Part shown: piece after piece, positions 1 to 64,000 of the stretch
Numbering within the stretch: position 1 is the stretch's first letter
Layout of the letters: each line of letters starts with the position of its first letter
Made by a program: the position numbers and the translations under genes
Notes under the pieces: model-generated
What the model was told of the DNA's origin: nothing
The model's database searches: none
Seen by the model: only the letters and a program-made list of their open reading frames with translations
NCBI RefSeq assembly: GCF_021729075.1
Contig: NZ_JAJSAQ010000002.1
Span: 124,001 to 188,000 of the forward strand
Length of the DNA: 64,000 nucleotides
Reading direction: 5' to 3'
DNA from: Microbulbifer guangxiensis
Lineage (GTDB): Bacteria; Pseudomonadota; Gammaproteobacteria; Pseudomonadales; Cellvibrionaceae

Positions 1-459
1 GCCGGCAAAGGCCTCCGTATAGGCACGACCGTAGTTCGGCGGCATGCGCATGCCCAGCAACAGCACTTCCACATCCTCGTTCCGTGCCAGGCGGATCATC
101 TGCTGCAGGTTGCGCTGCAGCGCCTGTGGCGGGTAACCGCGCAGGCCGTCATTGCCCCCCAGTTCCAGGATCATCCAGCGGGGTTCATGTTCCTGCAGCA
201 GCCGCGGCAGTCGCGCCAGGCCTCCGGAGGTAGTCTCGCCACTGACACTGGCATTCACCACCTTTACCGGCTCACCGTTCTCCTGCAGCCGCGACTGCAG
301 CAATTCCACCCAGCCCTCGGCCTGATCGAGCCCGTAAGCCGCACTGATGCTGTCTCCCAGCACCAGCAGCGTCCCCGCGCGGGCATCAGCCGGCGGGGTG
401 AGCAGCAGCAAACACAGGCCAAAATGAAGACCTAGGCGCCGGAAAAATTCTGTCGTCAT
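1..459 (-). CDS. tesA: Arylesterase / acyl-CoA thioesterase I (SGNH hydrolase), 3' end cut by window edge
   Basis: Periplasmic SGNH-family esterase that hydrolyses acyl thioesters and short acyl esters. The visible 153 residues hold an N-terminal signal peptide with a hydrophobic LCLLLL core, then the family block I motif LGDSISAAYG with the catalytic Ser, block II with the SGETT segment, and block III GGNDGLRG. The C-terminal Asp-x-x-His block lies beyond position 1, so the gene is truncated only by the window. The ATG at 459 is the first usable start; an ATG five bases upstream runs straight into a stop. It is divergent from the ABC pair ybbA-ybbP, the same arrangement as in E. coli, which strongly supports the identification. 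Confidence 0.95.
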   Translation of the reverse strand, partial: MTTEFFRRLGLHFGLCLLLLTPPADARAGTLLVLGDSISAAYGLDQAEGWVELLQSRLQENGEPVKVVNASVSGETTSGGLARLPRLLQEHEPRWMILELGGNDGLRGYPPQALQRNLQQMIRLARNEDVEVLLLGMRMPPNYGRAYTEAFAG

Positions 460-480
460 GTCATACTCTCCACTGCTTTA

Positions 481-502
481 TGCGTATAACCGCTTATACG
501 CA
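481..502. promoter_or_regulatory. Perfect inverted repeat between tesA and ybbA (candidate operator)
   Basis: Two exact 9-base arms (TGCGTATAA and TTATACGCA) flank a CCGC spacer. The repeat sits in the 81-bp gap between two divergent start codons, 22 bp from tesA and 38 bp from ybbA. A dyad this exact placed there could be a regulator site acting on both promoters, or a hairpin in either leader. No T-run follows, so it does not look like a terminator. The binding protein is unknown. Confidence 0.5.
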
Positions 503-540
503 CAGCTTTGCGCAATTGCCGACAATAAGGAAGAGTTTCG

Positions 541-1281
541 ATGACCGCCATGCTCCGGGCCGAGAACCTGATCCACCGGGTGACCACCAACGAGGGTCCC
601 CTCACCCTACTGAATGATATCTCCCTGCAACTGGCCCGCGGCGAGAGCCTCGCCATCACCGGCGCCTCCGGCTCCGGCAAATCCACCCTGCTGGGCCTGC
701 TGGCCGGACTCGACAAACCCACCGAGGGCCGTATCTGGCTGGCCGGGGAGGAAATCACCTCCATGGACGAGGAGCAGCGGGCCGCGGTGCGCGCCCGTTG
801 TGTCGGCTTTGTGTTCCAGACCTTCCAGCTGCTGCCGGGCCTGACTGCCCTTGAGAACGTGATGCTGCCCAGCGAATTGCGTGGCGAACGCAACGCCGCC
901 GGGCGCGCCGAAGAGTTCCTAAAGCGCGTCGGCCTCGAGCACCGCCTGCACCACTACCCGCGCCAGCTCTCCGGTGGCGAGCAACAGCGGGTCGCCATCG
1001 CCCGCGCCTTCTGCAGCATCAGTGGTGGCGCTGACAGCACCGGCAGCACTGACGGCATTCTGTTTGCCGACGAGCCCACCGGCAGTCTCGACGCCGGCAA
1101 TGGCGAGAAGATCATCGACCTGCTGTTCCAGCTGAATGCGGAATCCGGCACCACCCTGGTACTGGTCACACACGAGCAGCGGCTTGCGCAGCGCTGCCAG
1201 GCGCATCTGCGCATGGCCGCCGGCGAAGTGGCCGTGGCCGCCGGCCGAGGTGACGGCAGCCTGTCGGAGGTGTCCGCCTGA
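541..1281 (+). CDS. ybbA: ABC transporter ATP-binding protein, LolD/YbbA family
   Basis: Nucleotide-binding subunit (246 aa) of a MacB/LolCDE-type exporter working with the permease encoded immediately downstream. Walker A GASGSGKST is at residues 41-49, the LSGGEQQR signature near 143, and Walker B ends in FADEPTGSLD with the catalytic Glu at about 178. Between signature and Walker B there is a Gly/Ser/Thr-rich segment about nine residues longer than usual (CSISGGADSTGSTDG). The start has a good Shine-Dalgarno (AAGGAAGAG). The last base of its stop codon is the first base of the next start codon, so the two are translationally coupled. Position beside tesA matches E. coli ybbA-ybbP. Confidence 0.93.
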   Translation: MTAMLRAENLIHRVTTNEGPLTLLNDISLQLARGESLAITGASGSGKSTLLGLLAGLDKPTEGRIWLAGEEITSMDEEQRAAVRARCVGFVFQTFQLLPGLTALENVMLPSELRGERNAAGRAEEFLKRVGLEHRLHHYPRQLSGGEQQRVAIARAFCSISGGADSTGSTDGILFADEPTGSLDAGNGEKIIDLLFQLNAESGTTLVLVTHEQRLAQRCQAHLRMAAGEVAVAAGRGDGSLSEVSA

Positions 1282-3755
1282 TGCAGTCCGCCAACCCCCT
1301 CTTGCCCCTGAAGCTGCTCGTTCGCGACTGGCGCGGCGGCGAGCTGGCCCTGATCGCCACCGCCCTGGTGCTGGCGGTGACCTGCGTGACCGCCATCGCC
1401 CATTTCAGCGATCGCCTGACCCGCGCCATGTATATCCAGTCCCAGACCTTCCTCGCCGCCGAACGGGTGGTGAGCAGCAGCCGCCCGGTGGAACAGGGAT
1501 GGATGGCGGAAGCGGGCGACCGCGGCCTGGAACAGGCCGAGACCGTCCAGTTTGCCTCCATGCTGTCCGCCGGCGACCAGTTCCAGTTCGCCTCCATCAA
1601 GGCGGTCAGCGACGGCTACCCGCTGGTGGGCCACCTGGAAATGCGGCCCTCTGAAGAAGCTGAAGCCCGGGTCGTGCAACAGGGCCCGCCCCCCGGTGAA
1701 GTGTGGATGGAACCCCGCCTGCTGCCGTTGCTGGGACTCTCCATTGGCGACAGCCTGCAGATCGGCGAGTCCGACTTCACCGTCACCGGCCTCCTCGACC
1801 ACGAGCCGGATCGCAGCGACAACCTTTTCTCCATGGGCGCACGGGTGATGATGCACCGGGACGATCTGGAAGCCACCAATGTGGTCCAGCCCGGCAGCCG
1901 CGTCAGTTACCGCTACCTGTTTGCCGGCGACGACGCCGCCCTCAACGATTACTTCAAATGGCTGGAGCCCCGGCTGACCGAGCACCAGCGGGTGATCGAC
2001 CTGCGCGAAGGACAGCCGCGGGTGGCCTCCGCCCTGGACCGGGCAGAGCGTTTCCTGTTCCTTGCCGGTAGTCTCGCCGTATTGCTCGCCAGTGTCGCCG
2101 TGGGTCTCGCCGCACGGCGCTATAGCCTGCGCCACACCAGTTACGTGGCGGTGATGAAGAGCCTTGGCGCCGGTCGCGGTAAGGTGCTGGGCATCTATCT
2201 TGGCCAACTGGCCGCGCTGGCATTGATTGCTACCGCCGCCGGCCTGTTGCTGGGCAGCCTGATCCAGGCCCAGGCCGTGGCCCTGATGGCAGACTTCTTC
2301 CCGGTGGATCCGCCGCCGAGCGGCTGGAATCCGCTGCTGGTAGGCCTGGTGACAGGCCTTGCCTGCGCACTAGGTTTTGCCCTGCCGCCGCTGTTCCGCC
2401 TCGCCCGCACCGACCCCATGCAGACCCTGCGCCGGGACTGGAGCAACCCGGACCGGCGCGAGTGGCTGGGTCTGGTGCTCGGCCCGACCTCCATGCTGCT
2501 GTTGATCTGGTGGTTGTCCGGCAGCCTGCCCATCACCCTGGCCCTGTTTGCCGGCATGGCCCTGCTGGTGGGCGGCAGTGCGCTGGTCAACCGGCTGCTG
2601 GTGCGCGGCCGCCTGGCGACACTTGGGGGCGCCTGGCGTATTGCCCTGGGCAGCCTGCAGCGCCGGGCGGCGTTCAACACCCTGCTGATCGCCGCCTTCG
2701 GCACCGGTCTGCTTGCCATGCTGGCCATGGTATTTGCCCGCACCGCGCTGATCGACGAGTGGCGCATGCAGTTGCCGGACGATGCTCCCAACCACTTCCT
2801 GATCAACATCGCCCCCTATGAAAAGGACAACGTCCAGGCACTGCTGGACGACAACGGGGTGACCGCCACCGAGCTCTACCCGATGGTGCGCGGCCGCCTG
2901 ATTGCCATCAATGACGTACCCGCAAAGGAACGCAAGGAGCAGGCCGGGGCCCTTCGCCGGGAGCTGAACCTGAGCTGGACGGAAAATCTCGCCCCGGACA
3001 ATCGCATTGTCGCCGGTGACTGGTGGGATGGCGTCGATACGGGCAACGGCGTATCGGTGGAAGCGGAGCTGGCAGAGCGGCTCAACCTGAAACTGGGCGA
3101 TCAGCTCAAGTTTTCCATCGGCGGGCTGGAAGTGGAATCCACCATCACCAGCCTGCGCACGCTGGACTGGAACAGCATGCGCCCCAACTTCTACATGCTG
3201 TTCGCCCCCGGCAGCCTGGAGAATTTCCCAGCGACCTACATCACCAGCTTTCACCTCCCGCCGGAGGAGAAGCTGTTCGTGAACGACCTGGTGCGGGCTT
3301 TCCCCAGTGTGACAGTGATCGAGCTGGACAAGATCATCGAGCGTATCCGCGACACCATCAGCCAGGTCTCCGTGGCCATCGAATCGGTGATGGCGCTGAT
3401 GCTGGTGGCCGGCGTGCTGGTACTGATCGCCGGGGTGCGCGCGAGTATCGCCGAGCGTTTGCAGGAGGCGGCAATTATCCGCACACTGGGCGGCCGCCGA
3501 CGGTTGCTGCTGCAGAGCCTGGTCATTGAATTCGGTCTGCTGGGTGTCGCCGCCGGCCTGCTGGCTGCCGCCGGTGCCGAGACCACACTGGCAGTGCTGT
3601 CGCAGCGGGTATTCGAGTTGCCCTTCACTCTGCACCCGCTGTTGTGGATCGCGGGGCCGGTTGCAGGCGCACTGCTGGTGGGCACCGCCGGCACTTTGGC
3701 CTGCCGCAGCTCGGTAAGCCAGCCGCCGCTCAAGGTGCTGCGCGAACTGGCCTGA
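1281..3755 (+). CDS. ybbP: ABC transporter permease YbbP (FtsX-like)
   Basis: Inner-membrane permease of 824 aa forming an exporter-type ABC complex with YbbA. It has the duplicated FtsX layout: an N-terminal membrane anchor, a large periplasmic region (about residues 45-250), a first helix bundle (about 255-480), a second periplasmic segment (about 490-690) and a C-terminal three-helix FtsX module. Length and order fit the long permeases of the YbbP class. It overlaps ybbA by one base. The substrate is not established; the link to lysophospholipid or lipoprotein metabolism is inferred from the neighbouring tesA. Confidence 0.92.
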   Translation: MQSANPLLPLKLLVRDWRGGELALIATALVLAVTCVTAIAHFSDRLTRAMYIQSQTFLAAERVVSSSRPVEQGWMAEAGDRGLEQAETVQFASMLSAGDQFQFASIKAVSDGYPLVGHLEMRPSEEAEARVVQQGPPPGEVWMEPRLLPLLGLSIGDSLQIGESDFTVTGLLDHEPDRSDNLFSMGARVMMHRDDLEATNVVQPGSRVSYRYLFAGDDAALNDYFKWLEPRLTEHQRVIDLREGQPRVASALDRAERFLFLAGSLAVLLASVAVGLAARRYSLRHTSYVAVMKSLGAGRGKVLGIYLGQLAALALIATAAGLLLGSLIQAQAVALMADFFPVDPPPSGWNPLLVGLVTGLACALGFALPPLFRLARTDPMQTLRRDWSNPDRREWLGLVLGPTSMLLLIWWLSGSLPITLALFAGMALLVGGSALVNRLLVRGRLATLGGAWRIALGSLQRRAAFNTLLIAAFGTGLLAMLAMVFARTALIDEWRMQLPDDAPNHFLINIAPYEKDNVQALLDDNGVTATELYPMVRGRLIAINDVPAKERKEQAGALRRELNLSWTENLAPDNRIVAGDWWDGVDTGNGVSVEAELAERLNLKLGDQLKFSIGGLEVESTITSLRTLDWNSMRPNFYMLFAPGSLENFPATYITSFHLPPEEKLFVNDLVRAFPSVTVIELDKIIERIRDTISQVSVAIESVMALMLVAGVLVLIAGVRASIAERLQEAAIIRTLGGRRRLLLQSLVIEFGLLGVAAGLLAAAGAETTLAVLSQRVFELPFTLHPLLWIAGPVAGALLVGTAGTLACRSSVSQPPLKVLRELA

Positions 3756-3768
3756 GCAATATTCCAAT

Positions 3769-3840
3769 CGTCGTTCCGGCGAAGGCCGGAATCCAGAGAT
3801 AGAAAAACCTCTGGACCCCGGCCCGTGCCGGGGTGACGAC
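3769..3840. repeat. REP-like palindromic intergenic element
   Basis: The 112-bp gap between ybbP and bioA is mostly an imperfect palindrome. One end reads CGTCGTTCCGGCGAAGGCC and the other returns as GCCGGGGTGACGAC, with GGAATCCAGAG and CTCTGGACCCC as inner halves. Elements of the form CGTCATTCCNGC...GGAATCCAGA are a well-known family of dispersed extragenic palindromes in many proteobacteria. It may also end ybbP transcripts. No second copy was noticed in this window. Confidence 0.7.
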
Positions 3841-3867
3841 AATAAGTTCTGACTGTATTCCCGACCT

Positions 3868-5136
3868 ATGGACCTGGATTTTGACCGCCAGCATATCTGG
3901 CACCCCTACTCTTCCCTCATCGATCCGCCGCCGGTCTACCCGGTCGCCCGGGCCGAGGGTGTGCGCCTGTTTCTCGAGGACGGCCGCGGCCTGATCGACG
4001 GCATGTCTTCCTGGTGGTGCGCCCTGCATGGCTACAACGTACCGGAGCTGAACCGCGCTGCACAGGAACAGATGGAAAAGATGTCCCACGTGATGTTCGG
4101 CGGCCTCACTCACGAGCCGGCCATTGAACTCAGCAAGAAACTGGTGGAAATCACCCCCGCGCCATTGCAGCGGGTATTTCTGGCGGACTCCGGGTCGGTG
4201 TCGGTGGAAGTCTCCATCAAAATGGCATTGCAGTACTGGCAATCCCAGGGGCACCCGGAGAAAAACCGCCTGCTGGCCCTGCGCAACGGCTATCACGGCG
4301 ACACCTTCGGCGCCATGGCCACCTGCGACCCGGTCACCGGCATGCACAATCTGTTTGCCAGTCACCTGACCCAGCACCTGTTCGCGCCTGCGCCAAAGCC
4401 GAAATTCGATGAACCCTGCACCGACGAGGACATGGCCGAACTGCGCCAGTTGATGGAACAAAACCGGGAGCAGCTGGCCGCGGTGATCCTGGAACCCATC
4501 GTGCAGGGTGCCGGCGGTATGCGCTTCTATTCCCCGCAATACCTGAAACGCGTGCGCGAACTCTGCGACGAATACGACCTGCTGCTGATCGCCGACGAGA
4601 TCGCCACCGGCTTCGGTCGCAGCGGCAAACTGTTTGCCTGCGAGCACGCCGGTATCAGCCCCGACATCCTCACCCTCGGCAAGGCCCTGACCGGTGGCAC
4701 CATGACCATGGCCGCGACCCTGTGCACCGACCGGGTAGCCGGTGGCATCTGCCGCGGCGAGGCGGGTGTGTTCATGCACGGCCCCACCTTTATGGGTAAT
4801 CCGCTGGCCTGCGCTGTCTCCAATGCCAGCATCGAACTGCTGCTGTCCGGGCCCTGGCAGGACCGCGTGGCCCGGATCGAGAAGCAGCTGCGCGACGAGC
4901 TATCCCCGCTCAATGACGCAGACGGCGTGGCTGACGTGCGCGCCCTTGGCGCCATCGGCGTGGTGGAAATGAAGCAGCCAGTCAACATGATGCAGGTACA
5001 GGAAGCTCTGATCGATCGCGGCGTCTGGCTGCGCCCGTTCGGCAGGCTGGTCTATGCCATGCCGCCCTATGTCATGGATGAGGCAGACCTGCGCCAGCTG
5101 ACCGGCGCCGTGGTGGACGTGCTCGGCAAGCTGTGA
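3868..5136 (+). CDS. bioA: Adenosylmethionine-8-amino-7-oxononanoate aminotransferase
   Basis: Biotin synthesis enzyme (422 aa) that transfers the amino group of S-adenosylmethionine to KAPA, giving DAPA; PLP-dependent, cytoplasmic. BioA hallmarks are the N-terminal HIWHPYSS segment, DGMSSWWCALHGYN, the ADEIATGFGR motif with the PLP-contacting Asp, and the Schiff-base lysine in LGKALTGG at residue 272. Length is close to the usual 425-430. No other bio genes are in the window, so it is a detached bioA. The start lacks a strong Shine-Dalgarno, but the N-terminus aligns with the family start. A hairpin follows the stop. Confidence 0.96.
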   Translation: MDLDFDRQHIWHPYSSLIDPPPVYPVARAEGVRLFLEDGRGLIDGMSSWWCALHGYNVPELNRAAQEQMEKMSHVMFGGLTHEPAIELSKKLVEITPAPLQRVFLADSGSVSVEVSIKMALQYWQSQGHPEKNRLLALRNGYHGDTFGAMATCDPVTGMHNLFASHLTQHLFAPAPKPKFDEPCTDEDMAELRQLMEQNREQLAAVILEPIVQGAGGMRFYSPQYLKRVRELCDEYDLLLIADEIATGFGRSGKLFACEHAGISPDILTLGKALTGGTMTMAATLCTDRVAGGICRGEAGVFMHGPTFMGNPLACAVSNASIELLLSGPWQDRVARIEKQLRDELSPLNDADGVADVRALGAIGVVEMKQPVNMMQVQEALIDRGVWLRPFGRLVYAMPPYVMDEADLRQLTGAVVDVLGKL

Positions 5137-5142
5137 AAACAG

Positions 5143-5172
5143 GCCCGGCCCCGGATCCAGGGTCGGGCTTTT
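5143..5172 (+). terminator. Probable terminator after bioA
   Basis: A GC-rich hairpin starts six bases after the bioA stop. Outer arms GCCCG and CGGGC enclose an imperfect inner stem around GGATCC, and a short T-run (TTTT) follows. Placement and polarity suit rho-independent termination of bioA; the T-run is short. Confidence 0.55.
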
Positions 5173-5244
5173 CACAGCCTTGAGACTTTGCCCGCTCGCC
5201 CCCAGCGGCGATAATCCCCAACCCAGCAATCATCAGGGCCCATC

Positions 5245-6294
5245 GTGCAGCCGCTTCTCCAAGTCACCGATGCCGAATGCCGCTACGGCGAAAAGCTGAT
5301 CCTCGAATCGGTTTCCTTTGTCCTGCAGTCCGGCGAGATCGCCTGCCTGCTCGGGCCCAGTGGTTGCGGCAAGACGACTCTCCTGCACGCCATCGCCGGG
5401 TTCCAGCCCCTGGCTCGCGGCACCATCGCCCTCAGCAGCGACACGCTGACCGACAATGGCCGCATGGTGCCGCCGGAAAAACGCCAGATCGGTGTAGTGT
5501 TCCAGGATTACGCGCTCTTCCCCCACCTGAGCGTGGAGCAGAATATCGGCTTCGGGCTGCGCGGCCTGCCCCAGCAGGAGCGCAGCGCCAGGGTCGCTGA
5601 ATTGATGGCGCTGGTGAGGCTGACCCAGCATGCCGAGCAGTATCCACATCAGCTTTCCGGCGGCCAGCAACAACGGGTCGCCCTGGCCCGCGCCCTGGCG
5701 CCTAGGCCACGACTGCTGTTGATGGACGAACCCTTCTCCAACCTCGATACCGAGTTGCGCCGCAGCCTGGCCACCGAAGTACGGCACATCCTGCGCGAAG
5801 AGGGGATCGCCGCACTGATCGTGACCCACGACCGCAGCGAAGCGTTCGCAGCCGGCGACAAGCTCGGTATCCTGGCCAATGGGCTCCTGCAGCAATGGGA
5901 CACCCCCCAGAACCTGTACCGCCACCCCGCCAACACTGCAGTCGCCCGCATCGTTGCCGAAGGCAACCTGCTGCGCGGTAAATGGATCGGTGCGGGCCTG
6001 GTGGAAACCGCGCTGGGCCGGGTCGCGGTCAGTGAAGGCTTTGCAGGGGACGAGGGCGGAATCGGCAGCGCAGTGGAGATATTCGCCCGCAGCGAGGACC
6101 TGTTACCCGGTGAGCACGACAATGCCGTTACGGTACAGGTGATCTCCAGGAGTTTTCTCGGCAACAGCGCGCTCTACACATTCCGCCTGCCCAACGGGCG
6201 CACCATCGAGGCGACACTCAGCGCAGAATACCGTTTCGAGCCCGGCAATGAGATCCCCCTGCGGCTGCAAGCGCCACTGGTTTTCCCCGGCTGA
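5245..6294 (+). CDS. fbpC: Ferric iron ABC transporter ATP-binding protein (FbpC/AfuC-like)
   Basis: ATPase of 349 aa powering ferric iron uptake with the FbpB permease encoded convergently next door. Walker A GPSGCGKTT is at residues 37-45, followed by the Q-loop FQDYALFPHL, the signature QLSGGQQQR, Walker B LLLMDEPFSNLD, the H-loop VTHDRSEA and a C-terminal TOBE-like regulatory region (about 240-349) as in the Fe3+/sulfate/spermidine class. Translation starts at GTG. The 3' end lies nine bases from the 3' end of fbpB on the other strand, so the ATPase has its own promoter instead of following fbpA-fbpB. Confidence 0.9.
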   Translation: MQPLLQVTDAECRYGEKLILESVSFVLQSGEIACLLGPSGCGKTTLLHAIAGFQPLARGTIALSSDTLTDNGRMVPPEKRQIGVVFQDYALFPHLSVEQNIGFGLRGLPQQERSARVAELMALVRLTQHAEQYPHQLSGGQQQRVALARALAPRPRLLLMDEPFSNLDTELRRSLATEVRHILREEGIAALIVTHDRSEAFAAGDKLGILANGLLQQWDTPQNLYRHPANTAVARIVAEGNLLRGKWIGAGLVETALGRVAVSEGFAGDEGGIGSAVEIFARSEDLLPGEHDNAVTVQVISRSFLGNSALYTFRLPNGRTIEATLSAEYRFEPGNEIPLRLQAPLVFPG

Positions 6295-6303
6295 GACGAG
6301 GCT

Positions 6304-7995
6304 TCAGCTCATGGCGCCGGTAGTCGGCAACTCCGCGACTTCCGCGGGTTGCTGCCGCCTCTCATCCCGCCGCCCACGCATAGCGCGGCTCAACAGGATG
6401 ACCGGCAACAGTCCTACCAGCACGATCATCAGCGCCCCCAGTGCTGAACGTTCCAGCATTTCATCGGAAGCGAACTGATACACATAAGTGGCCAGCGTGT
6501 CGAAACCGAAAGGCCGCAAAAGTAGTGTTGCCGGCAATTCCTTCATGCAGTCGACGAACACCACGATGGTGCCGCTGAGGATGCCGGCGCGCACGAGTGG
6601 CAGGTGTACCGCCCACAGTGTCTGCCAGCTGTTCCGTCCCAGTGAACGCGAGGCGCGATCCATCGATGGCGTCACCTTGTCCAGGCTCGACTCGATCGCC
6701 CCGGTAGAGACCGCGAGAAAACGTGCGGTATAGGCAAACAGGATCGCAAATACACTGCCGGACAGCAGCAGGCCGGTGGAGGTATCCAGATAGCGACGGG
6801 CGAACGCATCCAGGGTATTGTCGAACGCCGCCAGTGGAATGATCACGCCAATGGCCATGACTGCGCCCGGCATGGCATAGCCCAGCTTGGAAAAGCCCAC
6901 CAGTGCCCGCACCGTGCTGCCCGACGCCAGGCGCTTGCCATAGGCGAGCAGTAATCCGAGCAAGGCCGTCGCCAGCGCCGCCACCGCGGACAGCAGAAAG
7001 CTGTTGCGCGCAATCGTGAGGAAGTCGTCGGTCCAATAGCTGGTGAAGTTACCCAGTGCATACTGCAGCAGCACCAGCACTGGCACCCCGAACCCACACA
7101 GCAGGACAAGGCTGCAGAACAGCGTCGCCGCCAGTGCCCGCCCACCGCCAAGAACGTAATAATCCCGGCTCGAACCCGGGGATTGCACGAAGTGGCGCTG
7201 CCGGCGCCGGGCTATGCGCTCGAGGGTCACCAGCAGCACCACGAACACCAGTGTGCTGCAGGCGATCTGCGCGGCGCCACCGAGATTGCCCCTGCTGAGC
7301 CAGGTATCGTAGATACCCACGCTCAGCGTGCGCACCGCAAAGAAATCCACCGTACCGAAATCGTTCAGGGTTTCCATCAGTACCAGTGACAGCCCGACGG
7401 CGATGGCCGGCCGTGCCATCGGCAACGAGACGCGCAGGAAGCTCTGCCACGGGCTACAGCCCAATGAACGACTGGCAGCGCGGATACTGCCACACTGTTC
7501 CAGAAACGCCGCGCGGGCGAGCATGTAGACGTAGGGGTAAAGCACCAGCGACAGCATGGCAATGGCCCCGCCCATACTGCGGATCTCCGGGAACCAGTAA
7601 TCCCGCGAGGTCTGCCAGCCAAAAGCTTCACGCAGGAATTGCTGCACCGGTCCCGCGTATTCCAGCAGATCCGTATACACATAGGCGATCACATAGGCGG
7701 GGACGGCGAACGGCAGCAGCAGGGCCCACTCGAAGAAGCGGCGCCCGGGGAAGCGGCACATGCTCACCAGCCAGGCCGCGGCGACACCGATGAGCAGGGT
7801 GCACAGGGCCACACCAAAGGAGAGCGTCAGGGTCGCGCCGATATAGTGAAACAGCACTGTGTTCCACAGGTGTGGCCAGATGTTCTCCTCGGGGAAAAAT
7901 GCCAGTGCAAATACGGACAATACCGGCAGCGCCACCAGCAGGGCGACGGCCAGCACCAACCAGAACCAGCGACGACCGGACGCCGACCACCCCAT
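6304..7995 (-). CDS. fbpB: Ferric iron ABC transporter permease (FbpB/SfuB-like)
   Basis: Fused double permease with about 12 membrane segments in two BPD_transp_1 modules. Each carries an EAA-type loop for coupling to the ATPase: RAASRSLGCSPW in the first half and RASRSLGRNSW in the second. I place the start at the ATG at 7995 (563 aa) because GCAGGAA lies seven bases upstream; an in-frame ATG at 8016 adds seven residues and is possible. Fe3+ specificity rests on similarity to the SfuB/FbpB class and on the linked FbpA. It follows fbpA on the same strand, separated by a strong hairpin. Confidence 0.9.
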   Translation of the reverse strand: MGWSASGRRWFWLVLAVALLVALPVLSVFALAFFPEENIWPHLWNTVLFHYIGATLTLSFGVALCTLLIGVAAAWLVSMCRFPGRRFFEWALLLPFAVPAYVIAYVYTDLLEYAGPVQQFLREAFGWQTSRDYWFPEIRSMGGAIAMLSLVLYPYVYMLARAAFLEQCGSIRAASRSLGCSPWQSFLRVSLPMARPAIAVGLSLVLMETLNDFGTVDFFAVRTLSVGIYDTWLSRGNLGGAAQIACSTLVFVVLLVTLERIARRRQRHFVQSPGSSRDYYVLGGGRALAATLFCSLVLLCGFGVPVLVLLQYALGNFTSYWTDDFLTIARNSFLLSAVAALATALLGLLLAYGKRLASGSTVRALVGFSKLGYAMPGAVMAIGVIIPLAAFDNTLDAFARRYLDTSTGLLLSGSVFAILFAYTARFLAVSTGAIESSLDKVTPSMDRASRSLGRNSWQTLWAVHLPLVRAGILSGTIVVFVDCMKELPATLLLRPFGFDTLATYVYQFASDEMLERSALGALMIVLVGLLPVILLSRAMRGRRDERRQQPAEVAELPTTGAMS

Positions 7996-8027
7996 GGCAG
8001 ATTCCTGCTTGCTCATAAAACACGGAA

Positions 8028-8055
8028 GGCGCGGCACCTTTCGGGGTGCCGCGCC
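8028..8055 (-). promoter_or_regulatory. Intercistronic stem-loop between fbpA and fbpB
   Basis: An exact 11-bp stem (GGCGCGGCACC paired with GGTGCCGCGCC) with a six-base loop lies in the gap after fbpA, about 30 bases before the fbpB start. Such hairpins often stabilise the upstream binding-protein mRNA or partly terminate before the permease gene, giving excess binding protein. The T-run on the minus strand is weak (GTGTTTT), favouring partial termination or mRNA protection. Confidence 0.6.
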
Positions 8056-8125
8056 ATCGTACCGCAACCACTGCGGACGGGCTCAATGCCCACGCGCAGT
8101 AATCTGTTCAGCCTGATCAAATCGA

Positions 8126-9169
8126 TCAGAAATCGAAAGCCACCTCGTCCACCAGCTTCGATGCCGCCGGCACGTAAGAGGCGATTTCAGTGAGGCTCAG
8201 GTCGTCCTCCTTGAAATCCCCCATGTATTCCTGGATCAGCTCGGAGCGCTCGACACCCGGGCGCACCGGGAATTCAAAGTTCTTCTCAGCATACAGGTAC
8301 TGGGCCTGCTCGCCGCTCAGGAACTCCAGCAGCTTGACCGCATTGTCACGGTTGGGAGCATGCTTGGTCACCGCGGCTCCGGAGATGAACATATGGGTGC
8401 CGCGGTCTTCCTGGTTCGGGAATACCAGGTTCACGGACTTGGCCCACTCGATCTGCTCGGGCTCTTCCTCATTGGTGATCATGTTGCCAAAGTAGTAGCT
8501 GTTGCCGAGGGACAGGTCGCAGACGCCCTCACTGATGGCCTTCACCTGCGCGCGGTCATTGCCCTGTGGCTTGCGCGCCAGGTTGGCCTTGACGCCTTCC
8601 AGCCACTCCCTGGTCTTCTCCTCGCCGTGGTGGGCAATCATGGACGCGATCAGCGACAGGCTGTACGGGTGCTTGCCGCTACGGGTGCAGATGCGCCCCT
8701 TCCACTTCGGATCCGCCAGCTCTTCGTAGGTCTTGATCTCGCCGGGCTTGACCCGGTCCTTGGAGGCATAGATCAAGCGTGCGCGGGTGGTGAGGCCGAA
8801 CCACTGCCCGTCTTCAGCGCGGAACTGGGCGGGGATATTTTCCTGCAGCACTTTGCTGTCGACCGACTGGGTCAGCCCCTGATCCACCAGCTGCATCAGG
8901 TTGCTGGTATTGGAAGTCAGCACCAGGTCCGCGGGGCTGTTGCGGCCCTCGCGCTCCAGCCTTTCCACCAGCCCCTTGCTGGCATAAACCACCCGGGTCT
9001 CGATACCGGTTTCCTCCGTGAATGCGTCGAGCACGGGCTCAATGAGGAACGGCTGGCGGTAGGAGTAGATGTTCACCTGCTCGGCAGCCGCGCTGGTCAT
9101 CACGACACCGAGTGCAGCGGTGGCGACGGCGATACGGGTGAAACTTTTGAATAGAGATCTGGAGAGCAT
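8126..9169 (-). CDS. fbpA: Ferric iron ABC transporter substrate-binding protein
   Basis: Periplasmic Fe3+-binding protein of 347 aa. It has a Sec signal peptide ending near SAAAEQ, then the start of the mature protein VNIYSYRQPF. The hallmark consecutive tyrosines that ligate ferric iron are present in SLGNSYYFGNM. Length and motifs match the FbpA/SfuA/FutA class. It is the first gene of an fbpA-fbpB transcription unit and has a convincing Fur box just upstream, so iron repression is expected. Confidence 0.94.
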   Translation of the reverse strand: MLSRSLFKSFTRIAVATAALGVVMTSAAAEQVNIYSYRQPFLIEPVLDAFTEETGIETRVVYASKGLVERLEREGRNSPADLVLTSNTSNLMQLVDQGLTQSVDSKVLQENIPAQFRAEDGQWFGLTTRARLIYASKDRVKPGEIKTYEELADPKWKGRICTRSGKHPYSLSLIASMIAHHGEEKTREWLEGVKANLARKPQGNDRAQVKAISEGVCDLSLGNSYYFGNMITNEEEPEQIEWAKSVNLVFPNQEDRGTHMFISGAAVTKHAPNRDNAVKLLEFLSGEQAQYLYAEKNFEFPVRPGVERSELIQEYMGDFKEDDLSLTEIASYVPAASKLVDEVAFDF

Positions 9170-9193
9170 CGAAAATCCCTGATTGCCTGATTA

Positions 9194-9214
9194 ATTTGAG
9201 AAGGATTCTCATTT
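9194..9214 (-). promoter_or_regulatory. Fur box upstream of fbpA
   Basis: Read on the minus strand, the site is AAATGAGAATCCTTCTCAA, with the core dyad TGAGAA-TCC-TTCTCA about 25-45 bases before the fbpA start. This is close to the Fur consensus of paired TGATAAT/ATTATCA half-sites in its TGAGAAT variant. It predicts Fe2+-Fur repression of fbpAB. Confidence 0.8.
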
Positions 9215-9318
9215 CTATCACTGCCAAAGTCAACTGCGCGGCGCCTCCACGCCTCGCGACCCTATCATCCCCAAAGTCGCGAAATTCCTCCTATGCTTAA
9301 GGGCAACTGTCGCGCCTC

Positions 9319-9335
9319 GGCCCCGGGTCGGGGCC
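9319..9335. other. Short GC-rich inverted repeat before the lipoprotein gene
   Basis: Exact 7-base arms GGCCCCG and CGGGGCC around a GGT loop lie 30 bases upstream of the lipoprotein start at 9365. It would form a hairpin in the leader. No T-run follows; its role is unknown. Confidence 0.35.
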
Positions 9336-9364
9336 CACACCCCACCCAGTACGAGAGGTGCCCC

Positions 9365-9841
9365 ATGTACCGCCAACTGAGCCTGATCGCCCTGCTGACA
9401 CCCCTGTGGCTTGTCGGCTGCGGCCAGAAAACCGAAACCGTGGATCCCACGAACACCGAGATCATGGAGGAGGACGTCGACGTCGAAGTCTCTGATCCTG
9501 CCGAGGAGCGCACCGCCCCCGGGGAAGCCGCTGACGAAGCCATGTCCGATGACGGCTATGGCCAGGAACAGTCGACGGAGCCTGATATTGGTTCCGCCAC
9601 CGAGCTGGAAACCTGTTCCCCCCAATGGTTCCAGTGGGTGCATGAGAAAGTGGTCGCCATGCCCGGCGTAGATGCCAAGGTCAGCGAAATGTATGGCGAC
9701 GGCCTGCCCGAAATCGGCAGTGACGAGTGGTATGTCGCCATGGATCGCCTTACCGGAGGGGATGGCGCCCACGGCCCTGATGGCGGCAGTGCGGAATGGT
9801 GCAGCATGATGGAGCAGCGTCTCGACAGCCAGACTCCGTAG
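9365..9841 (+). CDS. Small acidic lipoprotein of unknown function
   Basis: 158-aa predicted lipoprotein. The signal sequence ends in the lipobox LVGC with the acylated Cys near residue 19. An Asp/Glu-rich linker follows (EEDVDVEVSDPAEE), then a more ordered C-terminal region with two Cys residues (TCSPQWFQWVHEKV and AEWCSMMEQR). I start it at the ATG at 9365, which gives a proper signal peptide and has GAGAGG upstream. I do not recognise the family. The next gene encodes another small exported protein in the same direction, and a hairpin lies between them. Confidence 0.75.
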   Translation: MYRQLSLIALLTPLWLVGCGQKTETVDPTNTEIMEEDVDVEVSDPAEERTAPGEAADEAMSDDGYGQEQSTEPDIGSATELETCSPQWFQWVHEKVVAMPGVDAKVSEMYGDGLPEIGSDEWYVAMDRLTGGDGAHGPDGGSAEWCSMMEQRLDSQTP

Positions 9842-9869
9842 TCAGGAACACCGTATTCAACCAGCTCAA

Positions 9870-9896
9870 CCGGGGACCAGACCGCTCTGGCCCCGG
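9870..9896 (+). other. Intercistronic hairpin between lipoprotein and PepSY genes
   Basis: CCGGGG-A-CCAGA pairs with TCTGG-CCCCGG: an 11-bp stem with one bulged A and a CCGC loop, 26 bases before the next start codon. No T-run follows, so mRNA stabilisation or attenuation is likelier than full termination. Confidence 0.4.
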
Positions 9897-9921
9897 CACC
9901 ACCCTAGTCAGGTGAATACCC

Positions 9922-10188
9922 ATGAAATGCACTCTTGTCCTGGCGCTGGCCATTGCCGGTGCAACCCTGTCTCCACTGGCCGCAGCCGATGACAAACCCC
10001 CGCCCGGTGCCATGGCCCTGTCCACGGTGCTGACCAAGCTGGAACAGCAGGGCTATACACCGATCATCGAAGTCTCCCTCGAAAACGGACGCTGGGAAGT
10101 CGAGGCCTACAAGGAGGGGAAGCCGGTCAAAGTCGAGGTCGACCCAAATACCAGCGACATTCTCTCGGAAGAACCGAACGACAGCTGA
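9922..10188 (+). CDS. Small periplasmic PepSY-domain protein
   Basis: 88-aa exported protein: signal peptide to about residue 22 (cleavage after LAAA), then one PepSY-like domain. LTKLEQQGYTPIIEVSLENGRWEVEAYKEG and the following KVEVDPNTSDIL segment show the typical helix plus beta-hairpin with a final Val-Asp-Pro-x-Thr-Gly/Ser turn. Such single PepSY_2 proteins are common in Gammaproteobacteria, often near redox or two-component genes; their biochemical role is not established. The stop is followed by a convergent peptidase gene. Confidence 0.75.
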   Translation: MKCTLVLALAIAGATLSPLAAADDKPPPGAMALSTVLTKLEQQGYTPIIEVSLENGRWEVEAYKEGKPVKVEVDPNTSDILSEEPNDS

Positions 10189-10321
10189 ACCAGCCTCTCA
10201 TCACGGCCAGTGGGCGCTCGCCCTGACGGTTCCATTTTCCAGCCGATGGAAATCCGCAACCCGTCGGATTGGCATAACGTCCGGCCTTTTGTCCGGCCGC
10301 GCTGGCGGTCAGCAGAGCGAC

Positions 10322-11386
10322 TCAGAGTGCGTCGGACTCCGCACAGAAATGCGTGAGCAGACGGCTGAAGCCGGCATTGGCCTCGAGACTCGCAGACTCC
10401 TCCATGGTGTGGTATCCGGTGGTGGGAATCTGGACCGTAGTCCCCTGCACGAACCCAACGGACGAAGCGGCGATACGTCCCATTTCCGTACTGCCCAGGG
10501 ACTGGGGCTCTCCACCAGTTTCCTCCGCCCGGCGGTTCTGCTCCTCGATGTAGGTATCCTTGTAGCCGAAGCTGATGCCTTCCCTTCGGCACAACTCTTC
10601 CAGCTGTTGCGTTGTGGCGGGATGGAACTCTGCGTTGACATCGCGACGACGCAGGACCACCTGCTGACGATCCGCGGTCTCCCGATCCGGGTAGGGGCTG
10701 GTATCAACCACCACCAGCCGGTCGGTGGCCCCATTGAAGCGACGAAACCATTCCAGCAGGTAGCGCCAGCTGCTGCCCGCTTCCTCCTGTGCGGTGAAGA
10801 ACGCGGTGCCCTGAAAGCCAAGCGCAAACAGGTGCACCAGGTGGGCAGCGGTCAGTACATTGTCCAGCTGGGCGCTGAGGATACCGTCTTCAATACTCAG
10901 GCGGTCGGTGAAAGCTACCGGCGTGCCCGCCACCAGGTGCTCCAGTCCGTCCACTTCAAAAATCAGGTTGTTGCGGTACTCGCACACGTAGGCCCTGTCG
11001 ATCTCTCCGGCACCGCGGTAAGAGCCGGACCAGGGCTCGTAGGCCATGACCGGCACACCGTGGAAGCGGTCGACGATCTTCTTCATCAGCTTTTCCGACA
11101 CGGAGTTGCCCAGCAGGTCTGATCGACGACCGGCTACGAAAGCCGCGTACTGGAATTCGTTGGGGCCGGTACAGATCAATCCGTGGCGATCGATGTGGGC
11201 AGAAAACATCGCAGAGTTCGGGCGGCTGCCATGGGCCACCAGTACACCCTCGTACCAGACAACCTGCGCCCCCCGCTCTTCCAGCTCGCGCTGCAGCACC
11301 CGGAAGAACGAATGCTCCGCGCCCACCACACTGGGGCTACGGACGAGCACCTTCAGCAGGTCAATAAAGTCCTCCAGTTTTTCCAT
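10322..11386 (-). CDS. M42/M20-type zinc aminopeptidase
   Basis: 354-aa cytoplasmic metallopeptidase of the M42 (glutamyl aminopeptidase/deblocking aminopeptidase, FrvX) type. The expected ligands are visible: His64 and Asp66 in SAHIDRHG, bridging Asp175 in QLDNVL, general-base and ligand pair Glu201-Glu202 in TAQEEAG, Asp228 in VVVDTSPY and His326 in GYHTMEE. It probably trims N-terminal residues from peptides. No signal peptide. It is in the same direction as the upstream amino acid permease gene, with a 99-bp gap before its start, suggesting peptide or amino acid use. The exact substrate is unknown. Confidence 0.88.
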   Translation of the reverse strand: MEKLEDFIDLLKVLVRSPSVVGAEHSFFRVLQRELEERGAQVVWYEGVLVAHGSRPNSAMFSAHIDRHGLICTGPNEFQYAAFVAGRRSDLLGNSVSEKLMKKIVDRFHGVPVMAYEPWSGSYRGAGEIDRAYVCEYRNNLIFEVDGLEHLVAGTPVAFTDRLSIEDGILSAQLDNVLTAAHLVHLFALGFQGTAFFTAQEEAGSSWRYLLEWFRRFNGATDRLVVVDTSPYPDRETADRQQVVLRRRDVNAEFHPATTQQLEELCRREGISFGYKDTYIEEQNRRAEETGGEPQSLGSTEMGRIAASSVGFVQGTTVQIPTTGYHTMEESASLEANAGFSRLLTHFCAESDAL

Positions 11387-11485
11387 CCGTATACCCTCCC
11401 CTTCCGAAAATTCAGATGCGACCGCGAGCCTCCGCCGCCTGCGCCGTTTATAACGCCTTTAACCGTTAGCGCAAACAGAAAACTG

Positions 11486-12751
11486 CTATTCGCCCTTACT
11501 GCGCCGTAGCCAGAGTGGCCTGATCACTGCGGCAGCAATGACCAGTGCGGTAAAGAACAGCAATGCGACGAGGTCTTCGGAAACAAGGCGAATCACCAGG
11601 GCAATGGCAGAAGCCGTGGCAGCCAGGGCGCCAAAACCGGTGATCCATCGCCGGCCTGTCTTTTTATGGAATGCCAGCGCGCAGACAACAGCGAAGGTGA
11701 CCAGGAAAGAGAGGCTCGCTGCCTCAACCAAGGTATTGAGCGTGCCTATGGCTGCGAAAGTCGCCGCTGCAAAGCCAAGCAGCAATACCGCCCTGTCCGG
11801 TATGCCCCCGGAGTTTTGGTGTGTCAGTGCCTTGGGCAATTCTTCGGCCCTGGCCACGGTATGGGCCAGGCGAGCGGTCGCGAACAACGTCGAGTTGATG
11901 GCCGAGCCGGTGGAAAACGCCGCGGCAATGGTAACGATCACCACACCGGTGGTACCCAGGACTTCCCGGCCGGCAACTGCCAGCGCCACCTCCTCATGCT
12001 CGACGATGCCATCGGCGCCAATCAGCATGGCGGTCCCCAGTGCCACCAGGATATAAACCACGATCACCACCACGATCGCCGACAAAACCGATCTCGGTAA
12101 GGTTTTATCCGGCTCGTGGATATCATCGTAGTCGTAGGCCAGTAGTTGGAACCCCTCGTAGGCCATGAATACTGATGCAGCACCGAACAGCGCCGCAGCC
12201 AGACTCGCATCGGGCACTCCGCGGGTGAGCATTTCCGGCTGCCATTCGCTGAGCCCCCAGCTGGCGAGCCCCACAAGTACGATCAGCTTGACCCAGACCA
12301 GGAAAATTTCAACGCCACCGGCCTCCGCCACACCCCGCAGGTTCAGACCGATGAACAGTACCATGATCGCAAATGCAGAGGCACGGGGGACCCAGGCACC
12401 CATATCCAGTACGTAACCCAGGTACTGGCCAAAAGTGAAGGCATACACCGAGTTGGTGAGGACATAACCGACCAGTAAAATCCAGGACAGTGTCCCGGCG
12501 ATGTTCTTTGCCCCCACTTCCCGCAGAAAGGTAAAAGCACCGCCCCCTTTGTGGTAATGCGAGGCCAGCTTCACATAGCTGTAGCCTGTTGCCAGGGCGA
12601 TCAGGCCTGCCGCCAGGAAGCTCAACCAGGTCAGCGAGCCTGAGATGGTGACGACCACTCCGAGCGTGGCAAAGATACCCCCGCCGATCATGCCACCCAC
12701 CGCCATGGACCAGGCGCCGTTGAATCCAAGCTTGGAGGAAGAATCACTCAT
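11486..12751 (-). CDS. APC-family amino acid permease
   Basis: Integral membrane transporter with about 12 helices. The first helix carries the APC signature GGMIGGGIFATLG, the unwound substrate-binding segment. The ATG at 12751 (421 aa) begins the protein directly before this helix; a GTG at 12775 would add eight residues. The family moves amino acids or polyamines by proton symport or exchange; the substrate cannot be told from sequence. The downstream M42 peptidase on the same strand suggests a peptide or amino acid scavenging unit. Confidence 0.88.
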   Translation of the reverse strand: MSDSSSKLGFNGAWSMAVGGMIGGGIFATLGVVVTISGSLTWLSFLAAGLIALATGYSYVKLASHYHKGGGAFTFLREVGAKNIAGTLSWILLVGYVLTNSVYAFTFGQYLGYVLDMGAWVPRASAFAIMVLFIGLNLRGVAEAGGVEIFLVWVKLIVLVGLASWGLSEWQPEMLTRGVPDASLAAALFGAASVFMAYEGFQLLAYDYDDIHEPDKTLPRSVLSAIVVVIVVYILVALGTAMLIGADGIVEHEEVALAVAGREVLGTTGVVIVTIAAAFSTGSAINSTLFATARLAHTVARAEELPKALTHQNSGGIPDRAVLLLGFAAATFAAIGTLNTLVEAASLSFLVTFAVVCALAFHKKTGRRWITGFGALAATASAIALVIRLVSEDLVALLFFTALVIAAAVIRPLWLRRSKGE

Positions 12752-12806
12752 ACTGAAACCATCGTCCCTGAGCACTCCTGTTGGCCACTACCCGGCAGCA
12801 GGTTTC

Positions 12807-13145
12807 CTATCGTCTTTCGCGGGCGGAAAGCTCCGCATACCAATCTCCATAAGGCGTGTTCATCACCAGATGGCGGTTATAGTCCGGGGCACCGTCGTCC
12901 CACCATACCGGGCCACGCTCCCCCAGCGCCACCTTGGCTGCGTGAACGCCGCGGTGAGCAGCTTTTTCCGCTTCGACATCGCCACTGCGCTTTGCGCGCC
13001 CCACCGCCGAGCGGTGGCGCATCAACTCACGCACCAGACGCTCGCGCTCACCCTCGTTCAGGGCAGGATTGGATCTTCGCCACAGACGACCGCGCACGAC
13101 AAAATAGCGCTGATCCGGTGTCACCGGATATTGCGTATCAGCCAT
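12807..13145 (-). CDS. Conserved hypothetical protein, 112 aa
   Basis: Soluble, highly charged protein without a signal peptide. It opens with a segment rich in Tyr, Phe and Arg (TPDQRYFVVRGRLWR), continues with a long Arg/Glu/Ala helix (about residues 30-75), and ends in GPVWWDDGAPDYNRHL and NTPYGDWYAEL. I recall similar proteins as a widespread uncharacterised family in proteobacteria, with the WWDDGAPDYNR block best conserved. No function can be assigned. It is divergent from the peroxiredoxin gene, sharing a 139-bp upstream region. Confidence 0.75.
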   Translation of the reverse strand: MADTQYPVTPDQRYFVVRGRLWRRSNPALNEGERERLVRELMRHRSAVGRAKRSGDVEAEKAAHRGVHAAKVALGERGPVWWDDGAPDYNRHLVMNTPYGDWYAELSARERR

Positions 13146-13284
13146 ACAGGACAGAGTGCTCGGGAAATGGTAAAAACCATGATCGGGCTGGGCTCCATGA
13201 CCCTCTCATCGAGACCGGTAAAAACCGAACGACGCCTGACCTCTGTGTGGCGCTCTCGAATATCTGGCAACAATGGGGACAAAC

Positions 13285-13803
13285 ATGAAACATTTCTTAG
13301 GCTTCCTTCTCGCCGCCCTGACCAGCCTGCCGCTGGCCGCCCTGGAAGTTGGCGACCCGGCACCCGACTTCAGCCTGCAGGGTTCCGACGGCAAGACCCA
13401 TAAACTGGCCGACTACCGGGGCGACAAGGCCGTCGTAATTGCCTGGTATCCCAAGGCCTTCACCAAGGGTTGCACCATCGAATGTAAGTCGCTGGCAGAG
13501 AACGGACACCTGATTCGCGAATATAACGTGGCCTACTTCATGGCCAGTACCGACGAGCTTGAGACCAACAAGAAATTCGCAGAGGAGCAAAAAGCAGACT
13601 TTCCGCTGCTCAGCGATCCGGACGGTGAGGTTGCCAAAGCCTACGACGTGCTGATGCCGGTCATGAACATGGCAAAGCGTGTCACCATTTACATTGGCGA
13701 AGATGGCCGCATCCTCAAGATCGACCGGGACATCAAGCCCGCCACCAGCGCCGAGGATATCGCCCGCACGCTGGGCGAGCTGGGCGTCGGCCGCAAGGGC
13801 TGA
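13285..13803 (+). CDS. Exported peroxiredoxin (AhpC/TSA family, BCP-like)
   Basis: Thiol peroxidase of 172 aa with an N-terminal signal peptide (FLGFLLAALTSLPLAAL), so likely periplasmic. The peroxidatic Cys63 sits in FTKGCTIEC with Cys67 four residues later as a possible resolving cysteine, and the PAPDF start of the thioredoxin fold is present. I use the ATG at 13285 (GGGGAC upstream) because the ATG at 13273 only prefixes the signal peptide. A catalase gene lies next, convergent, consistent with a peroxide-defence neighbourhood. The electron donor is not encoded nearby. Confidence 0.9.
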   Translation: MKHFLGFLLAALTSLPLAALEVGDPAPDFSLQGSDGKTHKLADYRGDKAVVIAWYPKAFTKGCTIECKSLAENGHLIREYNVAYFMASTDELETNKKFAEEQKADFPLLSDPDGEVAKAYDVLMPVMNMAKRVTIYIGEDGRILKIDRDIKPATSAEDIARTLGELGVGRKG

Positions 13804-13892
13804 GATAACGGCCCGATCGGAGGCCGCGGGCTACAGCTTCCGCCCCGGCCTCGTTAAGTGATAGCCCAGCTGGCGTCGCTGCAAATCCTGCC

Positions 13893-15338
13893 TCAGCTGC
13901 CATTCACTGCCTGCTCGATGCGATCTCCCACATCCTGGTCGATCTTGCGCCAGTAGTCGAACACGCGCTGCAGGACTTCATCTGAAACACCGGCCTTGAG
14001 ATGGCCTACCACGTTGGACACCAACCGCGCCCGCGCCGCGTCATCCATGACCTTCCGTACCAGGGTACCGGCCTGCACGAAATCATCATCCTCTTTGTGC
14101 GGCGCATAGGGTGCATGCACGAACTCTCCACTCGCCGACCACTTTTCCGTGTATTGGTGGTCGGCACTCGGGCCGCCCTTTGAGTTGGGTGCGTACACAG
14201 GATCGGCGACATTCTGTACACGCATGGCGCCATCCTTGCTGTAACTGTGCACCGGACACCTGGGCGCGTTGACGGGAATCTGCTTGTAGTTGACGCCCAT
14301 CCGGGCCCGGTGGGCGTCCGCATAGGCAAACACCCGCGCCAGTAGCATTTTGTCCGGGCTGAAGCCGATACCCGGTACAGTATTGTTGGGTTCGAAAGCG
14401 GCCTGCTCGATCTCGGTGTGGAAGTCAGTGGGGTTGCGGTCCAGCGTCAGCCTCCCCACGTCCTTCAGGGGATAATCGTCGTGAGGCCATACCTTGGTGA
14501 GATCGAAGGGGTGGAAGCGATAATGTTCCGCCTCATCGAAGGGCATGATCTGCACCTTGAGTGCCCAGCTTGGATAATCACCGTGCGCAATGGCATCGAA
14601 CAGGTCGCGCCGGTGGGCGTCCGCATCCTCGCCGGCAATCCTGTCTGCCTCTTCCTGAGTCAGGCACTCGATGCCCTGGTCGGTCTTGAAGTGGTATTTG
14701 ACCCAGAAGCGTTCACCCGATTTATTGACCCACATATACGTATGGCTGGAGTAGCCATTCATATGGCGATAGGTCCGCGGGATTCCGCGATCGCCCATGA
14801 GCCAGGTTACCTGGTGCGCAGATTCCGGCGAGAGTGTCCAGAAATCCCACTGCATGTCGTGATCCCGCAGGCCACTGTCGGCGCGGCGCTTCTGTGAGCG
14901 GATAAAGTGCTGAAATTTCATCGGGTCACGGATAAAGAACACCGGCGTGTTATTACCCACCATGTCGTAATTGCCCTCGCTGGTGTAAAACTTGAGGGCA
15001 AAGCCACGTGGGTCGCGCCAGGTATCGGGACTGCCCCGCTCCCCCGCGACGGTAGAGAATCGGATCAACGTATCGGTCTTGGTACCCGGCTGGAACACCG
15101 CCGCCTTGGTATACGCACTGACATCCCCGGTCACTTCGAAATGACCGAAGGCACCGGAGCCCTTCGCATGGGGCTGGCGCTCGGCAATGCGCTCGCGGTT
15201 GAAATTTGCCATCTGCTCGATCAGGTAGTGATCGTGCAGCACGATCGGCCCCTCAGGCCCGACCGTCAGGGAATACTCATCGCTGGCAACGGGGCTACCT
15301 GCATCAGTGGTCGTGGGCTTTCGGTCGTCTTTTTTCAC
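13893..15338 (-). CDS. katA: Heme catalase, small-subunit type
   Basis: Monofunctional catalase (481 aa from the GTG start) converting hydrogen peroxide to water and oxygen. The distal His lies in [18 protein letters not shown], the distal Asn in GNNTPVFF, and the proximal heme-ligand Tyr in [10 protein letters not shown]. The absence of a C-terminal flavodoxin-like domain places it with clade 3 small catalases. The GTG at 15338 is chosen because AAGGA lies nine bases upstream; the in-frame ATG at 15377 adds an atypical MRCRFADW stretch. No signal peptide, so cytoplasmic. Regulation by OxyR is plausible, but I did not find a clear site. Confidence 0.95.
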
Positions 15339-15523
15339 TGTGCTCTGTCCTTGCCAGTCTGCGAATCGGCACCGCAATGGCGGGCCGGCAAAAAGAGGGG
15401 AAACCAGAGGCTACGATAGCGTACAGAAGCATGCCGGGCGGGGCATTGAGCGCCCCGGGGCCAGAAGTGGGCAATCCCACCGGCCAATCTGACAAATCAC
15501 CCACAAGTGAAGCAGTGCGGTGT

Positions 15524-15922
15524 TCATTCCGCGGAGGCCGATACTGCCTCCACCTGCCGCCACTCTGCCTCGGACAGCGGGCGATAACCCCGCGGGAACG
15601 GCCACCCATACCCCCAGCGAAACCGGGTTGGCAGGTAGGGAGTACCACCAACCCGCACGCCTGCGAGCATCAGCGCAGCGATTTCCGGTTCACCCACTTC
15701 GGCGACACACTGCTGCAGAGCCCGGTCAGCCTGCAGCCGCTCTTCATCTGTTCCGCCCTTCCAGTAGGCATAATCATGTGACGTACAGCAATCCAGCCAA
15801 AGTGCCTGTTGAGCCAGCGTGCCATCCGGAAAGGCACTGCAGCCATCTGAGGTAAACGGGGCAATCGCCTCGGCAAATATTGGACTGGCCAGCAGCAAAA
15901 CGGGAAGTACGGCATATCTCAC
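15524..15922 (-). CDS. Small exported phospholipase-A2-like protein
   Basis: 132 aa with a signal peptide (cleavage after IFAEA). The core is DGCSAFPDG followed by LDCCTSHDYAYWKGGTD: Cys45-Cys46-x-x-His49-Asp50 is the arrangement of the secretory phospholipase A2 active site (CCxxHDxC). A second acidic residue that could complete the dyad is Asp66 in QADRALQQC, and Cys28/Cys72 could form a disulfide. It is shorter than classical PLA2 and lacks an obvious calcium loop, so lipase activity is an inference. It lies 12 bases downstream of the SDR-like gene and may be co-transcribed with it. Confidence 0.7.
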   Translation of the reverse strand: MRYAVLPVLLLASPIFAEAIAPFTSDGCSAFPDGTLAQQALWLDCCTSHDYAYWKGGTDEERLQADRALQQCVAEVGEPEIAALMLAGVRVGGTPYLPTRFRWGYGWPFPRGYRPLSEAEWRQVEAVSASAE

Positions 15923-15934
15923 GGCTTGGGTTCC

Positions 15935-16690
15935 TTACAGGGGCCGCAACGGAGCGGCGGGCCAGCCACCGGCAAATTTGATGATGGTACCGGTATGGAA
16001 AGAGCCTTTCATATTGGCCAGATACCGCACCAGTTCACCTACCTCCTGCGGCTCACCCAACCGGCCAGCCGGCACCACCTCGCGAATGAACGCGCTACCG
16101 ACCGGATCATCAATGAACTTGGCTTTGGGAAAGTAGGCCTCGCTATACAGATAGTTCGGGGCAATGGCATTGACCGGGATACCCAGCGGCGCCAGTTCGA
16201 TACTCAGTGACTTGACCAGGGCATTGGCTCCAGCCCGCGCCATATCCGGAATGGCACCACCGGGCAGAGGTAACTCGGTACGGCAGGATGTCACCAGAAT
16301 GACATTACCGGAACCCTGGGCCTTCAAACGGGGAACTGCCGCCTGCATGAGCCGAAACGGTGCCACCATTACATTTTCGATAGTCGCGTACAGGTCATCG
16401 ATACTTGCGTCCTCCACCGGCGTGTGGATTGCGGGGAATGTATCATTACTGATCAGAACATCCAGCTTGCCATAGGTCCCCCACACATACTCCATGAACT
16501 CCTCAGGTTCAGTGATTGCCACAGGGTCTGTACCGGGGCACTGCCGAGAATAAGCCTGAAGTTGGCCGAGATCAGAGAAAGTCGGATCCTGAGCGATGAC
16601 CCGATAGCTGTCTTCCAACAGTACCTGCACTGCGGGAGGCCCGACAAAATCCAGGGCATTGGTTACCAGTGCGACTTTTTCATCCATCAA
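15935..16690 (-). CDS. Halohydrin-dehalogenase-like SDR protein, catalytic Tyr replaced by Pro
   Basis: 251-aa Rossmann-fold protein of the SDR superfamily. Its closest recognisable relatives are halohydrin dehalogenases (HheA/B/C), which turn vicinal haloalcohols into epoxides. The nucleotide-binding glycines of ordinary SDRs are replaced by Thr10-x4-Phe15-x-Gly17, the dehalogenase fingerprint, and VLISNDTF, MARAGANAL and IAPNYLYSE resemble HheC closely. The second fingerprint is Ser-x12-Tyr-x3-Arg; here Ser135 and Arg152 are in register but position 148 is Pro. Ordinary SDR (TGxxxGxG, YxxxK) motifs are also missing, so it may be inactive or do different chemistry. Start at the first ATG, behind GGGGAG. 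Confidence 0.85.
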   Translation of the reverse strand: MMDEKVALVTNALDFVGPPAVQVLLEDSYRVIAQDPTFSDLGQLQAYSRQCPGTDPVAITEPEEFMEYVWGTYGKLDVLISNDTFPAIHTPVEDASIDDLYATIENVMVAPFRLMQAAVPRLKAQGSGNVILVTSCRTELPLPGGAIPDMARAGANALVKSLSIELAPLGIPVNAIAPNYLYSEAYFPKAKFIDDPVGSAFIREVVPAGRLGEPQEVGELVRYLANMKGSFHTGTIIKFAGGWPAAPLRPL

Positions 16691-17186
16691 AAAAACTCCC
16701 CACCCCGGAGCAGTTTCCGCAATTGCATGCGTGTTTCATAAATCATCAGCTTGCCACATGTTACAGAAGACCGCGCTTGTGAGTGTTTCGCGCCTGACTG
16801 TACGCATGCCGCCCGACCAGGATTGCTGACGACATCATCGGCCGTCGAATACCAGCAGTTGACCGCAGCAACGCCAAGAAGAGCATGGATATGCTGGCTT
16901 CCTCGACAGGGGCTCTGATTAATCCACAACCAGCAGATTACCGTAGTTACTTTGGTGAAATAAGGCCTGAAGAGTGGTCCATCACCTCCCGCTCCAACTC
17001 GATGTAGCCACCAATGCGGTAAACCTGATATTCCTTGCCAGGGTTATCACTCCATTGTCGGATCCAGGATTCCGGACAGAGCGGATAGGGGAGCGTGCAA
17101 AAACCAGTATTCGACTTGTACACTCACTACATAATTTATAAAGGCGGCCGTCTGAAGCGGCGTATTCAAGATACACGGAATATGGC
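16691..17186. other. Intergenic region, 496 bp, no convincing gene
   Basis: Lies between the divergent dehalogenase-like and hydrolase genes. Reading frames here are short and show no family motif or usable ribosome site. An AT-rich stretch around 17116-17142 (TTGTAC, then TATAAA after 15 bases) is a weak promoter candidate for the hydrolase-kynU unit. Nothing else was recognised. Confidence 0.5.
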
Positions 17187-18098
17187 ATGGCAATACGACT
17201 GAACACCCATCAGCTGGCCGCGACCTGCTTACTGGCAACCTTGCTGCTGTCACCGGGAGCTGCTGCTCAACCAGGCACTTCAGCCCCCGTCTATGCTCCG
17301 GTCTCTGCCCAGCCCACCTACAGCGAGGCCACCGCGCTGGCCTATCAGCACTTTGATCATAAAATCAGCTACGGCAATGGCCCGAGCCAGTATGGTCTCC
17401 TTTGGCTCCCCAAAAACGAACCGACCGGAAAGAAACCGATGGTGGTGATGATACACGGGGGCTGCTGGCTCGAAGCCTACGACATCAGCCATACTTACCC
17501 TCTGGCAACAGCGCTCGCACATGAGGGCTACCCGGTGTGGAACCTGGAGTACCGCCGCACGGGCGCCGGTGGCGGAAGCTGGCCGGACAGCTACGAGGAC
17601 ATCCAGGCCGGGCTACAGAAAATTTCCAGCCTTTCAGAGTTCGGCCTTGTGCCCCGGGAAGTGGTATTGGTCGGACATTCCGCCGGAGGCCACCTGGCAC
17701 TGCTCGCAGCTGCCGACTGGCCGAAACTTTTCCCCGAGGGCATCCCCCACGCCTCTGCCATCGGCATGGCGGCGATCACCGATGTCGAGCACTATGCTCG
17801 GGGTGAGAATAGTTGCCAGCAGGCAACCACGCGTTTCATGGGCGGCACGCCCGACACAAGACCGGACGCCTACGCGGCGGCCAACCCGAATAGTCATACC
17901 ATTTCCATCCCCGTGACTCTGCTTCATGGTGATCAGGATCCCATCGTTCCCTTGAGCCAACTGGAGCTTTTCAATGGAACATACATTCAGAAGCAGGTAG
18001 TGCGTGGCGCGGCTCACTTCGACTGGATTCACCCCGGTACGCCGGCCTTCCAAACCCTGCTGCGGCAACTGGAAACAGGAACTTCAGGCAAGGGTTGA
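17187..18098 (+). CDS. Exported alpha/beta hydrolase, kynurenine-formamidase-like
   Basis: 303-aa esterase-fold protein with an N-terminal signal peptide (LLATLLLSPGAAAQ). The oxyanion-hole motif HGGCW is at 90-94, the nucleophile elbow GHSAGG with Ser165, the acid is Asp249 or Asp251 in HGDQDPIVP, and the base His277 in GAAHFDW. HGG plus GHSAGG is typical of arylformamidase/BD-FAE hydrolases. The gene lies 27 bp upstream of kynureninase in the same direction, which suggests N-formylkynurenine hydrolysis. The signal peptide is odd, because kynurenine formation is normally cytoplasmic; a different ester substrate is possible. Confidence 0.8.
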   Translation: MAIRLNTHQLAATCLLATLLLSPGAAAQPGTSAPVYAPVSAQPTYSEATALAYQHFDHKISYGNGPSQYGLLWLPKNEPTGKKPMVVMIHGGCWLEAYDISHTYPLATALAHEGYPVWNLEYRRTGAGGGSWPDSYEDIQAGLQKISSLSEFGLVPREVVLVGHSAGGHLALLAAADWPKLFPEGIPHASAIGMAAITDVEHYARGENSCQQATTRFMGGTPDTRPDAYAAANPNSHTISIPVTLLHGDQDPIVPLSQLELFNGTYIQKQVVRGAAHFDWIHPGTPAFQTLLRQLETGTSGKG

Positions 18099-18125
18099 AT
18101 AACAGCCCGACCGACGGAACCACTT

Positions 18126-19424
18126 ATGCGCTTGATCGATGTATTGATGCAACACGATGCTACCGGCCACTCTCCTCGGGTATCCGTGGATATGCTCCCC
18201 GATGCGGAAACACTGGATGCGGGAGATCCGCTGCGGGGCAAACGCACTGAATTCCAGTTACCTGCGGGAAGCATCTACCTGGACGGTAACTCCCTCGGCC
18301 CCATGCCGCTTGCCGCAGCCGAACGTGCCAAAGCAGTGGTTGGGCAGCAATGGGGTCAGGACCTGATTACCAGCTGGAACAAGCACGCCTGGATCGACCT
18401 GCCAGAATCCGTAGGCGAGAAGATCGCCCCCTTACTGGGTGCAGCACCGGGACAGGTGATCTGCTGTGACTCGATCTCCGTCAACCTGTTCAAGCTGCTG
18501 TGCGCCGCGCTGGCAATGAATCCGGGCCGCCACAAGGTACTGTCCCAGCAGGACAACTTTCCCACAGATCTCTACGTTTCCCAGGGTCTCCAGCAACTTC
18601 TGGGTGGGGAGCACTGTGAACTGGTCTCCGTAGAGGAAGATGAAATCGAGGCCGCGCTCTCAGAGGAGATAGCCGTCCTTCTGCTTACCCAGGTGAACTT
18701 CCGCAGCGGCTATGCCCACGATATTGAGCGGCTGACCAGGTTGGCCCACAAAAAAGGGATACTGGTCATCTGGGACCTGGCACACAGCACGGGAGTGATG
18801 CCACTGGAGCTGGATCACTGGCAAGTCGACTTCGCCGTTGGCTGTGGCTACAAATACCTGAACGGTGGGCCCGGGGCCCCGGCTTTCGTTTATGCCGCCA
18901 GACGCCACCATGAGAAATTGCAGCAGCCCCTGGCCGGCTGGATGGGCCATCACAACCCTTTCACATTCCTTCCCGAATACCAGCCTGCCAGTGGCATCAA
19001 ACGATTTCTCGTGGGAACACCCCCTATTCTCTCCATGAGTGTGCTCGATGCAGCGATGTCGGTCTTCGCAGATACAGATATTGCACAAATCCGGGCCAAA
19101 GCACTTGGACTGGCCGACTTCTTTGCCGTACGCGTCCTCACAAACCCGGCCCTGAGTTCGCTCGAACTGGTCACCCCGAAAGAGCACAAGCAACGAGGAT
19201 GCCAACTGGCGTTCACCCATGAACATGCCTATGCAATCTGCCAGGCACTCATCTCCGACGGCGTGATCGCCGACTTCCGCGCACCAAGCATCCTGCGCTT
19301 TGGGTTTTCGCCACTTTACCTCAGTTATAGGGATATTGAGATCGCCCTCGAGCGCTTGGCCAAAATCATGGAGTCAAAGCGCTACCTGGATGAGCGATTC
19401 AGTCAAAAAAATAAGGTCACATGA
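18126..19424 (+). CDS. kynU: Kynureninase
   Basis: PLP enzyme (432 aa) cleaving kynurenine to anthranilate and alanine, or 3-hydroxykynurenine to 3-hydroxyanthranilate. Family landmarks are LDAGDPLRG near the start, IYLDGNSLGPMP, the cofactor Asp in IWDLAHSTG, and the Schiff-base Lys243 in GCGYKYLNGGPGAPAF. The ATG at 18126 gives a slightly long N-terminus; the next in-frame ATG precedes LPDAETLDAGDP. It follows the formamidase-like hydrolase and probably shares its transcript. No tryptophan dioxygenase gene is present in the window, so the entry step must be elsewhere. Confidence 0.94.
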   Translation: MRLIDVLMQHDATGHSPRVSVDMLPDAETLDAGDPLRGKRTEFQLPAGSIYLDGNSLGPMPLAAAERAKAVVGQQWGQDLITSWNKHAWIDLPESVGEKIAPLLGAAPGQVICCDSISVNLFKLLCAALAMNPGRHKVLSQQDNFPTDLYVSQGLQQLLGGEHCELVSVEEDEIEAALSEEIAVLLLTQVNFRSGYAHDIERLTRLAHKKGILVIWDLAHSTGVMPLELDHWQVDFAVGCGYKYLNGGPGAPAFVYAARRHHEKLQQPLAGWMGHHNPFTFLPEYQPASGIKRFLVGTPPILSMSVLDAAMSVFADTDIAQIRAKALGLADFFAVRVLTNPALSSLELVTPKEHKQRGCQLAFTHEHAYAICQALISDGVIADFRAPSILRFGFSPLYLSYRDIEIALERLAKIMESKRYLDERFSQKNKVT

Positions 19425-19525
19425 ATTTGGGCTGCAATACTGATCAAAAATCATTCCGCGCACAGGCGGCAAATCACTGAATATCATAAAATTGGCTACC
19501 CACATACAACCCTCAGGCGCTGATC

Positions 19526-19544
19526 ATTGACCTTTGGAGTCAAT
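19526..19544. other. Short inverted repeat ATTGAC-N7-GTCAAT
   Basis: A 6+6 exact dyad lies in the AT-rich 263-bp gap between kynU and the next membrane-protein gene. It could be a regulator site, but a dyad of this size also occurs by chance. The rest of the gap shows no other feature. Confidence 0.25.
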
Positions 19545-19687
19545 AGTTAGTTGTTAATCGCGCCAAACTGTCGCCTGTCATTAATTACCTGACTCTCTTC
19601 ACCCGTTTACAAATAACGCTCATTGACTAATAAAGCCGGTGAACGTTAATTTCATCTCTCCAAATAAAAACCTATAGAGAGCACAAG

Positions 19688-20347
19688 ATGATCTGGGAAC
19701 CATTTGACCCATTCAGCTATTTCATCCATGTAGTGCTGGGATTTATTGCCTTTGCAGCAGGCATTGTTGCCCTTTCCACCAAGAAGGGGACAACGATTCA
19801 TATCCAGGCAGGGAAAATCTTTTCCTACTTGATTCTCATAGTGGCAATATCGACCATTGTCTTTTTATTTCATGAGTTTTTGCCACTTGTATTGGTGATG
19901 ATAGTCGCCACGTTCTATCTGGTTCCTAGTGGTATCAACGCGATCGGAAATAATGCAAAGCACGCACTATTGTGGGACAAGCTGCTGACCCTGATCCCCC
20001 TGCTCCTGTTTATATTTACCGCTATGCAATTTGTCCGATTCCTATCGATCGAGGGAGCACCCATCGCAGGGCCGTTCCTTTTAGCATCCACGTTTGGATT
20101 CATCCTGTACCAGGATCTTGCTCTGTGGAAAACCCGGGACCGCGAAAGGTTCTACTGGGTTCGCCGACATATGATCCGCATGATTCTGGCATTTACCTTT
20201 GCAGCGATGGCTGTAGTCAGGCTGGGGATTGATTTTGGTCTGACATTGGAGCAGACGGTGATCTATCCCCTGCTGATCGCCTGGGTATGTATTGCCTACT
20301 GTTATAAAAAGTACTCGCCAGCAAACATGGAAGTCGCAAGCGCCTGA
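19688..20347 (+). CDS. Integral membrane protein, DUF2306-like
   Basis: 219-aa protein with about seven hydrophobic helices and short loops. An N-terminal HVVLGFIAFAAGIVAL helix is followed by GTTIHIQAGKIF, with a His before the second helix, and later FYWVRRHMIRMILAF. His residues at helix ends resemble the DUF2306 (predicted heme-like membrane) group, but this is a loose match. Base composition is noticeably more AT-rich than neighbouring housekeeping genes, hinting at transfer. ATAGAGAG lies shortly upstream of the start. Function unknown. Confidence 0.7.
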   Translation: MIWEPFDPFSYFIHVVLGFIAFAAGIVALSTKKGTTIHIQAGKIFSYLILIVAISTIVFLFHEFLPLVLVMIVATFYLVPSGINAIGNNAKHALLWDKLLTLIPLLLFIFTAMQFVRFLSIEGAPIAGPFLLASTFGFILYQDLALWKTRDRERFYWVRRHMIRMILAFTFAAMAVVRLGIDFGLTLEQTVIYPLLIAWVCIAYCYKKYSPANMEVASA

Positions 20348-20623
20348 TATCACAGCCTTTTGGACGTAACTGGATAGCGCTCTGTGCTTGTGCCCTGCAG
20401 AGTCGCTCTCCAGAATCATCTGGATACTCCGGTTACTTTCCAGTCATCAATGGGGAAATGGCATGGCTGTAGCGCAGGATATCAGCCATTTACTGGTAGC
20501 CCATAAAGGCATCTGAGGCCTGGCGTGATTTTTTCCATCGGGCTGCCCTGACAACTTACGGCCAGTCCCCAACATCTATACTCCGCATTTATCACATTTC
20601 CCATTCGCGAGGGCGATACCATC

Positions 20624-20800
20624 ATGGAAGGAATCCTCGGCGTCCTGATTTTCATTGCGGACATCTACGCCATCATCAAGATCCTGCAAAGCTCCGCTTC
20701 CGGACTCAAGAAGCTGATCTGGGTTCTGATCGTACTGCTACTTCCGGTTATTGGCCTGATTGCCTGGTTCTTTGCAGGCCCTGGAAGAGAGGGCCGCTGA
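20624..20800 (+). CDS. Small PLDc_N-type membrane protein, 58 aa
   Basis: A short gene with a good layout: two hydrophobic helices (MEGILGVLIFIADIYAII and LIWVLIVLLLPVIGLIAWFF) separated by a polar SSASGLKK turn. The pattern of helix, basic turn, xxxWxxxVLxLPxxGxxxWF matches the phospholipase D N-terminal (PLDc_N) small-protein family, in which single two-helix proteins are common. GAGGGCG lies upstream of the ATG. Its role is unknown. It is the second of three membrane-protein genes in the same direction. Confidence 0.75.
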   Translation: MEGILGVLIFIADIYAIIKILQSSASGLKKLIWVLIVLLLPVIGLIAWFFAGPGREGR

Positions 20801-20864
20801 ACGCAGCAACGTGCTCACTGCGCGACCAATGGAAAGTGAATTACGCGTCTGTTCATAGGCATCT

Positions 20865-21443
20865 ATGAAGCAGACGCCACCATCTGAAAGACAATTGGGG
20901 GAAAGCCGCAAGCGCCAGATTCTGGCCTGGGAGCTGATCGGCGCCCTATGGATTCTGGTCGCGGGAGGGCTGCTGCACTTCGCATTTGACTGGGGAGGAC
21001 GATGGAGAGCGATTGCTGCGTTCGTTCCCGTCAATGAGAGTGTTTGGGAACACCTGAAAATGCTGTTCTGGCCGGGTCTCCTGTTTGCCATGTGGCAGTT
21101 GCGGTTTACCCCGGTCGACCTGCGTCAATTCCTTACCGCAAAGTGCCTCAGCCTGAGTGCCATGCCCCTGATATTAATCACGCTGTTTTATACTTATACA
21201 GCAATCCTGAATGATAATTATCTGGCGCTCGATATCCTCTGTTTCATGATTGCAACTGCCATCGGGCAATGGATGAGTTACTCGCTGCTCATACGCCATT
21301 CTGAAGCGCGCGTCTGGCGCGTGCCGGGGCTTGTAGGCATGGTATTCTTCCTGTTCGCTTTCTCCCTTTTCACCTTTTTCCCTCCCCACCTCCCGCTGTT
21401 TGAACATCAACAAACCGGGCAATACGGCATCATTCCTGAATAA
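20865..21443 (+). CDS. Integral membrane protein, DUF6512-like
   Basis: 192 aa with five to six hydrophobic helices. The conserved segment PVNESVWEHLKMLFWP following the first helix is the signature I associate with the DUF6512 family, found in many Firmicutes and Proteobacteria without known function. The first 20 residues are polar and basic (cytoplasmic side). No enzyme motif is visible. It ends a run of three small membrane-protein genes of lower GC; a common transcript is possible because gaps are short to moderate. Confidence 0.75.
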   Translation: MKQTPPSERQLGESRKRQILAWELIGALWILVAGGLLHFAFDWGGRWRAIAAFVPVNESVWEHLKMLFWPGLLFAMWQLRFTPVDLRQFLTAKCLSLSAMPLILITLFYTYTAILNDNYLALDILCFMIATAIGQWMSYSLLIRHSEARVWRVPGLVGMVFFLFAFSLFTFFPPHLPLFEHQQTGQYGIIPE

Positions 21444-21749
21444 ACGCCCCCTGAACGGCACTTACCTTACCCCAGGCTCCGGGCCCGCGATCAGTCGCTA
21501 TGACGTATAGCGGCCAGCCCTATTCTGTCCGGATCTCTGTCGCGCCAACCATGAACTGCTTCCTGGCTGTTCAGTAAATATTCAGGTAAACATTGTACTG
21601 TGGTTCCAATTTTCTACAGGACTGGTGGCCATCACACGCTGCGATGAGGCCCTGTGATCCCATCATTCCACTATTTCGCCGAACAGGCCGGTAACTGCAG
21701 TTCTGCCGAGCCACCTGTGGCCAGCCGGACATCCCGGAGGGAAGTTCAT
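21444..21749. other. Intergenic region, 306 bp
   Basis: Leader of the NlpC/P60 lipoprotein gene. An AT-rich patch around 21565-21600 could hold its promoter, but no clear -35/-10 pair was found. An in-frame ATG at 21654 precedes the chosen start without a ribosome site. No gene or repeat seen. Confidence 0.4.
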
Positions 21750-22295
21750 ATGGATAAAAAACTGTTGCCCACCTTCCTTCTGACGGCCATGGCCACCGGC
21801 TGTAGCCTTGCACCCTACCAGGGAGCCCCCGTCGAGGAGATTTCCCCGCAGTCGCCGGCCAAAGGGGGAGCGCTGCATCTGATGCCACCCGATGGTCAAC
21901 AACTGAAACAGAAGCTCTATTCACAGCACCGGGAGTGGAAGGGCATCCCTTATCGGCTGGGCGGCCTCAGCAAGCGCGGGATCGATTGCTCCGGCCTGGT
22001 ATATACCACCTACCGCGACCAACTCGGCATTGAGCTGCCCCGCACCACTGAATACCAGGCCCAGGTTGGCACGGCCATCCGGCGCACCGACCTCCGCCCC
22101 GGTGACCTTGTGTTCTTCAAGACAGGTCATAAAGTCCGACATGTGGGCATCTACCTGGAGGGCGGCAAATTCTTCCATGCTTCCACCTCGAGGGGCGTCA
22201 CCATTTCAAGGCTCGATGGCTATTACTGGCGCGATCGCTACTGGCAGGCACGTCGCGTCGATCTGGATACCGAAGGTCTTGCCATGGGCAAATAG
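21750..22295 (+). CDS. NlpC/P60-family lipoprotein endopeptidase (MepS/NlpC-like)
   Basis: Outer-membrane lipoprotein of 181 aa predicted to cut peptidoglycan cross-links or stem peptides. The signal ends in a lipobox ATGC (LLTAMATGCS). The NlpC/P60 domain (about residues 55-170) has the catalytic Cys in RGIDCSGLVY, the His in HVGIYLEGGKFFHAS, and the ELPRTT segment typical of MepS/NlpC. The ATG at 21750 is supported by CCCGGAGGG eight bases upstream. Length and architecture equal E. coli NlpC/MepS. Monocistronic as far as visible. Confidence 0.92.
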   Translation: MDKKLLPTFLLTAMATGCSLAPYQGAPVEEISPQSPAKGGALHLMPPDGQQLKQKLYSQHREWKGIPYRLGGLSKRGIDCSGLVYTTYRDQLGIELPRTTEYQAQVGTAIRRTDLRPGDLVFFKTGHKVRHVGIYLEGGKFFHASTSRGVTISRLDGYYWRDRYWQARRVDLDTEGLAMGK

Positions 22296-22385
22296 GGCTG
22301 CCATACAGGAACCGATGGGGTAAGCTTGAACAGTCAGAACCGGGGATCCCCGAGCTTATCGCTGCAGCCAATGAAAGAATCACAC

Positions 22386-22772
22386 ATGGATAAAGAAGAA
22401 CTTGAGGCAATCCTGGGCCTCAGTTGCGAAGACCGATACGACTACTTCCTCGATCTGGTCGGGGAAGAAAGAGAAGTCTGGATCCTGATCAACAGTGAAG
22501 AGCACTTCCTGAAGCTTCACTCCGATGAAAAGGGTGCCCCCGACTATCTTCCTGTCTGGCCCTCGTCCGAGTTTGCCACCACCTATGCCAGCGATGACGC
22601 CGACCTCACTCCGAAGAGCATTGCCCTGCCCCAGTTCCTGAAGAAATGGCTTCCGGGCCTGGATCAGGACGGTATCGATGTCGGCGTATTCCCCGGCTCG
22701 GATGACAGTGTCTGGATCATGGAAGCACGGGAGCTGGAGAAGGATCTGCGGGAGGAGCTCTCCCGCTTTTGA
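22386..22772 (+). CDS. DUF2750 protein
   Basis: Small acidic cytoplasmic protein of 128 aa. The pattern of an N-terminal helix (MDKEELEAILGLSCEDRYDYF), then VWILINSEEHFLK, PVWPSSEFA and VGVFPG matches the DUF2750 family, which has no known function. The start at 22386 follows the family beginning; ATG at 22371 is an alternative. It ends 38 bp from the convergent DUF305 gene. Nothing in the neighbourhood suggests a role. Confidence 0.8.
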   Translation: MDKEELEAILGLSCEDRYDYFLDLVGEEREVWILINSEEHFLKLHSDEKGAPDYLPVWPSSEFATTYASDDADLTPKSIALPQFLKKWLPGLDQDGIDVGVFPGSDDSVWIMEARELEKDLREELSRF

Positions 22773-22802
22773 CAGCTTAGCAGTTAAAGTAACCTGCCTA
22801 AT

Positions 22803-22823
22803 GGACCTGCTTAACGCAGGTCC
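22803..22823. terminator. Hairpin between convergent genes, overlapping the stop of the DUF305 gene
   Basis: GGACCTGC-TTAAC-GCAGGTCC is an exact 8-bp stem with a five-base loop. The loop and one arm include the stop codon and last codons of the minus-strand gene. There is no T-run on either side, so it may mark transcript 3' ends rather than act as a classical terminator. Confidence 0.4.
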
Positions 22824-25258
22824 CTGGCAATCTCCTTCAGGGATTCGGTAAATGCCCTGGTCATTTCCTCCACTTCATCATTCTCGTTGTTCACGTTAGC
22901 CAGTGAAGCGAGTATGACCAGCCTTCCGGCCACCTTCTCGTCCTTGGCGCGCTGGGCCAGCAGTGAACCCGAGCTATCCAGCGCCTGATACATCTCCGCC
23001 GCCATGGGCTCGGGTATCGCCCCCCGGCGTGTCAGTTGATCCAGATAGGCTTTGGCCACTACCGGCTTTGACGGCCAACTGACGCGAAACTGTTGCTGCG
23101 GGTTAAAGACATCGCCCATATCCGCCACTTCTGCCGCGCCCACCTCATTGGCGGTCAGGTACTGGCTCGGCTGAAGAGTAAAGACATCAATGCCACGAGC
23201 GATCTCGGTGCCGTAGATCTTGCCGTTGTACCAGTAGACTGACCAGTAACCGCCTAATGTCATGTGTTCTTCGTCGATTGGGCCCCGGTCGAAGTAACCG
23301 ATCTCCACCGGGTTGGCGGAATCAGTGAAATCTATCAGCGACAGGCCGCCCTGATACCAGGCCTGTACAAAAACATCACGGCCAGGTACCGGCACGATGG
23401 AGCCGTTGTGCGCCACACAGTTTTCCTGGTCGCTCTGGGGTGCCGACAGTTTGTAGTGACTCTTGAACTCGAGCTTGCCATCAACGATGTCATAAATGGC
23501 ATTAGCGCCCCAGTTCAGGGGGTCCTGAGCCCGACAACGGGGACGACCACCACCGCCCCACTCATCTGTAAAGATCACCTTGGTGCCATCATTATTGAAC
23601 GTAGCAGAGTGCCAGTAGGCGAATCCGCTGTCCTTCACCGCGTCAATGCGTTTAGGTTTGAGGGGATCGGAGATATCGAACAGGATGCCATTGCCCGAGC
23701 AGGCTCCGGCTGCAATCTTGCGCTCAGGAAATACGGTAATATCGTGACAGTGATCAGTACGGTAGGTTTCCTGAGTATCATCACCATGGTCTCCGCCACG
23801 CCAGAGCCCTGCCATAGCTCCACTCTCTGTATCTGCGAAGACTGCGGGACTATCGACTATGCGCGACTTTGAGGGATCACCCACCGGAATTTCAATGACG
23901 TCGATACGAAATAGCGCAGTACGGCTATCACCCGGTGTGTTGTCCACACAGGAAGGCATTTCCTCTTCTTCGCGAATGGAGCCGATACCCGAGTTATAGA
24001 CAATGATCTTCCCATCCTTGCCAGGTCCAGAAACCACAGAGTGGGTGTGGGATCCACGGCATGTCTGCACTGCCCCTACCTGCACAGGTCGCTGCAAGTC
24101 ACTGATGTCGAATATCCGCAAGCCCCTGAAACGTTCAGGGCTGGCATCCTCGCTCACACCCTGCAAGCCGCAATCAAGTCGAGCCCGTGTTTGCTCGACG
24201 GACATGATCAACAAGTCACCGACTATAGATACATCACCTTGTCCACCCGGGCAAACCACCGAACTGATATGCTTTGGCATGCTCGCATTCTGGAGTTTGT
24301 AGATATTGAAGCCGTGGTAGCTACCGGCAACCATCACGTCATCAAAGAAAGCAATATCTGTATTGGCAAAATCCATAAATGGATAGCGCGTCCACTCCTC
24401 TTTCTTTTTTTCTTTTTCCTCTTCGGACTCACCTTCAACTTTCTTTTCTTCGCCCTTTTCCGGCATTTCAGGCGGTAACCCGGCTATATTCTCTGGATCG
24501 TAGAAGCCCGCTGGCTTTGGCAGCAACCCTTCATGATTCAGGTTGAATATTGCCTCTCCTGCATCATGGTAGCCGGCGGCCAGTCCCGCACGAGGATCAT
24601 CTGACAACCCTGCGAGCAATTTGCTCATCCGCTCTACTTCGGCCGTCTGATCGTTGGTAATATCTGAGGTAAACTCGAATAAAACAGGATCATAAGCAGA
24701 ACCAGGTTTTTCCTGAAGATCCTCGACCATCTTAACTGCGCCCTCGTGATGGGCGATCATCAGCTCCAAAAACATACGATCAAAGTCCTTGGCTTTGGAG
24801 CCTGCCAGGGCTTTCATCTGTTCCGGCGTCGCCATTCCGGCCATCTTGTGGTCAGTCTGCATGTGGTGATGATGTTTCGGATCGGGAACTGTTTCACCCC
24901 GCTCCTCCAACCACTCCTGCATGAACTGGATTTCATCTTCCTGTGATGCGTCAATTCGACCGGCCAGATCAACGATCTCAGGGTTATTTGTCCGCTCCCG
25001 GACAAGCTCTGCCATCTGCAGGGCCTGATGATGGTGGGGGATCATATCCTGCATGAACCGAACGTCGTATGGCGAATAGCTGGAAACCGCTATCTTGATC
25101 GCATCCTCCGCGCTCAGCTCCTTTACAGGCTCCCCCGGAGAACCGGGGTGTATTATTTTCACTTCATCAGCTCGGGCAGAGACAGGCCCGGTTACAAGGC
25201 AGGTGACAATGGCCGTTTTGGCGATAAAGAGACAGGTAAATCCCCGAGACTCGATCAT
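22811..25258 (-). CDS. Exported tandem-DUF305 / LVIVD beta-propeller fusion protein
   Basis: 815 aa with a signal peptide (cleavage near VSARA). Residues about 50-240 contain two DUF305-type helical units, one with MIPHHHQALQMAEL (His75-77), the other with MIAHHEGAVKMVEDL (His170-171), plus a His cluster (HHHH near 130). DUF305 proteins are four-helix, ferritin-like and often occur in copper contexts. A Glu/Lys-rich linker (about 265-285) leads to a propeller region (about 290-745) with LVIVD-like blades such as GLRIFDISD and GILFDISDPLKP. The C-terminal helical 70 residues are unassigned. Likely periplasmic; metal binding is inference. GGAGGG precedes the start. Confidence 0.8.
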   Translation of the reverse strand: MIESRGFTCLFIAKTAIVTCLVTGPVSARADEVKIIHPGSPGEPVKELSAEDAIKIAVSSYSPYDVRFMQDMIPHHHQALQMAELVRERTNNPEIVDLAGRIDASQEDEIQFMQEWLEERGETVPDPKHHHHMQTDHKMAGMATPEQMKALAGSKAKDFDRMFLELMIAHHEGAVKMVEDLQEKPGSAYDPVLFEFTSDITNDQTAEVERMSKLLAGLSDDPRAGLAAGYHDAGEAIFNLNHEGLLPKPAGFYDPENIAGLPPEMPEKGEEKKVEGESEEEKEKKKEEWTRYPFMDFANTDIAFFDDVMVAGSYHGFNIYKLQNASMPKHISSVVCPGGQGDVSIVGDLLIMSVEQTRARLDCGLQGVSEDASPERFRGLRIFDISDLQRPVQVGAVQTCRGSHTHSVVSGPGKDGKIIVYNSGIGSIREEEEMPSCVDNTPGDSRTALFRIDVIEIPVGDPSKSRIVDSPAVFADTESGAMAGLWRGGDHGDDTQETYRTDHCHDITVFPERKIAAGACSGNGILFDISDPLKPKRIDAVKDSGFAYWHSATFNNDGTKVIFTDEWGGGGRPRCRAQDPLNWGANAIYDIVDGKLEFKSHYKLSAPQSDQENCVAHNGSIVPVPGRDVFVQAWYQGGLSLIDFTDSANPVEIGYFDRGPIDEEHMTLGGYWSVYWYNGKIYGTEIARGIDVFTLQPSQYLTANEVGAAEVADMGDVFNPQQQFRVSWPSKPVVAKAYLDQLTRRGAIPEPMAAEMYQALDSSGSLLAQRAKDEKVAGRLVILASLANVNNENDEVEEMTRAFTESLKEIARDLR

Positions 25259-26056
25259 TTAAATCCCTCCAAAGAGTTTTACCCTGCACCAGCTACAGCT
25301 GTCCCAAGTCAAAACTTACATATAAACATCCAATGCTTGGAGTCGTATGGGAGGGCGGTTAGTGAAGTCGTATATTTTTATCCGGTAAATTTATACAAAT
25401 TCACATTGGCATTATCAACAAATACATCAAAACAATAACAACTGATACCCAGCTCCACGGCTTATCTGGACAACATAATTAACATTTGGCGACACAAAGT
25501 CAGATCCCGAAACTCTCTTTTACCTATCTGGGTTTACAAGTGCCTGAAACAGGATACTTCTATTGAAGGCGGTGTCTGAAAAAATCAGGCGCAGGGAGTG
25601 CCCCTCTGCAAGCCAATTTCTGCCTGCCTTTTTTGCATTTAATTCCTATACCTGACTACCAGCGGAATCGCGTCGACTTTGCGACATAAGTTAAATGGCT
25701 TAGGCTGCCATCGAAATACGCGACCATATCCAGAAGCTGATTTGGCAAAAAAGCAAATTGATTTAATTTGAGCCAGCTGCACTGGATAGAGAAAGTCAGA
25801 TATATCGGCCGTCCCTAACTGAAGAAAAGCAGAGATATCTGCTGAGCTTTTTGAAACGGGCGATATGCTTATCTATCGCCCACAGTCGGCACCGATATTG
25901 CTCTGCAATTTACTATCGCCTGGCCTCACGAGCCATAACCAACTGATTTCCTGTAAAAAAATTGTGCCGGCGCAGAGGCGTCGGCTACTGGACCAATTCA
26001 GAAAATCGGCAACTGGGACTATTCAAGCACACTTCTGCTCTGGCCACTTGTTCTAC
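25259..26056. other. AT-rich intergenic region, 798 bp, no intact gene
   Basis: Lies between the starts of the DUF305 gene and the end of the dienelactone hydrolase gene. Composition is clearly more AT-rich than its surroundings. No reading frame has a family motif. One stretch around 25775-25900 reads on the plus strand as a plausible helical peptide, but it has no start and degenerates, so it may be a remnant of a lost gene. It also contains the hairpin at 25858-25881. The promoter of the DUF305 gene should be near 25300-25400. Confidence 0.5.
25858..25881. other. Perfect inverted repeat in the AT-rich gap
   Basis: GGGCGATA and TATCGCCC are exact 8-base arms around TGCTTATC. A smaller dyad (GCAGA-GATA-TCTGC) lies about 20 bp upstream. 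The pair could be transcript-end structures or remains of a mobile element. Role unknown. Confidence 0.4.
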
Positions 26057-26944
26057 TCAAACAAGATTTCGCTCAAACAGCACCAGCAATTCCCGCCAGG
26101 CGCGCTCCGCCTGCTTCGGGTTATGAGCCATGGAATCTGGAGGACACCAGCCGTGCAGGGTGTCTTCATAGACTTCAACTTCAGCGGGCACGCCGGCCTT
26201 ATCAAATGCTTTGCGCAGTTCGACTTTCGCCTCGGGATCACGCTCGTCATCGTTTGCGGCAATCGCCACCAGGAATCCGGCCCGTATCTCGGGGATTAAA
26301 CGGTGTGGACTATCGGGTTTATCGGTCACCAATCTGCCACCATGGAAGGAGGCGCCGGCGCCAATGCGCTCGGGCATATCCGCTGCCAGGCGGAAGGCAT
26401 AGGAACCGGTCATGCAGTAGCCCATCACGCCGGCCGGCTTTGAGGAATCCACGGCAGGTTGCTGGTCGAGGAATTGGATAAACGCGCGACCGTCGGTGAT
26501 GCACGTCTCAGGAGAGAGGGAGCCCGCCTGCTCGCGAGCCCTGGGCCAGATTGACTTGCGCAACTCCGGGCTTATCAGCTGAGCATCATCCGGCACCAAC
26601 TGGTCCTTCATGGTGCGGTAATAGGGATTGACCACCAGCACTGCGTAACCGGATTCTGCCAGCCGCTTGCCCATTTGCCGGTAGGCCGGACGCAGACCAA
26701 AGATATCCGGCCACAGGATTACGGCGGGATGCCGGCCGCTCTGCGGATGGACGAAATAGCCATTGGCCTCACCATCCAGGGTCGGCACTGAGACAGTTGA
26801 CTCCCTGACCGCCAGCGCCTGCGCTGGTGCCGGCAGCATGCTGGCCAGTGCCGCACCCAGGCCGAGCCTGCCGAAATCGCGGCGACTGATGCCGCGACTG
26901 AAAAAATATGCCTCGGCGTCCCTGCCGGTCAGTTCATCACACAT
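26057..26944 (-). CDS. Tat-exported dienelactone hydrolase family protein
   Basis: 295-aa alpha/beta hydrolase. A twin-arginine signal (SRRDFGRLGLGAAL) near residues 18-31 directs export, followed by APAQALA. The hydrolase domain has the DLH elbow GYCMTGSY with a Cys nucleophile, an acid in the AANDDERD region and His in LHGWCPP. Substrates of the family include dienelactones and other small esters. I start at the ATG at 26944 (AGAGAGG upstream), which puts the Tat motif in the usual place; the longer open frame upstream to 27055 lacks sense. Divergent from the M20 amidohydrolase gene. Confidence 0.88.
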   Translation of the reverse strand: MCDELTGRDAEAYFFSRGISRRDFGRLGLGAALASMLPAPAQALAVRESTVSVPTLDGEANGYFVHPQSGRHPAVILWPDIFGLRPAYRQMGKRLAESGYAVLVVNPYYRTMKDQLVPDDAQLISPELRKSIWPRAREQAGSLSPETCITDGRAFIQFLDQQPAVDSSKPAGVMGYCMTGSYAFRLAADMPERIGAGASFHGGRLVTDKPDSPHRLIPEIRAGFLVAIAANDDERDPEAKVELRKAFDKAGVPAEVEVYEDTLHGWCPPDSMAHNPKQAERAWRELLVLFERNLV

Positions 26945-27121
26945 GCTCACAGCCCTCTCTGGCGGATATGTTATCTTCCTCTTTAGTACGCAAAGGTGCC
27001 GGCCCCGGTTTAGTACCGTATTTGGTCGCACCACCAGCGGGTCGGCCAATAGCACAAAGGCACCCCCTTAATGTGTCAGCAAAACGCGAGAACCACAAAT
27101 AACATAAAGACAGGAACTGCC

Positions 27122-28588
27122 ATGATCCGAACCACTCTCGTCTCACTGGCCTCTGTGGCCCTGGCCGGGGTCATTTCCTCGGTCCACGCCTACGACAAAT
27201 CCACCCTCAGTTCCGATGCCGACTGGGTCAGTGCCCAGTCCGAGCGTATCGCGCCGCAGGCCACGGGCCTCGCCGACAACCTGTGGAACTGGGCCGAAGT
27301 CGGCTACCAGGAAACTCGCAGCAGCGCGGCGATCCAGGATCACCTGAGGGAAGCGGGTTTCGAAATCGAGACTCGGGTCGCCGACATCCCCACCGCCTTT
27401 GTCGCCACCTACCGCCAGGGTCGTGGCGGCCCGGTGATCGGCTTGCTGGCGGAAATGGATGCCCTGCCGGGCGTCTCCCAGGAGGCAATCCCTGAACACA
27501 GTCCGATCGAAGGTCAGGTGGCCGGCCATGCCTGTGGTCATCACCTGTTCGGTGCCGGCTCCACCGCCGCGGCCATCATGTTGAGCCGCTGGCTCGAGGA
27601 AAGCGGCACCCCCGGTGAGATCCGCCTGTACGGCACCCCGGCGGAAGAGGGCGGCTCAGGCAAGGTGTATATGGTTCGCGAAGGTGCTTTCGAAGGCACT
27701 GACGTGGTGCTGCAGTGGCATCCGAGTGATCGCAACGCCGCCCTGCCCCGCTCCAGCCTGGCCAACCGCTCGGCCAAATTCCGCTTCAAGGGCGTGGCCA
27801 GCCATGCAGCGGCTGCCCCCGAGCGCGGCCGCTCGGCCCTCGATGGTGTCGAGGCCATGAACTTTATGGTGAATATGCTGCGTGAACACGTGCCGGACAG
27901 CACCCGCATCCACTACGTGATCACCAATGGCGGCGGCGCACCCAATGTGGTGCCGGCGGATGCCGAGGTGTTCTACTACGTGCGCGACAACACTGCCGCA
28001 GACCTGGAACCCATCTGGGAGCGCGTGGAACAGATTGCCAGAGCCGCAGCCCAGGGCACCGGCACCGGCGTTGAGTGGGAAGTGATCCATGGCAATCACA
28101 GCCTGCTGCCAAACCAGGTTCTGAACCGCCTGCTGGATGCCAGCATGCGCGAGTTTGGCGGTATCGAATACTCCCCTGCCGAACAGAAATTCGCCGAGAG
28201 TCTCGGAGGGCTGGCGCACCGCCCCAACCATGAACTCGGTGACCAGGCCAGGATCGCGGACTACAACCCGTCCGAGAAGCCCAGTTCCGGCTCTACCGAT
28301 GTCGGTGATGTCAGCTGGAATGTGCCGACCGGGGGCTTCCGCGCCGCCACCTGGGTGCCCGGCACCTCGGCCCATACCTGGCAGGCAGTAGCCGCCGGCG
28401 GCACCAGCATCGGCCACAAAGGCATGCTGCTGGCGGCGGAAACATTGACTCTCGCTGGAATCCAGCTGTTGAGGGATCCGGCACTGGTGGCAAAGGCGCA
28501 GCAGGAGTTCGAGCAGAAGCGCGGTGATGACTTCAACTATGTGCCGCTGCTGGGTGACCGCGAGCCGCCACTGGATTACCGCAAATAA
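27122..28588 (+). CDS. Exported M20-family amidohydrolase (AbgB-like)
   Basis: 488-aa metallohydrolase with a signal peptide (SLASVALAGVISSVHA). Its organisation follows p-aminobenzoyl-glutamate hydrolase AbgB and related M20D amidohydrolases: metal ligands in HACGHHLFGAGS, the catalytic/ligand Glu pair in TPAEEGGSGK, His in the dimerisation-domain segment VASHAAAAPERGRSALD, and a C-terminal ligand His in the AHTWQAVA or GHKGM segments. The likely reaction is hydrolysis of an N-acyl or amide bond on a small substrate. The ATG at 27122 has AGGA eight bases upstream. A lipoprotein gene follows after 13 bp. Confidence 0.87.
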   Translation: MIRTTLVSLASVALAGVISSVHAYDKSTLSSDADWVSAQSERIAPQATGLADNLWNWAEVGYQETRSSAAIQDHLREAGFEIETRVADIPTAFVATYRQGRGGPVIGLLAEMDALPGVSQEAIPEHSPIEGQVAGHACGHHLFGAGSTAAAIMLSRWLEESGTPGEIRLYGTPAEEGGSGKVYMVREGAFEGTDVVLQWHPSDRNAALPRSSLANRSAKFRFKGVASHAAAAPERGRSALDGVEAMNFMVNMLREHVPDSTRIHYVITNGGGAPNVVPADAEVFYYVRDNTAADLEPIWERVEQIARAAAQGTGTGVEWEVIHGNHSLLPNQVLNRLLDASMREFGGIEYSPAEQKFAESLGGLAHRPNHELGDQARIADYNPSEKPSSGSTDVGDVSWNVPTGGFRAATWVPGTSAHTWQAVAAGGTSIGHKGMLLAAETLTLAGIQLLRDPALVAKAQQEFEQKRGDDFNYVPLLGDREPPLDYRK

Positions 28589-28601
28589 ACCGAGGAACAC
28601 C

Positions 28602-29078
28602 ATGAAAGCTGTATTAAGCGTCTTTTTATTAAGCTTGCTCACCGCGTGCACCTCTACGGCACCAGTGGATGCCATCAAGCCCGATGACTCGCTTGCAACC
28701 ACAGAACGCCGAAACAAAATGATCGGCACCTGGTTCGGAGACACTGTAACCAAAGACGGCGGCCGTAAAATGCACATTGTGCAGCGGCATCCCGATGGCA
28801 CCCAACGCATTGACTTCAAACTGATCGGTGCTGATGGAACAGTGACCGAGCAATCGGAAATTGGTGTATGGGGAATTTCGGGCCCTATTTACTTTGTCGC
28901 CATTCGCGGCTTTATCGAGGGACAGCAGGTCTATCCGGCGGATACATCAAGCCCCTACCTTTATGATGCCTACGAGATTCTCGAGCTAACCCCGCAAGTC
29001 TTTCGCTACCGGCATATGGATAACGACAACGAATACATGATCAGCCGAGTAGAGGACGGGTTTTCCTTCCCCGAGTGA
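28602..29078 (+). CDS. Small lipoprotein of unknown function
   Basis: 158 aa. Signal peptide with lipobox LTAC (LLSLLTACTS), then a compact beta-rich domain: MIGTWFGDTV, KMHIVQRHPDGTQRIDFK, GVWGISGPIYFV. The GTW...DGT...GxW pattern is reminiscent of small lipocalin-like lipoproteins, but I cannot assign a family. CGAGGAACACC precedes the ATG at 28602. It starts 13 bp after the amidohydrolase, so they are probably co-transcribed. A strong hairpin lies 40 bp after the stop. Confidence 0.78.
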   Translation: MKAVLSVFLLSLLTACTSTAPVDAIKPDDSLATTERRNKMIGTWFGDTVTKDGGRKMHIVQRHPDGTQRIDFKLIGADGTVTEQSEIGVWGISGPIYFVAIRGFIEGQQVYPADTSSPYLYDAYEILELTPQVFRYRHMDNDNEYMISRVEDGFSFPE

Positions 29079-29118
29079 CGGTGGAGGCTCAATGAGAACA
29101 TAAGCCCTTCATCCCAAA

Positions 29119-29143
29119 CCGGTTTGGCGTGACGCCAAACCGG
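29119..29143 (+). terminator. Strong hairpin after the lipoprotein gene
   Basis: CCGGTTTGGCG-TGA-CGCCAAACCGG is an exact 11-bp stem with a three-base loop, 40 bp after the lipoprotein stop. It is followed by CCTCACCTTCCC, not a T-run, so termination efficiency is uncertain; 3'-end protection is an alternative. Confidence 0.55.
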
Positions 29144-29228
29144 CCTCACCTTCCCTTACCAGTACCACCTCATTAATCCAGCGCACCTATACTCGGCGTA
29201 ACAATGGCGAAGCTGGAGCGCTAAAGTT

Positions 29229-29843
29229 ATGCGATTTGCAATTGGGTTATTGTTATCACTGTTTGCGGGTTTTGCTATGGCGATTGAGGAGCCGGAATAC
29301 ACACTGATCGAGCAAGCCAAGCCATTCGAGCTGCGCAAATACAAGCCGAGGATTGTCGCCGAGGTTGTGGTAGGCGGCTCCATGGAGGAAGCCTCAGGTA
29401 CAGGATTCCGGCTACTCGCCAACTATATCTTCGGTAACAACACCGCGCGATCCGGAGGCAGCGAGAAGATCGAGATGACGGCACCGGTGGCCATGGAACC
29501 CCGGTCAGAAAAGATCAGCATGACCGCTCCGGTCAGCATGGAGCAATCTTCAGGCAAGTGGCGGGTCACCTTTGTCATGCCCAGCCAGTACACCATGGAT
29601 ACGCTACCGCGGCCCAACAACCAGGCCGTGACTCTGCGTCAGATTCCCGAGAAAAGCTATGCGGTCATTCGTTTCTCGGGTTTCGCCGGAGAGAAAAAGG
29701 TGGCAGAAAAAACCGCCGAGTTAATGGACTGGATGGGCAGGCAAGGGCTCAACCCCACCGGGAACGCCGAGCTGGCCCGTTACAATCCCCCCTGGACCCT
29801 GCCCTTTCTGCGCAGGAACGAAATCATGGTCGAGTACAAATAG
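29229..29843 (+). CDS. SOUL-family heme-binding-like protein
   Basis: 204-aa exported protein: signal peptide to about residue 18, then a SOUL/HBP domain covering the rest. Typical blocks are YTLIEQAKPFELRKYKPRIVAEV near the mature N-terminus, the repeated KIEMTAPV / KISMTAPVSM segments, FVMPSQYTMDTLPRP and the C-terminal NPPWTLPFLRRNEIMVE. Bacterial members are presumed to bind heme or other tetrapyrroles; no ligand residue is universally conserved, so binding is inference. It stands alone, with a convergent gene downstream. Confidence 0.92.
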   Translation: MRFAIGLLLSLFAGFAMAIEEPEYTLIEQAKPFELRKYKPRIVAEVVVGGSMEEASGTGFRLLANYIFGNNTARSGGSEKIEMTAPVAMEPRSEKISMTAPVSMEQSSGKWRVTFVMPSQYTMDTLPRPNNQAVTLRQIPEKSYAVIRFSGFAGEKKVAEKTAELMDWMGRQGLNPTGNAELARYNPPWTLPFLRRNEIMVEYK

Positions 29844-29900
29844 CACTGGCGCATCGAGGCCCAGGTGATAGGGCCCGCACACAAACCGGGCTGCTCTTGC

Positions 29901-30815
29901 TCAGCGGCTTTTATTCAGACCAGTGCGGCCGCACTTCACTGAATCATCCTGACAGGCGTATTCCTGCATCGCCAGCGCCAGGGCATCGAACAACGGCCCC
30001 GCCCATTGCCGGCCGGCATCGATCGAGCCGGCCTTTTCGACGATGTCGATGGCCCGGGAGACCTCCATGATGGTCACGGTAGGACCAAACTCCGCTGCCC
30101 GTTCGATCAGAGGGTGCCAGGCTGCGGACGAACCCTCCTCATCGGAGTGACCGCCACGGACCCGCGCCCCCCGGTTACCCAACTGTATCTGCTCATAAAA
30201 TGGCGCGATACGGCGCTGGATGAGCGCCTCCCAGGCCTTGTTGCGGGGATTGGTCCCGGTGACCAGCATCTGCGCACCGGGCAGTGGGTTCTGGAGATTC
30301 GGGTTATGGGCATCTGCCGTGAGCAGGACGGTCTGGATATTGCGGTTGCCCTTGTGCAGACCGGCGATGAAGTGTTCAAAGGCCTGGTAGCCATCCAGGT
30401 TTTCGCCGTAGGCACTGATGGACGGCGTAAATACAACAAAACCCAACTGACACAGCCGCCTGGCCAGCTCTGCCTGCGTGATCAGGTTCCACTGTTGCCC
30501 GATCAACTGGCCATCCACCTGCGCCCCCGGCATCATCCCACCCGGCCTTGTGTACTGCATGGGCAGTACGGCAATCGGTCGGTCAGTCTCCACCCTGATG
30601 GCAGCGACATCGGCATGTGTCCAGTTGTCGCCGGTGTAATTGAACTGGACCCGATACGGACCTTTCCCCTTGGTATAGGTGAAACTTCTCTGCTCATCCA
30701 CGATGCGGGTTGGCGGCAAGGGATCCCCACAGGCACTGTGATCGGAAAAAGCCATTGCGGAGAGAGAAGGGAGGAGACTGCACAGCAGCACGGGTAGGCA
30801 GTGTGACTTTTTCAT
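29901..30815 (-). CDS. Exported protein of unknown function, 304 aa
   Basis: Begins with a signal peptide (LPVLLCSLLPSLSAMA). The mature part has an alternating alpha/beta look: IRVETDRPIAVLPMQY, ITQAELARRLCQLGFVVFTPS, QTVLLTADAHNP, then TNPRNKAWEALIQRRIAPFYEQ and VTIMEVSRAIDIVEKAG near the end, plus four Cys residues. The succession of strands, a late Glu in IMEVS and an Arg-rich segment loosely recall N-acetylmuramoyl amidase folds, but the expected HxGH start is absent. I therefore assign no family. Convergent with the SOUL gene. Confidence 0.7.
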   Translation of the reverse strand: MKKSHCLPVLLCSLLPSLSAMAFSDHSACGDPLPPTRIVDEQRSFTYTKGKGPYRVQFNYTGDNWTHADVAAIRVETDRPIAVLPMQYTRPGGMMPGAQVDGQLIGQQWNLITQAELARRLCQLGFVVFTPSISAYGENLDGYQAFEHFIAGLHKGNRNIQTVLLTADAHNPNLQNPLPGAQMLVTGTNPRNKAWEALIQRRIAPFYEQIQLGNRGARVRGGHSDEEGSSAAWHPLIERAAEFGPTVTIMEVSRAIDIVEKAGSIDAGRQWAGPLFDALALAMQEYACQDDSVKCGRTGLNKSR

Positions 30816-31125
30816 AGAATCCCTGTCAGCTACGGGGTTGGGTGGGTACAGCTCAGGGGAAACAGAAAGTCTACCAGCAGTTGTGTCCCCGCCGGTAGAT
30901 GGAATTGATCGCAGTGGCCGATGGGCAAGCTGGACCTTTTCGCTGGCAGCCCCGGCGCATTGGCTGTAGCGTGAGCACGATTCTGTCCACTGCCCTCTCT
31001 TTGCCGATTACCTTCAGGGACCCAACCGCCTGTTCCTTGAGTGGGCATTGGTTTGAAGGCCGGGCGACCTGCGGTAGTGATGGGAAAAGAAATTTCCGGC
31101 CGGTTCTCATCGCCGACCGGGGCCA
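30816..31125. other. Intergenic region, 310 bp, no supported gene
   Basis: Lies between the DNA glycosylase stop and the start of the unknown exported protein gene (both minus strand). Frames on both strands are open for 80-98 codons, including one overlapping the glycosylase stop as TGATG, but their products are Pro/Arg/Gly-rich and lack any motif. I treat the region as leader sequence. Confidence 0.4.
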
Positions 31126-31794
31126 TCAGCCGACGGAATAGGCGAGGATCTGGCTGATTTCACTGAGGCTTCGGCCGGACTCCTGTCGCCACTGGTTCAG
31201 CGCCGACTGAACCGCAGCCAGGTCCCTCTGCGACGACGGTGACTTGAGCACGACACCCTCCCGCACCAGCGCCTGCACCATATCCGGCGAGAAGATCGGG
31301 GTATCCACCCCCATGCGCCGCAGGAACACCTGCGCCGTGCGGCCACCGAGGCGGGAGCCGCCTTTCTGCAGGGCGCGGAGGTTATCGACGTAGCTGGCCG
31401 CATCCCAGCCGGCGAAATAATGGCCCAGCCCATTGTGAGCCCGGGACAGCTCCAGGAAGAAGGTCGCGTTGTCCCGGATTGCCTTTGTCTTGGCCCAGTG
31501 GCGGATCATGCCGTCCTGCTTCATCACGTCTTCCAGCGCCTCATCCGGCATGAAGGCACAGTGATGCAGGTCGAAGCCGTGGAAGATCTCTTCGATACGC
31601 GGCCATTTATTCCGCACCACGGTCCAGTTGAACCCCGCCTGCATCACAGCACGGGATGCCTCGGACAGCCAGCGGCTGTCGGCGATTTTACGCAGGGCTG
31701 CGGCCGGCTCTGGTCTGGCCAGCTGGCTGTTCAAGGCCCTGCGGCTGCCAAAACGTTCGATTACCGGGGCCTCTATGTCATCGAATACGCGCAT
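31126..31794 (-). CDS. DNA-3-methyladenine glycosylase I family protein
   Basis: 222-aa helix-hairpin-helix-fold protein related to Tag, which excises 3-methyladenine. Visible landmarks are ADSRWLSEASRAVMQAGFNWTVV, matching the Tag fold's substrate pocket (QAG-W), WPRIEEIFHGFD, and the later GGRTAQVFLRRMGVDT helical region resembling the HhH/DNA-contact part. The zinc-binding Cys/His residues of E. coli Tag are not present, so it belongs to the non-zinc branch and its base specificity is unproven. The ATG at 31794 has AGAGGGA upstream. Divergent from the thiolase gene. Confidence 0.8.
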   Translation of the reverse strand: MRVFDDIEAPVIERFGSRRALNSQLARPEPAAALRKIADSRWLSEASRAVMQAGFNWTVVRNKWPRIEEIFHGFDLHHCAFMPDEALEDVMKQDGMIRHWAKTKAIRDNATFFLELSRAHNGLGHYFAGWDAASYVDNLRALQKGGSRLGGRTAQVFLRRMGVDTPIFSPDMVQALVREGVVLKSPSSQRDLAAVQSALNQWRQESGRSLSEISQILAYSVG

Positions 31795-31973
31795 TTGTGA
31801 TCCCTCTTCCCGTAACAAATCAAAGTCGATTATGCCGCAAAGTGGAGCCTGGGCACTGACCGCCTCCCCCTGAGCGAATCAGCCAGCCGCCCTGTCTCAC
31901 TTTAACCTGCCCTGCGGCGCCCGCAGCCGATAACCTACGCTGAAACCAATCACAGCCAGACAAGGGACGCCCC

Positions 31974-33257
31974 ATGCAGATCGGAGAACCCCGCCGCGTC
32001 GCGATCGTCGCCGCCAACCGCATTCCGTTTGCCCGCTCAAACACTGCGTATGCTGAGCTCAGCAACCAGACGATGCTGACCGATACCCTGCGCGGGCTCG
32101 TTGACCAGTGCGGCCTGAGGGGACAGAAGCTCGGCGAGGTGGCCGGCGGTGCGGTGCAGAAGCATGCCAGCGACTGGAATCTGGTGCGGGAATCGGTGCT
32201 GGGCTGCGGCCTGGATCCGCATACGCCGGCCTACGACATCCAGCAGGCCTGTGGCACCAGCCTGGAAGCCACCATCCTGGTGGCGAACAAGATCGCCCTG
32301 GGGCAGATCGACAGCGGCATTGCCTGTGGCACCGATACCACCTCGGACATCCCCATGGGTGCCAACCACGACCTGCGCCGCGCGCTGGTGAAGGTGAACG
32401 CCGCCCGCACCACCGGGGACCGGATCAAGGCCGCCCTCAAGCTGCTGAACCCCAAGCACCTGCTGCCGGAGATGCCCACCGGCGCTGAGCCCCGCACCGG
32501 CAAAACCATGGGCCAGCACGCCCAGATCACGGCGAAGAAATTCGGCATCAGCCGGGAAGCCCAGGATGCGCTGGCCCTGGCCAGCCACCAGAACCTGGCC
32601 CGGGCCTATGACGAGGGCTTCTTCGATGACCTGGTAATGCCCTACCACGGGCTGAAACGGGACAACAACCTGCGTGCAGATGCCACGCTAGAGAAAATGG
32701 CCAAACTGAAACCCGCGTTTGACCGCGACAGTGGCACCATTACCGCCGCCAATGCCACCCCGTTTACCGATGGCGCTTCCGCCGTGCTGCTGGCCAGTGA
32801 AGAATGGGCGAGGGAGCGCGGACTCCCCATCCTTGCCTATATCACTGCCGGTGAAGTGGCAGCGGTCGACTACGTGAACGGCAATGAGGGCCTGCTGATG
32901 GGCGGTGCCTACGCCATCCCGCGCATGCTGGCCAAGCGCGGGCTGACGCTGCAGGATTTCGATTACTACGAGATTCACGAGGCCTTCGCGGCAGTGGTGC
33001 TGTGCACGCTCGCCGCGCTGGAATCCGATGAATTCTGCCGCGACAGGCTCGGCCTCGAACAGGCCTTGGGCAACATCGATCGCAGCAAGCTGAATGTGAA
33101 AGGCAGCTCCATCGCCACCGGCCACCCGTTTGCCGCTACCGGGGGGCGTATCGTCGGCACCCTGGCAAAAATCCTCAATGAAAAGGGCTCCGGCCGCGGG
33201 CTGATTTCCGTCTGCGCTGCCGGCGGCCAGGCCGTGACGGCCATCCTGGAAAAATAA
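31974..33257 (+). CDS. Acetyl-CoA C-acyltransferase (FadI-type thiolase)
   Basis: 427-aa thiolase catalysing cleavage of 3-ketoacyl-CoA or its reverse condensation. The acylated Cys is in QQACGTSLEA, the His of the active site in YYEIHEAFAAV, GHPFAATGGR holds the second His, and the C-terminal catalytic Cys lies in SVCAAGGQ. Length and motifs fit the FadI/long thiolase group. AAGGGA precedes the start. It is followed after 22 bp by a high-molecular-weight FabG, a pairing usually linked to fatty-acid oxidation or 3-ketoacyl chemistry. Confidence 0.93.
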   Translation: MQIGEPRRVAIVAANRIPFARSNTAYAELSNQTMLTDTLRGLVDQCGLRGQKLGEVAGGAVQKHASDWNLVRESVLGCGLDPHTPAYDIQQACGTSLEATILVANKIALGQIDSGIACGTDTTSDIPMGANHDLRRALVKVNAARTTGDRIKAALKLLNPKHLLPEMPTGAEPRTGKTMGQHAQITAKKFGISREAQDALALASHQNLARAYDEGFFDDLVMPYHGLKRDNNLRADATLEKMAKLKPAFDRDSGTITAANATPFTDGASAVLLASEEWARERGLPILAYITAGEVAAVDYVNGNEGLLMGGAYAIPRMLAKRGLTLQDFDYYEIHEAFAAVVLCTLAALESDEFCRDRLGLEQALGNIDRSKLNVKGSSIATGHPFAATGGRIVGTLAKILNEKGSGRGLISVCAAGGQAVTAILEK

Positions 33258-33279
33258 CGACAGAAGATCAAAGAACTCC

Positions 33280-34638
33280 ATGTCTGACCTGCTGCAAAAC
33301 CTGAACAAAAATCCGCTGACTGGCTGGCTGACAAAAGCCCTGGGTCTGCCGAATCCGGTCATCCTTGCGCGTGAAAGCGGTCCATACCGGGCCCAGCCTT
33401 TCAAGGGCAAACGCGTGCTGCTGTTAGGTGCTGCCAGCGGTAACCTGGAAACTGTCCTGCGGCAGATACTCGAGGCTGCCGGTGCGGAGATCCACGATGC
33501 CGAACCGCAGTCCGGCGACGAACGTTTCGATATCCTGATACTGGACGCAACCGGGCTAGAGACCACTGCCGATTACAACAGCCTCTACGAGCGCCTGCAT
33601 CCGGTAGCGCGTCGCATCGGCACCAATGGCCGCGTCTTGCTGCTCGCCCCTGTACCTTCAGAAGCAAAGAGTGTGGAAGCGGCCGGTGTGGCGCGTGGGC
33701 TGGAGGGCTTCAGCCGCTCCCTCGGCAAGGAGCTGGGCCCCAGGGGTACCACTGTCAACCTGGCCTACGTGGCGCACGATGCCGGCGAGCGCCTTGATAT
33801 GGTGCTGCGCTTTTTCTGTGGACCGCAGACCGCCTATGTGTCTGGCCAGGCCATCACGGTAACCGCCCAGACCCGCGCCCCGGAGGTGCTGCCGCGGGAG
33901 CAACTGCTGGCTGGCAAGGTCGCCCTCGTCACCGGCGCCGCCCGTGGCATCGGCCTGGCGACCGCACAACGGCTGCGCCAGGAAGGCGCGGAGGTGATCT
34001 GCCTGGATATTACCGCCGCCTCGGAAGAGCTCGGGAGAGTAGCTCGGGAAATGGGAGCAACCCCACTGACACTGGATATCTCGGCCGGGGATGCGCCGCA
34101 AAAGCTGGTGCAGCTTGTCCGCGAACAGTTCGGCGGGCTGGATATTCTCGTGCACAATGCCGGCATTACCCGCGACAAGACGCTGGGCAAAATGCCGGAG
34201 CATTTCTGGCAGCAGGTCATGCAGGTCAACCTTGCGGCCATTATCGCCGCCGACGCGGCACTGCTGGAGGCGCAACTGATCCGCGATAGCGGGCGGCTGG
34301 TCTACTTATCATCGATGAGCGGCGTGGCGGGCAACTTCGGCCAGACGAACTACGCCACCACCAAGGCGGCCCTGATCGGCTATGTGGCGGCACTGGGGCC
34401 GAAGCTGGCCGAGCGCGGCATCTGCGCCAACGCCGTGGCACCCGGGTTTATCGAAACCGCCATGACCGATGCCATGCCCTTCTTTACCCGGGAGGCGGGC
34501 CGGCGGCTCAATTCCCTCAAGCAGGGCGGCCAGCCACGGGATGTGGCAGAACTGATCTGCTTCCTCGCCTCACCGGGCGCCAGCGGCATCAATGGCAACA
34601 CCATCCGGGTCTGCGGCCAGGGGCTGATCGGCGCCTGA
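33280..34638 (+). CDS. High-molecular-weight 3-oxoacyl-ACP/CoA reductase (FabG4-like)
   Basis: 452-aa two-domain SDR. The N-terminal half (about 1-200) is a Rossmann-like domain lacking catalytic residues, as in mycobacterial FabG4. The C-terminal half is a complete reductase: TGAARGIGLAT for NAD(P) binding, HNAGITRDKTLGKM with the catalytic Asn region, Ser in LSSMSG, YATTKAAL with the Tyr-x3-Lys pair, and the FabG C-terminus NGNTIRVCGQGL. It reduces 3-oxoacyl-CoA or -ACP; HMW FabGs prefer CoA substrates. It directly follows the thiolase gene. Confidence 0.92.
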   Translation: MSDLLQNLNKNPLTGWLTKALGLPNPVILARESGPYRAQPFKGKRVLLLGAASGNLETVLRQILEAAGAEIHDAEPQSGDERFDILILDATGLETTADYNSLYERLHPVARRIGTNGRVLLLAPVPSEAKSVEAAGVARGLEGFSRSLGKELGPRGTTVNLAYVAHDAGERLDMVLRFFCGPQTAYVSGQAITVTAQTRAPEVLPREQLLAGKVALVTGAARGIGLATAQRLRQEGAEVICLDITAASEELGRVAREMGATPLTLDISAGDAPQKLVQLVREQFGGLDILVHNAGITRDKTLGKMPEHFWQQVMQVNLAAIIAADAALLEAQLIRDSGRLVYLSSMSGVAGNFGQTNYATTKAALIGYVAALGPKLAERGICANAVAPGFIETAMTDAMPFFTREAGRRLNSLKQGGQPRDVAELICFLASPGASGINGNTIRVCGQGLIGA

Positions 34639-34650
34639 CGACATATGACT

Positions 34651-35463
34651 TCAGGAGGCGTTGATGCAGATGATGCCCAGCGCTTCCCCCGGATCGCCGC
34701 GGTAGGTATCAAGGAAGTGGCAGCGGCCCGCCCGGATGGGCACCGGCACATAGGTATGTCCCATGCAGACACCAGCGACGCCCTCGATATCGAACGGCGC
34801 CAACTGGCTGACCGTCCCCTGCGCCACCCACTCGTCACTGCCCGGGGATTGCCAGTGCGCAACTATGCGCCGCTTGTTGGCTTCAGATTCCAGAAACTCA
34901 CTGTAAAGGCGCAGCACCAGCGTCCGGTTCCAGAGCAGGTTCTGCGCGGCGTATTCGATGGCGTGACTGGTGAGCGGGGCACCGGCCTGCCAGTCGGCCG
35001 CCATCGCCTGTAGCTGTTTCGAAACCTCGTGCCAGCTGCTCTGCGGGACATTGGCGTGTACCAGGCCAACCGGCCCCCGGGACGTTTCGATCTCGATGGC
35101 CCAGGGCCAGGTTCGGGCCTGCTCGGCATAACGTTGCTGTCGTGTACGCGGCAGTCGATAAAACCACTCACCGCCATTGGACAGGTGCAGGCCCGCATCC
35201 TCAGGCTTTTCAAACCCGGCGATCATCATCGCTTCATGGTTGCCCAGCACACTGAAACAGCGCCGCTGGTCCACCAGTTCGAGCATGGCCTCACTCTCTT
35301 CCCCACGGTCTACCACATCACCGACACAGAAGAGCCGGTCACTGTTGCCGTCAAATTGCAGTAATTTCAGCTGATGCTGTAACTGGGAAAAATGGCCGTG
35401 GACATCACCGACGACAAAATCCCTGCCTGTGGTGTTGAGGCCTACCTTCAGAAGTGTGGACAC
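34651..35463 (-). CDS. PPP-family serine/threonine phosphatase (PrpA/lambda-like)
   Basis: 270-aa metallophosphoesterase with the full PPP signature: GDVHGHF, GDVVDRGEES and LGNHEAM, which bind the dinuclear metal, then a later His in LVHANVP and another in CMGHTYVP. The order and spacing match bacterial PrpA/PrpB and lambda phosphatase, which dephosphorylate proteins. I choose the GTG at 35463 with GGGG seven bases upstream; a TTG at 35487 would extend it by eight residues. It is convergent with the FabG gene, 12 bp apart. Targets are unknown. Confidence 0.87.
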   Translation of the reverse strand: MSTLLKVGLNTTGRDFVVGDVHGHFSQLQHQLKLLQFDGNSDRLFCVGDVVDRGEESEAMLELVDQRRCFSVLGNHEAMMIAGFEKPEDAGLHLSNGGEWFYRLPRTRQQRYAEQARTWPWAIEIETSRGPVGLVHANVPQSSWHEVSKQLQAMAADWQAGAPLTSHAIEYAAQNLLWNRTLVLRLYSEFLESEANKRRIVAHWQSPGSDEWVAQGTVSQLAPFDIEGVAGVCMGHTYVPVPIRAGRCHFLDTYRGDPGEALGIICINAS

Positions 35464-35588
35464 CGGGCTGCCCCGCAATACCGCCAATACTTATGGCAAG
35501 CCTAGTTGCGGACAGAACCCGGCAGGAGGAAGCCAGCGCCCATACCGGATCCTCCCCCGAGAAACCCCGGCCGGGCGCCACTGTTGTT

Positions 35589-36467
35589 TTACTGCGGAAT
35601 CTCCACCAGCAACCGCTCTTCCGGATGCTGCTGGCATAAAAACAGATAGCTCCCGGGTGTGTAATTCGCATCGAAATAGCCACTTTTTCCGGCACTGAGA
35701 TGCCCCACACCACCGAGCATCGTCACAGGTGCCGGGGCCTGGACAGCGTCCATCCACGCAACAGCCTTTGCCTGGCTGTCGTTCTCATCCAACCTCGCCA
35801 GGTGTATATCGTGTAACGGGTCGGGGCTATCGGCATAGTGCACTTCCACCAGCTGCTCACCCCGGCTGATTTCTCCCTGCAACTCCAGCCCGTCCCGGCT
35901 GACGGTAAGCCGGACATCCGTTTCAGGTTCCTGCATACCAGAAGCCTGCGGCGTAACGCGGATATGGGCGCGCATCCCCATGATGAAATGCGATTTACCG
36001 TCCGCTGTCTTGATGTGACAGGTCAATTCGTAAAGGCCCGGCTGCAGGTAAACCGTGGTCTCCCCCACCTGTCCGGGAGAGATAAAGCCAACACCGCCGT
36101 GCATTTCAATCCGAGGCCACCATGCCGGCTCCATCGCTTCCCAGAGTTCCAGGGCTTTTTCTGATATGATTTCTCCACGGTGCATCCGCCGCTGGTCACT
36201 TGCGTAGGCATTATTGAGTTTGCGAATTTCAGCGAGGCTCACGGTTTCAGGGAGACGAGCCAGTGACATAACGTGGACCTCACTGCCCACGTTTTTCATG
36301 CGGAAGGTAGTCCAGCCAGAAGGGATCTCTGTCGGAGCGCCGAAGGCATAATCCACAGCCATCACATCGATGACATTTTCTGCCCGAGCCGCAGTCGGGT
36401 TGGCAAATACAACACCAGCAATGAAAAAGCTGGTGAGGCCCGCGATGACGCGAAGGCACATTTTCAT
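35589..36467 (-). CDS. Exported two-module cupredoxin-like protein
   Basis: 292 aa with a signal peptide (ending around TAARA). Module 1 (about 31-172) resembles a cupredoxin: NVIDVMAVDYAF, GSEVHVMSL with His65, then a C-terminal ligand loop with Cys150, His151, His160 and Met163/Met165 (LTCHI...SHFIMGM). Module 2 (about 183-292) is shorter but repeats the pattern: His219/His222 in LHDIHLARL and Cys278-x2-His281 in YLFLCQQH, with Leu rather than Met at the axial position. Both modules share an MHGGVG / MLGGVGHLS strand. Copper binding is inference. ATG at 36467 has GGGAG upstream. Confidence 0.78.
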   Translation of the reverse strand: MKMCLRVIAGLTSFFIAGVVFANPTAARAENVIDVMAVDYAFGAPTEIPSGWTTFRMKNVGSEVHVMSLARLPETVSLAEIRKLNNAYASDQRRMHRGEIISEKALELWEAMEPAWWPRIEMHGGVGFISPGQVGETTVYLQPGLYELTCHIKTADGKSHFIMGMRAHIRVTPQASGMQEPETDVRLTVSRDGLELQGEISRGEQLVEVHYADSPDPLHDIHLARLDENDSQAKAVAWMDAVQAPAPVTMLGGVGHLSAGKSGYFDANYTPGSYLFLCQQHPEERLLVEIPQ

Positions 36468-36544
36468 AACCACTCCCTGGCAGTGTTTCGTTGTGAAAGG
36501 CGATCTCCACGCTACCGAAACATTACCGGGGCTACAAGGGCGCC

Positions 36545-37921
36545 CTACACGAGCAACAGCCAGCTCATCCCGGCAATAATCAGCGAAGCCAGCACGCTCA
36601 AGACAGCCCCCTCCCGCACCATATCCTGCATCCTGATCACACCGGTGCCATAGGCAATGGCATTGGGCGCGGTGGCCACTGGCAGCATGAAGGCGCAGCT
36701 GGCACACATAGCGGCGGGGATCATCAGCACCATGGGATCGAAACCGGCGGATTGCGCGGCAACCGCGAGGATTGGCATCAGTAATGTCGCAGTCGCGGTA
36801 TTGCTGGTGATCTCGGTCAGGAAGGTCACCGAGAGGCACAGCAAGACCAGCATCAGCCACAGGGGCATGGCGGTGAGGAACGACAGCCCGTTGCCAAGCA
36901 TGTCGCTGAGGCCGGAAGCGGCGAACCCCTTGGCGATGGCAATACCGCCGGCGAACAGCAGCAGCATGCCCCAGGGAATGTTTTCTGCGGTCTGCCAGTC
37001 CATCAGGCGACCGCCCTTGCCGTCGGGCACCAGGAACAGCAGCACCACCGCCCCGAGGGCCACGGTGCTGTCACCGGCACCGTCGATCCCCAGCCACCCG
37101 CTCCAGCCACCGAAGGGCTCTCCGCGGGTGACCCAGGCCAGGATGGCTATACCGAACACCGCCAGCGTTCGAACCTCTTCCGGGCGCCATTCGCCAACGG
37201 ACGGCGGGACAATAGTCTTGTCGAGATGGACATTGCGGGTGAGCCAGAGGGCCATGATCGGCAGGGTCACCAGCACCACCGGCACGCCGATGAACAGCCA
37301 CTGCAGGAAGCTGAAGCCGCGCCCGGTGACCTCCTCGTAAATGCCCATAAAGATGACGTTCGGCGGTGTGCCGATGGGGCTCCCTACCCCACCGAGGCTG
37401 GCGGCGTAGGCGATGCCCAGTACCAGGGCGACAGTGAGCTTGCGGTTTTCCACCCTCGACAGTATCGCCAGTGCAATGGGCAGCATCATCAGGGTAGTGG
37501 CGGTATTGGAAATCCACATACTGAGCAGGCCAGCCGCCAGCATAAAACCCAGCACCAGCCTCCGCCCACTGGACACCCCAACGAGGCGCAGCATGTAGAG
37601 TGCCAGCCGCTCATGGGCACCGCTCTTTTCCAGCGCCTTGGACAGCATAAAAGCGCCCATCAACAGCAGGATGACATGGCTGCCCAGCGAAGAAGCCACC
37701 AGTTTGTGATCGGCAACCCCGAACAGCGGCAGCAGCACAAACGGCACCAGTGAGGTCGCCGGAATCGGCAGGGCCTCGGTAATCCACCAGGTCACGGTCA
37801 GCAGGGTAATTGCGGCCGTCACTGCCGGCAGGTAGGGCATGCCTGTCCCGGTGAGCAGCCAGAAAAAAGCGGCAGCGAGCAGTGGTCCGATAACAATGAA
37901 GTGGTGCCGCGACAATGCCAT
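36545..37921 (-). CDS. DASS-family (SLC13) sodium:dicarboxylate/anion transporter
   Basis: 458-aa inner-membrane symporter with about 11-12 helices and two inverted SNT motifs that form the Na+ and substrate sites: SNTATTLMMLP in the first half and TEITSNTATATLLMP in the second. IGTPPNVIFMG precedes the mid-protein loop. Family members import succinate, malate or related anions with Na+. AAGGGA lies seven bases before the ATG. It sits downstream of nothing obvious on its strand; the cupredoxin gene follows after about 77 bp and may be co-transcribed. Confidence 0.92.
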   Translation of the reverse strand: MALSRHHFIVIGPLLAAAFFWLLTGTGMPYLPAVTAAITLLTVTWWITEALPIPATSLVPFVLLPLFGVADHKLVASSLGSHVILLLMGAFMLSKALEKSGAHERLALYMLRLVGVSSGRRLVLGFMLAAGLLSMWISNTATTLMMLPIALAILSRVENRKLTVALVLGIAYAASLGGVGSPIGTPPNVIFMGIYEEVTGRGFSFLQWLFIGVPVVLVTLPIMALWLTRNVHLDKTIVPPSVGEWRPEEVRTLAVFGIAILAWVTRGEPFGGWSGWLGIDGAGDSTVALGAVVLLFLVPDGKGGRLMDWQTAENIPWGMLLLFAGGIAIAKGFAASGLSDMLGNGLSFLTAMPLWLMLVLLCLSVTFLTEITSNTATATLLMPILAVAAQSAGFDPMVLMIPAAMCASCAFMLPVATAPNAIAYGTGVIRMQDMVREGAVLSVLASLIIAGMSWLLLV

Positions 37922-38179
37922 TGATGATTCCCTTGTAGCCGTGTCACCGGCCTTCTTTTGGTTCTTTTTTTACCTGCCAGGTGCTGCAGATAGGATCGGT
38001 GCCCCGCACTGGCGCCGATGCCCGTGACAGGGGATCCCGGCCATGAAGAGCCCGATGGTGCCCAGCGCAACGCACATCATAAACAGATTTGCCGGGGACT
38101 GAAGAGCCACTGCTGTAAACCCCGGCGGCATTGGTGCAGCTATCCTGATCATAAGGAAGTCAGTGAGAGACCCGAATCC

Positions 38180-38806
38180 ATGAGGACCAGCCCCACCCAT
38201 CACCGCCTGCGCTGCCTGGCCGCATTGGCTGGCTTTATTGCCGCTGCGGGCGCCCTGGCCACCTCCGGAGCCGATCCGGCCTTCGACTGCAGCAAGGTGA
38301 AAGCAGGCGGTATCGAGGCCCTCATATGCCAGGACGAGCAATTGGCCCGCCTCGACCGAAAGATGGCAACGGTCTACGCCGCAGCCGGCAAAAAGGCTGC
38401 GAACGAGCGTCCTCCAGTGCTCAAGGCCGAGCAACGCGGCTGGATCAAGGGGCGCAACGAGTGCTGGAAGAGCGACGACAAGCGTGCCTGTATCGAGGAG
38501 AGCTATCGCCAGCGCATCGCCGAACTGCAGGCACGCTACCGCCTGGTGCCCTCGAGCGCGCCGATGGTATTCGCTTGTGATGGCAACCCGGCCAATGAAC
38601 TGGTGGTGACCTATTTCGAGACAGATCCGCCCACCCTGATCGCCGAACGCGGGGATCGGGTCTCGCTGATGTATCGCCAGCCGGGGAACAACGGCATCAG
38701 GTACCAGGGCCGCAATGAGAGCCTGTGGAAAGAATCCGGTGGTGTGCGGTTGACCTGGGGCTTTGGTGCGGAAGAGGTCCGCTGCGAGCCGGCACCCGGA
38801 CGGTAA
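38180..38806 (+). CDS. LprI-MliC fusion: predicted lysozyme inhibitor
   Basis: 208-aa exported protein with a signal sequence (LAALAGFIAAAGALA). An LprI-like module (about 32-120) has four Cys in the family order: DCSKV, ICQDEQLARLDRKM, GRNECWK and ACIEESY. A C-terminal MliC-like beta module (about 130-208) includes FACDGNPANELVVTYF, LMYRQPG, GIRYQGRNESLWKE and the final Cys in VRCEP. LprI and MliC proteins inhibit c-type lysozymes, protecting peptidoglycan. Start at the ATG at 38180, where the signal peptide begins; the upstream open frame is unlikely. Divergent from the DASS transporter. Confidence 0.82.
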   Translation: MRTSPTHHRLRCLAALAGFIAAAGALATSGADPAFDCSKVKAGGIEALICQDEQLARLDRKMATVYAAAGKKAANERPPVLKAEQRGWIKGRNECWKSDDKRACIEESYRQRIAELQARYRLVPSSAPMVFACDGNPANELVVTYFETDPPTLIAERGDRVSLMYRQPGNNGIRYQGRNESLWKESGGVRLTWGFGAEEVRCEPAPGR

Positions 38807-38925
38807 AAGCACTCCGCACTTATAACCAGAATGCCGGCATCCCGACCGGAGAATTATTGGTCAATTTCCGGGCCGTCTTTATAATCGCCGGCCTTTTCTG
38901 CCCGCTGTTTGTCGAAGCTGTACCC

Positions 38926-40272
38926 ATGACCAAACCTTCCGCGCTGGCCCTGCTGCCCCTCGCTGTATTCCTTACCCTGTTCGTCGGTAGTGGCCCCTGG
39001 TTCCAGGCCCAGGGTGTCGAGTTCGCTTTCTACCAGGTGTCCGCACCGGTCGCGATCCTGCCGGCCATCGCCCTGGCCATCTGGCTGGCCCGGGGATCAT
39101 TGAACGAGCGCATCGAGACCTTTGTGCGCGGAGTTGGTAATCACACCATCGTCACCATGGTCCTGATCTACCTGCTCGCGGGTGGCTTTGCCAGCGTGGC
39201 CAAGGCGGTCGGCGGTGTGGATGCAACGGTAAACTCCGGCCTCAGCGTGATTCCGCCGGCGCTGGTGCTGCCGGGGCTGTTTGCCATTACCGCGTTTGTG
39301 GCCACCGCCATGGGCACTTCAATGGGCACCGTCGCCGCCATCGCACCGATCGCCGTGGGCGTGGCGGACGCCACCGACCTGCCACTGCTGTTGACCGTGG
39401 GCACTGTGGTGGGTGGGGCCATGTTCGGCGACAACCTGTCGATCATCTCAGACACCACCATTGCCGCCACCCGCACCCAGAACGTCGAGATGCGTGACAA
39501 GTTCCGCATGAACTTCCGCATCGCCCTGCCCGCGGCCCTGATGACAATGACCTGGCTCTATTTCCAGGGCACTACGGTGGCGGTGCCGACACCCGGCGAT
39601 TACGAACTGTTGCGGGTCCTGCCCTACGTCGCCGTGTTGGCGATGGCGATCCTCGGCGTCAATGTGCTACTGGTGCTGTTCGCCGGCATCCTGCTGGCCG
39701 GCGCTGTCGGCCTGGGCCTCGAGCCCGGTTATACACTCGTGAACCTGTCGAAGGACATCTATGCCGGCTACACCAACATGCAGGAGATCCTCATCCTGTC
39801 CCTGCTGATCGGCGGCCTGGGCGCAATGATGAAATCCGGCGGCGGACTGGCCTGGCTCGCCCGGGCCATTGACTGGCTCAGCTGCCTCGGCGGCGACAGG
39901 AATCGCGGCCCACGCACCGGCGAGCTGAGCATCGGCCTCGCCGTATCCGCCACCAACGTGTGTGTGGCCAACAACACCGTCGCCATCCTGCTGAACGGTG
40001 AGCTGGCCAGGGACATCGCTGCCCGCTACGGTGTCGACCCGCGCCGCACTGCCAGCCTGCTGGATATCTTCTCCTGCGCCGTGCAGGGCCTGCTGCCGTG
40101 GGGTGCGCAAATACTTCTGGCTTCCTCGCTGGCCAAAGTCTCACCACTGGCGCTGGTGGGCAGCATCCAGTACTGCTGGCTGCTGGGGCTCGCGGCGCTG
40201 GTGTCGATTTTCCTGGGCTTGCCACGCCCAGGCGTTGCAAGGCAGCCGGAGAGCCTCACAGAGCTCACCTGA
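38926..40272 (+). CDS. NhaC-family Na+/H+ antiporter
   Basis: 448-aa membrane protein with 11-12 predicted helices. Family landmarks are GTSMGTVAAIAPIAVG, GGAMFGDNLSIISDTTIAATRTQ with conserved Asp/Asn of the ion path, and the late SATNVCVANNTVAIL helix break. NhaC transporters exchange Na+ (or malate/lactate in MleN) for H+. The ATG at 38926 starts immediately before helix 1; a longer frame from 38725 overlaps the LprI gene. No partner gene is apparent. Confidence 0.9.
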   Translation: MTKPSALALLPLAVFLTLFVGSGPWFQAQGVEFAFYQVSAPVAILPAIALAIWLARGSLNERIETFVRGVGNHTIVTMVLIYLLAGGFASVAKAVGGVDATVNSGLSVIPPALVLPGLFAITAFVATAMGTSMGTVAAIAPIAVGVADATDLPLLLTVGTVVGGAMFGDNLSIISDTTIAATRTQNVEMRDKFRMNFRIALPAALMTMTWLYFQGTTVAVPTPGDYELLRVLPYVAVLAMAILGVNVLLVLFAGILLAGAVGLGLEPGYTLVNLSKDIYAGYTNMQEILILSLLIGGLGAMMKSGGGLAWLARAIDWLSCLGGDRNRGPRTGELSIGLAVSATNVCVANNTVAILLNGELARDIAARYGVDPRRTASLLDIFSCAVQGLLPWGAQILLASSLAKVSPLALVGSIQYCWLLGLAALVSIFLGLPRPGVARQPESLTELT

Positions 40273-40374
40273 CAAAATCGTCAGGAGCCAGGCCCATCCA
40301 ATTCCAGCTGAAAAACCGCCATCGAGCAGGCACAATAGGCGCTTCCGCCTGTTACCAACGGACCCGGTCGAACG

Positions 40375-41028
40375 ATGGCGATTTCTCGAACTGATCCCGC
40401 AAACATCGCAACCGCCCCAGTCGGAGGTATTATCCCCAACACGGTGGAAGTGCTGGACAAACTGCGCTGGAATGCGCATCTGTGCAAGCACAGCCACTTC
40501 CGGGCTTCCATGCGTGGCCGCAACCTGCATGTACTCTGCGGTGTGCCGATCGTGGTGATCAACCTCTTCCTGGGCTCCCTGTTTTTCTCCCTGATCAATA
40601 CCGAACTGCCCGACTGGACCAAATGGGCGGGTGCCGCGCTGGCACTGCTCACCGCCCTGCTTGGTGGTATCCAGACCTTTTTCAATTTCAAGAGAAACTA
40701 CGAGGGTCACCGCGAGGTGGGCAACGAGTACCTGGCGATTGCGCGGGAATGTGAGCGCCTGATCGCCCTCTACTTCGATGGCATTCTGGACCTGGAACAC
40801 CTGTCGATGAAGATCGCCGAGCTGAACACCCGCTACAGTGAGATCAACCAGCAGGCCGAGGAATATATTGTATCGGACAGGGTATACCGCGAAGCCCTAC
40901 GAGTGCAGAATCAGAAAGCGGAACGGGAGCCTTCCCTGGTACAACTTGCCAGGCGCGGGACATTGAACTCCAGCCCTGACTTAGGCTCCATAGCACTGGA
41001 ATCGAGAACCACTGATACAATGCCCTAG
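40375..41028 (+). CDS. Orphan SLATT-domain two-helix membrane protein
   Basis: 217 aa. A soluble N-terminus (VLDKLRWNAHLCKHSHFRAS) leads to two membrane helices (about 51-73 and 83-104), directly followed by NFKRNYEGHREVGNEYLAIARECERL, the long amphipathic helix typical of SLATT domains. SLATT proteins are predicted pore-forming effectors tied to SMODS nucleotidyltransferases or SLOG sensors in conflict systems. No nucleotidyltransferase, SLOG or CBASS partner is present here, so it is an orphan. The C-terminal 60 residues are polar and unassigned. The rhombosortase gene follows after 101 bp. Confidence 0.82.
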   Translation: MAISRTDPANIATAPVGGIIPNTVEVLDKLRWNAHLCKHSHFRASMRGRNLHVLCGVPIVVINLFLGSLFFSLINTELPDWTKWAGAALALLTALLGGIQTFFNFKRNYEGHREVGNEYLAIARECERLIALYFDGILDLEHLSMKIAELNTRYSEINQQAEEYIVSDRVYREALRVQNQKAEREPSLVQLARRGTLNSSPDLGSIALESRTTDTMP

Positions 41029-41129
41029 CTCTTCATTTATCGGCCCATTACGGCTGGTGAACCGAAGAGGCGCCAACAAAAAGGTAGAGGGTACCTCTCC
41101 ATATAAAGTAACAGTGAGACTCAAAGCTC

Positions 41130-41774
41130 ATGCCGCATAAAGCAAGAAACGCTATCAGAATTGGGACTGGACCAGTACTACTGATCAGCCTCATATGCCT
41201 GATACACTTCTTCTCAAGAGAGCTGGAACCGTTACTGCGCTATGATCGTTTTCAGATTCTTTCCGGACAATATTGGCGGATTCTCACTGCACATTTCGCT
41301 CATATAAATCTTCATCACCTGCTGCTAAACCTCTCCGGCTTCCTCATCTACTGGGCCCTCTTCCCCGCCCAGCAGACGATTCATCGCCTGCTGTTGGAAA
41401 GCGTTGCTTTAGCCTCAATGTGCGGAATAGCGCTCCTGCTATTTGAGCCACAAATCGATTGGTATGTAGGATTTTCTGGTGTGCTTCACGCCCTTGTCGC
41501 CCTGGGAGCAACGCGAGATCTCACGGAGCGGAGTGAGCGATGGCGGGGAGCTTTCATTTTGGCCCTGATTTCCCTCAAGGTTTATTCGGAAACATTCGGC
41601 ACTAAAGATTCACTGACAGAAAGCTGGGTTGGCGCAGAAGTCATCACTGAGGCCCACTTTTGGGGGCTCATTTGCGGTGGCCTTGCCGGAGCATTTATGT
41701 CATCTGGTGCAAAACTGGGGATTCTGCTCCTGCGAGCGATGCGCCCCATTAATCGCCGGGTCAAAAATCAGTAA
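41130..41774 (+). CDS. rrtA: Rhombosortase (rhomboid-family GlyGly-CTERM protease)
   Basis: 214-aa intramembrane serine protease with about six helices. The segment WRILTAHFAHINLHHLLLNLSG (split here as WRILTAHFAHINLHH / LLLNLSG) is typical, the catalytic Ser116 is in GFSGVLHAL, and His176 in EAHFWGL completes the dyad. This is the rhombosortase subclass, which cleaves the GlyGly-CTERM sorting signal of surface or secreted proteins. A GlyGly-CTERM protein is encoded convergently 36 bp away, strong contextual support. Codon and base composition are lower GC than housekeeping neighbours. Confidence 0.88.
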   Translation: MPHKARNAIRIGTGPVLLISLICLIHFFSRELEPLLRYDRFQILSGQYWRILTAHFAHINLHHLLLNLSGFLIYWALFPAQQTIHRLLLESVALASMCGIALLLFEPQIDWYVGFSGVLHALVALGATRDLTERSERWRGAFILALISLKVYSETFGTKDSLTESWVGAEVITEAHFWGLICGGLAGAFMSSGAKLGILLLRAMRPINRRVKNQ

Positions 41775-41809
41775 AAATGCCAACTGCAGTAACAAAGGGT
41801 CAAGGTTAA

Positions 41810-44800
41810 TCAACAGTGATTAACCGTCAACATAGCGCCCTTGGCGCATCGGCCTTCCCTAAAACCTGGTGAGTAAACTTTCCACCGAATAGCAACAAGC
41901 AGCAATAAGAAAAGCCATCCGGCCGCACCGCCGCCACCGGAGGACGAAGACCCAGTGCCTTTCCCACCTCCAGAGGACGAGGATCCAGTGCCCACCCCAC
42001 CACTCCCGGAAGCATCAGATTCATCATTATCATTTATGATTATTTTGATGGTATCTGATTCAAGAACTTTGAAATCAGGCTGAGCTCCTGCCAAACCGAC
42101 AACAACCTCCTCTTTCCCCTCCTGTAACGTATCTTCTAGAATTTCAATTGTCATCACAGCAGAGATTTCACCAGGTGGAAAAGTGAGTAGCGATGACTTG
42201 AATAGATAGTCACTTTCTGCACTGGCATTCCCACCGAGAGAGATCGGAACGGCTTCGAAATACTCAAACTCACTCCCCAGCCTGTAAACGACAAGGTCAA
42301 ATTGGCCCACGCCCTCAGAAATGGTTAGAGACGACTTTGCAATTTTAAAACTGGCAGTCGGGTTAACCGTGGCAAGAAACCAATAGTCATCCTCCCCCTC
42401 GACGTCTCCGTTCTGGCTGTCATCAGCAGAGAAATACAGGGGAGCCCCATTGTAGGTTACTTGCAGGTCACCATTTTCACGTGTCGCTGAACCAAGACCA
42501 GGAAGACCCGATTCCGCGACAAAGCCACTTATTTCGGCAAGGTCCTCAACCAGAAGCGGCCAACGATCCCCAAGACAATCGAAGTTACAACCGGGACTTC
42601 CCCGGCCAAAATCCCCATTCCAGACATACAGGCTCTGGCCCGGTAAAAATGAAGACTCGCCACCAGCCAGATACTGGCCATGGCTAGCAATGTGGCGCGT
42701 ACTGACCGGAAAACCATAGCAGGCATCCCCCCGGCCATCGCCATTGGCATCGGCCTGCTCTGGGTTGTACTTGGCCGGACAATTATCCAGATCGTTATCT
42801 ACACCATCATGATCAACATCAGGTATTAGGTGAGCACGTGCAGGGGTGAGAATGGCCGAAAGGTGCGTATGCTCACTGCTCGCCAGGCTTTTATTGCCAA
42901 CACCTCGCTCGGAAAAGTCGCTCCATAGTGCAAATGCAAGAGTATCGATCCCCGGCTGCCTAGTGTCCTGTAACTTTTCAATTTCGGCCGCCGGGATGGC
43001 TATATCCACATACAACTTCGTAAAACCATCCGGTATATAGTTCACGTGATCAAAAATATTGATGGAGGCCACTGAACGGTTTCCTACCCAAGTATTCATA
43101 ATGGGAAACTTTGAGGCCATTTCCATGTTCACCTCAATTTCCATCCTGGCAATATAACTGCCGCCAGAAGGCACCAGAATTTCGTCACCCTGCAGAATAT
43201 CAATCAGCCTGGTGTCGAGATTCGGCAGCGGATAACCACCTCGATCACCTCCTGGAAGCGCTGGAATCACCAAGGGGTAAAAGGCGTAATTGGCACGGCC
43301 GGAATCGTCATTGAAGAAGAAAACAACATTGGCAGCATACTCCTGCTCCTTCTGGAAACTAAATAGTTGCGCTCCTTCGATGTAAAGCCCATTGGATTCT
43401 CCCCAGGGTGGGAAGGATTCAGCCCAACGCCCTCGACCCAGAACGGACGCCCCCAAGTGAGGAATTACCTGGGCCTTTTCCGAACTAAATCGTGACTCAT
43501 CAATCCATATCTCCCCAAAATCATCCATGACGACAACGGCACCGAGTGAAGCCTCCAGCTCATGGCCAGGCAAAAGCTCTGAGGGAGTAATCTTGAACTT
43601 GCGCACATCCAACGCCATCTCAGGCAGTGCTGTGTCACCGTTGGGTGCCGGATTGAAATTGAAAGTCTCAACTTTGACATAGGAAACACTGAATTGAGCC
43701 CGATAAGGTTGATCAGGCATATTCATCGGGTGAACATGAACGCTAATGAGATTCTCACCATCAAAGAATCCTGTGGTGTCCACCACGAAATTTCTCTGCC
43801 ATATTTCCTCATCAACCATATGCCCATGCTCCTCGGTGTGGAGCACACGAAAATTCTGATAAAACTGGGCATGCTGGCCGACTTTATCCAGCACGGTGAC
43901 CCGCCCGCGGATCTGACCCGAAACCACTGAACCAGATTCCAGCGGTTTGCCCTCCTGATCGAAAAGCTCAAGGAGGATGCTCGGATCAGAATAGTAGATG
44001 GTGAAACTATCCTCGATTACCTGCCCGGCAGAATTTCCCCTGACGGTCAACTGTGCTTCGCCGGGAAAATCCGGCACTTTTATCGTCAGTTTGCCACCCT
44101 CTGCGCTCGCCTTCAGGCGACCATCATTGCGGTTGTACTCCAGCGCAAAACGTATCTCTGTGTCGTCATCGTCGGGATCTGTAAAGTATTCCAGCAGGTC
44201 AATGACCACCTCCTGACCCTGGTCAAGATATAGGTCTGAAAGAGGTTTGATGAGAACGGGCTGTTGATCATTTACTCTTTGCCGGGGAGCCAGCGACCAG
44301 GCAGTTACCTCACCCTCGGTTGCGGTATACAGAACCCCATCTGCGATCGCGATATGCCCGCCGGCATCGAGACTGTGGGTATGGGACAGGGTAAAACGGT
44401 CAAACAGCTCGACCTGGGTGGCAGAGGCAACAGCCAGCATATTGTCAGTAAGGGCCACCCATAAAGCGGTGTGATCAGTCTCCAGGCTGGCCAGTTGCCG
44501 GCCAGAATGCGCCTCCAAGACCAATACGTTGCCGGCCTCCACCACATAGAGCAGCCCATCAGATACCACCGGCAACCCGGCATTGCTGACAGGCAGGCTC
44601 CATCTCTGCGTAAAATCGTCCAGGCCCACTGCGACCAACTGGCGGTAGTCCTGCATAAACGCAAGACCCTGGTCGATAACAGGAATAGCAAACTGCCTTC
44701 CGTGAGTACGGAATCCGAGTTCCAGTTCCCGTAACATCGTGCCATCGACCGGCTCATACTCCCTGAACCGATTGCCAATCAGTGCGAAGAGCCGGCCCTC

Positions 44801-45775
44801 AAAGAATGAGGGTGCCCAGTTGTCATTGTCGATCTCCGGCCCCGGATCAGCGAACAACTGCTCACCAGTGACCTGGTCATAGCCCCAGACACCGTGACTT
44901 CGGGTACTACCGGCCATGGTCCACAAGTGATTGCCTGCGATCGCAGGTGCCCGAAAAGTGTGATTTCCCGCCGGCAGATCATTACTCCAGATTGTTTCAC
45001 CGGTCTTACTGTCTAGCGCCCATAGTTGAGAATCAGATTCATAGTCCGATACGTAGCCATCGCGGGAAGCGAAAAGCCGGCCATTACTGTAACTGCCCTG
45101 GCTAACAGAGTACGAATCATCGAAACGCTTCTTCCAGATCTGATTGCCACTTCGCGCAGCCAGGGAAATAATGAAATGCTCCGGATAACCTGATCTTCCT
45201 GAACTTGCAAACACCTGTCCATCCGCCACGACCGGCTGCTCCAACCAGGTAGCGCCAATGGAAACACGACTGCGCCAGAGGAGTGCTGGTGGCTCATCAC
45301 TGACAAAACCCGGCATGTACCCGGTACGTGCGCTATTTGCGCCGAGAGTAAACCAGTCCCCCGGTACTCCCGGCGCCAGCTGTGGTTGAACTTGAAGGAA
45401 CACCAACGCTTCGGCAGATTCCTCCCCTGCGGCTATAACGGTGTAACGAAAGCTGTCATTGCCATGGTATCCAGGAACAGGCTGGTAACGCAGGGATCCA
45501 TCTGCGGCCAGCTCGATGGTGCCGTGGGCCGGATTACTGGTGATTCTGGAGACACGAAGACTATCCCCATCGGCATCCCGGTCATTGGCCAGCAGGCCCT
45601 CATCCGAAAGTACTGTCAGGACGGAATCCTGGGAGAGGCGATAGGCATCAAACCCGGCCTCAGGTATGTCGGCTTGACTGGGCCCAGAGAACAACAAGAA
45701 AGAAAGCCCCAGAAAGAGTAAGAGTGAAAGGCTAAACCCCTCCCGTGCGCACCGCGGGTACAGTTCTATAGGCAT
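41810..45775 (-). CDS. Large surface protein with PQQ-like propeller, TSP3, Calx-beta and GlyGly-CTERM
   Basis: 1321 aa. After a signal peptide (about 1-35) come a cadherin/VCBS-like domain (about 38-128, with LLANDRDADGDSL and GTIELAADGSLRY), a PQQ-type beta-propeller (about 135-500, repeated LWALDSKTGETIW-like blades), a second Ig-like stretch (about 505-590), an unassigned middle, a thrombospondin-type-3 calcium repeat near 1045-1075 (DVDHDGVDNDLDNCP, DANGDGRGDAC), a Calx-beta domain (about 1165-1265), and a Ser/Gly-rich linker. GGGGAAGWLFLLLLVAIRW near 1280-1298 is a GlyGly-CTERM sorting signal for the adjacent rhombosortase. A 23-residue tail after it is unusual. Probably type II secreted and surface-attached; function unknown. 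Confidence 0.88.
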   Translation of the reverse strand: MPIELYPRCAREGFSLSLLLFLGLSFLLFSGPSQADIPEAGFDAYRLSQDSVLTVLSDEGLLANDRDADGDSLRVSRITSNPAHGTIELAADGSLRYQPVPGYHGNDSFRYTVIAAGEESAEALVFLQVQPQLAPGVPGDWFTLGANSARTGYMPGFVSDEPPALLWRSRVSIGATWLEQPVVADGQVFASSGRSGYPEHFIISLAARSGNQIWKKRFDDSYSVSQGSYSNGRLFASRDGYVSDYESDSQLWALDSKTGETIWSNDLPAGNHTFRAPAIAGNHLWTMAGSTRSHGVWGYDQVTGEQLFADPGPEIDNDNWAPSFFEGRLFALIGNRFREYEPVDGTMLRELELGFRTHGRQFAIPVIDQGLAFMQDYRQLVAVGLDDFTQRWSLPVSNAGLPVVSDGLLYVVEAGNVLVLEAHSGRQLASLETDHTALWVALTDNMLAVASATQVELFDRFTLSHTHSLDAGGHIAIADGVLYTATEGEVTAWSLAPRQRVNDQQPVLIKPLSDLYLDQGQEVVIDLLEYFTDPDDDDTEIRFALEYNRNDGRLKASAEGGKLTIKVPDFPGEAQLTVRGNSAGQVIEDSFTIYYSDPSILLELFDQEGKPLESGSVVSGQIRGRVTVLDKVGQHAQFYQNFRVLHTEEHGHMVDEEIWQRNFVVDTTGFFDGENLISVHVHPMNMPDQPYRAQFSVSYVKVETFNFNPAPNGDTALPEMALDVRKFKITPSELLPGHELEASLGAVVVMDDFGEIWIDESRFSSEKAQVIPHLGASVLGRGRWAESFPPWGESNGLYIEGAQLFSFQKEQEYAANVVFFFNDDSGRANYAFYPLVIPALPGGDRGGYPLPNLDTRLIDILQGDEILVPSGGSYIARMEIEVNMEMASKFPIMNTWVGNRSVASINIFDHVNYIPDGFTKLYVDIAIPAAEIEKLQDTRQPGIDTLAFALWSDFSERGVGNKSLASSEHTHLSAILTPARAHLIPDVDHDGVDNDLDNCPAKYNPEQADANGDGRGDACYGFPVSTRHIASHGQYLAGGESSFLPGQSLYVWNGDFGRGSPGCNFDCLGDRWPLLVEDLAEISGFVAESGLPGLGSATRENGDLQVTYNGAPLYFSADDSQNGDVEGEDDYWFLATVNPTASFKIAKSSLTISEGVGQFDLVVYRLGSEFEYFEAVPISLGGNASAESDYLFKSSLLTFPPGEISAVMTIEILEDTLQEGKEEVVVGLAGAQPDFKVLESDTIKIIINDNDESDASGSGGVGTGSSSSGGGKGTGSSSSGGGGAAGWLFLLLLVAIRWKVYSPGFREGRCAKGAMLTVNHC

Positions 45776-46011
45776 AATAATTATTGTTGCTTTTGAAAGG
45801 GTGTTTTCTGACAGGCAATCCTGCTGACGACTGGCCTAGCTTGGAGGAGCCTCACAAAGGCAAACCAGGCAGGCAAGACTTCAAATAATCATATTTTTTT
45901 TACTTTCACAACGATCAAAAGACCAATCAGTCGAATACAGCGCCATTCCTTGCAGTTCCCAGACGAGAGGAAGGCAACACTGTGACAAAAGAGCGTCCCG
46001 AGGCGAGGCGC

Positions 46012-46890
46012 TCAATCCGGTACTTGTATTTTAATATTTGAATCGTGGGCAGTATCCGGATCGGCGCCAAAGCGGTGGTCGCGGTTCAGGGCGTTGATCG
46101 ACTGGATCTCCTCATCGGTCAGCTCGAAATCCCACAGGGAGAAATTGGCGGTGATATGTTGCAGTTTTTCCGCTTTGGGAATGACTATCCGGCCCTGCTG
46201 CACATCCCACTTGAGAATGACCTGACCGGCACTCACTCCGTATTTGTCTGCCAGTGCAACGATCACCGGATCGACGATGGGCTTGTCTTTCTTCTCCACA
46301 CCACTCCAGCTGCCGGACCCCAGGGGAGACCAGCAGGAAACTGCAATCTTGTGAAACTGGCAGTAATCCTTCAGTGCCTGCTGGATCAGGTAAGGGTGTA
46401 GTTCCAGCTGGTTATAGGCAGGTTTGATGCGGGCAAAGGTGGCCAGTTGCTCGATATCGGATTTGCGGAAGTTTGACAGGCCCAGTGCCCGGACTTTCTT
46501 TTCATCACAGAGAGACTCCATCGCCTCCCAGGTTTCTCGCGTATAGGCCGGAACCGGCCAGTGAACGAGATAGAGATCCAGGTATTCCAGTTGCAACCGT
46601 TCCAGGCTGCGTGCAAAAGCATCTCTGGTACCAGGCCCCTGCTCGGTGTCCCACACCTTGCTGACAATGAACAGTTCATGGCGCGGAATACCGGACTGCA
46701 GGATCGCCCGCCCCAGGGCGCGCTCATTGCCATAGACGGACGCCGTATCGAAGTGTCGGTAGCCAACGGCCATGGCCTTGAGGATGGTGTCAGTGACAAA
46801 GCTGTCATCCTGCTGCCACTCGCCGATGGCGGCCGTACCGAAACCAATCTGGGGAATTTCAACGCCGTTATTCAATGTCAGGGTGGTCAT
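46012..46890 (-). CDS. Aldo/keto reductase
   Basis: 292-aa NADPH-dependent TIM-barrel oxidoreductase. The catalytic tetrad is visible: Asp and Tyr in FDTASVYGNE, Lys in FIVSKVWD and His in YLVHWP. The phosphate-binding IPKAEKLQHI segment near the C-terminus matches the family. It fits the DkgA/2,5-diketo-gluconate or methylglyoxal reductase group, but substrate is unassignable. ATG at 46890 aligns with the family start MTTLTLNNGVEIPQIGFG and has a GGA-containing ribosome site; the longer frame from 47067 overlaps the rtcB end and is not needed. Confidence 0.93.
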   Translation of the reverse strand: MTTLTLNNGVEIPQIGFGTAAIGEWQQDDSFVTDTILKAMAVGYRHFDTASVYGNERALGRAILQSGIPRHELFIVSKVWDTEQGPGTRDAFARSLERLQLEYLDLYLVHWPVPAYTRETWEAMESLCDEKKVRALGLSNFRKSDIEQLATFARIKPAYNQLELHPYLIQQALKDYCQFHKIAVSCWSPLGSGSWSGVEKKDKPIVDPVIVALADKYGVSAGQVILKWDVQQGRIVIPKAEKLQHITANFSLWDFELTDEEIQSINALNRDHRFGADPDTAHDSNIKIQVPD

Positions 46891-46978
46891 GACTACGTCC
46901 GTCTTCCTATTGCCCAAAAAGGTTAGTAGGGGTTGAGCTGTCTCACAGTGTAGTGGCCAGTACCTGGCCCAGGGACCA

Positions 46979-48412
46979 TCAGCCCTTGATACAGACCAGG
47001 GGTTCCACCCGTGCCACTTTACGCGCCAGCCCCGCGGACTCAGCCGCGTCCACCACGGCGCGGACATCCTTGTAGGCTCCAGGTGCTTCCTCCGCTATGC
47101 CACGCATCGATGGACTGCGGATGACGATACCCCGCGCGCCCAGCTCATCCACCACCGAGCGCCCTCTCCACAGTTTGGTGGCCCGGTGCCGGCTCATGGC
47201 GCGACCGGCACCGTGGCAGGCGGAGTTGAAGGACAGCGCCTCGCCGCTACTGGCGCCTGCCAGGATGTGGGATTCTGTCCCCATGGAGCCACCGATCAGC
47301 ACCGGCTGCCCTACCGACCGCAGGGACTCGGGGATATCCGGGTGACCGGGCCCAAATGCGCGGGTAGCCCCCTTGCGATGCACGTACAGTTTTCGTTTGC
47401 GGCCTGCGACAGTGTGGGTCTCCAGTTTGCAGGTGTTGTGGGACACATCGAACAGCAGCGTCAGGTCCGCAGCGGGCAGCACGTCAGCAAAGACCTGCCG
47501 GGTCAGGTGGGTGATGATCTGCCGGTTGGCGAGGGCACAGTTGATTGCGGCGCGCATGGCCCCGAGGTAGGCCTGCCCCAGTTCAGAATGGATTGGTGCG
47601 CAGGCGAGCTCGCGATCCGGCAGCTCAATGTGATGACTGCTGGCGGCGAGCACCATGTATTTCAGGAACTCGGTGCCGATCTGGTGACCCAGACCACGGG
47701 AACCACAGTGGATAAACACCACCGCGTCGTTTTCCTTCAGGCCGAAGGCGGTGGCGATCTTTGGATCGTAGATTTCCGCTACGCGCTGTACTTCCAGGTA
47801 ATGATTGCCGGAGCCCAGGGTGCCCATTTCATCCTGTTGACGCCGGCGGGCCTGCGCGGAGATCTCCTCCGGGTCCGCACCGCGCATACAACCGCGCTCC
47901 TCGATATGGTCCAGGTCAGCGGGTTCACCGTAGCCCTGCTCCACAGCCCAGCGGGCTCCACCCAGCAGCATGGCGTTCATGCCTTTATCGTTAAGGTGAA
48001 TGCGCCCGGTGCTGCCGACGCCCACGGGCACCTGCTGGTACAGGGCATTGGCAAGCTCCGTCTTGCGGGACTCGATGTCGTCGGCAGTCAGGCCGGTGCG
48101 CAGGGCGCGAACGCCGCAGGAAATATCAAAGCCCACGCCACCCGCGGAAACCACCCCGCCCTCATCGGCATCGAAGGCTGCCACACCGCCGATGGGGAAG
48201 CCATAGCCCCAGTGTGCGTCCGGCATGGCATACGCTGCCTGCACGATGCCCGGCAACGTCGCTACGTTACAGAGCTGCTCGAACACCTTGTCGTCCATAG
48301 CCCCGATCAGCTGTTCATCGGCGTAAACGATGCCGGGCACGCGCATCTTTCCGAACGGATCGATACGCCAGCTGAACTCTGACTGTCGCTGCAGGGGATA
48401 ATTTCTCGCCAT
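46979..48412 (-). CDS. rtcB: RNA-splicing ligase RtcB
   Basis: 477-aa GTP- and Mn2+-dependent ligase joining RNA ends with 2',3'-cyclic phosphate or 3'-phosphate to 5'-OH. The metal ligands are in VGFDISCGVRA (Asp96, Cys99) with His residues in VFIHCGSRGLGHQ; the guanylylated His lies in ACHGAGRAMSR. Its start is preceded after six bases by the end of the archease gene on the same strand. Archease is the known RtcB activator, so the two form a compact repair unit. No rtcA or RtcR regulator gene is visible. Confidence 0.95.
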   Translation of the reverse strand: MARNYPLQRQSEFSWRIDPFGKMRVPGIVYADEQLIGAMDDKVFEQLCNVATLPGIVQAAYAMPDAHWGYGFPIGGVAAFDADEGGVVSAGGVGFDISCGVRALRTGLTADDIESRKTELANALYQQVPVGVGSTGRIHLNDKGMNAMLLGGARWAVEQGYGEPADLDHIEERGCMRGADPEEISAQARRRQQDEMGTLGSGNHYLEVQRVAEIYDPKIATAFGLKENDAVVFIHCGSRGLGHQIGTEFLKYMVLAASSHHIELPDRELACAPIHSELGQAYLGAMRAAINCALANRQIITHLTRQVFADVLPAADLTLLFDVSHNTCKLETHTVAGRKRKLYVHRKGATRAFGPGHPDIPESLRSVGQPVLIGGSMGTESHILAGASSGEALSFNSACHGAGRAMSRHRATKLWRGRSVVDELGARGIVIRSPSMRGIAEEAPGAYKDVRAVVDAAESAGLARKVARVEPLVCIKG

Positions 48413-48418
48413 CGCACT

Positions 48419-48886
48419 TCACACATCGACGACACACTGGGCGAGCCAACTGCCGTCGTCCCTCTGATTGACCCGCAGTGCGGTATAGGTGGCACCTTTC
48501 ACTTCCACGGTGGGCCGGTGCCGCACACGATCCACCGCCTCGCCCCAGGCAGTGGCCGACAAGCTGTCATTGTCGATCGTTACCTCGAAGCGGGAGAACA
48601 GCATATTGTGACAGGCCATTTCATAGACCAGGGCATTCAGCCAGTCCGCCAGCAGGAGCTCCCTGTCGGGGCATTCACAGCGAATGGATACCGGCTTTGC
48701 CGGCTGCACTCTGGCGGGATCGGCGATAATGGCGGTCATGGCCAACGCGGCCTGCTCGAATGCCTGCGCCAGAGAATCACCAACACCGCGCACCCCCATG
48801 TCGGCCTCATGGCTGAAATGCTCCCAGTGGGCCTGCAACCTGCAGCTCCTCGTCTCGGTTTGGGTAAGCATAGCCAAGGGGTACAT
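48419..48886 (-). CDS. Archease (RtcB activator)
   Basis: 155-aa protein matching the archease/MTH1598 family: [28 protein letters not shown] near the N-terminus, [15 protein letters not shown] in the middle, and the C-terminal [13 protein letters not shown] strand. Archease stimulates RtcB guanylylation and multiple turnover; conserved acidic residues (Asp in EADMG, Asp at the C-terminus CVVDV) bind metal. It precedes rtcB by six bases on the same strand. Two in-frame ATGs (48886 and 48871) are both possible; neither has a clear ribosome site. Confidence 0.9.
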
Positions 48887-48919
48887 AAGCCCAGGCGGGC
48901 ATGTGATGGCGATAAATGA

Positions 48920-48938
48920 AGCTCTGGCTAGCAGAGCT
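48920..48938. terminator. Hairpin upstream of archease / after the TfoX-like gene
   Basis: AGCTCTG-GCTAG-CAGAGCT is an exact 7-bp stem. On the minus strand it lies about 80 bp past the TfoX-like stop and is followed by TCATTTAT, so weak termination is possible. A second dyad (GACGAT-GGTG-ATCGTC) lies about 35 bp away. Between them the region holds the archease leader. Confidence 0.4.
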
Positions 48939-49016
48939 TTGTCGTGTGCAGCAAGCTACGGGCGACGATGGTGATCGTCCCGGGGTCTATTGGTTGGCCG
49001 ATGCTAGCGGGAGGGA

Positions 49017-49340
49017 TTACTTGGGAGGCAGGGAACCGGCGAAGTCGACCCCGCGACTGACCCATTCATCCAGATCTGCAGCGATGGCATCTTCCTCCAC
49101 ATAGACCATGCCTTTCAGTGGGCGGCCGGTGTAATCCATCGGACGGGTGTAACGCTCGCCCAGGGCGTCCTGGTAGTTGTCGGGCCCCACGCGGACCATG
49201 AGCTCTTCGCCCACGACACCGCAGGCCATATTGCCATTCAACATGAAAGCGAGACCGCCGAACATCTGCTTTTCCGTGAGTCCGTCGTTTTCCTGTAGCA
49301 GCTCACGTACCTTTTCTACCAGTTCTTCGTTGTAAGCCAT
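49017..49340 (-). CDS. TfoX N-terminal domain protein
   Basis: 107-aa protein of the TfoX/Sxy N-terminal family: MFGGLAFMLNGNMACGV and MDYTGRPLKGMVYV are the family blocks. Only the N domain is present; the C-terminal domain of the competence regulator TfoX is absent, as in many stand-alone family members whose role is unclear. The ATG at 49340 has a consensus AAAGGAGGT site at a good distance, which decides the start over the longer frame from 49436. It lies 25 bp downstream of the DUF1801 gene. Confidence 0.9.
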   Translation of the reverse strand: MAYNEELVEKVRELLQENDGLTEKQMFGGLAFMLNGNMACGVVGEELMVRVGPDNYQDALGERYTRPMDYTGRPLKGMVYVEEDAIAADLDEWVSRGVDFAGSLPPK

Positions 49341-49365
49341 AGCAACCTCCTTTGATTGGTTCTTG

Positions 49366-49716
49366 CTAGTGGTCCTTGCTGAAAGCGGAAAGCAGCACTG
49401 GCTCCAGCGCTGCCCAGTCAATGTCATCACCATCACGGAAATTCAGGCAACCCTTGCCGCATTTCACATCGGGATGGCGATCGATATAGGGTTGGATATG
49501 GTGCCGGTCACAGGTATACAGGGAGACATGGTGCCTCTGGCTGGCGACGGACACCCAACCTTTACCGTGGTGGTAAGTGGGCATCCGGTACTGCAGCGAG
49601 ACCTGCGCGTCGGGATACTGCGTGAGAATAAAGTGATGCAAGGCCTCCACACGCTCACGGCGCAGCGGCGCCAGGGAGCAGGTGTAATCGTCGATGAGTT
49701 CTTTGACTTGCACCAT
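49366..49716 (-). CDS. DUF1801 protein
   Basis: 116-aa soluble protein. Family features are the helix LRRERVEALHHFIL, QYRMPTYHHGKGWVSVASQRHHVSLYT (the Met-Pro-x-Tyr and His-x-Ser-Leu-Tyr strands), and KCGKGCLNFRD near the C-terminus. DUF1801 proteins (YdhG/YdeI-like) have no established biochemical function. It is the first gene of a probable two-gene unit with the TfoX-like gene. Confidence 0.85.
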   Translation of the reverse strand: MVQVKELIDDYTCSLAPLRRERVEALHHFILTQYPDAQVSLQYRMPTYHHGKGWVSVASQRHHVSLYTCDRHHIQPYIDRHPDVKCGKGCLNFRDGDDIDWAALEPVLLSAFSKDH

Positions 49717-49904
49717 GCGCTAAATTTTATTGTCAGCCCATCTTTTAGTGTAGCAGGAAATCCGGGATTTGCAGCTCTGAATAGAACACTGTTGCGTCGA
49801 GCAGTCAGGGAAAGCAGGCCTGGGCAATCCGGATCACTCCGGCATTGCCCTTGAGCTCATATGAAGCGAATCTGAGGCCGTTGTGGGCCAGCTCAGCGGT
49901 AGAG

Positions 49905-49930
49905 AAAAAACGCGCGGCAGGTGCCGCGCC
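49905..49930 (-). terminator. Rho-independent terminator of the carbonic anhydrase gene
   Basis: On the minus strand, about 30 bases after the stop, GCGCGGCA-CC-TGCCGCGC is a perfect 8-bp GC-rich stem followed by GTTTTTTC. This is a textbook intrinsic terminator for the beta carbonic anhydrase transcript. Confidence 0.85.
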
Positions 49931-49958
49931 AATGCCCGAAAAATTTCAGTGCGGCGTT

Positions 49959-50735
49959 TCAGGCCAGCATTTCGAGGCGACCGTCATTGAGGTGATAGAG
50001 CGAACCGACGATCTTGATCTTGCCCTCTTTCTCGAGTCCGGACAGTACCTGGCTGCGGCGGCGAATCTCGTCCATGGTACGCCGTACATTGGTCACCACG
50101 ACCCGGTCCACAAACTCGGGATTCTCACTGCTCCGCTCGCCCTCGTACTCCGTCGCCTTGATGGCAGGCTCAATGTGATCGAGCAGTCCCGTCAGGTTGC
50201 CCATTTCAACGCCGTCGATGGCCCCTTTCACCGCTCCACAGGCGGTATGCCCCATCACCAGAACCACCTTGGAGCCGGCCGCAGCGCAGGCAAATTCCAG
50301 GCTGCCGAGAATGTCGTCACTGCAGATATTGCCGGCGACGCGGGCATTGAATACATCACCAATCCCCTGATCCAGCAGGATCTCCGCCGGTGTGCGCGAA
50401 TCGATACAACTCAGGATTGCCGCCGCCGGATACTGCCCTGAAACACTGGAACGTTTCTGTGCCAGGTAATCCTGCTCTTCCATCTTGCCGGTACGAAAGC
50501 GCTTGTTGCCCTCCTGCAGCATCCGGATGACCTCGTCCGGGGTCAGCTTGTCGCGCTCCTCCTTGCTCAGGGCCTGCGCAAAGCTGATCCCGGGCACACC
50601 GGCCAGCCCTGCCCCCCCGATAATGCCAAGTGCACTAGCACCGAGGGCCCCCTTTAGCCATTGCCGGCGGGAGCAGCATGTATCAGCGTTTTCCGTCACC
50701 GCACTGACCGGTTTCACTTTGTTGTCGCTCATCAT
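49959..50735 (-). CDS. Tat-exported beta-class carbonic anhydrase
   Basis: 258-aa enzyme interconverting CO2 and bicarbonate. The zinc site is complete: Cys110, Asp112 and Arg114 in LSCIDSR, His163 and Cys166 in GHTACG. A twin-arginine-type signal (CSRRQWLKGALGASALG) precedes the domain, predicting periplasmic export in folded form, unlike cytoplasmic Can/CynT. The first ATG pair follows GAGGCA. It is monocistronic, with a strong terminator. A periplasmic carbonic anhydrase may help CO2 retention or pH balance (inference). Confidence 0.92.
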   Translation of the reverse strand: MMSDNKVKPVSAVTENADTCCSRRQWLKGALGASALGIIGGAGLAGVPGISFAQALSKEERDKLTPDEVIRMLQEGNKRFRTGKMEEQDYLAQKRSSVSGQYPAAAILSCIDSRTPAEILLDQGIGDVFNARVAGNICSDDILGSLEFACAAAGSKVVLVMGHTACGAVKGAIDGVEMGNLTGLLDHIEPAIKATEYEGERSSENPEFVDRVVVTNVRRTMDEIRRRSQVLSGLEKEGKIKIVGSLYHLNDGRLEMLA

Positions 50736-51201
50736 TGCCTCACAGTCCTGATCAATACCTCCATCAAGATACGTGTAAGCAGTTCAGACAGCTTCGCGGT
50801 GCTGGATATTTTGTCGGCAAAACCAACGCGACGTTGATTGGCAAGGCATGAACAAAGGAGAAAACAGAAATCCTGACGAGCGCAGGTGTACCGCAGAAAG
50901 GAGTCCAGTAATTTGTCGCTGCAACGCTGCGGCAAGTGGCCACAAAAAATCGCAAAGGTGCGGACTCAAGCTAGTGACATAGCCCCGCAGGCAGGATTTA
51001 AGACAGAGTGCCAGGGCCCATATTTCGAAACCGTCGGGTACAGGACGTACCCGACGGAGCTACAGGGATGTATTCATGCGTTTTCGAAATATGGGTCCTG
51101 GTGCTCTGTTACCCACGGATCCTCTTGGAAGGGACCATGGTGTTTATGAATACTCTGAGCCCGCACGACTGCAGGCTCTTTGAGTAGCGGCAGGATGACA
51201 A
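50736..51201. other. Intergenic region, 466 bp, holding a large palindromic element
   Basis: The gap between purL's 3' end and the carbonic anhydrase start (both minus). The 51003-51109 segment is a long inverted repeat, annotated separately. The part 50736-51000 should contain the carbonic anhydrase promoter; short frames there have no motif. Nothing else was recognised. Confidence 0.5.
51003..51109 (+). repeat. Long imperfect palindrome with nested hairpin (candidate dispersed element or structured RNA)
   Basis: Two 28-base arms (51003-51030 and 51082-51109) match as inverted repeats at 25 of 28 positions, the inner 14 bases (CCCATATTTCGAAA) being exact. The three mismatches would all be G-U pairs in a plus-strand RNA, giving an unbroken stem, but A-C in a minus-strand RNA. 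Nested inside is an exact 11-bp hairpin (CCGTCGGGTAC / GTACCCGACGG, loop AGGAC), then AGCTACAGGGATGTATTCA. Phrases like the latter recur, as I remember, in dispersed intergenic repeats of related marine Gammaproteobacteria. It could be a MITE-like repeat or a structured RNA. Confidence 0.7.
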
Positions 51202-54200
51202 TCAGTCGACGAACACACGCGCATTGCGGAACAGGCGCATCCAGCCGGAATCTTCCTGCCAGTCATCCGGGTGCCAGCTGTTGCTGACGGCACGGGCGAC
51301 CCGCTCCGGGTGCGGCATCATGATGGTCACGCGGCCGTCCTCGGAACAGAGGGAAGTAATGCCGTTCACCGAGCCATTCGGGTTGGCCGGATAGGTCTCG
51401 GTAATCTGCTGGTGATTGTTCAGGTAGCGCATGGCAATGGTGCCGGACTGCTCACAGGTTTCCAGCGCCTTCTGGTCGGGGAATTCCACCCGGCCTTCAC
51501 CGTGGGCGACCGCCACCGGCATCCAGGAGCCGGCCATGCCCTTGAACAGCACGGACGGGGAGTCCTCGATACCCACCAGCGCGAAACGCGCCTCGTACTG
51601 CTCGCTCAGGTTGCGCACGAAGCGCGGCCAGTGGCCGGCACCCGGGATCAGTTCCTTGATCACGGAGAACATCTGGCAGCCGTTGCACACGCCCAGACCG
51701 AAGGTTTCCTTGCGGTTGAAGAAGGCCTCGAACTGGTCGCGGGCACGGTCGTTGAACAGGATGGTCTTGGCCCAGCCCTCACCGGCACCCAGCACGTCAC
51801 CGTAAGAGAAGCCACCGCAGCCCACCAGGCCCTGAAAATCGTCGAGGGTGACACGGCCGGCGAGAATGTCGCTCATGTGCACATCGACGGCGTTGAAGCC
51901 GGCGCGGTGGAAAGAATGCGCCATTTCTACCTGGCTGTTGACCCCCTGCTCCCGCAGGATCGCCACCTTCGGGCGCACACCCTTCTTGATGTAAGGGGCG
52001 GCGATATCCTCGTTGATGTCGTAGGTCAGGTTCACGGACAGGCCCGGATCGGCCTTGGCGATGGCGGCAAATTCCTGTGCCGCGCAATCAGCGTTGTCGC
52101 GCTGGGCCTGAATGCGATAGCTGGTCTCGGACCAGATCTGCTCCAGCTCGGCGCGTGAGCGACTGAAAATCTCATTGCCCTCACGGGTAATACGCAGGGT
52201 CTCTTCCCGGTTCAGGTAACCGATCCGGTGCGCCGGCACACCCAGCTCGCCCAGGCGCCGCACCAGCTTGCCAGCCTCATTGGCCGGCACCTGCATCACG
52301 GCACCCAGTTCCTCACTGAACAGCGCGGCAATCACGTCCTCGCCAAGCTCATAGATGTCCACGTCCACACCCACGCGACCGGCGAAGCACATTTCCGCCA
52401 GGGTCACGAACAGGCCGCCGTCGGAGCGGTCGTGGTAAGCGAGGATGATGTCATCTTCCAGCGCGTTCTGGATCACCTCGAAGAAACCGCGCAGGCGACC
52501 GGCGTCGTCCAGGTCGGCCGGCTTGTCACCCAGCTGGTTGTAAACCTGCGCCAGGCAGGAGCCACCCAGGCGGTTCTTGCCGGCACCCAGGTCCACCAGG
52601 ATCAGCTCGCTGTCCATGCCCGGCTTCAGTTGCGGCGTCGCCGTCTTGCGGACGTCGGTCACGGGCGAGAAGGCAGAGATGATCAGCGACAGCGGCGCCG
52701 TGACCGACTTCTCCAGCCCCTTGTCGTCCCAGGCGGTGCGCATGGACATGGAATCCTTGCCCACCGGGATGGTGATGCCCAGCTCCGGGCACAGCTCCAT
52801 ACCAACGGCTTCCACAGTGCGATAGAGCTTTTCCTCTTCGCCCGGGTGGCCGGCGGCACACATCCAGTTGGCGGACAGTTTGATGTCGGACAGCTGGCGG
52901 ATACGGGTACTGGCAATATTGGTGATCGCCTCACCCACGGCCAGGCGACCGGAAGCGGGCGCATCCAGCAGTGCCACCGGCGTGCGCTCACCCATGGCCA
53001 TGGCTTCGCCAGCGTAGCTGTCGTAGGCCACCGTGGTCACCGCACAGTCCGCCACCGGCACCTGCCAGGGCCCCACCATCTGGTCGCGGGCAACCATACC
53101 GGTCACGGTGCGGTCGCCGATGGTGATCAGGAAGTTCTTGCTGGCGACGGTCGGCAGGCGCAGCACGCGTTCAACCGCCTCGTTGAGGTCGATGCCTGCA
53201 GTCTTGAAGGGCGTGGTTTTGACGTCACGCTTTTCCGCCTCGCGGTGCATTTTCGGCGGCTTGCCGAACAGCACGGACATGGGCAGGTCAACCGGCTTGC
53301 TGTCGAACTTCTTGTCGTTCAGCAGCAGGTGCTTGTCTTCGGTGGCCTCGCCCACCACCGCGAAGGGACAGCGCTCTCGGGCACAGATCTTCTCGAAGCG
53401 CTCCAGGTCATCCGGCATCACTGCCATCACGTAGCGCTCCTGGGATTCGTTACACCAGATTTCCAGCGGGCTCATACCCGGCTCGTCCGAGGGCACATTG
53501 CGCAGCTCGAATTTGCCACCGGTGCCGCCGTCTTTCACCAGCTCCGGGAAAGCGTTGGACAGGCCGCCGGCGCCCACATCGTGAATAAAGGCGATGGGGT
53601 TCTTGTCGCCGAGCTGCCAGCACTGGTCGATGACCTCCTGACAACGGCGCTCGATTTCCGGGTTCTGGCGCTGCACGGAGGCGAAATCCAGGTCCTCGGA
53701 GCTGGTGCCGCTGGCCATACTGGAGGCAGCGCCGCCACCGAGGCCGATCAGCATCGCCGGGCCGCCGAGCACCACCAGTTTCGCGCCTGGCTGGAACTCG
53801 GGCTTGTCGATATGTTCTTCGCGGATATTGCCGTAGCCGCCGGCAATCATGATCGGCTTGTGGTAGCCGCGGCGCTCGCCGTCGAAATCCTCTTCGAAGG
53901 TACGGAAGTAACCGCAGATATTCGGGCGGCCGAATTCGTTATTGAACGCGGCGCCACCGATCGGGCCCTCGATCATGATGTCGAGCGCGGTCACGATGCG
54001 CTCGGGCTTGCCGTAGTTCACTTCCCACGGCTGCAAGAAGTCCGGGATCTGCAGGTTGGAAACGGTAAAGCCGGTCAGGCCCACCTTGGGCTTGGAGCCG
54101 CGGCCTACGGCGCCCTCGTCGCGGATCTCACCGCCGGCCCCGGTGCCCGCACCCGGGAAGGGCGCGATAGCGGTCGGGTGGTTGTGGGTCTCCACCTTCA

Positions 54201-55065
54201 TCAGCATATGGATCGGCTCGACACTGAAGCCGTATGCCTTGGTTTCCGGGTCCGGGTAGAAGCGGCCGGCTTTGGAACCCACCACCACCGCGGCGTTGTC
54301 CGAGTAGGCGGACAACACATTGTCGCCGCCCTTCTGGTAGGTATTGCGGATCATGCCGAACAGGGAGTGCGGCATGTCCTCGCCGTCGATGGTCCAGCTG
54401 GCGTTGAAGATCTTGTGACGGCAGTGCTCGGAGTTCGCCTGGGCGAACATCATCAGTTCTACGTCGGTGGGATTGCGCTCCAGCTCCCCGAAGCTGGTCA
54501 GCAGGTAGTCGATCTCGTCATCTGCCAGCGCCAGGCCGAGACTCACGTTGGCTTCTTCGAGGGCCATGCGACCGCCGTCGAGCACGTCAACCGAGGTCAT
54601 CTGGCGGGCTTTTTCTTCCGCGAACAGCTGCTCGGCGTCGTTCAGGTCAAAAAAGACACTCTCCACCATGCGGTCGTGCAGCTGCGATGCCAGGTCGTGC
54701 CGTTCAGCTTCGGTTAACTCAATGCCGGTAAGGTAGTAGGCAACACCCCGCTCCAGGCGGTGGATCTGTGTGAGGCCGGCGTTGTGGGCAATGTCGGTCG
54801 CCTTGGAGGACCAGGGGGAGATGGTGCCCGGGCGTGGCACGATCAGCAGCAGCTCGCCCTGCGGCTCGTGCTTCTCCTCGGTGGGGCCGTACTGCAGCAG
54901 TCGCTCCAACAGCGCATGCTCCTTCTTGCTGAGCTTGTCGGTGTCAGAGAAATGCACGTACTCGGCGTAGACATCTTCGATGGCAGGCTGCAGGGCGCGC
55001 AGCTGGCTGAGTAACTTTTGGTGGCGAAATTTCGACAGTGCGGGAGCACCACGCAGAACTAGCAT
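51202..55065 (-). CDS. purL: Phosphoribosylformylglycinamidine synthase
   Basis: Large single-chain FGAM synthase (1287 aa) of purine synthesis: FGAR + glutamine + ATP to FGAM. It has the N-terminal PurS-like domain (from [14 protein letters not shown]), two AIRS-type catalytic halves ([15 protein letters not shown] in the first, [15 protein letters not shown] in the second), and a C-terminal class I glutaminase domain with Cys in LGVCNGCQM and His in HGEGRVEF. The ATG at 55065 gives the standard length; the frame stays open to 55320 but that extension resembles no PurL. Divergent from mltF as in E. coli. Confidence 0.97.
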
Positions 55066-55521
55066 CGCGGGAGTTTGCCTCTTGTCTGAATGTGGGGAGA
55101 ATGCGCCGCAGAACGATCGCGCAGACCCCGGGGATTGGAGAGGGCGCAATTGTACCCGAAGCCACGCCGCTCCAACACTGCCCAGCACCCAGCGGGGCAC
55201 GGACATTTTTTGCTCGATCCGGCGAGCGAGGAAACAGGCGAAACTGGCGCGCATTTCATGTTGCCGCCCTTTCAGTCTAGCGGGCCCTACTAAACTTGAC
55301 CTAGGGACAAGTGCCCTCACATCACACAGTATCGGTCCGGTTCACCCCGGTAGCCCCGCCATTAGGCAGGGCTGGCACCTTGGGGTAGAATTGGCCACCT
55401 TTTGACCGGCGCACCCCCATGAACCCGGGGGACACCTTGCTCAGGATGAGCCCCGTGCCGGTCCCCGCCGCGCTAGACCGCAGGCATAAAAGTAACAACT
55501 AAGGGACTAGAGGGGACGCGT
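55066..55521. other. Intergenic region between divergent purL and mltF, 456 bp
   Basis: Should contain the promoters of both genes. The purL frame remains open through half of it without similarity to PurL. A GC-rich hairpin-prone stretch (CCCCGGTAGCCCCGCC and CCCCCATGAACCCGGGGG around 55350-55430) lies on the mltF side. No PurR-like operator was recognised. Nothing else seen. Confidence 0.4.
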
Positions 55522-57003
55522 ATGATCATGAAAAGCCGCATGCTGCGCTATAGCCGCCGCCTCGCCAAAGGCCTGGCACTGGCTTGCTGTGCGTCGCTGC
55601 TGGTGGCCAGCAAGGCGCCCACGACCCTGGAGCGCATCAAGGCCTCCGGCAAGCTGGTGGTATTGTCCCAGAACGGCCCCACCACCTATTACGAGGACGC
55701 CAGCGGCAATCACACCGGCTTCGAGTACGGCATGCTGAAGGCCTTTGCCGACGAACTGGGCGTGCAACTGAAGATCCGCGACGTCCACGACCTCGACCAG
55801 ATGTTCAGCCGACTGACCGACCCGGGGGAAGGGGCCCATCTGGCGGCAGCGGGCCTGACCGTCACCGAGGCGCGGCGTGAGCAGGTGCGTTTTACCCCCT
55901 CCTACTTCGAGATCCGCCAGCAGGTGATCTACCGCCTGGGCGAAGAGCGCCCGCGGGATATCAGTGACCTGGAAGGCAAAACGGTGGCAGTCGTGGCCGG
56001 CAGCGCCCATGCCGAGGAGCTCAAGCGCCTGGCCAGGCGGCATCCCGGCCTGCGCTGGGAGGAAATCAGCGACGTAGACGCCGTGGAGCTGATGGAAAAG
56101 GTGGACCAGGGGGAATATGACTACGCGATAGTGGATTCCAATGCCTATGCAGTCCACCGCGGCCTGTTCGCCAACACCCACGTGGCCTTCGACCTGACCC
56201 GTTTCCAGCCCGTCGCCTGGGCGTTCCCCCAGGGGGACGATGACACCCTGTACCTGGCTGCCCGACGCTTTATGGTGCGCGCCAATACCAGCGGCCTGGT
56301 GGCGGAGCTGCGGGAGAAGTTCTTCGGTCATGTCAGCAAGCTGAATCCCGGTGGCGCCAAGGCCTTCGCCAAGAGCACCCGCGAGCGTTTGCCCCAGTGG
56401 CGTGATGTGATGCAGGAAGTGGCCGAGCAGTATGAACTGGACTGGCACCTGCTGGCCGCGCTCAGCTACCAGGAATCCCACTGGAACCCCCGCGCCAAGT
56501 CGCGTACCGGCGTGCGCGGCCTGATGATGCTGACCCGCAGCACCGCAAAAGAACTCGGGGTCAATCGCCTCGATCCCAAAGAGAGTATCGAGGGCGGCGC
56601 CCGTTATATTGTCCAGATCCGCGACAAACTCCCCGAGCGAATCCGCGAGCCCGACCGCACCTGGATGGCACTGGCCGCCTACAACGTGGGTTACGGCCAC
56701 CTGGAGGATGCCCGCGTGCTGACCGAAAAAACCGGCGGCAACCCGGACCGCTGGACTGACGTCCGCGAGCGCCTGCCGCTACTGGCCAAGCGCCAGTACT
56801 ACAAGCAGACCAGGCACGGCTACGCCCGCGGCTGGGAACCGGTCACCTATGTGCAGAATATCCGTCACTACCAGACGCTGTTGAGCTGGAGCAGCCGCAT
56901 TGAGGAACAGCGGCTCGCCGAAGCGGAGGCCGAACGCCGGGCCGAGGAAGCGCTGGCGGAAAACAATTCTGCCGTCGAGGCCGCAGCCGCCTCAGCGCTC
57001 TGA
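55522..57003 (+). CDS. mltF: Membrane-bound lytic murein transglycosylase F
   Basis: 493-aa exported enzyme cleaving peptidoglycan glycan strands to 1,6-anhydromuramyl products. An N-terminal signal/anchor precedes a solute-binding-protein-type domain (about 30-270; KASGKLVVLSQNGPTTYYED start), followed by the SLT catalytic domain (about 295-450) with catalytic Glu318 in SYQESHWNPRAKS, then GLMMLT and the AAYNVGYGHLEDAR segment. The Ala/Glu-rich tail is low complexity. AGAGGGGAC precedes the start. Divergent neighbour of purL, as in E. coli. Confidence 0.96.
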   Translation: MIMKSRMLRYSRRLAKGLALACCASLLVASKAPTTLERIKASGKLVVLSQNGPTTYYEDASGNHTGFEYGMLKAFADELGVQLKIRDVHDLDQMFSRLTDPGEGAHLAAAGLTVTEARREQVRFTPSYFEIRQQVIYRLGEERPRDISDLEGKTVAVVAGSAHAEELKRLARRHPGLRWEEISDVDAVELMEKVDQGEYDYAIVDSNAYAVHRGLFANTHVAFDLTRFQPVAWAFPQGDDDTLYLAARRFMVRANTSGLVAELREKFFGHVSKLNPGGAKAFAKSTRERLPQWRDVMQEVAEQYELDWHLLAALSYQESHWNPRAKSRTGVRGLMMLTRSTAKELGVNRLDPKESIEGGARYIVQIRDKLPERIREPDRTWMALAAYNVGYGHLEDARVLTEKTGGNPDRWTDVRERLPLLAKRQYYKQTRHGYARGWEPVTYVQNIRHYQTLLSWSSRIEEQRLAEAEAERRAEEALAENNSAVEAAAASAL

Positions 57004-57094
57004 CCGATCCGGAGGGGGCCCTTCTGCGGCTCCCGCCTCCAGCCAATAGCAACAGCAATCACTCACACCCTCGCTTTTCAGCGCCCCCATTCGC

Positions 57095-58567
57095 TCAGCC
57101 CCGGCGCCAGCGGTGGAAGTGCGCCAGCAGCTTGAGCGCTGCTTCTGGTGCATGGGCCCGTTTCCAGTCGCCGGCGGCAGAGCGATTCGCCTCCATCATC
57201 GTCGGGTAGATGTGGATGGTGCCCAGCAGCTTGTTGAGCCCCAGGCCGTGCTTCATGGCCATGACAAACTCGGCAATAAGCTCTGCGGCATTTTCACCCA
57301 CGATCGCCGCCCCCAGAATCCGGTCTTTGCCCTTCGCCGTCAGCACCCGCACAAAACCGCGGCGACTGCCCTCGACGATGGCCCGGTCCAGCCCTTCCAG
57401 ATCGTAGCGGGTGACCTCGTAGGCAATCCCCTGCTCCTGAGCCTGGCTCTCCGTCAGGCCGACACTGGCCACCTCGGGATCCACGAACACCGCCCGGGGC
57501 ACGACGGAATAGTCGACCCGGAACTTCTTCAGGTCACCAAACAGGCCGTTCACTGCCGCATACCAGGCCTGGTGCGAAGCCATATGGGTAAACTGATACG
57601 GCCCCACCAGGTCTCCGGCTGCCAGGATATGTGGCTGCACTGAGCGCAGGTATCCATCGGTTTTCAGTCGGCCGTCCTCGACCAGCCCCAGCTCCTCCAG
57701 GCCAAAACCCTCTACCCGCGGACGGCGCCCCAGCGCCAGCAACAGCTGGTCAAATGCGAGTGACCGCTCATCCCCGGCACTACTTACGAAAGCTTGTCCC
57801 CCGCCCTGCTGCACCGGTTCAAAGCGCTCCGCCTCGGTGCCGGTCAGCACGGTGACACCATCCATGGCCAGAGCTTCGGCAACCGCGACAGAGACCTCTT
57901 CGTCCTCGGCCGGCAACAGACGTGGAGCCTTTTCCACTAGCGTGACTTCGGAGCCGAGCCGGGCAAATGCCTGGGCCAGTTCACAACCGATGGCACCGCC
58001 GCCGAGAACCAGCAGCCGCTCCGGCGCTCGCTCGAGCTCAGCGAACCGCTCCCACAGGGTTTCACTGGTGACGTACCCGACCTGATCCAGTCCCGGCAGT
58101 GGCGGCACTATGGGTGAAGCACCAGTGGCGAGAACAATGGCGCGGCCGGTCAGTGTCTGCTCACTGCCATCATCGAGGCTGACGCGAACAGTCCAGGGAT
58201 CCTGTAATCTTGCATAGCCCTTGAGCACCTCGACACCGAGGCCGGTGTATCGCTCGACACTGTCGTGGGGCTCGATGGTCTCGATGGACTGGCGCACATG
58301 GGCCATCACCGCGGGGAAATCGATTTCCGGCTCCGGCAACCGCACGCCGAACTGACCGGACTCCCGCGCCAGCTGTGCCACACGCGCACACTTGATCAAC
58401 GCCTTGCTCGGCACACAGCCGGTATTGAGGCAGTCGCCCCCCATCTCCCCCGCCTCGATCAGGGTCACTTTCGCCTTCACCGCCGCGGCGATATAGGCAC
58501 TCACCAGCCCGGCGGCACCGGCACCGATCACGATCAGGTTGCGGTCAAACTGCTTCGGCTTCTGCAT
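57095..58567 (-). CDS. MerA-like FAD-dependent pyridine nucleotide-disulfide oxidoreductase
   Basis: 490-aa flavoprotein of the lipoamide dehydrogenase/mercuric reductase class. N-terminal FAD motif GAGAAGLVSAYIAA, redox disulfide in GGDCLNTGCVPSKALI, NAD(P)H motif LGGGAIGCELAQAFARLG, second FAD contact AAGDLVGPYQFTHMA, and the dimer interface ending in HIYPTMMEANR. It lacks the heavy-metal-associated N domain and the C-terminal Cys pair that deliver Hg2+, so mercuric reduction is unlikely. It follows a TVP38 gene by only three bases, a recurring pairing; the reaction is unknown. Confidence 0.88.
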   Translation of the reverse strand: MQKPKQFDRNLIVIGAGAAGLVSAYIAAAVKAKVTLIEAGEMGGDCLNTGCVPSKALIKCARVAQLARESGQFGVRLPEPEIDFPAVMAHVRQSIETIEPHDSVERYTGLGVEVLKGYARLQDPWTVRVSLDDGSEQTLTGRAIVLATGASPIVPPLPGLDQVGYVTSETLWERFAELERAPERLLVLGGGAIGCELAQAFARLGSEVTLVEKAPRLLPAEDEEVSVAVAEALAMDGVTVLTGTEAERFEPVQQGGGQAFVSSAGDERSLAFDQLLLALGRRPRVEGFGLEELGLVEDGRLKTDGYLRSVQPHILAAGDLVGPYQFTHMASHQAWYAAVNGLFGDLKKFRVDYSVVPRAVFVDPEVASVGLTESQAQEQGIAYEVTRYDLEGLDRAIVEGSRRGFVRVLTAKGKDRILGAAIVGENAAELIAEFVMAMKHGLGLNKLLGTIHIYPTMMEANRSAAGDWKRAHAPEAALKLLAHFHRWRRG

Positions 58568-58570
58568 GTT

Positions 58571-59296
58571 TCAGTGCTCCCGTGCGGATTTGAACCGCTT
58601 GATGGCCCGCAGCGCCCATTTGGCCAGCAGGGGGAAGGCACCCAGCAGGGCAAAGGAAAGAATCAGGGGAGGAGAGAGGATATCGCCAAGACTCTCGATA
58701 TGGGCGAGCTGGGTGCCCGCATTCACATAGACCACCGTGGCCGGCAGCATGCCCAGCTGGCTGACCCAGTAAAAAGTCCAGGTTCGAATCCGGGTCAGGC
58801 CCATCAGGATATTGATGATGAAAAACGGAAAGACCGGCACCAGCCGCAGGGCAAACAGATAGAAGGTGCCCTCCCGTTCGACACCGCGGTTGATCGCCTG
58901 CAGCCGCTCACCAAAGCGTGCCTGAACCCAGTCGTGCAGCAGGTAGCGCGCAGCCAGGAACGCCAGGGTGGCACCGATACTCGACGCAAAGGAGACGATG
59001 ACGGTGCCCCACAGCAGCCCGAACAGCGCGCCGGCAGCCAGCGATAGGATCGCAGCCCCGGGCAGGGACAGCCCGGTGACCGCGATGTAGAGCAGCGTAA
59101 ACAGCAAGCCGACAATCAGCGGCGACTCTTTCTGCCAGGCCGCGAACTGCGCCTGCCCCTCTTTCAACCGCTCCAGTGTCAGCCACTCGTTGAGATCAAA
59201 TACAAAGAAAGCCGTGGCGAGAGCCAGCAGCACGGCGATAAGAATAACTTTCTTGGCCACGATTGGTTTCCGCTTATCCAGATCTATACGAGTCAT
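58571..59296 (-). CDS. TVP38/TMEM64 (DedA-like) membrane protein
   Basis: 241-aa inner-membrane protein of the SNARE-associated/VTT family, with about five helices. Landmarks are LSLPGAAILSLAAGALFG, the conserved GATLAFLAARYLL helix, FYLFALRLVPVFPFFIINILMG with the R-x-x-P segment, and a final aromatic-rich helix. VTT proteins act as lipid scramblases or transporters in several organisms; the bacterial substrate is unclear. Its gene ends three bases before the MerA-like flavoprotein gene, implying coupled expression and a joint role. Confidence 0.9.
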   Translation of the reverse strand: MTRIDLDKRKPIVAKKVILIAVLLALATAFFVFDLNEWLTLERLKEGQAQFAAWQKESPLIVGLLFTLLYIAVTGLSLPGAAILSLAAGALFGLLWGTVIVSFASSIGATLAFLAARYLLHDWVQARFGERLQAINRGVEREGTFYLFALRLVPVFPFFIINILMGLTRIRTWTFYWVSQLGMLPATVVYVNAGTQLAHIESLGDILSPPLILSFALLGAFPLLAKWALRAIKRFKSAREH

Positions 59297-59556
59297 TGCC
59301 GGTGAGATTCAAAGATACACTGTGGGACTGCTTACGGGCGAACCGCCGTAGCGGACCTGCCGCCACAACACCCCGGATACCACACCGGTGCAGTGCATTG
59401 GCTCAGTGGACGTTGGTCGCCGGCCTGGCGGAATTGTTACACCCGGCTGACCGGTGGGAAGCGCCGGGTTTGCTTGCCCCGGCTGATGGAGCTATGGTGC
59501 GCTCCCTGCCCCTACTAAAGCATCTCAAGACATTCCACTGACTCTGCGGGAGCCCC

Positions 59557-59940
59557 ATGCTCAACGGTATCCATCACGTCGCCATTATCTGTTCCGATTA
59601 CGCCAGGTCGAAAAAATTCTATACACAGATTCTGAAGCTTGAGGTCATAGCGGAGAACTACCGGGCTGAAAGAAATTCCTGGAAACTCGACCTCGCGCTT
59701 CCCGATGGCAGCCAGCTGGAACTGTTCTCCTTCCCCGACGCACCCGAGCGACCCAGCTATCCCGAAGCCCGGGGCCTGCGGCATCTCGCGTTCCGTGTGA
59801 CAAGCCTGGAACCGGTGATCGAACATCTGCAGCACTGTGGCATTGAGGTGGAACCCGTGCGCATCGATGAGTACACCGGCAAGCGCTTCACCTTCTTCAG
59901 CGATCCGGATGGACTGCCGCTGGAGCTTTATGAAAGCTAA
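59557..59940 (+). CDS. gloA2: VOC-family protein, GloA2/YaeR type
   Basis: 127-aa glyoxalase-fold protein. It has HHVAIICSDYARSKKFY at the start, LELFSFPDAP in the middle, GLRHLAFRV and the C-terminal FFSDPDGLPLELYE; the two His and two Glu residues in these segments match the metal-binding set. The SMU/YaeR (GloA2) subgroup is defined by this length and spacing. Reaction unknown, possibly a lactoylglutathione lyase-like or isomerase step. A bidirectional terminator separates it from the convergent suc operon. Confidence 0.9.
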   Translation: MLNGIHHVAIICSDYARSKKFYTQILKLEVIAENYRAERNSWKLDLALPDGSQLELFSFPDAPERPSYPEARGLRHLAFRVTSLEPVIEHLQHCGIEVEPVRIDEYTGKRFTFFSDPDGLPLELYES

Positions 59941-59989
59941 TCCCACTTTGTTAAAGCTCTCCTTTTCCAAGCGTCTTTCTTTCACCAAT

Positions 59990-60019
59990 AAAAAAGGCTG
60001 CCCGAAGGCAGCCTTTTTT
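59990..60019. terminator. Bidirectional rho-independent terminator
   Basis: AAAAAAGGCTGCC-CGAA-GGCAGCCTTTTTT: a perfect 7-bp GC stem flanked by six A and six T bases, with a CGAA tetraloop. It lies between the convergent gloA2-like gene and sucD, so it can end both transcripts. Confidence 0.95.
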
Positions 60020-60041
60020 GCGAAGTAAAACAGACCGCTGA

Positions 60042-60914
60042 TTACCAGCCGGCTGCTTCCTTCAGTGCGTCGCCGATATCGGCCAGGGAGCGCACGGTTT
60101 TGACACCGGCGTCTTCCAGTGCAGCGAATTTCTCGTCCGCGGTGCCCTTGCCACCGGAGATGATCGCACCGGCGTGGCCCATGCGCTTGCCGGGAGGAGC
60201 GGTCACACCAGCAATGTAGGAAACCACCGGCTTGGTGACGTTTTCCTTGATGTAGGCCGCCGCCTCTTCTTCCGCAGTACCGCCGATCTCACCGATCATG
60301 ACGATCGCTTCGGTCTGCGGATCCTTCTCGAACATCTCCAGGATGTCGATGAAGTTGGAACCCGGGATGGGGTCGCCACCGATACCCACGCAGGTGGACT
60401 GGCCGAAACCGTGGTCAGTAGTCTGCTTGACCGCTTCGTAGGTCAGGGTACCGGAACGGGAAACGATGCCCACTTTGCCCGGCTTGTGGATGTGACCCGG
60501 CATGATGCCGATCTTGCACTCACCGGGAGTGATCACGCCCGGGCAGTTCGGGCCGATCAGGCGCACGCCCAGCTCGTCGCACTTGACCTTGGCGTCCAGC
60601 ATATCCAGGGTAGGGATGCCTTCGGTGATGCAGACGATCAGCTTGATGCCGCCATTGGCCGCTTCCAGGATGGAATCCTTACAGAACGGAGCCGGAACAT
60701 AGATCACGGATGCTTCCGCACCGGTAGCCTCAACCGCTTCTTTCACGGTGTTGAAGACCGGCAGGCCCAGGTGCTCCTGGCCGCCCTTGCCCGGGGTAAC
60801 ACCACCGACCATCTTGGTGCCGTAAGCAATGGCCTGCTCGGAGTGGAAGGTGCCCTGGGAGCCGGTGAAGCCCTGACAGATGACCTTGGTATCTTTGTTA
60901 ATCAGTACGGACAT
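60042..60914 (-). CDS. sucD: Succinyl-CoA synthetase alpha subunit
   Basis: 290-aa subunit of the TCA-cycle enzyme converting succinyl-CoA, ADP (or GDP) and phosphate to succinate, ATP (GTP) and CoA. CoA-binding [18 protein letters not shown] is near the N-terminus, and the phosphorylated His247 lies in [18 protein letters not shown]. It starts two bases after the sucC stop. Last gene of the operon on the minus strand, ending before the shared terminator. Confidence 0.98.
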
Positions 60915-60916
60915 GA

Positions 60917-62083
<1,167 letters not shown>

Positions 62084-62171
62084 AGTTGATACCAATTCAC
62101 TTTTAAAAAATTAGAGGTCGGGGATCCCTCTCCCGCATCCATAATGGGCAAACGGTCGCCGCGAATGGCGT

Positions 62172-62205
62172 AAAGGCAGGCCCACCGGAATGGATCCTGC
62201 CTTTT
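62172..62205 (-). terminator. Intercistronic hairpin between lpd and sucC
   Basis: AAAGGCAGG pairs with CCTGCCTTT around a 15-base loop that itself can pair (CCACCGG region). On the minus strand it follows the lpd stop by about 55 bases and is followed by few T bases, so partial termination or mRNA processing is likely rather than a full stop. It may tune sucCD against sucAB-lpd. Confidence 0.5.
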
Positions 62206-62222
62206 CGTTGGCCCGAACGAGA

Positions 62223-62252
62223 CGGGGCGAACACAAGGCCCGCCCCTACTTC
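62223..62252. repeat. REP-like palindromic segment between sucC and lpd
   Basis: GGGGCGAACACAAGG-CCCGCCCCTAC has outer arms GGGGCG and CGCCCC. The phrase closely resembles GTAGGGGCGGGCCTTGTG-type dispersed repeats known in many genomes. It overlaps the untranslated gap just after the lpd stop. A single copy was noticed here. Confidence 0.45.
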
Positions 62253-62259
62253 CTGATTG

Positions 62260-63726
<1,467 letters not shown>

Positions 63727-63776
63727 TCAGAATTTCCGCGGGGGCTGCGCCCCCGCAGGATGAGTGCTTGGCGCGC

Positions 63777-64000
63777 TTAGACTTCCAGCAGGATGCGCGC
63801 GGGATCCTCAATCATTTCCTTGATGGCCACCAGGAAGCCAACGGCCTCTTTACCGTCGATCAGGCGGTGGTCGTAGGACAGGGCCAGGTACATCATCGGC
63901 AGGATTTCCACCTTGCCGTCGACCGCCATCGGGCGCTCCTGGATTTTGTGCATGCCCAGAATCGCAGTCTGCGGCGGGTTCAGGATCGGGGTGGACAGCA
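63777..64000 (-). CDS. sucB: Dihydrolipoyl succinyltransferase (E2), C-terminal fragment at window edge
   Basis: The last 74 codons are visible; the start lies beyond position 64000. The catalytic motif SYDHRLIDG (active-site His and Asp of E2 acyltransferases) is followed by [19 protein letters not shown] at the end. Upstream [17 protein letters not shown]-like sequence (here [18 protein letters not shown]) is typical of the E2 catalytic domain. Together with lpd and sucCD it identifies the 2-oxoglutarate dehydrogenase/TCA operon. Confidence 0.95.

Follow-up and report, generated by a model that had tools for sequence, protein, structure and literature searches.

The window, i.e., the whole stretch of 64,000 nucleotides of Microbulbifer guangxiensis that was analysed, carries at positions 15935..16690 of the reverse strand a gene resembling those of halohydrin dehalogenases (HHDHs). 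Its product of about 27 kDa has 251 residues if translation starts at the TTG at 16690 and 250 if it starts at the ATG at 16687. The ATG, one codon inside the TTG, seems the likelier start, because the orthologues start at this Met or close to it and a Shine-Dalgarno-like GGGGAG (16696..16701, same strand) lies 8 nt before it. Residue numbers follow the earlier note on this DNA, which counted the TTG start as 1. That note had described a diverged HHDH homologue whose catalytic Tyr is replaced by Pro, and the residues it named were all recovered from the open reading frame. The first HHDH motif, T10-x4-F15-x-G17 (16640..16663; this and the following features are on the reverse strand), is kept exactly, with T10, F15 and G17 present. 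It contributes the nucleophile pocket in HHDHs and belongs to their definition (PMC11976700, in its accessible part). Ser135 (16286..16288) and Arg152 (16235..16237), the equivalents of Ser132 and Arg149 of HheC, are in register, and position 148, the place of the catalytic Tyr, is Pro both by alignment and by a clear CCG codon (16247..16249). The NYLYSE- and ARAGA-type segments said to follow HheC do match its NYLHSE and ARAGA. The ordinary SDR motifs are lacking, as had been claimed: the first two glycines of TGxxxGxG are N11 and F15 (giving T-N-x3-F-x-G), and PxxxR stands for YxxxK. To these features our alignments add Arg137 (16280..16282), which takes the place that Thr134 has in HheC, next to the catalytic Ser; a remodelled loop 137-149 (16244..16282) with the clade-specific residues R137, T138, P141, G144, G145, P148 and D149; Asp149 itself (16244..16246); a substrate-side loop 179-192 (16115..16156; NYLYSEAYFPKAKF); and a C-terminal tail 244-251 bearing Arg249-Pro250 (15938..15961).

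A small, secreted-looking ORF (15524-15922, reverse strand) starts 12 nt past the stop of the HHDH-like gene. It contains a DGCS...CC..HDYAYW segment, and we take it to resemble phospholipase A2. A similar small ORF directly follows the gene in the Microbulbifer genome G035 (L060:7754-8164), Pfam matched neither of the two at the limits used, and no such ORF of at least 90 aa was called after the gene in G012. Beyond the small ORF, the window has genes for a catalase and a PrxQ-like peroxiredoxin. Elsewhere in the window, an alpha/beta hydrolase gene of the BD-FAE type directly precedes a kynureninase gene (17187-19424, forward strand), and the two possibly form a kynurenine formamidase and kynureninase pair. 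In an 815-aa ORF at 22811-25258 (reverse strand), an HHHQALQMA region at the N-terminus is accompanied by a long, seemingly repetitive C-terminal part; the product is presumably DUF305-like.

We compared all ORFs of 20 loci, setting the HHDH-like gene aside. Neighbours recur as Microbulbifer synteny and, in part, among loci of the Burkholderiaceae type, where the close pair L074 and L075 have an upstream ORF in common. In L072, genes for a zinc-type dehydrogenase and a TetR-like protein are at distances of 71 nt and 1.1 kb from the HHDH-like gene; in L075 they are 3-4 kb away. The two are divergently arranged (L072:4256-5930 and L075:9806-11485; 88% identical for the dehydrogenase and 80% for the TetR-like protein), in L072 immediately upstream of the HHDH-like gene. 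LysR-like genes occur 0.17 to 1.7 kb from it in L072, L074 and L076. Across wider groups, common families alone match, at 22-39% identity and 0.04 to 7 kb from the gene. No operon that would name a substrate was found in the 20 loci, and Pfam assigned ten neighbour ORFs (nine outside Microbulbifer and one from G035) to unrelated families or to none.

A phmmer search of the PDB with the window protein returned HHDHs or a dehalogenase as the ten best sequences, with E-values from 1.1e-40 (5kwe) to 9.8e-36 (4ixt), followed by three G-type HHDH chains (3.6e-27 to 1.7e-23). The best chain named as an SDR had an E-value of 1.6e-22, and HheG (5o30, a "putative oxidoreductase" by its PDB name) ranked lower, at 1.1e-18, among ordinary SDRs. 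With a profile of the clade described below, the identical ten sequences led, HheA now being first. The window protein is 35% identical to HheC, 34% to HheA, and 33% to 6a41. An AlphaFold2 model built from an alignment of 11 rows had a mean pLDDT of 73 and a pTM of 0.77. Its Foldseek ranks 1-15 were all HHDHs or the 6a41 dehalogenase (1.1e-18 to 6.7e-17), with FabG (2.1e-14) after them and the G-type chains lower, which gives the model an HHDH fold with weak loops: residues 137-143, 179-195, 197-211, and 228-251 all have a pLDDT below 50. Because these include the active-site loops, the model is silent on the geometry of Arg137, Asp149, Arg152, and Arg249. Pfam and NCBIfam matched generic SDR families only, with no NCBIfam cut-off reached among the matches listed, and Pfam found no domain beyond a single SDR-like one. 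Viral contigs gave 38 pattern matches and no relatives. Among plasmids, a single match reached E <= 1e-24; it has 34% identity and is annotated as a haloalcohol dehalogenase.

The earlier note had proposed collecting orthologues to see whether Pro148 is conserved. We obtained 18 further full-length orthologues, 45-79% identical, with Pro148 in 17 and Ala in one (L056). None has the Tyr that would have pointed to a local mutation or a sequence error, and the 19 rows of this core clade, the window's included, thus have Pro in 18 and Ala in one. They come from Microbulbifer (G012, G035), Desulfobacterales including Desulfosarcina widdelii, a Porticoccaceae MAG, Xenophilus, Paraburkholderia, and MAGs labelled Alphaproteobacteria and Anaerolineae, as well as from searches of the class of D. 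widdelii and the family of Paraburkholderia BCC1886. Each locus was counted once (L002 is the L021 locus, and L034-L042 repeat loci of the pattern scan). That scan had PGGAIPDM among its six patterns, so its matches are biased to Pro. Nine clade rows came from pattern-free searches with the whole protein (L002, L003, L047, L048, L052-L056), and they have Pro in eight, Ala in one and Tyr in none. Ser135, Arg137, Asp149, and Arg152 are invariant in the 19 core rows, and nine coding sequences use all four Pro codons (CCG, CCC, CCT, CCA) at position 148. Judged from these sequences, Pro148 is conserved by descent. Of seven pairs, two are saturated; the other five gave dN/dS ratios of 0.048-0.126, which are rough since dS exceeds 1.3 in four of them. 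These ratios show purifying selection on the clade.

The distribution of the gene is patchy. It was found in 3 of the 37 genomes of the genus, the window's own one counted, and, at around 70% identity or more, in 6 of the 291 genomes of the class of D. widdelii. The latter set has nine matching genomes in total, the other three matching at 30-35%, one of them with the Tyr-type L051. The family of Paraburkholderia BCC1886 yielded six full-length copies and a fragmentary one in 349 genomes. Among 369 genomes drawn across the class, E <= 1e-24 was reached by the own genome and a single broken copy. Among 398 drawn across the phylum, E <= 1e-40 was reached by the own genome and by one match of 33% identity, at the same place as the Tyr-type L107. 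Partial or frame-broken copies were seen in a Desulfobacteraceae MAG (L031:5001-5156) and in a genome of the window's class (L032/L033), where the fragment L032 shows R137, P148, and D149. A genome in the family of Paraburkholderia BCC1886 has two identically reading 3' parts (L057 and L058). The presence of these partial copies suggests repeated loss of the gene.

The MAGs labelled Alphaproteobacteria and Anaerolineae carry closely similar loci (L027 and L028, also L066 and L067; dN 0.043), and one of the two MAGs may be misbinned. Both also have a canonical, Tyr-bearing HHDH relative (L043 and L044), 41% identical to the window protein. Hence, both types can live in one genome.

To the replacement at position 148, the comparison with Tyr-bearing relatives adds a second change. 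Among the 54 HHDH-type rows, Arg137 is found in all 20 non-Tyr rows and in none of the 34 Tyr rows, which have Ala (16), Ser (6), Gly (5), Thr (4), or Val (3) at this place; not counted were L090 (a Tyr row, but partial), the fragments L031, L032/L033, and L057/L058, and the ordinary SDR rows, six of which formed the outgroup of the tree. All 34 Tyr rows have Ser135 and Arg152 along with Tyr148. Position 137 (Ser+2) presumably resembles the carboxylate-binding His of 3-hydroxybutyrate dehydrogenase; our literature search found nothing on this likeness. In HheC, Thr134 hydrogen-bonds the catalytic Ser132 (PMC4989007, accessible part). Nineteen positions are conserved in at least 18 of the 19 core rows yet rare in Tyr rows: seven lie in the Ser-to-Arg segment (137-149), four in 181-185, and three in the tail (244, 249, 250), the remaining five being 20, 129, 192, 198, and 208. 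Residues T10, G17, N179, S135, R152, Y186, and P188 are common to the clade and the Tyr rows. The Arg249-Pro250 tail occurs in 18 of the 19 core rows and is missing in L029 and L082. Among the 30 genomic Tyr rows, 26 stop one residue past GGW and four run three residues longer, with Arg-Pro there in none. In HheC, the C-terminal extension brings Trp249 into the active site of the opposing monomer (PMC4989007, accessible part); the match of Arg249 to this Trp249 means equal numbering past the last aligned residue (245 in both), the tail itself being unaligned.

One row, L082 (genome G1103), has Arg137 and Pro148 but Thr149 and no tail, and is a possible intermediate by its residues. It was the sole match at E <= 1e-50 among nine genomes of its family. 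The class of G430 (289 genomes) contributed 29 new loci, of which L082 alone has Pro148, the other 28 having Tyr148 (six weaker matches were left out of the 29).

To place the clade, we built a maximum-likelihood tree of 60 rows, leaving out columns 137, 138, 148, and 149. The named HHDHs in it were HheA, two HheC-type chains, and 6a41, and it held no named chain of the HheB, D, E, F, or G types. The 19 rows with Pro or Ala at 148 followed by Asp form one clade among Tyr-bearing HHDHs with a support of 100/99, obtained also in another tree. Nearest to it are the Tyr rows L079-L081 and L082, then HheA and HheC; several terminal branches are long, including those of HheA and L082. In the free tree, L082 lies just outside the group of L079-L081 and the clade, so two changes would be needed. 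A constraint uniting the clade with L082 gave a log-likelihood 4.30 higher than that of the free tree (p-AU 0.593), and a single origin of the R137/Pro148 state therefore fits. The gain of Arg137 and the loss of Tyr are thus one event, or at most two, which indicates linkage and not repeated selection. A constraint uniting the clade with six ordinary SDRs was rejected (p-AU 0.0209), so the phylogeny does not place the protein inside ordinary SDRs, a placement that the earlier note had said would refute its reading.

The class of these proteins depends on the definition used. HHDHs are defined and mined by T-X4-F/Y-X-G plus S-X12-Y-X3-R (PMC4989007 and PMC11976700, accessible parts). The first motif is present in 19 of 19 core rows. 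The second is absent, with Ser and Arg in all 19 and Tyr in none (Pro 18, Ala 1). By the motif definition the clade is thus not an HHDH, and by descent and fold, as far as homology and the trees place it, it is a derived HHDH branch set apart from NAD(P)-dependent SDRs. Because the second motif demands Tyr, motif-based mining of HHDHs misses the clade.

Together, these comparisons show an HHDH descent in which T10, F/Y15, G17, N179, Ser135, and Arg152 were kept and Tyr148 was lost. Beyond what the earlier note had described, they show a gain of Arg137 linked to the loss of Tyr in the whole non-Tyr group and, in the core clade only, of Asp149, the remodelled loop, and the Arg249-bearing tail. 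Such a pattern probably reflects a changed reaction or the binding of a charged molecule, over a simple sequencing error. Our best explanation, held with somewhat less than even confidence, is a derived clade of the HHDH lineage with a rewired, cofactor-free, cationic pocket for an anionic ligand or substrate. The pocket would work without NAD(P). Arg137, beside Ser135 and Arg152 and possibly joined by the Arg249 of another subunit, would form a cationic site, the delivery of Arg249 being modelled on the tail of HheC that brings Trp249. This site could hold a carboxylate- or other anion-bearing molecule and stabilise an oxyanion. The classical chemistry of the Tyr base, deprotonation of a haloalcohol, has probably been lost or much reduced, since proton abstraction is expected to be weak when Tyr is absent. 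The likeliest reaction would be ring opening of an acidic epoxide by a nucleophile, or a similar addition or elimination, with Arg as an electrophilic helper that stabilises the oxyanion from epoxide opening, or with a group of the substrate replacing Tyr. In its narrowest form, a Tyr-less enzyme of the SDR fold using arginines beside Ser and from the tail of the neighbouring subunit on acidic epoxides, halo-acids, or similar anions, the proposal is doubtful.

The alternative that survives best is that catalysis went with Tyr148 and the protein was kept as a binder of small anions or metabolites, a sensor, or a scaffold. We consider such a pseudoenzyme, already raised in the earlier note, a real possibility. 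The residue lost is one that no Tyr row has changed and the nucleophile-pocket residues are kept, as would suit a binder, and the conservation pattern would be equally expected of a non-catalytic binding protein. Against this, Ser135 and Arg152 vary no more than they do in the Tyr-bearing rows, and new invariant polar residues have appeared at the catalytic centre; these gains (Arg137, Asp149, loop, and tail) speak for a rebuilt site over a merely dead one, as judged from conservation. That no neighbour gene recurs beside it across phyla, and that truncated or frame-broken copies in some genomes suggest a dispensable gene, fits the loss of catalysis; the single SDR-like domain, with nothing further in Pfam, speaks against a pseudoenzyme. 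Ordinary HHDH activity, in which the base would be some other residue or a water positioned by Asp149, Arg152, or Ser135, seems improbable. It would agree with the intact first motif, the Ser and Arg of the second, and the invariant Asp149 of the core clade, but position 149 is Thr in the outlier L082, most of the 137-149 loop differs, and the Tyr that abstracts the proton in HHDHs (PMC4989007, accessible part) is present in every one of the 34 Tyr rows. An ordinary NAD(P)-dependent SDR, to which the generic Pfam and NCBIfam matches would point if HHDHs were not expected to match likewise, is excluded within these samples by the absence of both TGxxxGxG and YxxxK and the rejected grouping with six SDRs, and a private mutation or sequence error by the 18 orthologues with Pro or Ala and the four Pro codons in nine rows, which makes either of them highly improbable.

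An active clade would show how an HHDH relative can function without Tyr, and would extend the epoxide or halogen chemistry of marine and sulfate-reducing bacteria by one branch. An inactive one would be an HHDH pseudoenzyme that binds anions, is conserved in nature, and has kept the residues of its nucleophile pocket. What HHDHs themselves do in nature is still described as unsettled (PMC4989007, accessible part). Among the titles and abstract openings listed by our literature search, no Tyr-less HHDH or HHDH pseudoenzyme is described; most subscription papers fall outside this coverage, and one may be in print. Arginine-based catalysis without Tyr, if true, would be a solution without description for HHDHs in the literature covered.

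Among known systems, the HheC type (1pwx, 5kwe, 4ixt) resembles the window protein in the first motif, the Ser132 and Arg149 equivalents, the NYLxSE loop, ARAGA, and the possession of a C-terminal tail, at 34-35% identity. It differs in that Tyr145, Thr134, and Trp249 of HheC are Pro148, Arg137, and Arg249 (the last by numbering) here, with the loop between Ser and Tyr rebuilt. The HheA type (4z9f, 1zmo) and 6a41 have the fold, the first motif, and the best Foldseek matches in common with it, at 33-34% identity, but Tyr is retained in 4z9f and 6a41, where position 137 is Val or Ala. The nearest Tyr relatives, L079-L081 from the class of G430, are 43% identical and have an NFLYSETYYPR-type loop in common with the clade, but their catalytic segment reads S-A-S-P...Y148 and the tail is absent. 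L082, 41% identical, combines R137 with P148 as the clade does, and departs from it by its Thr149 and the missing tail. Outside the HHDHs, basil eugenol synthase is an SDR relative active without the catalytic Tyr, in which a substrate hydroxyl lies near the place of the Tyr hydroxyl (PMC1991597, accessible part). By its description it stands apart from the clade, since it keeps the SDR Lys and is reductive, whereas the clade has Arg at this place and no cofactor motif.
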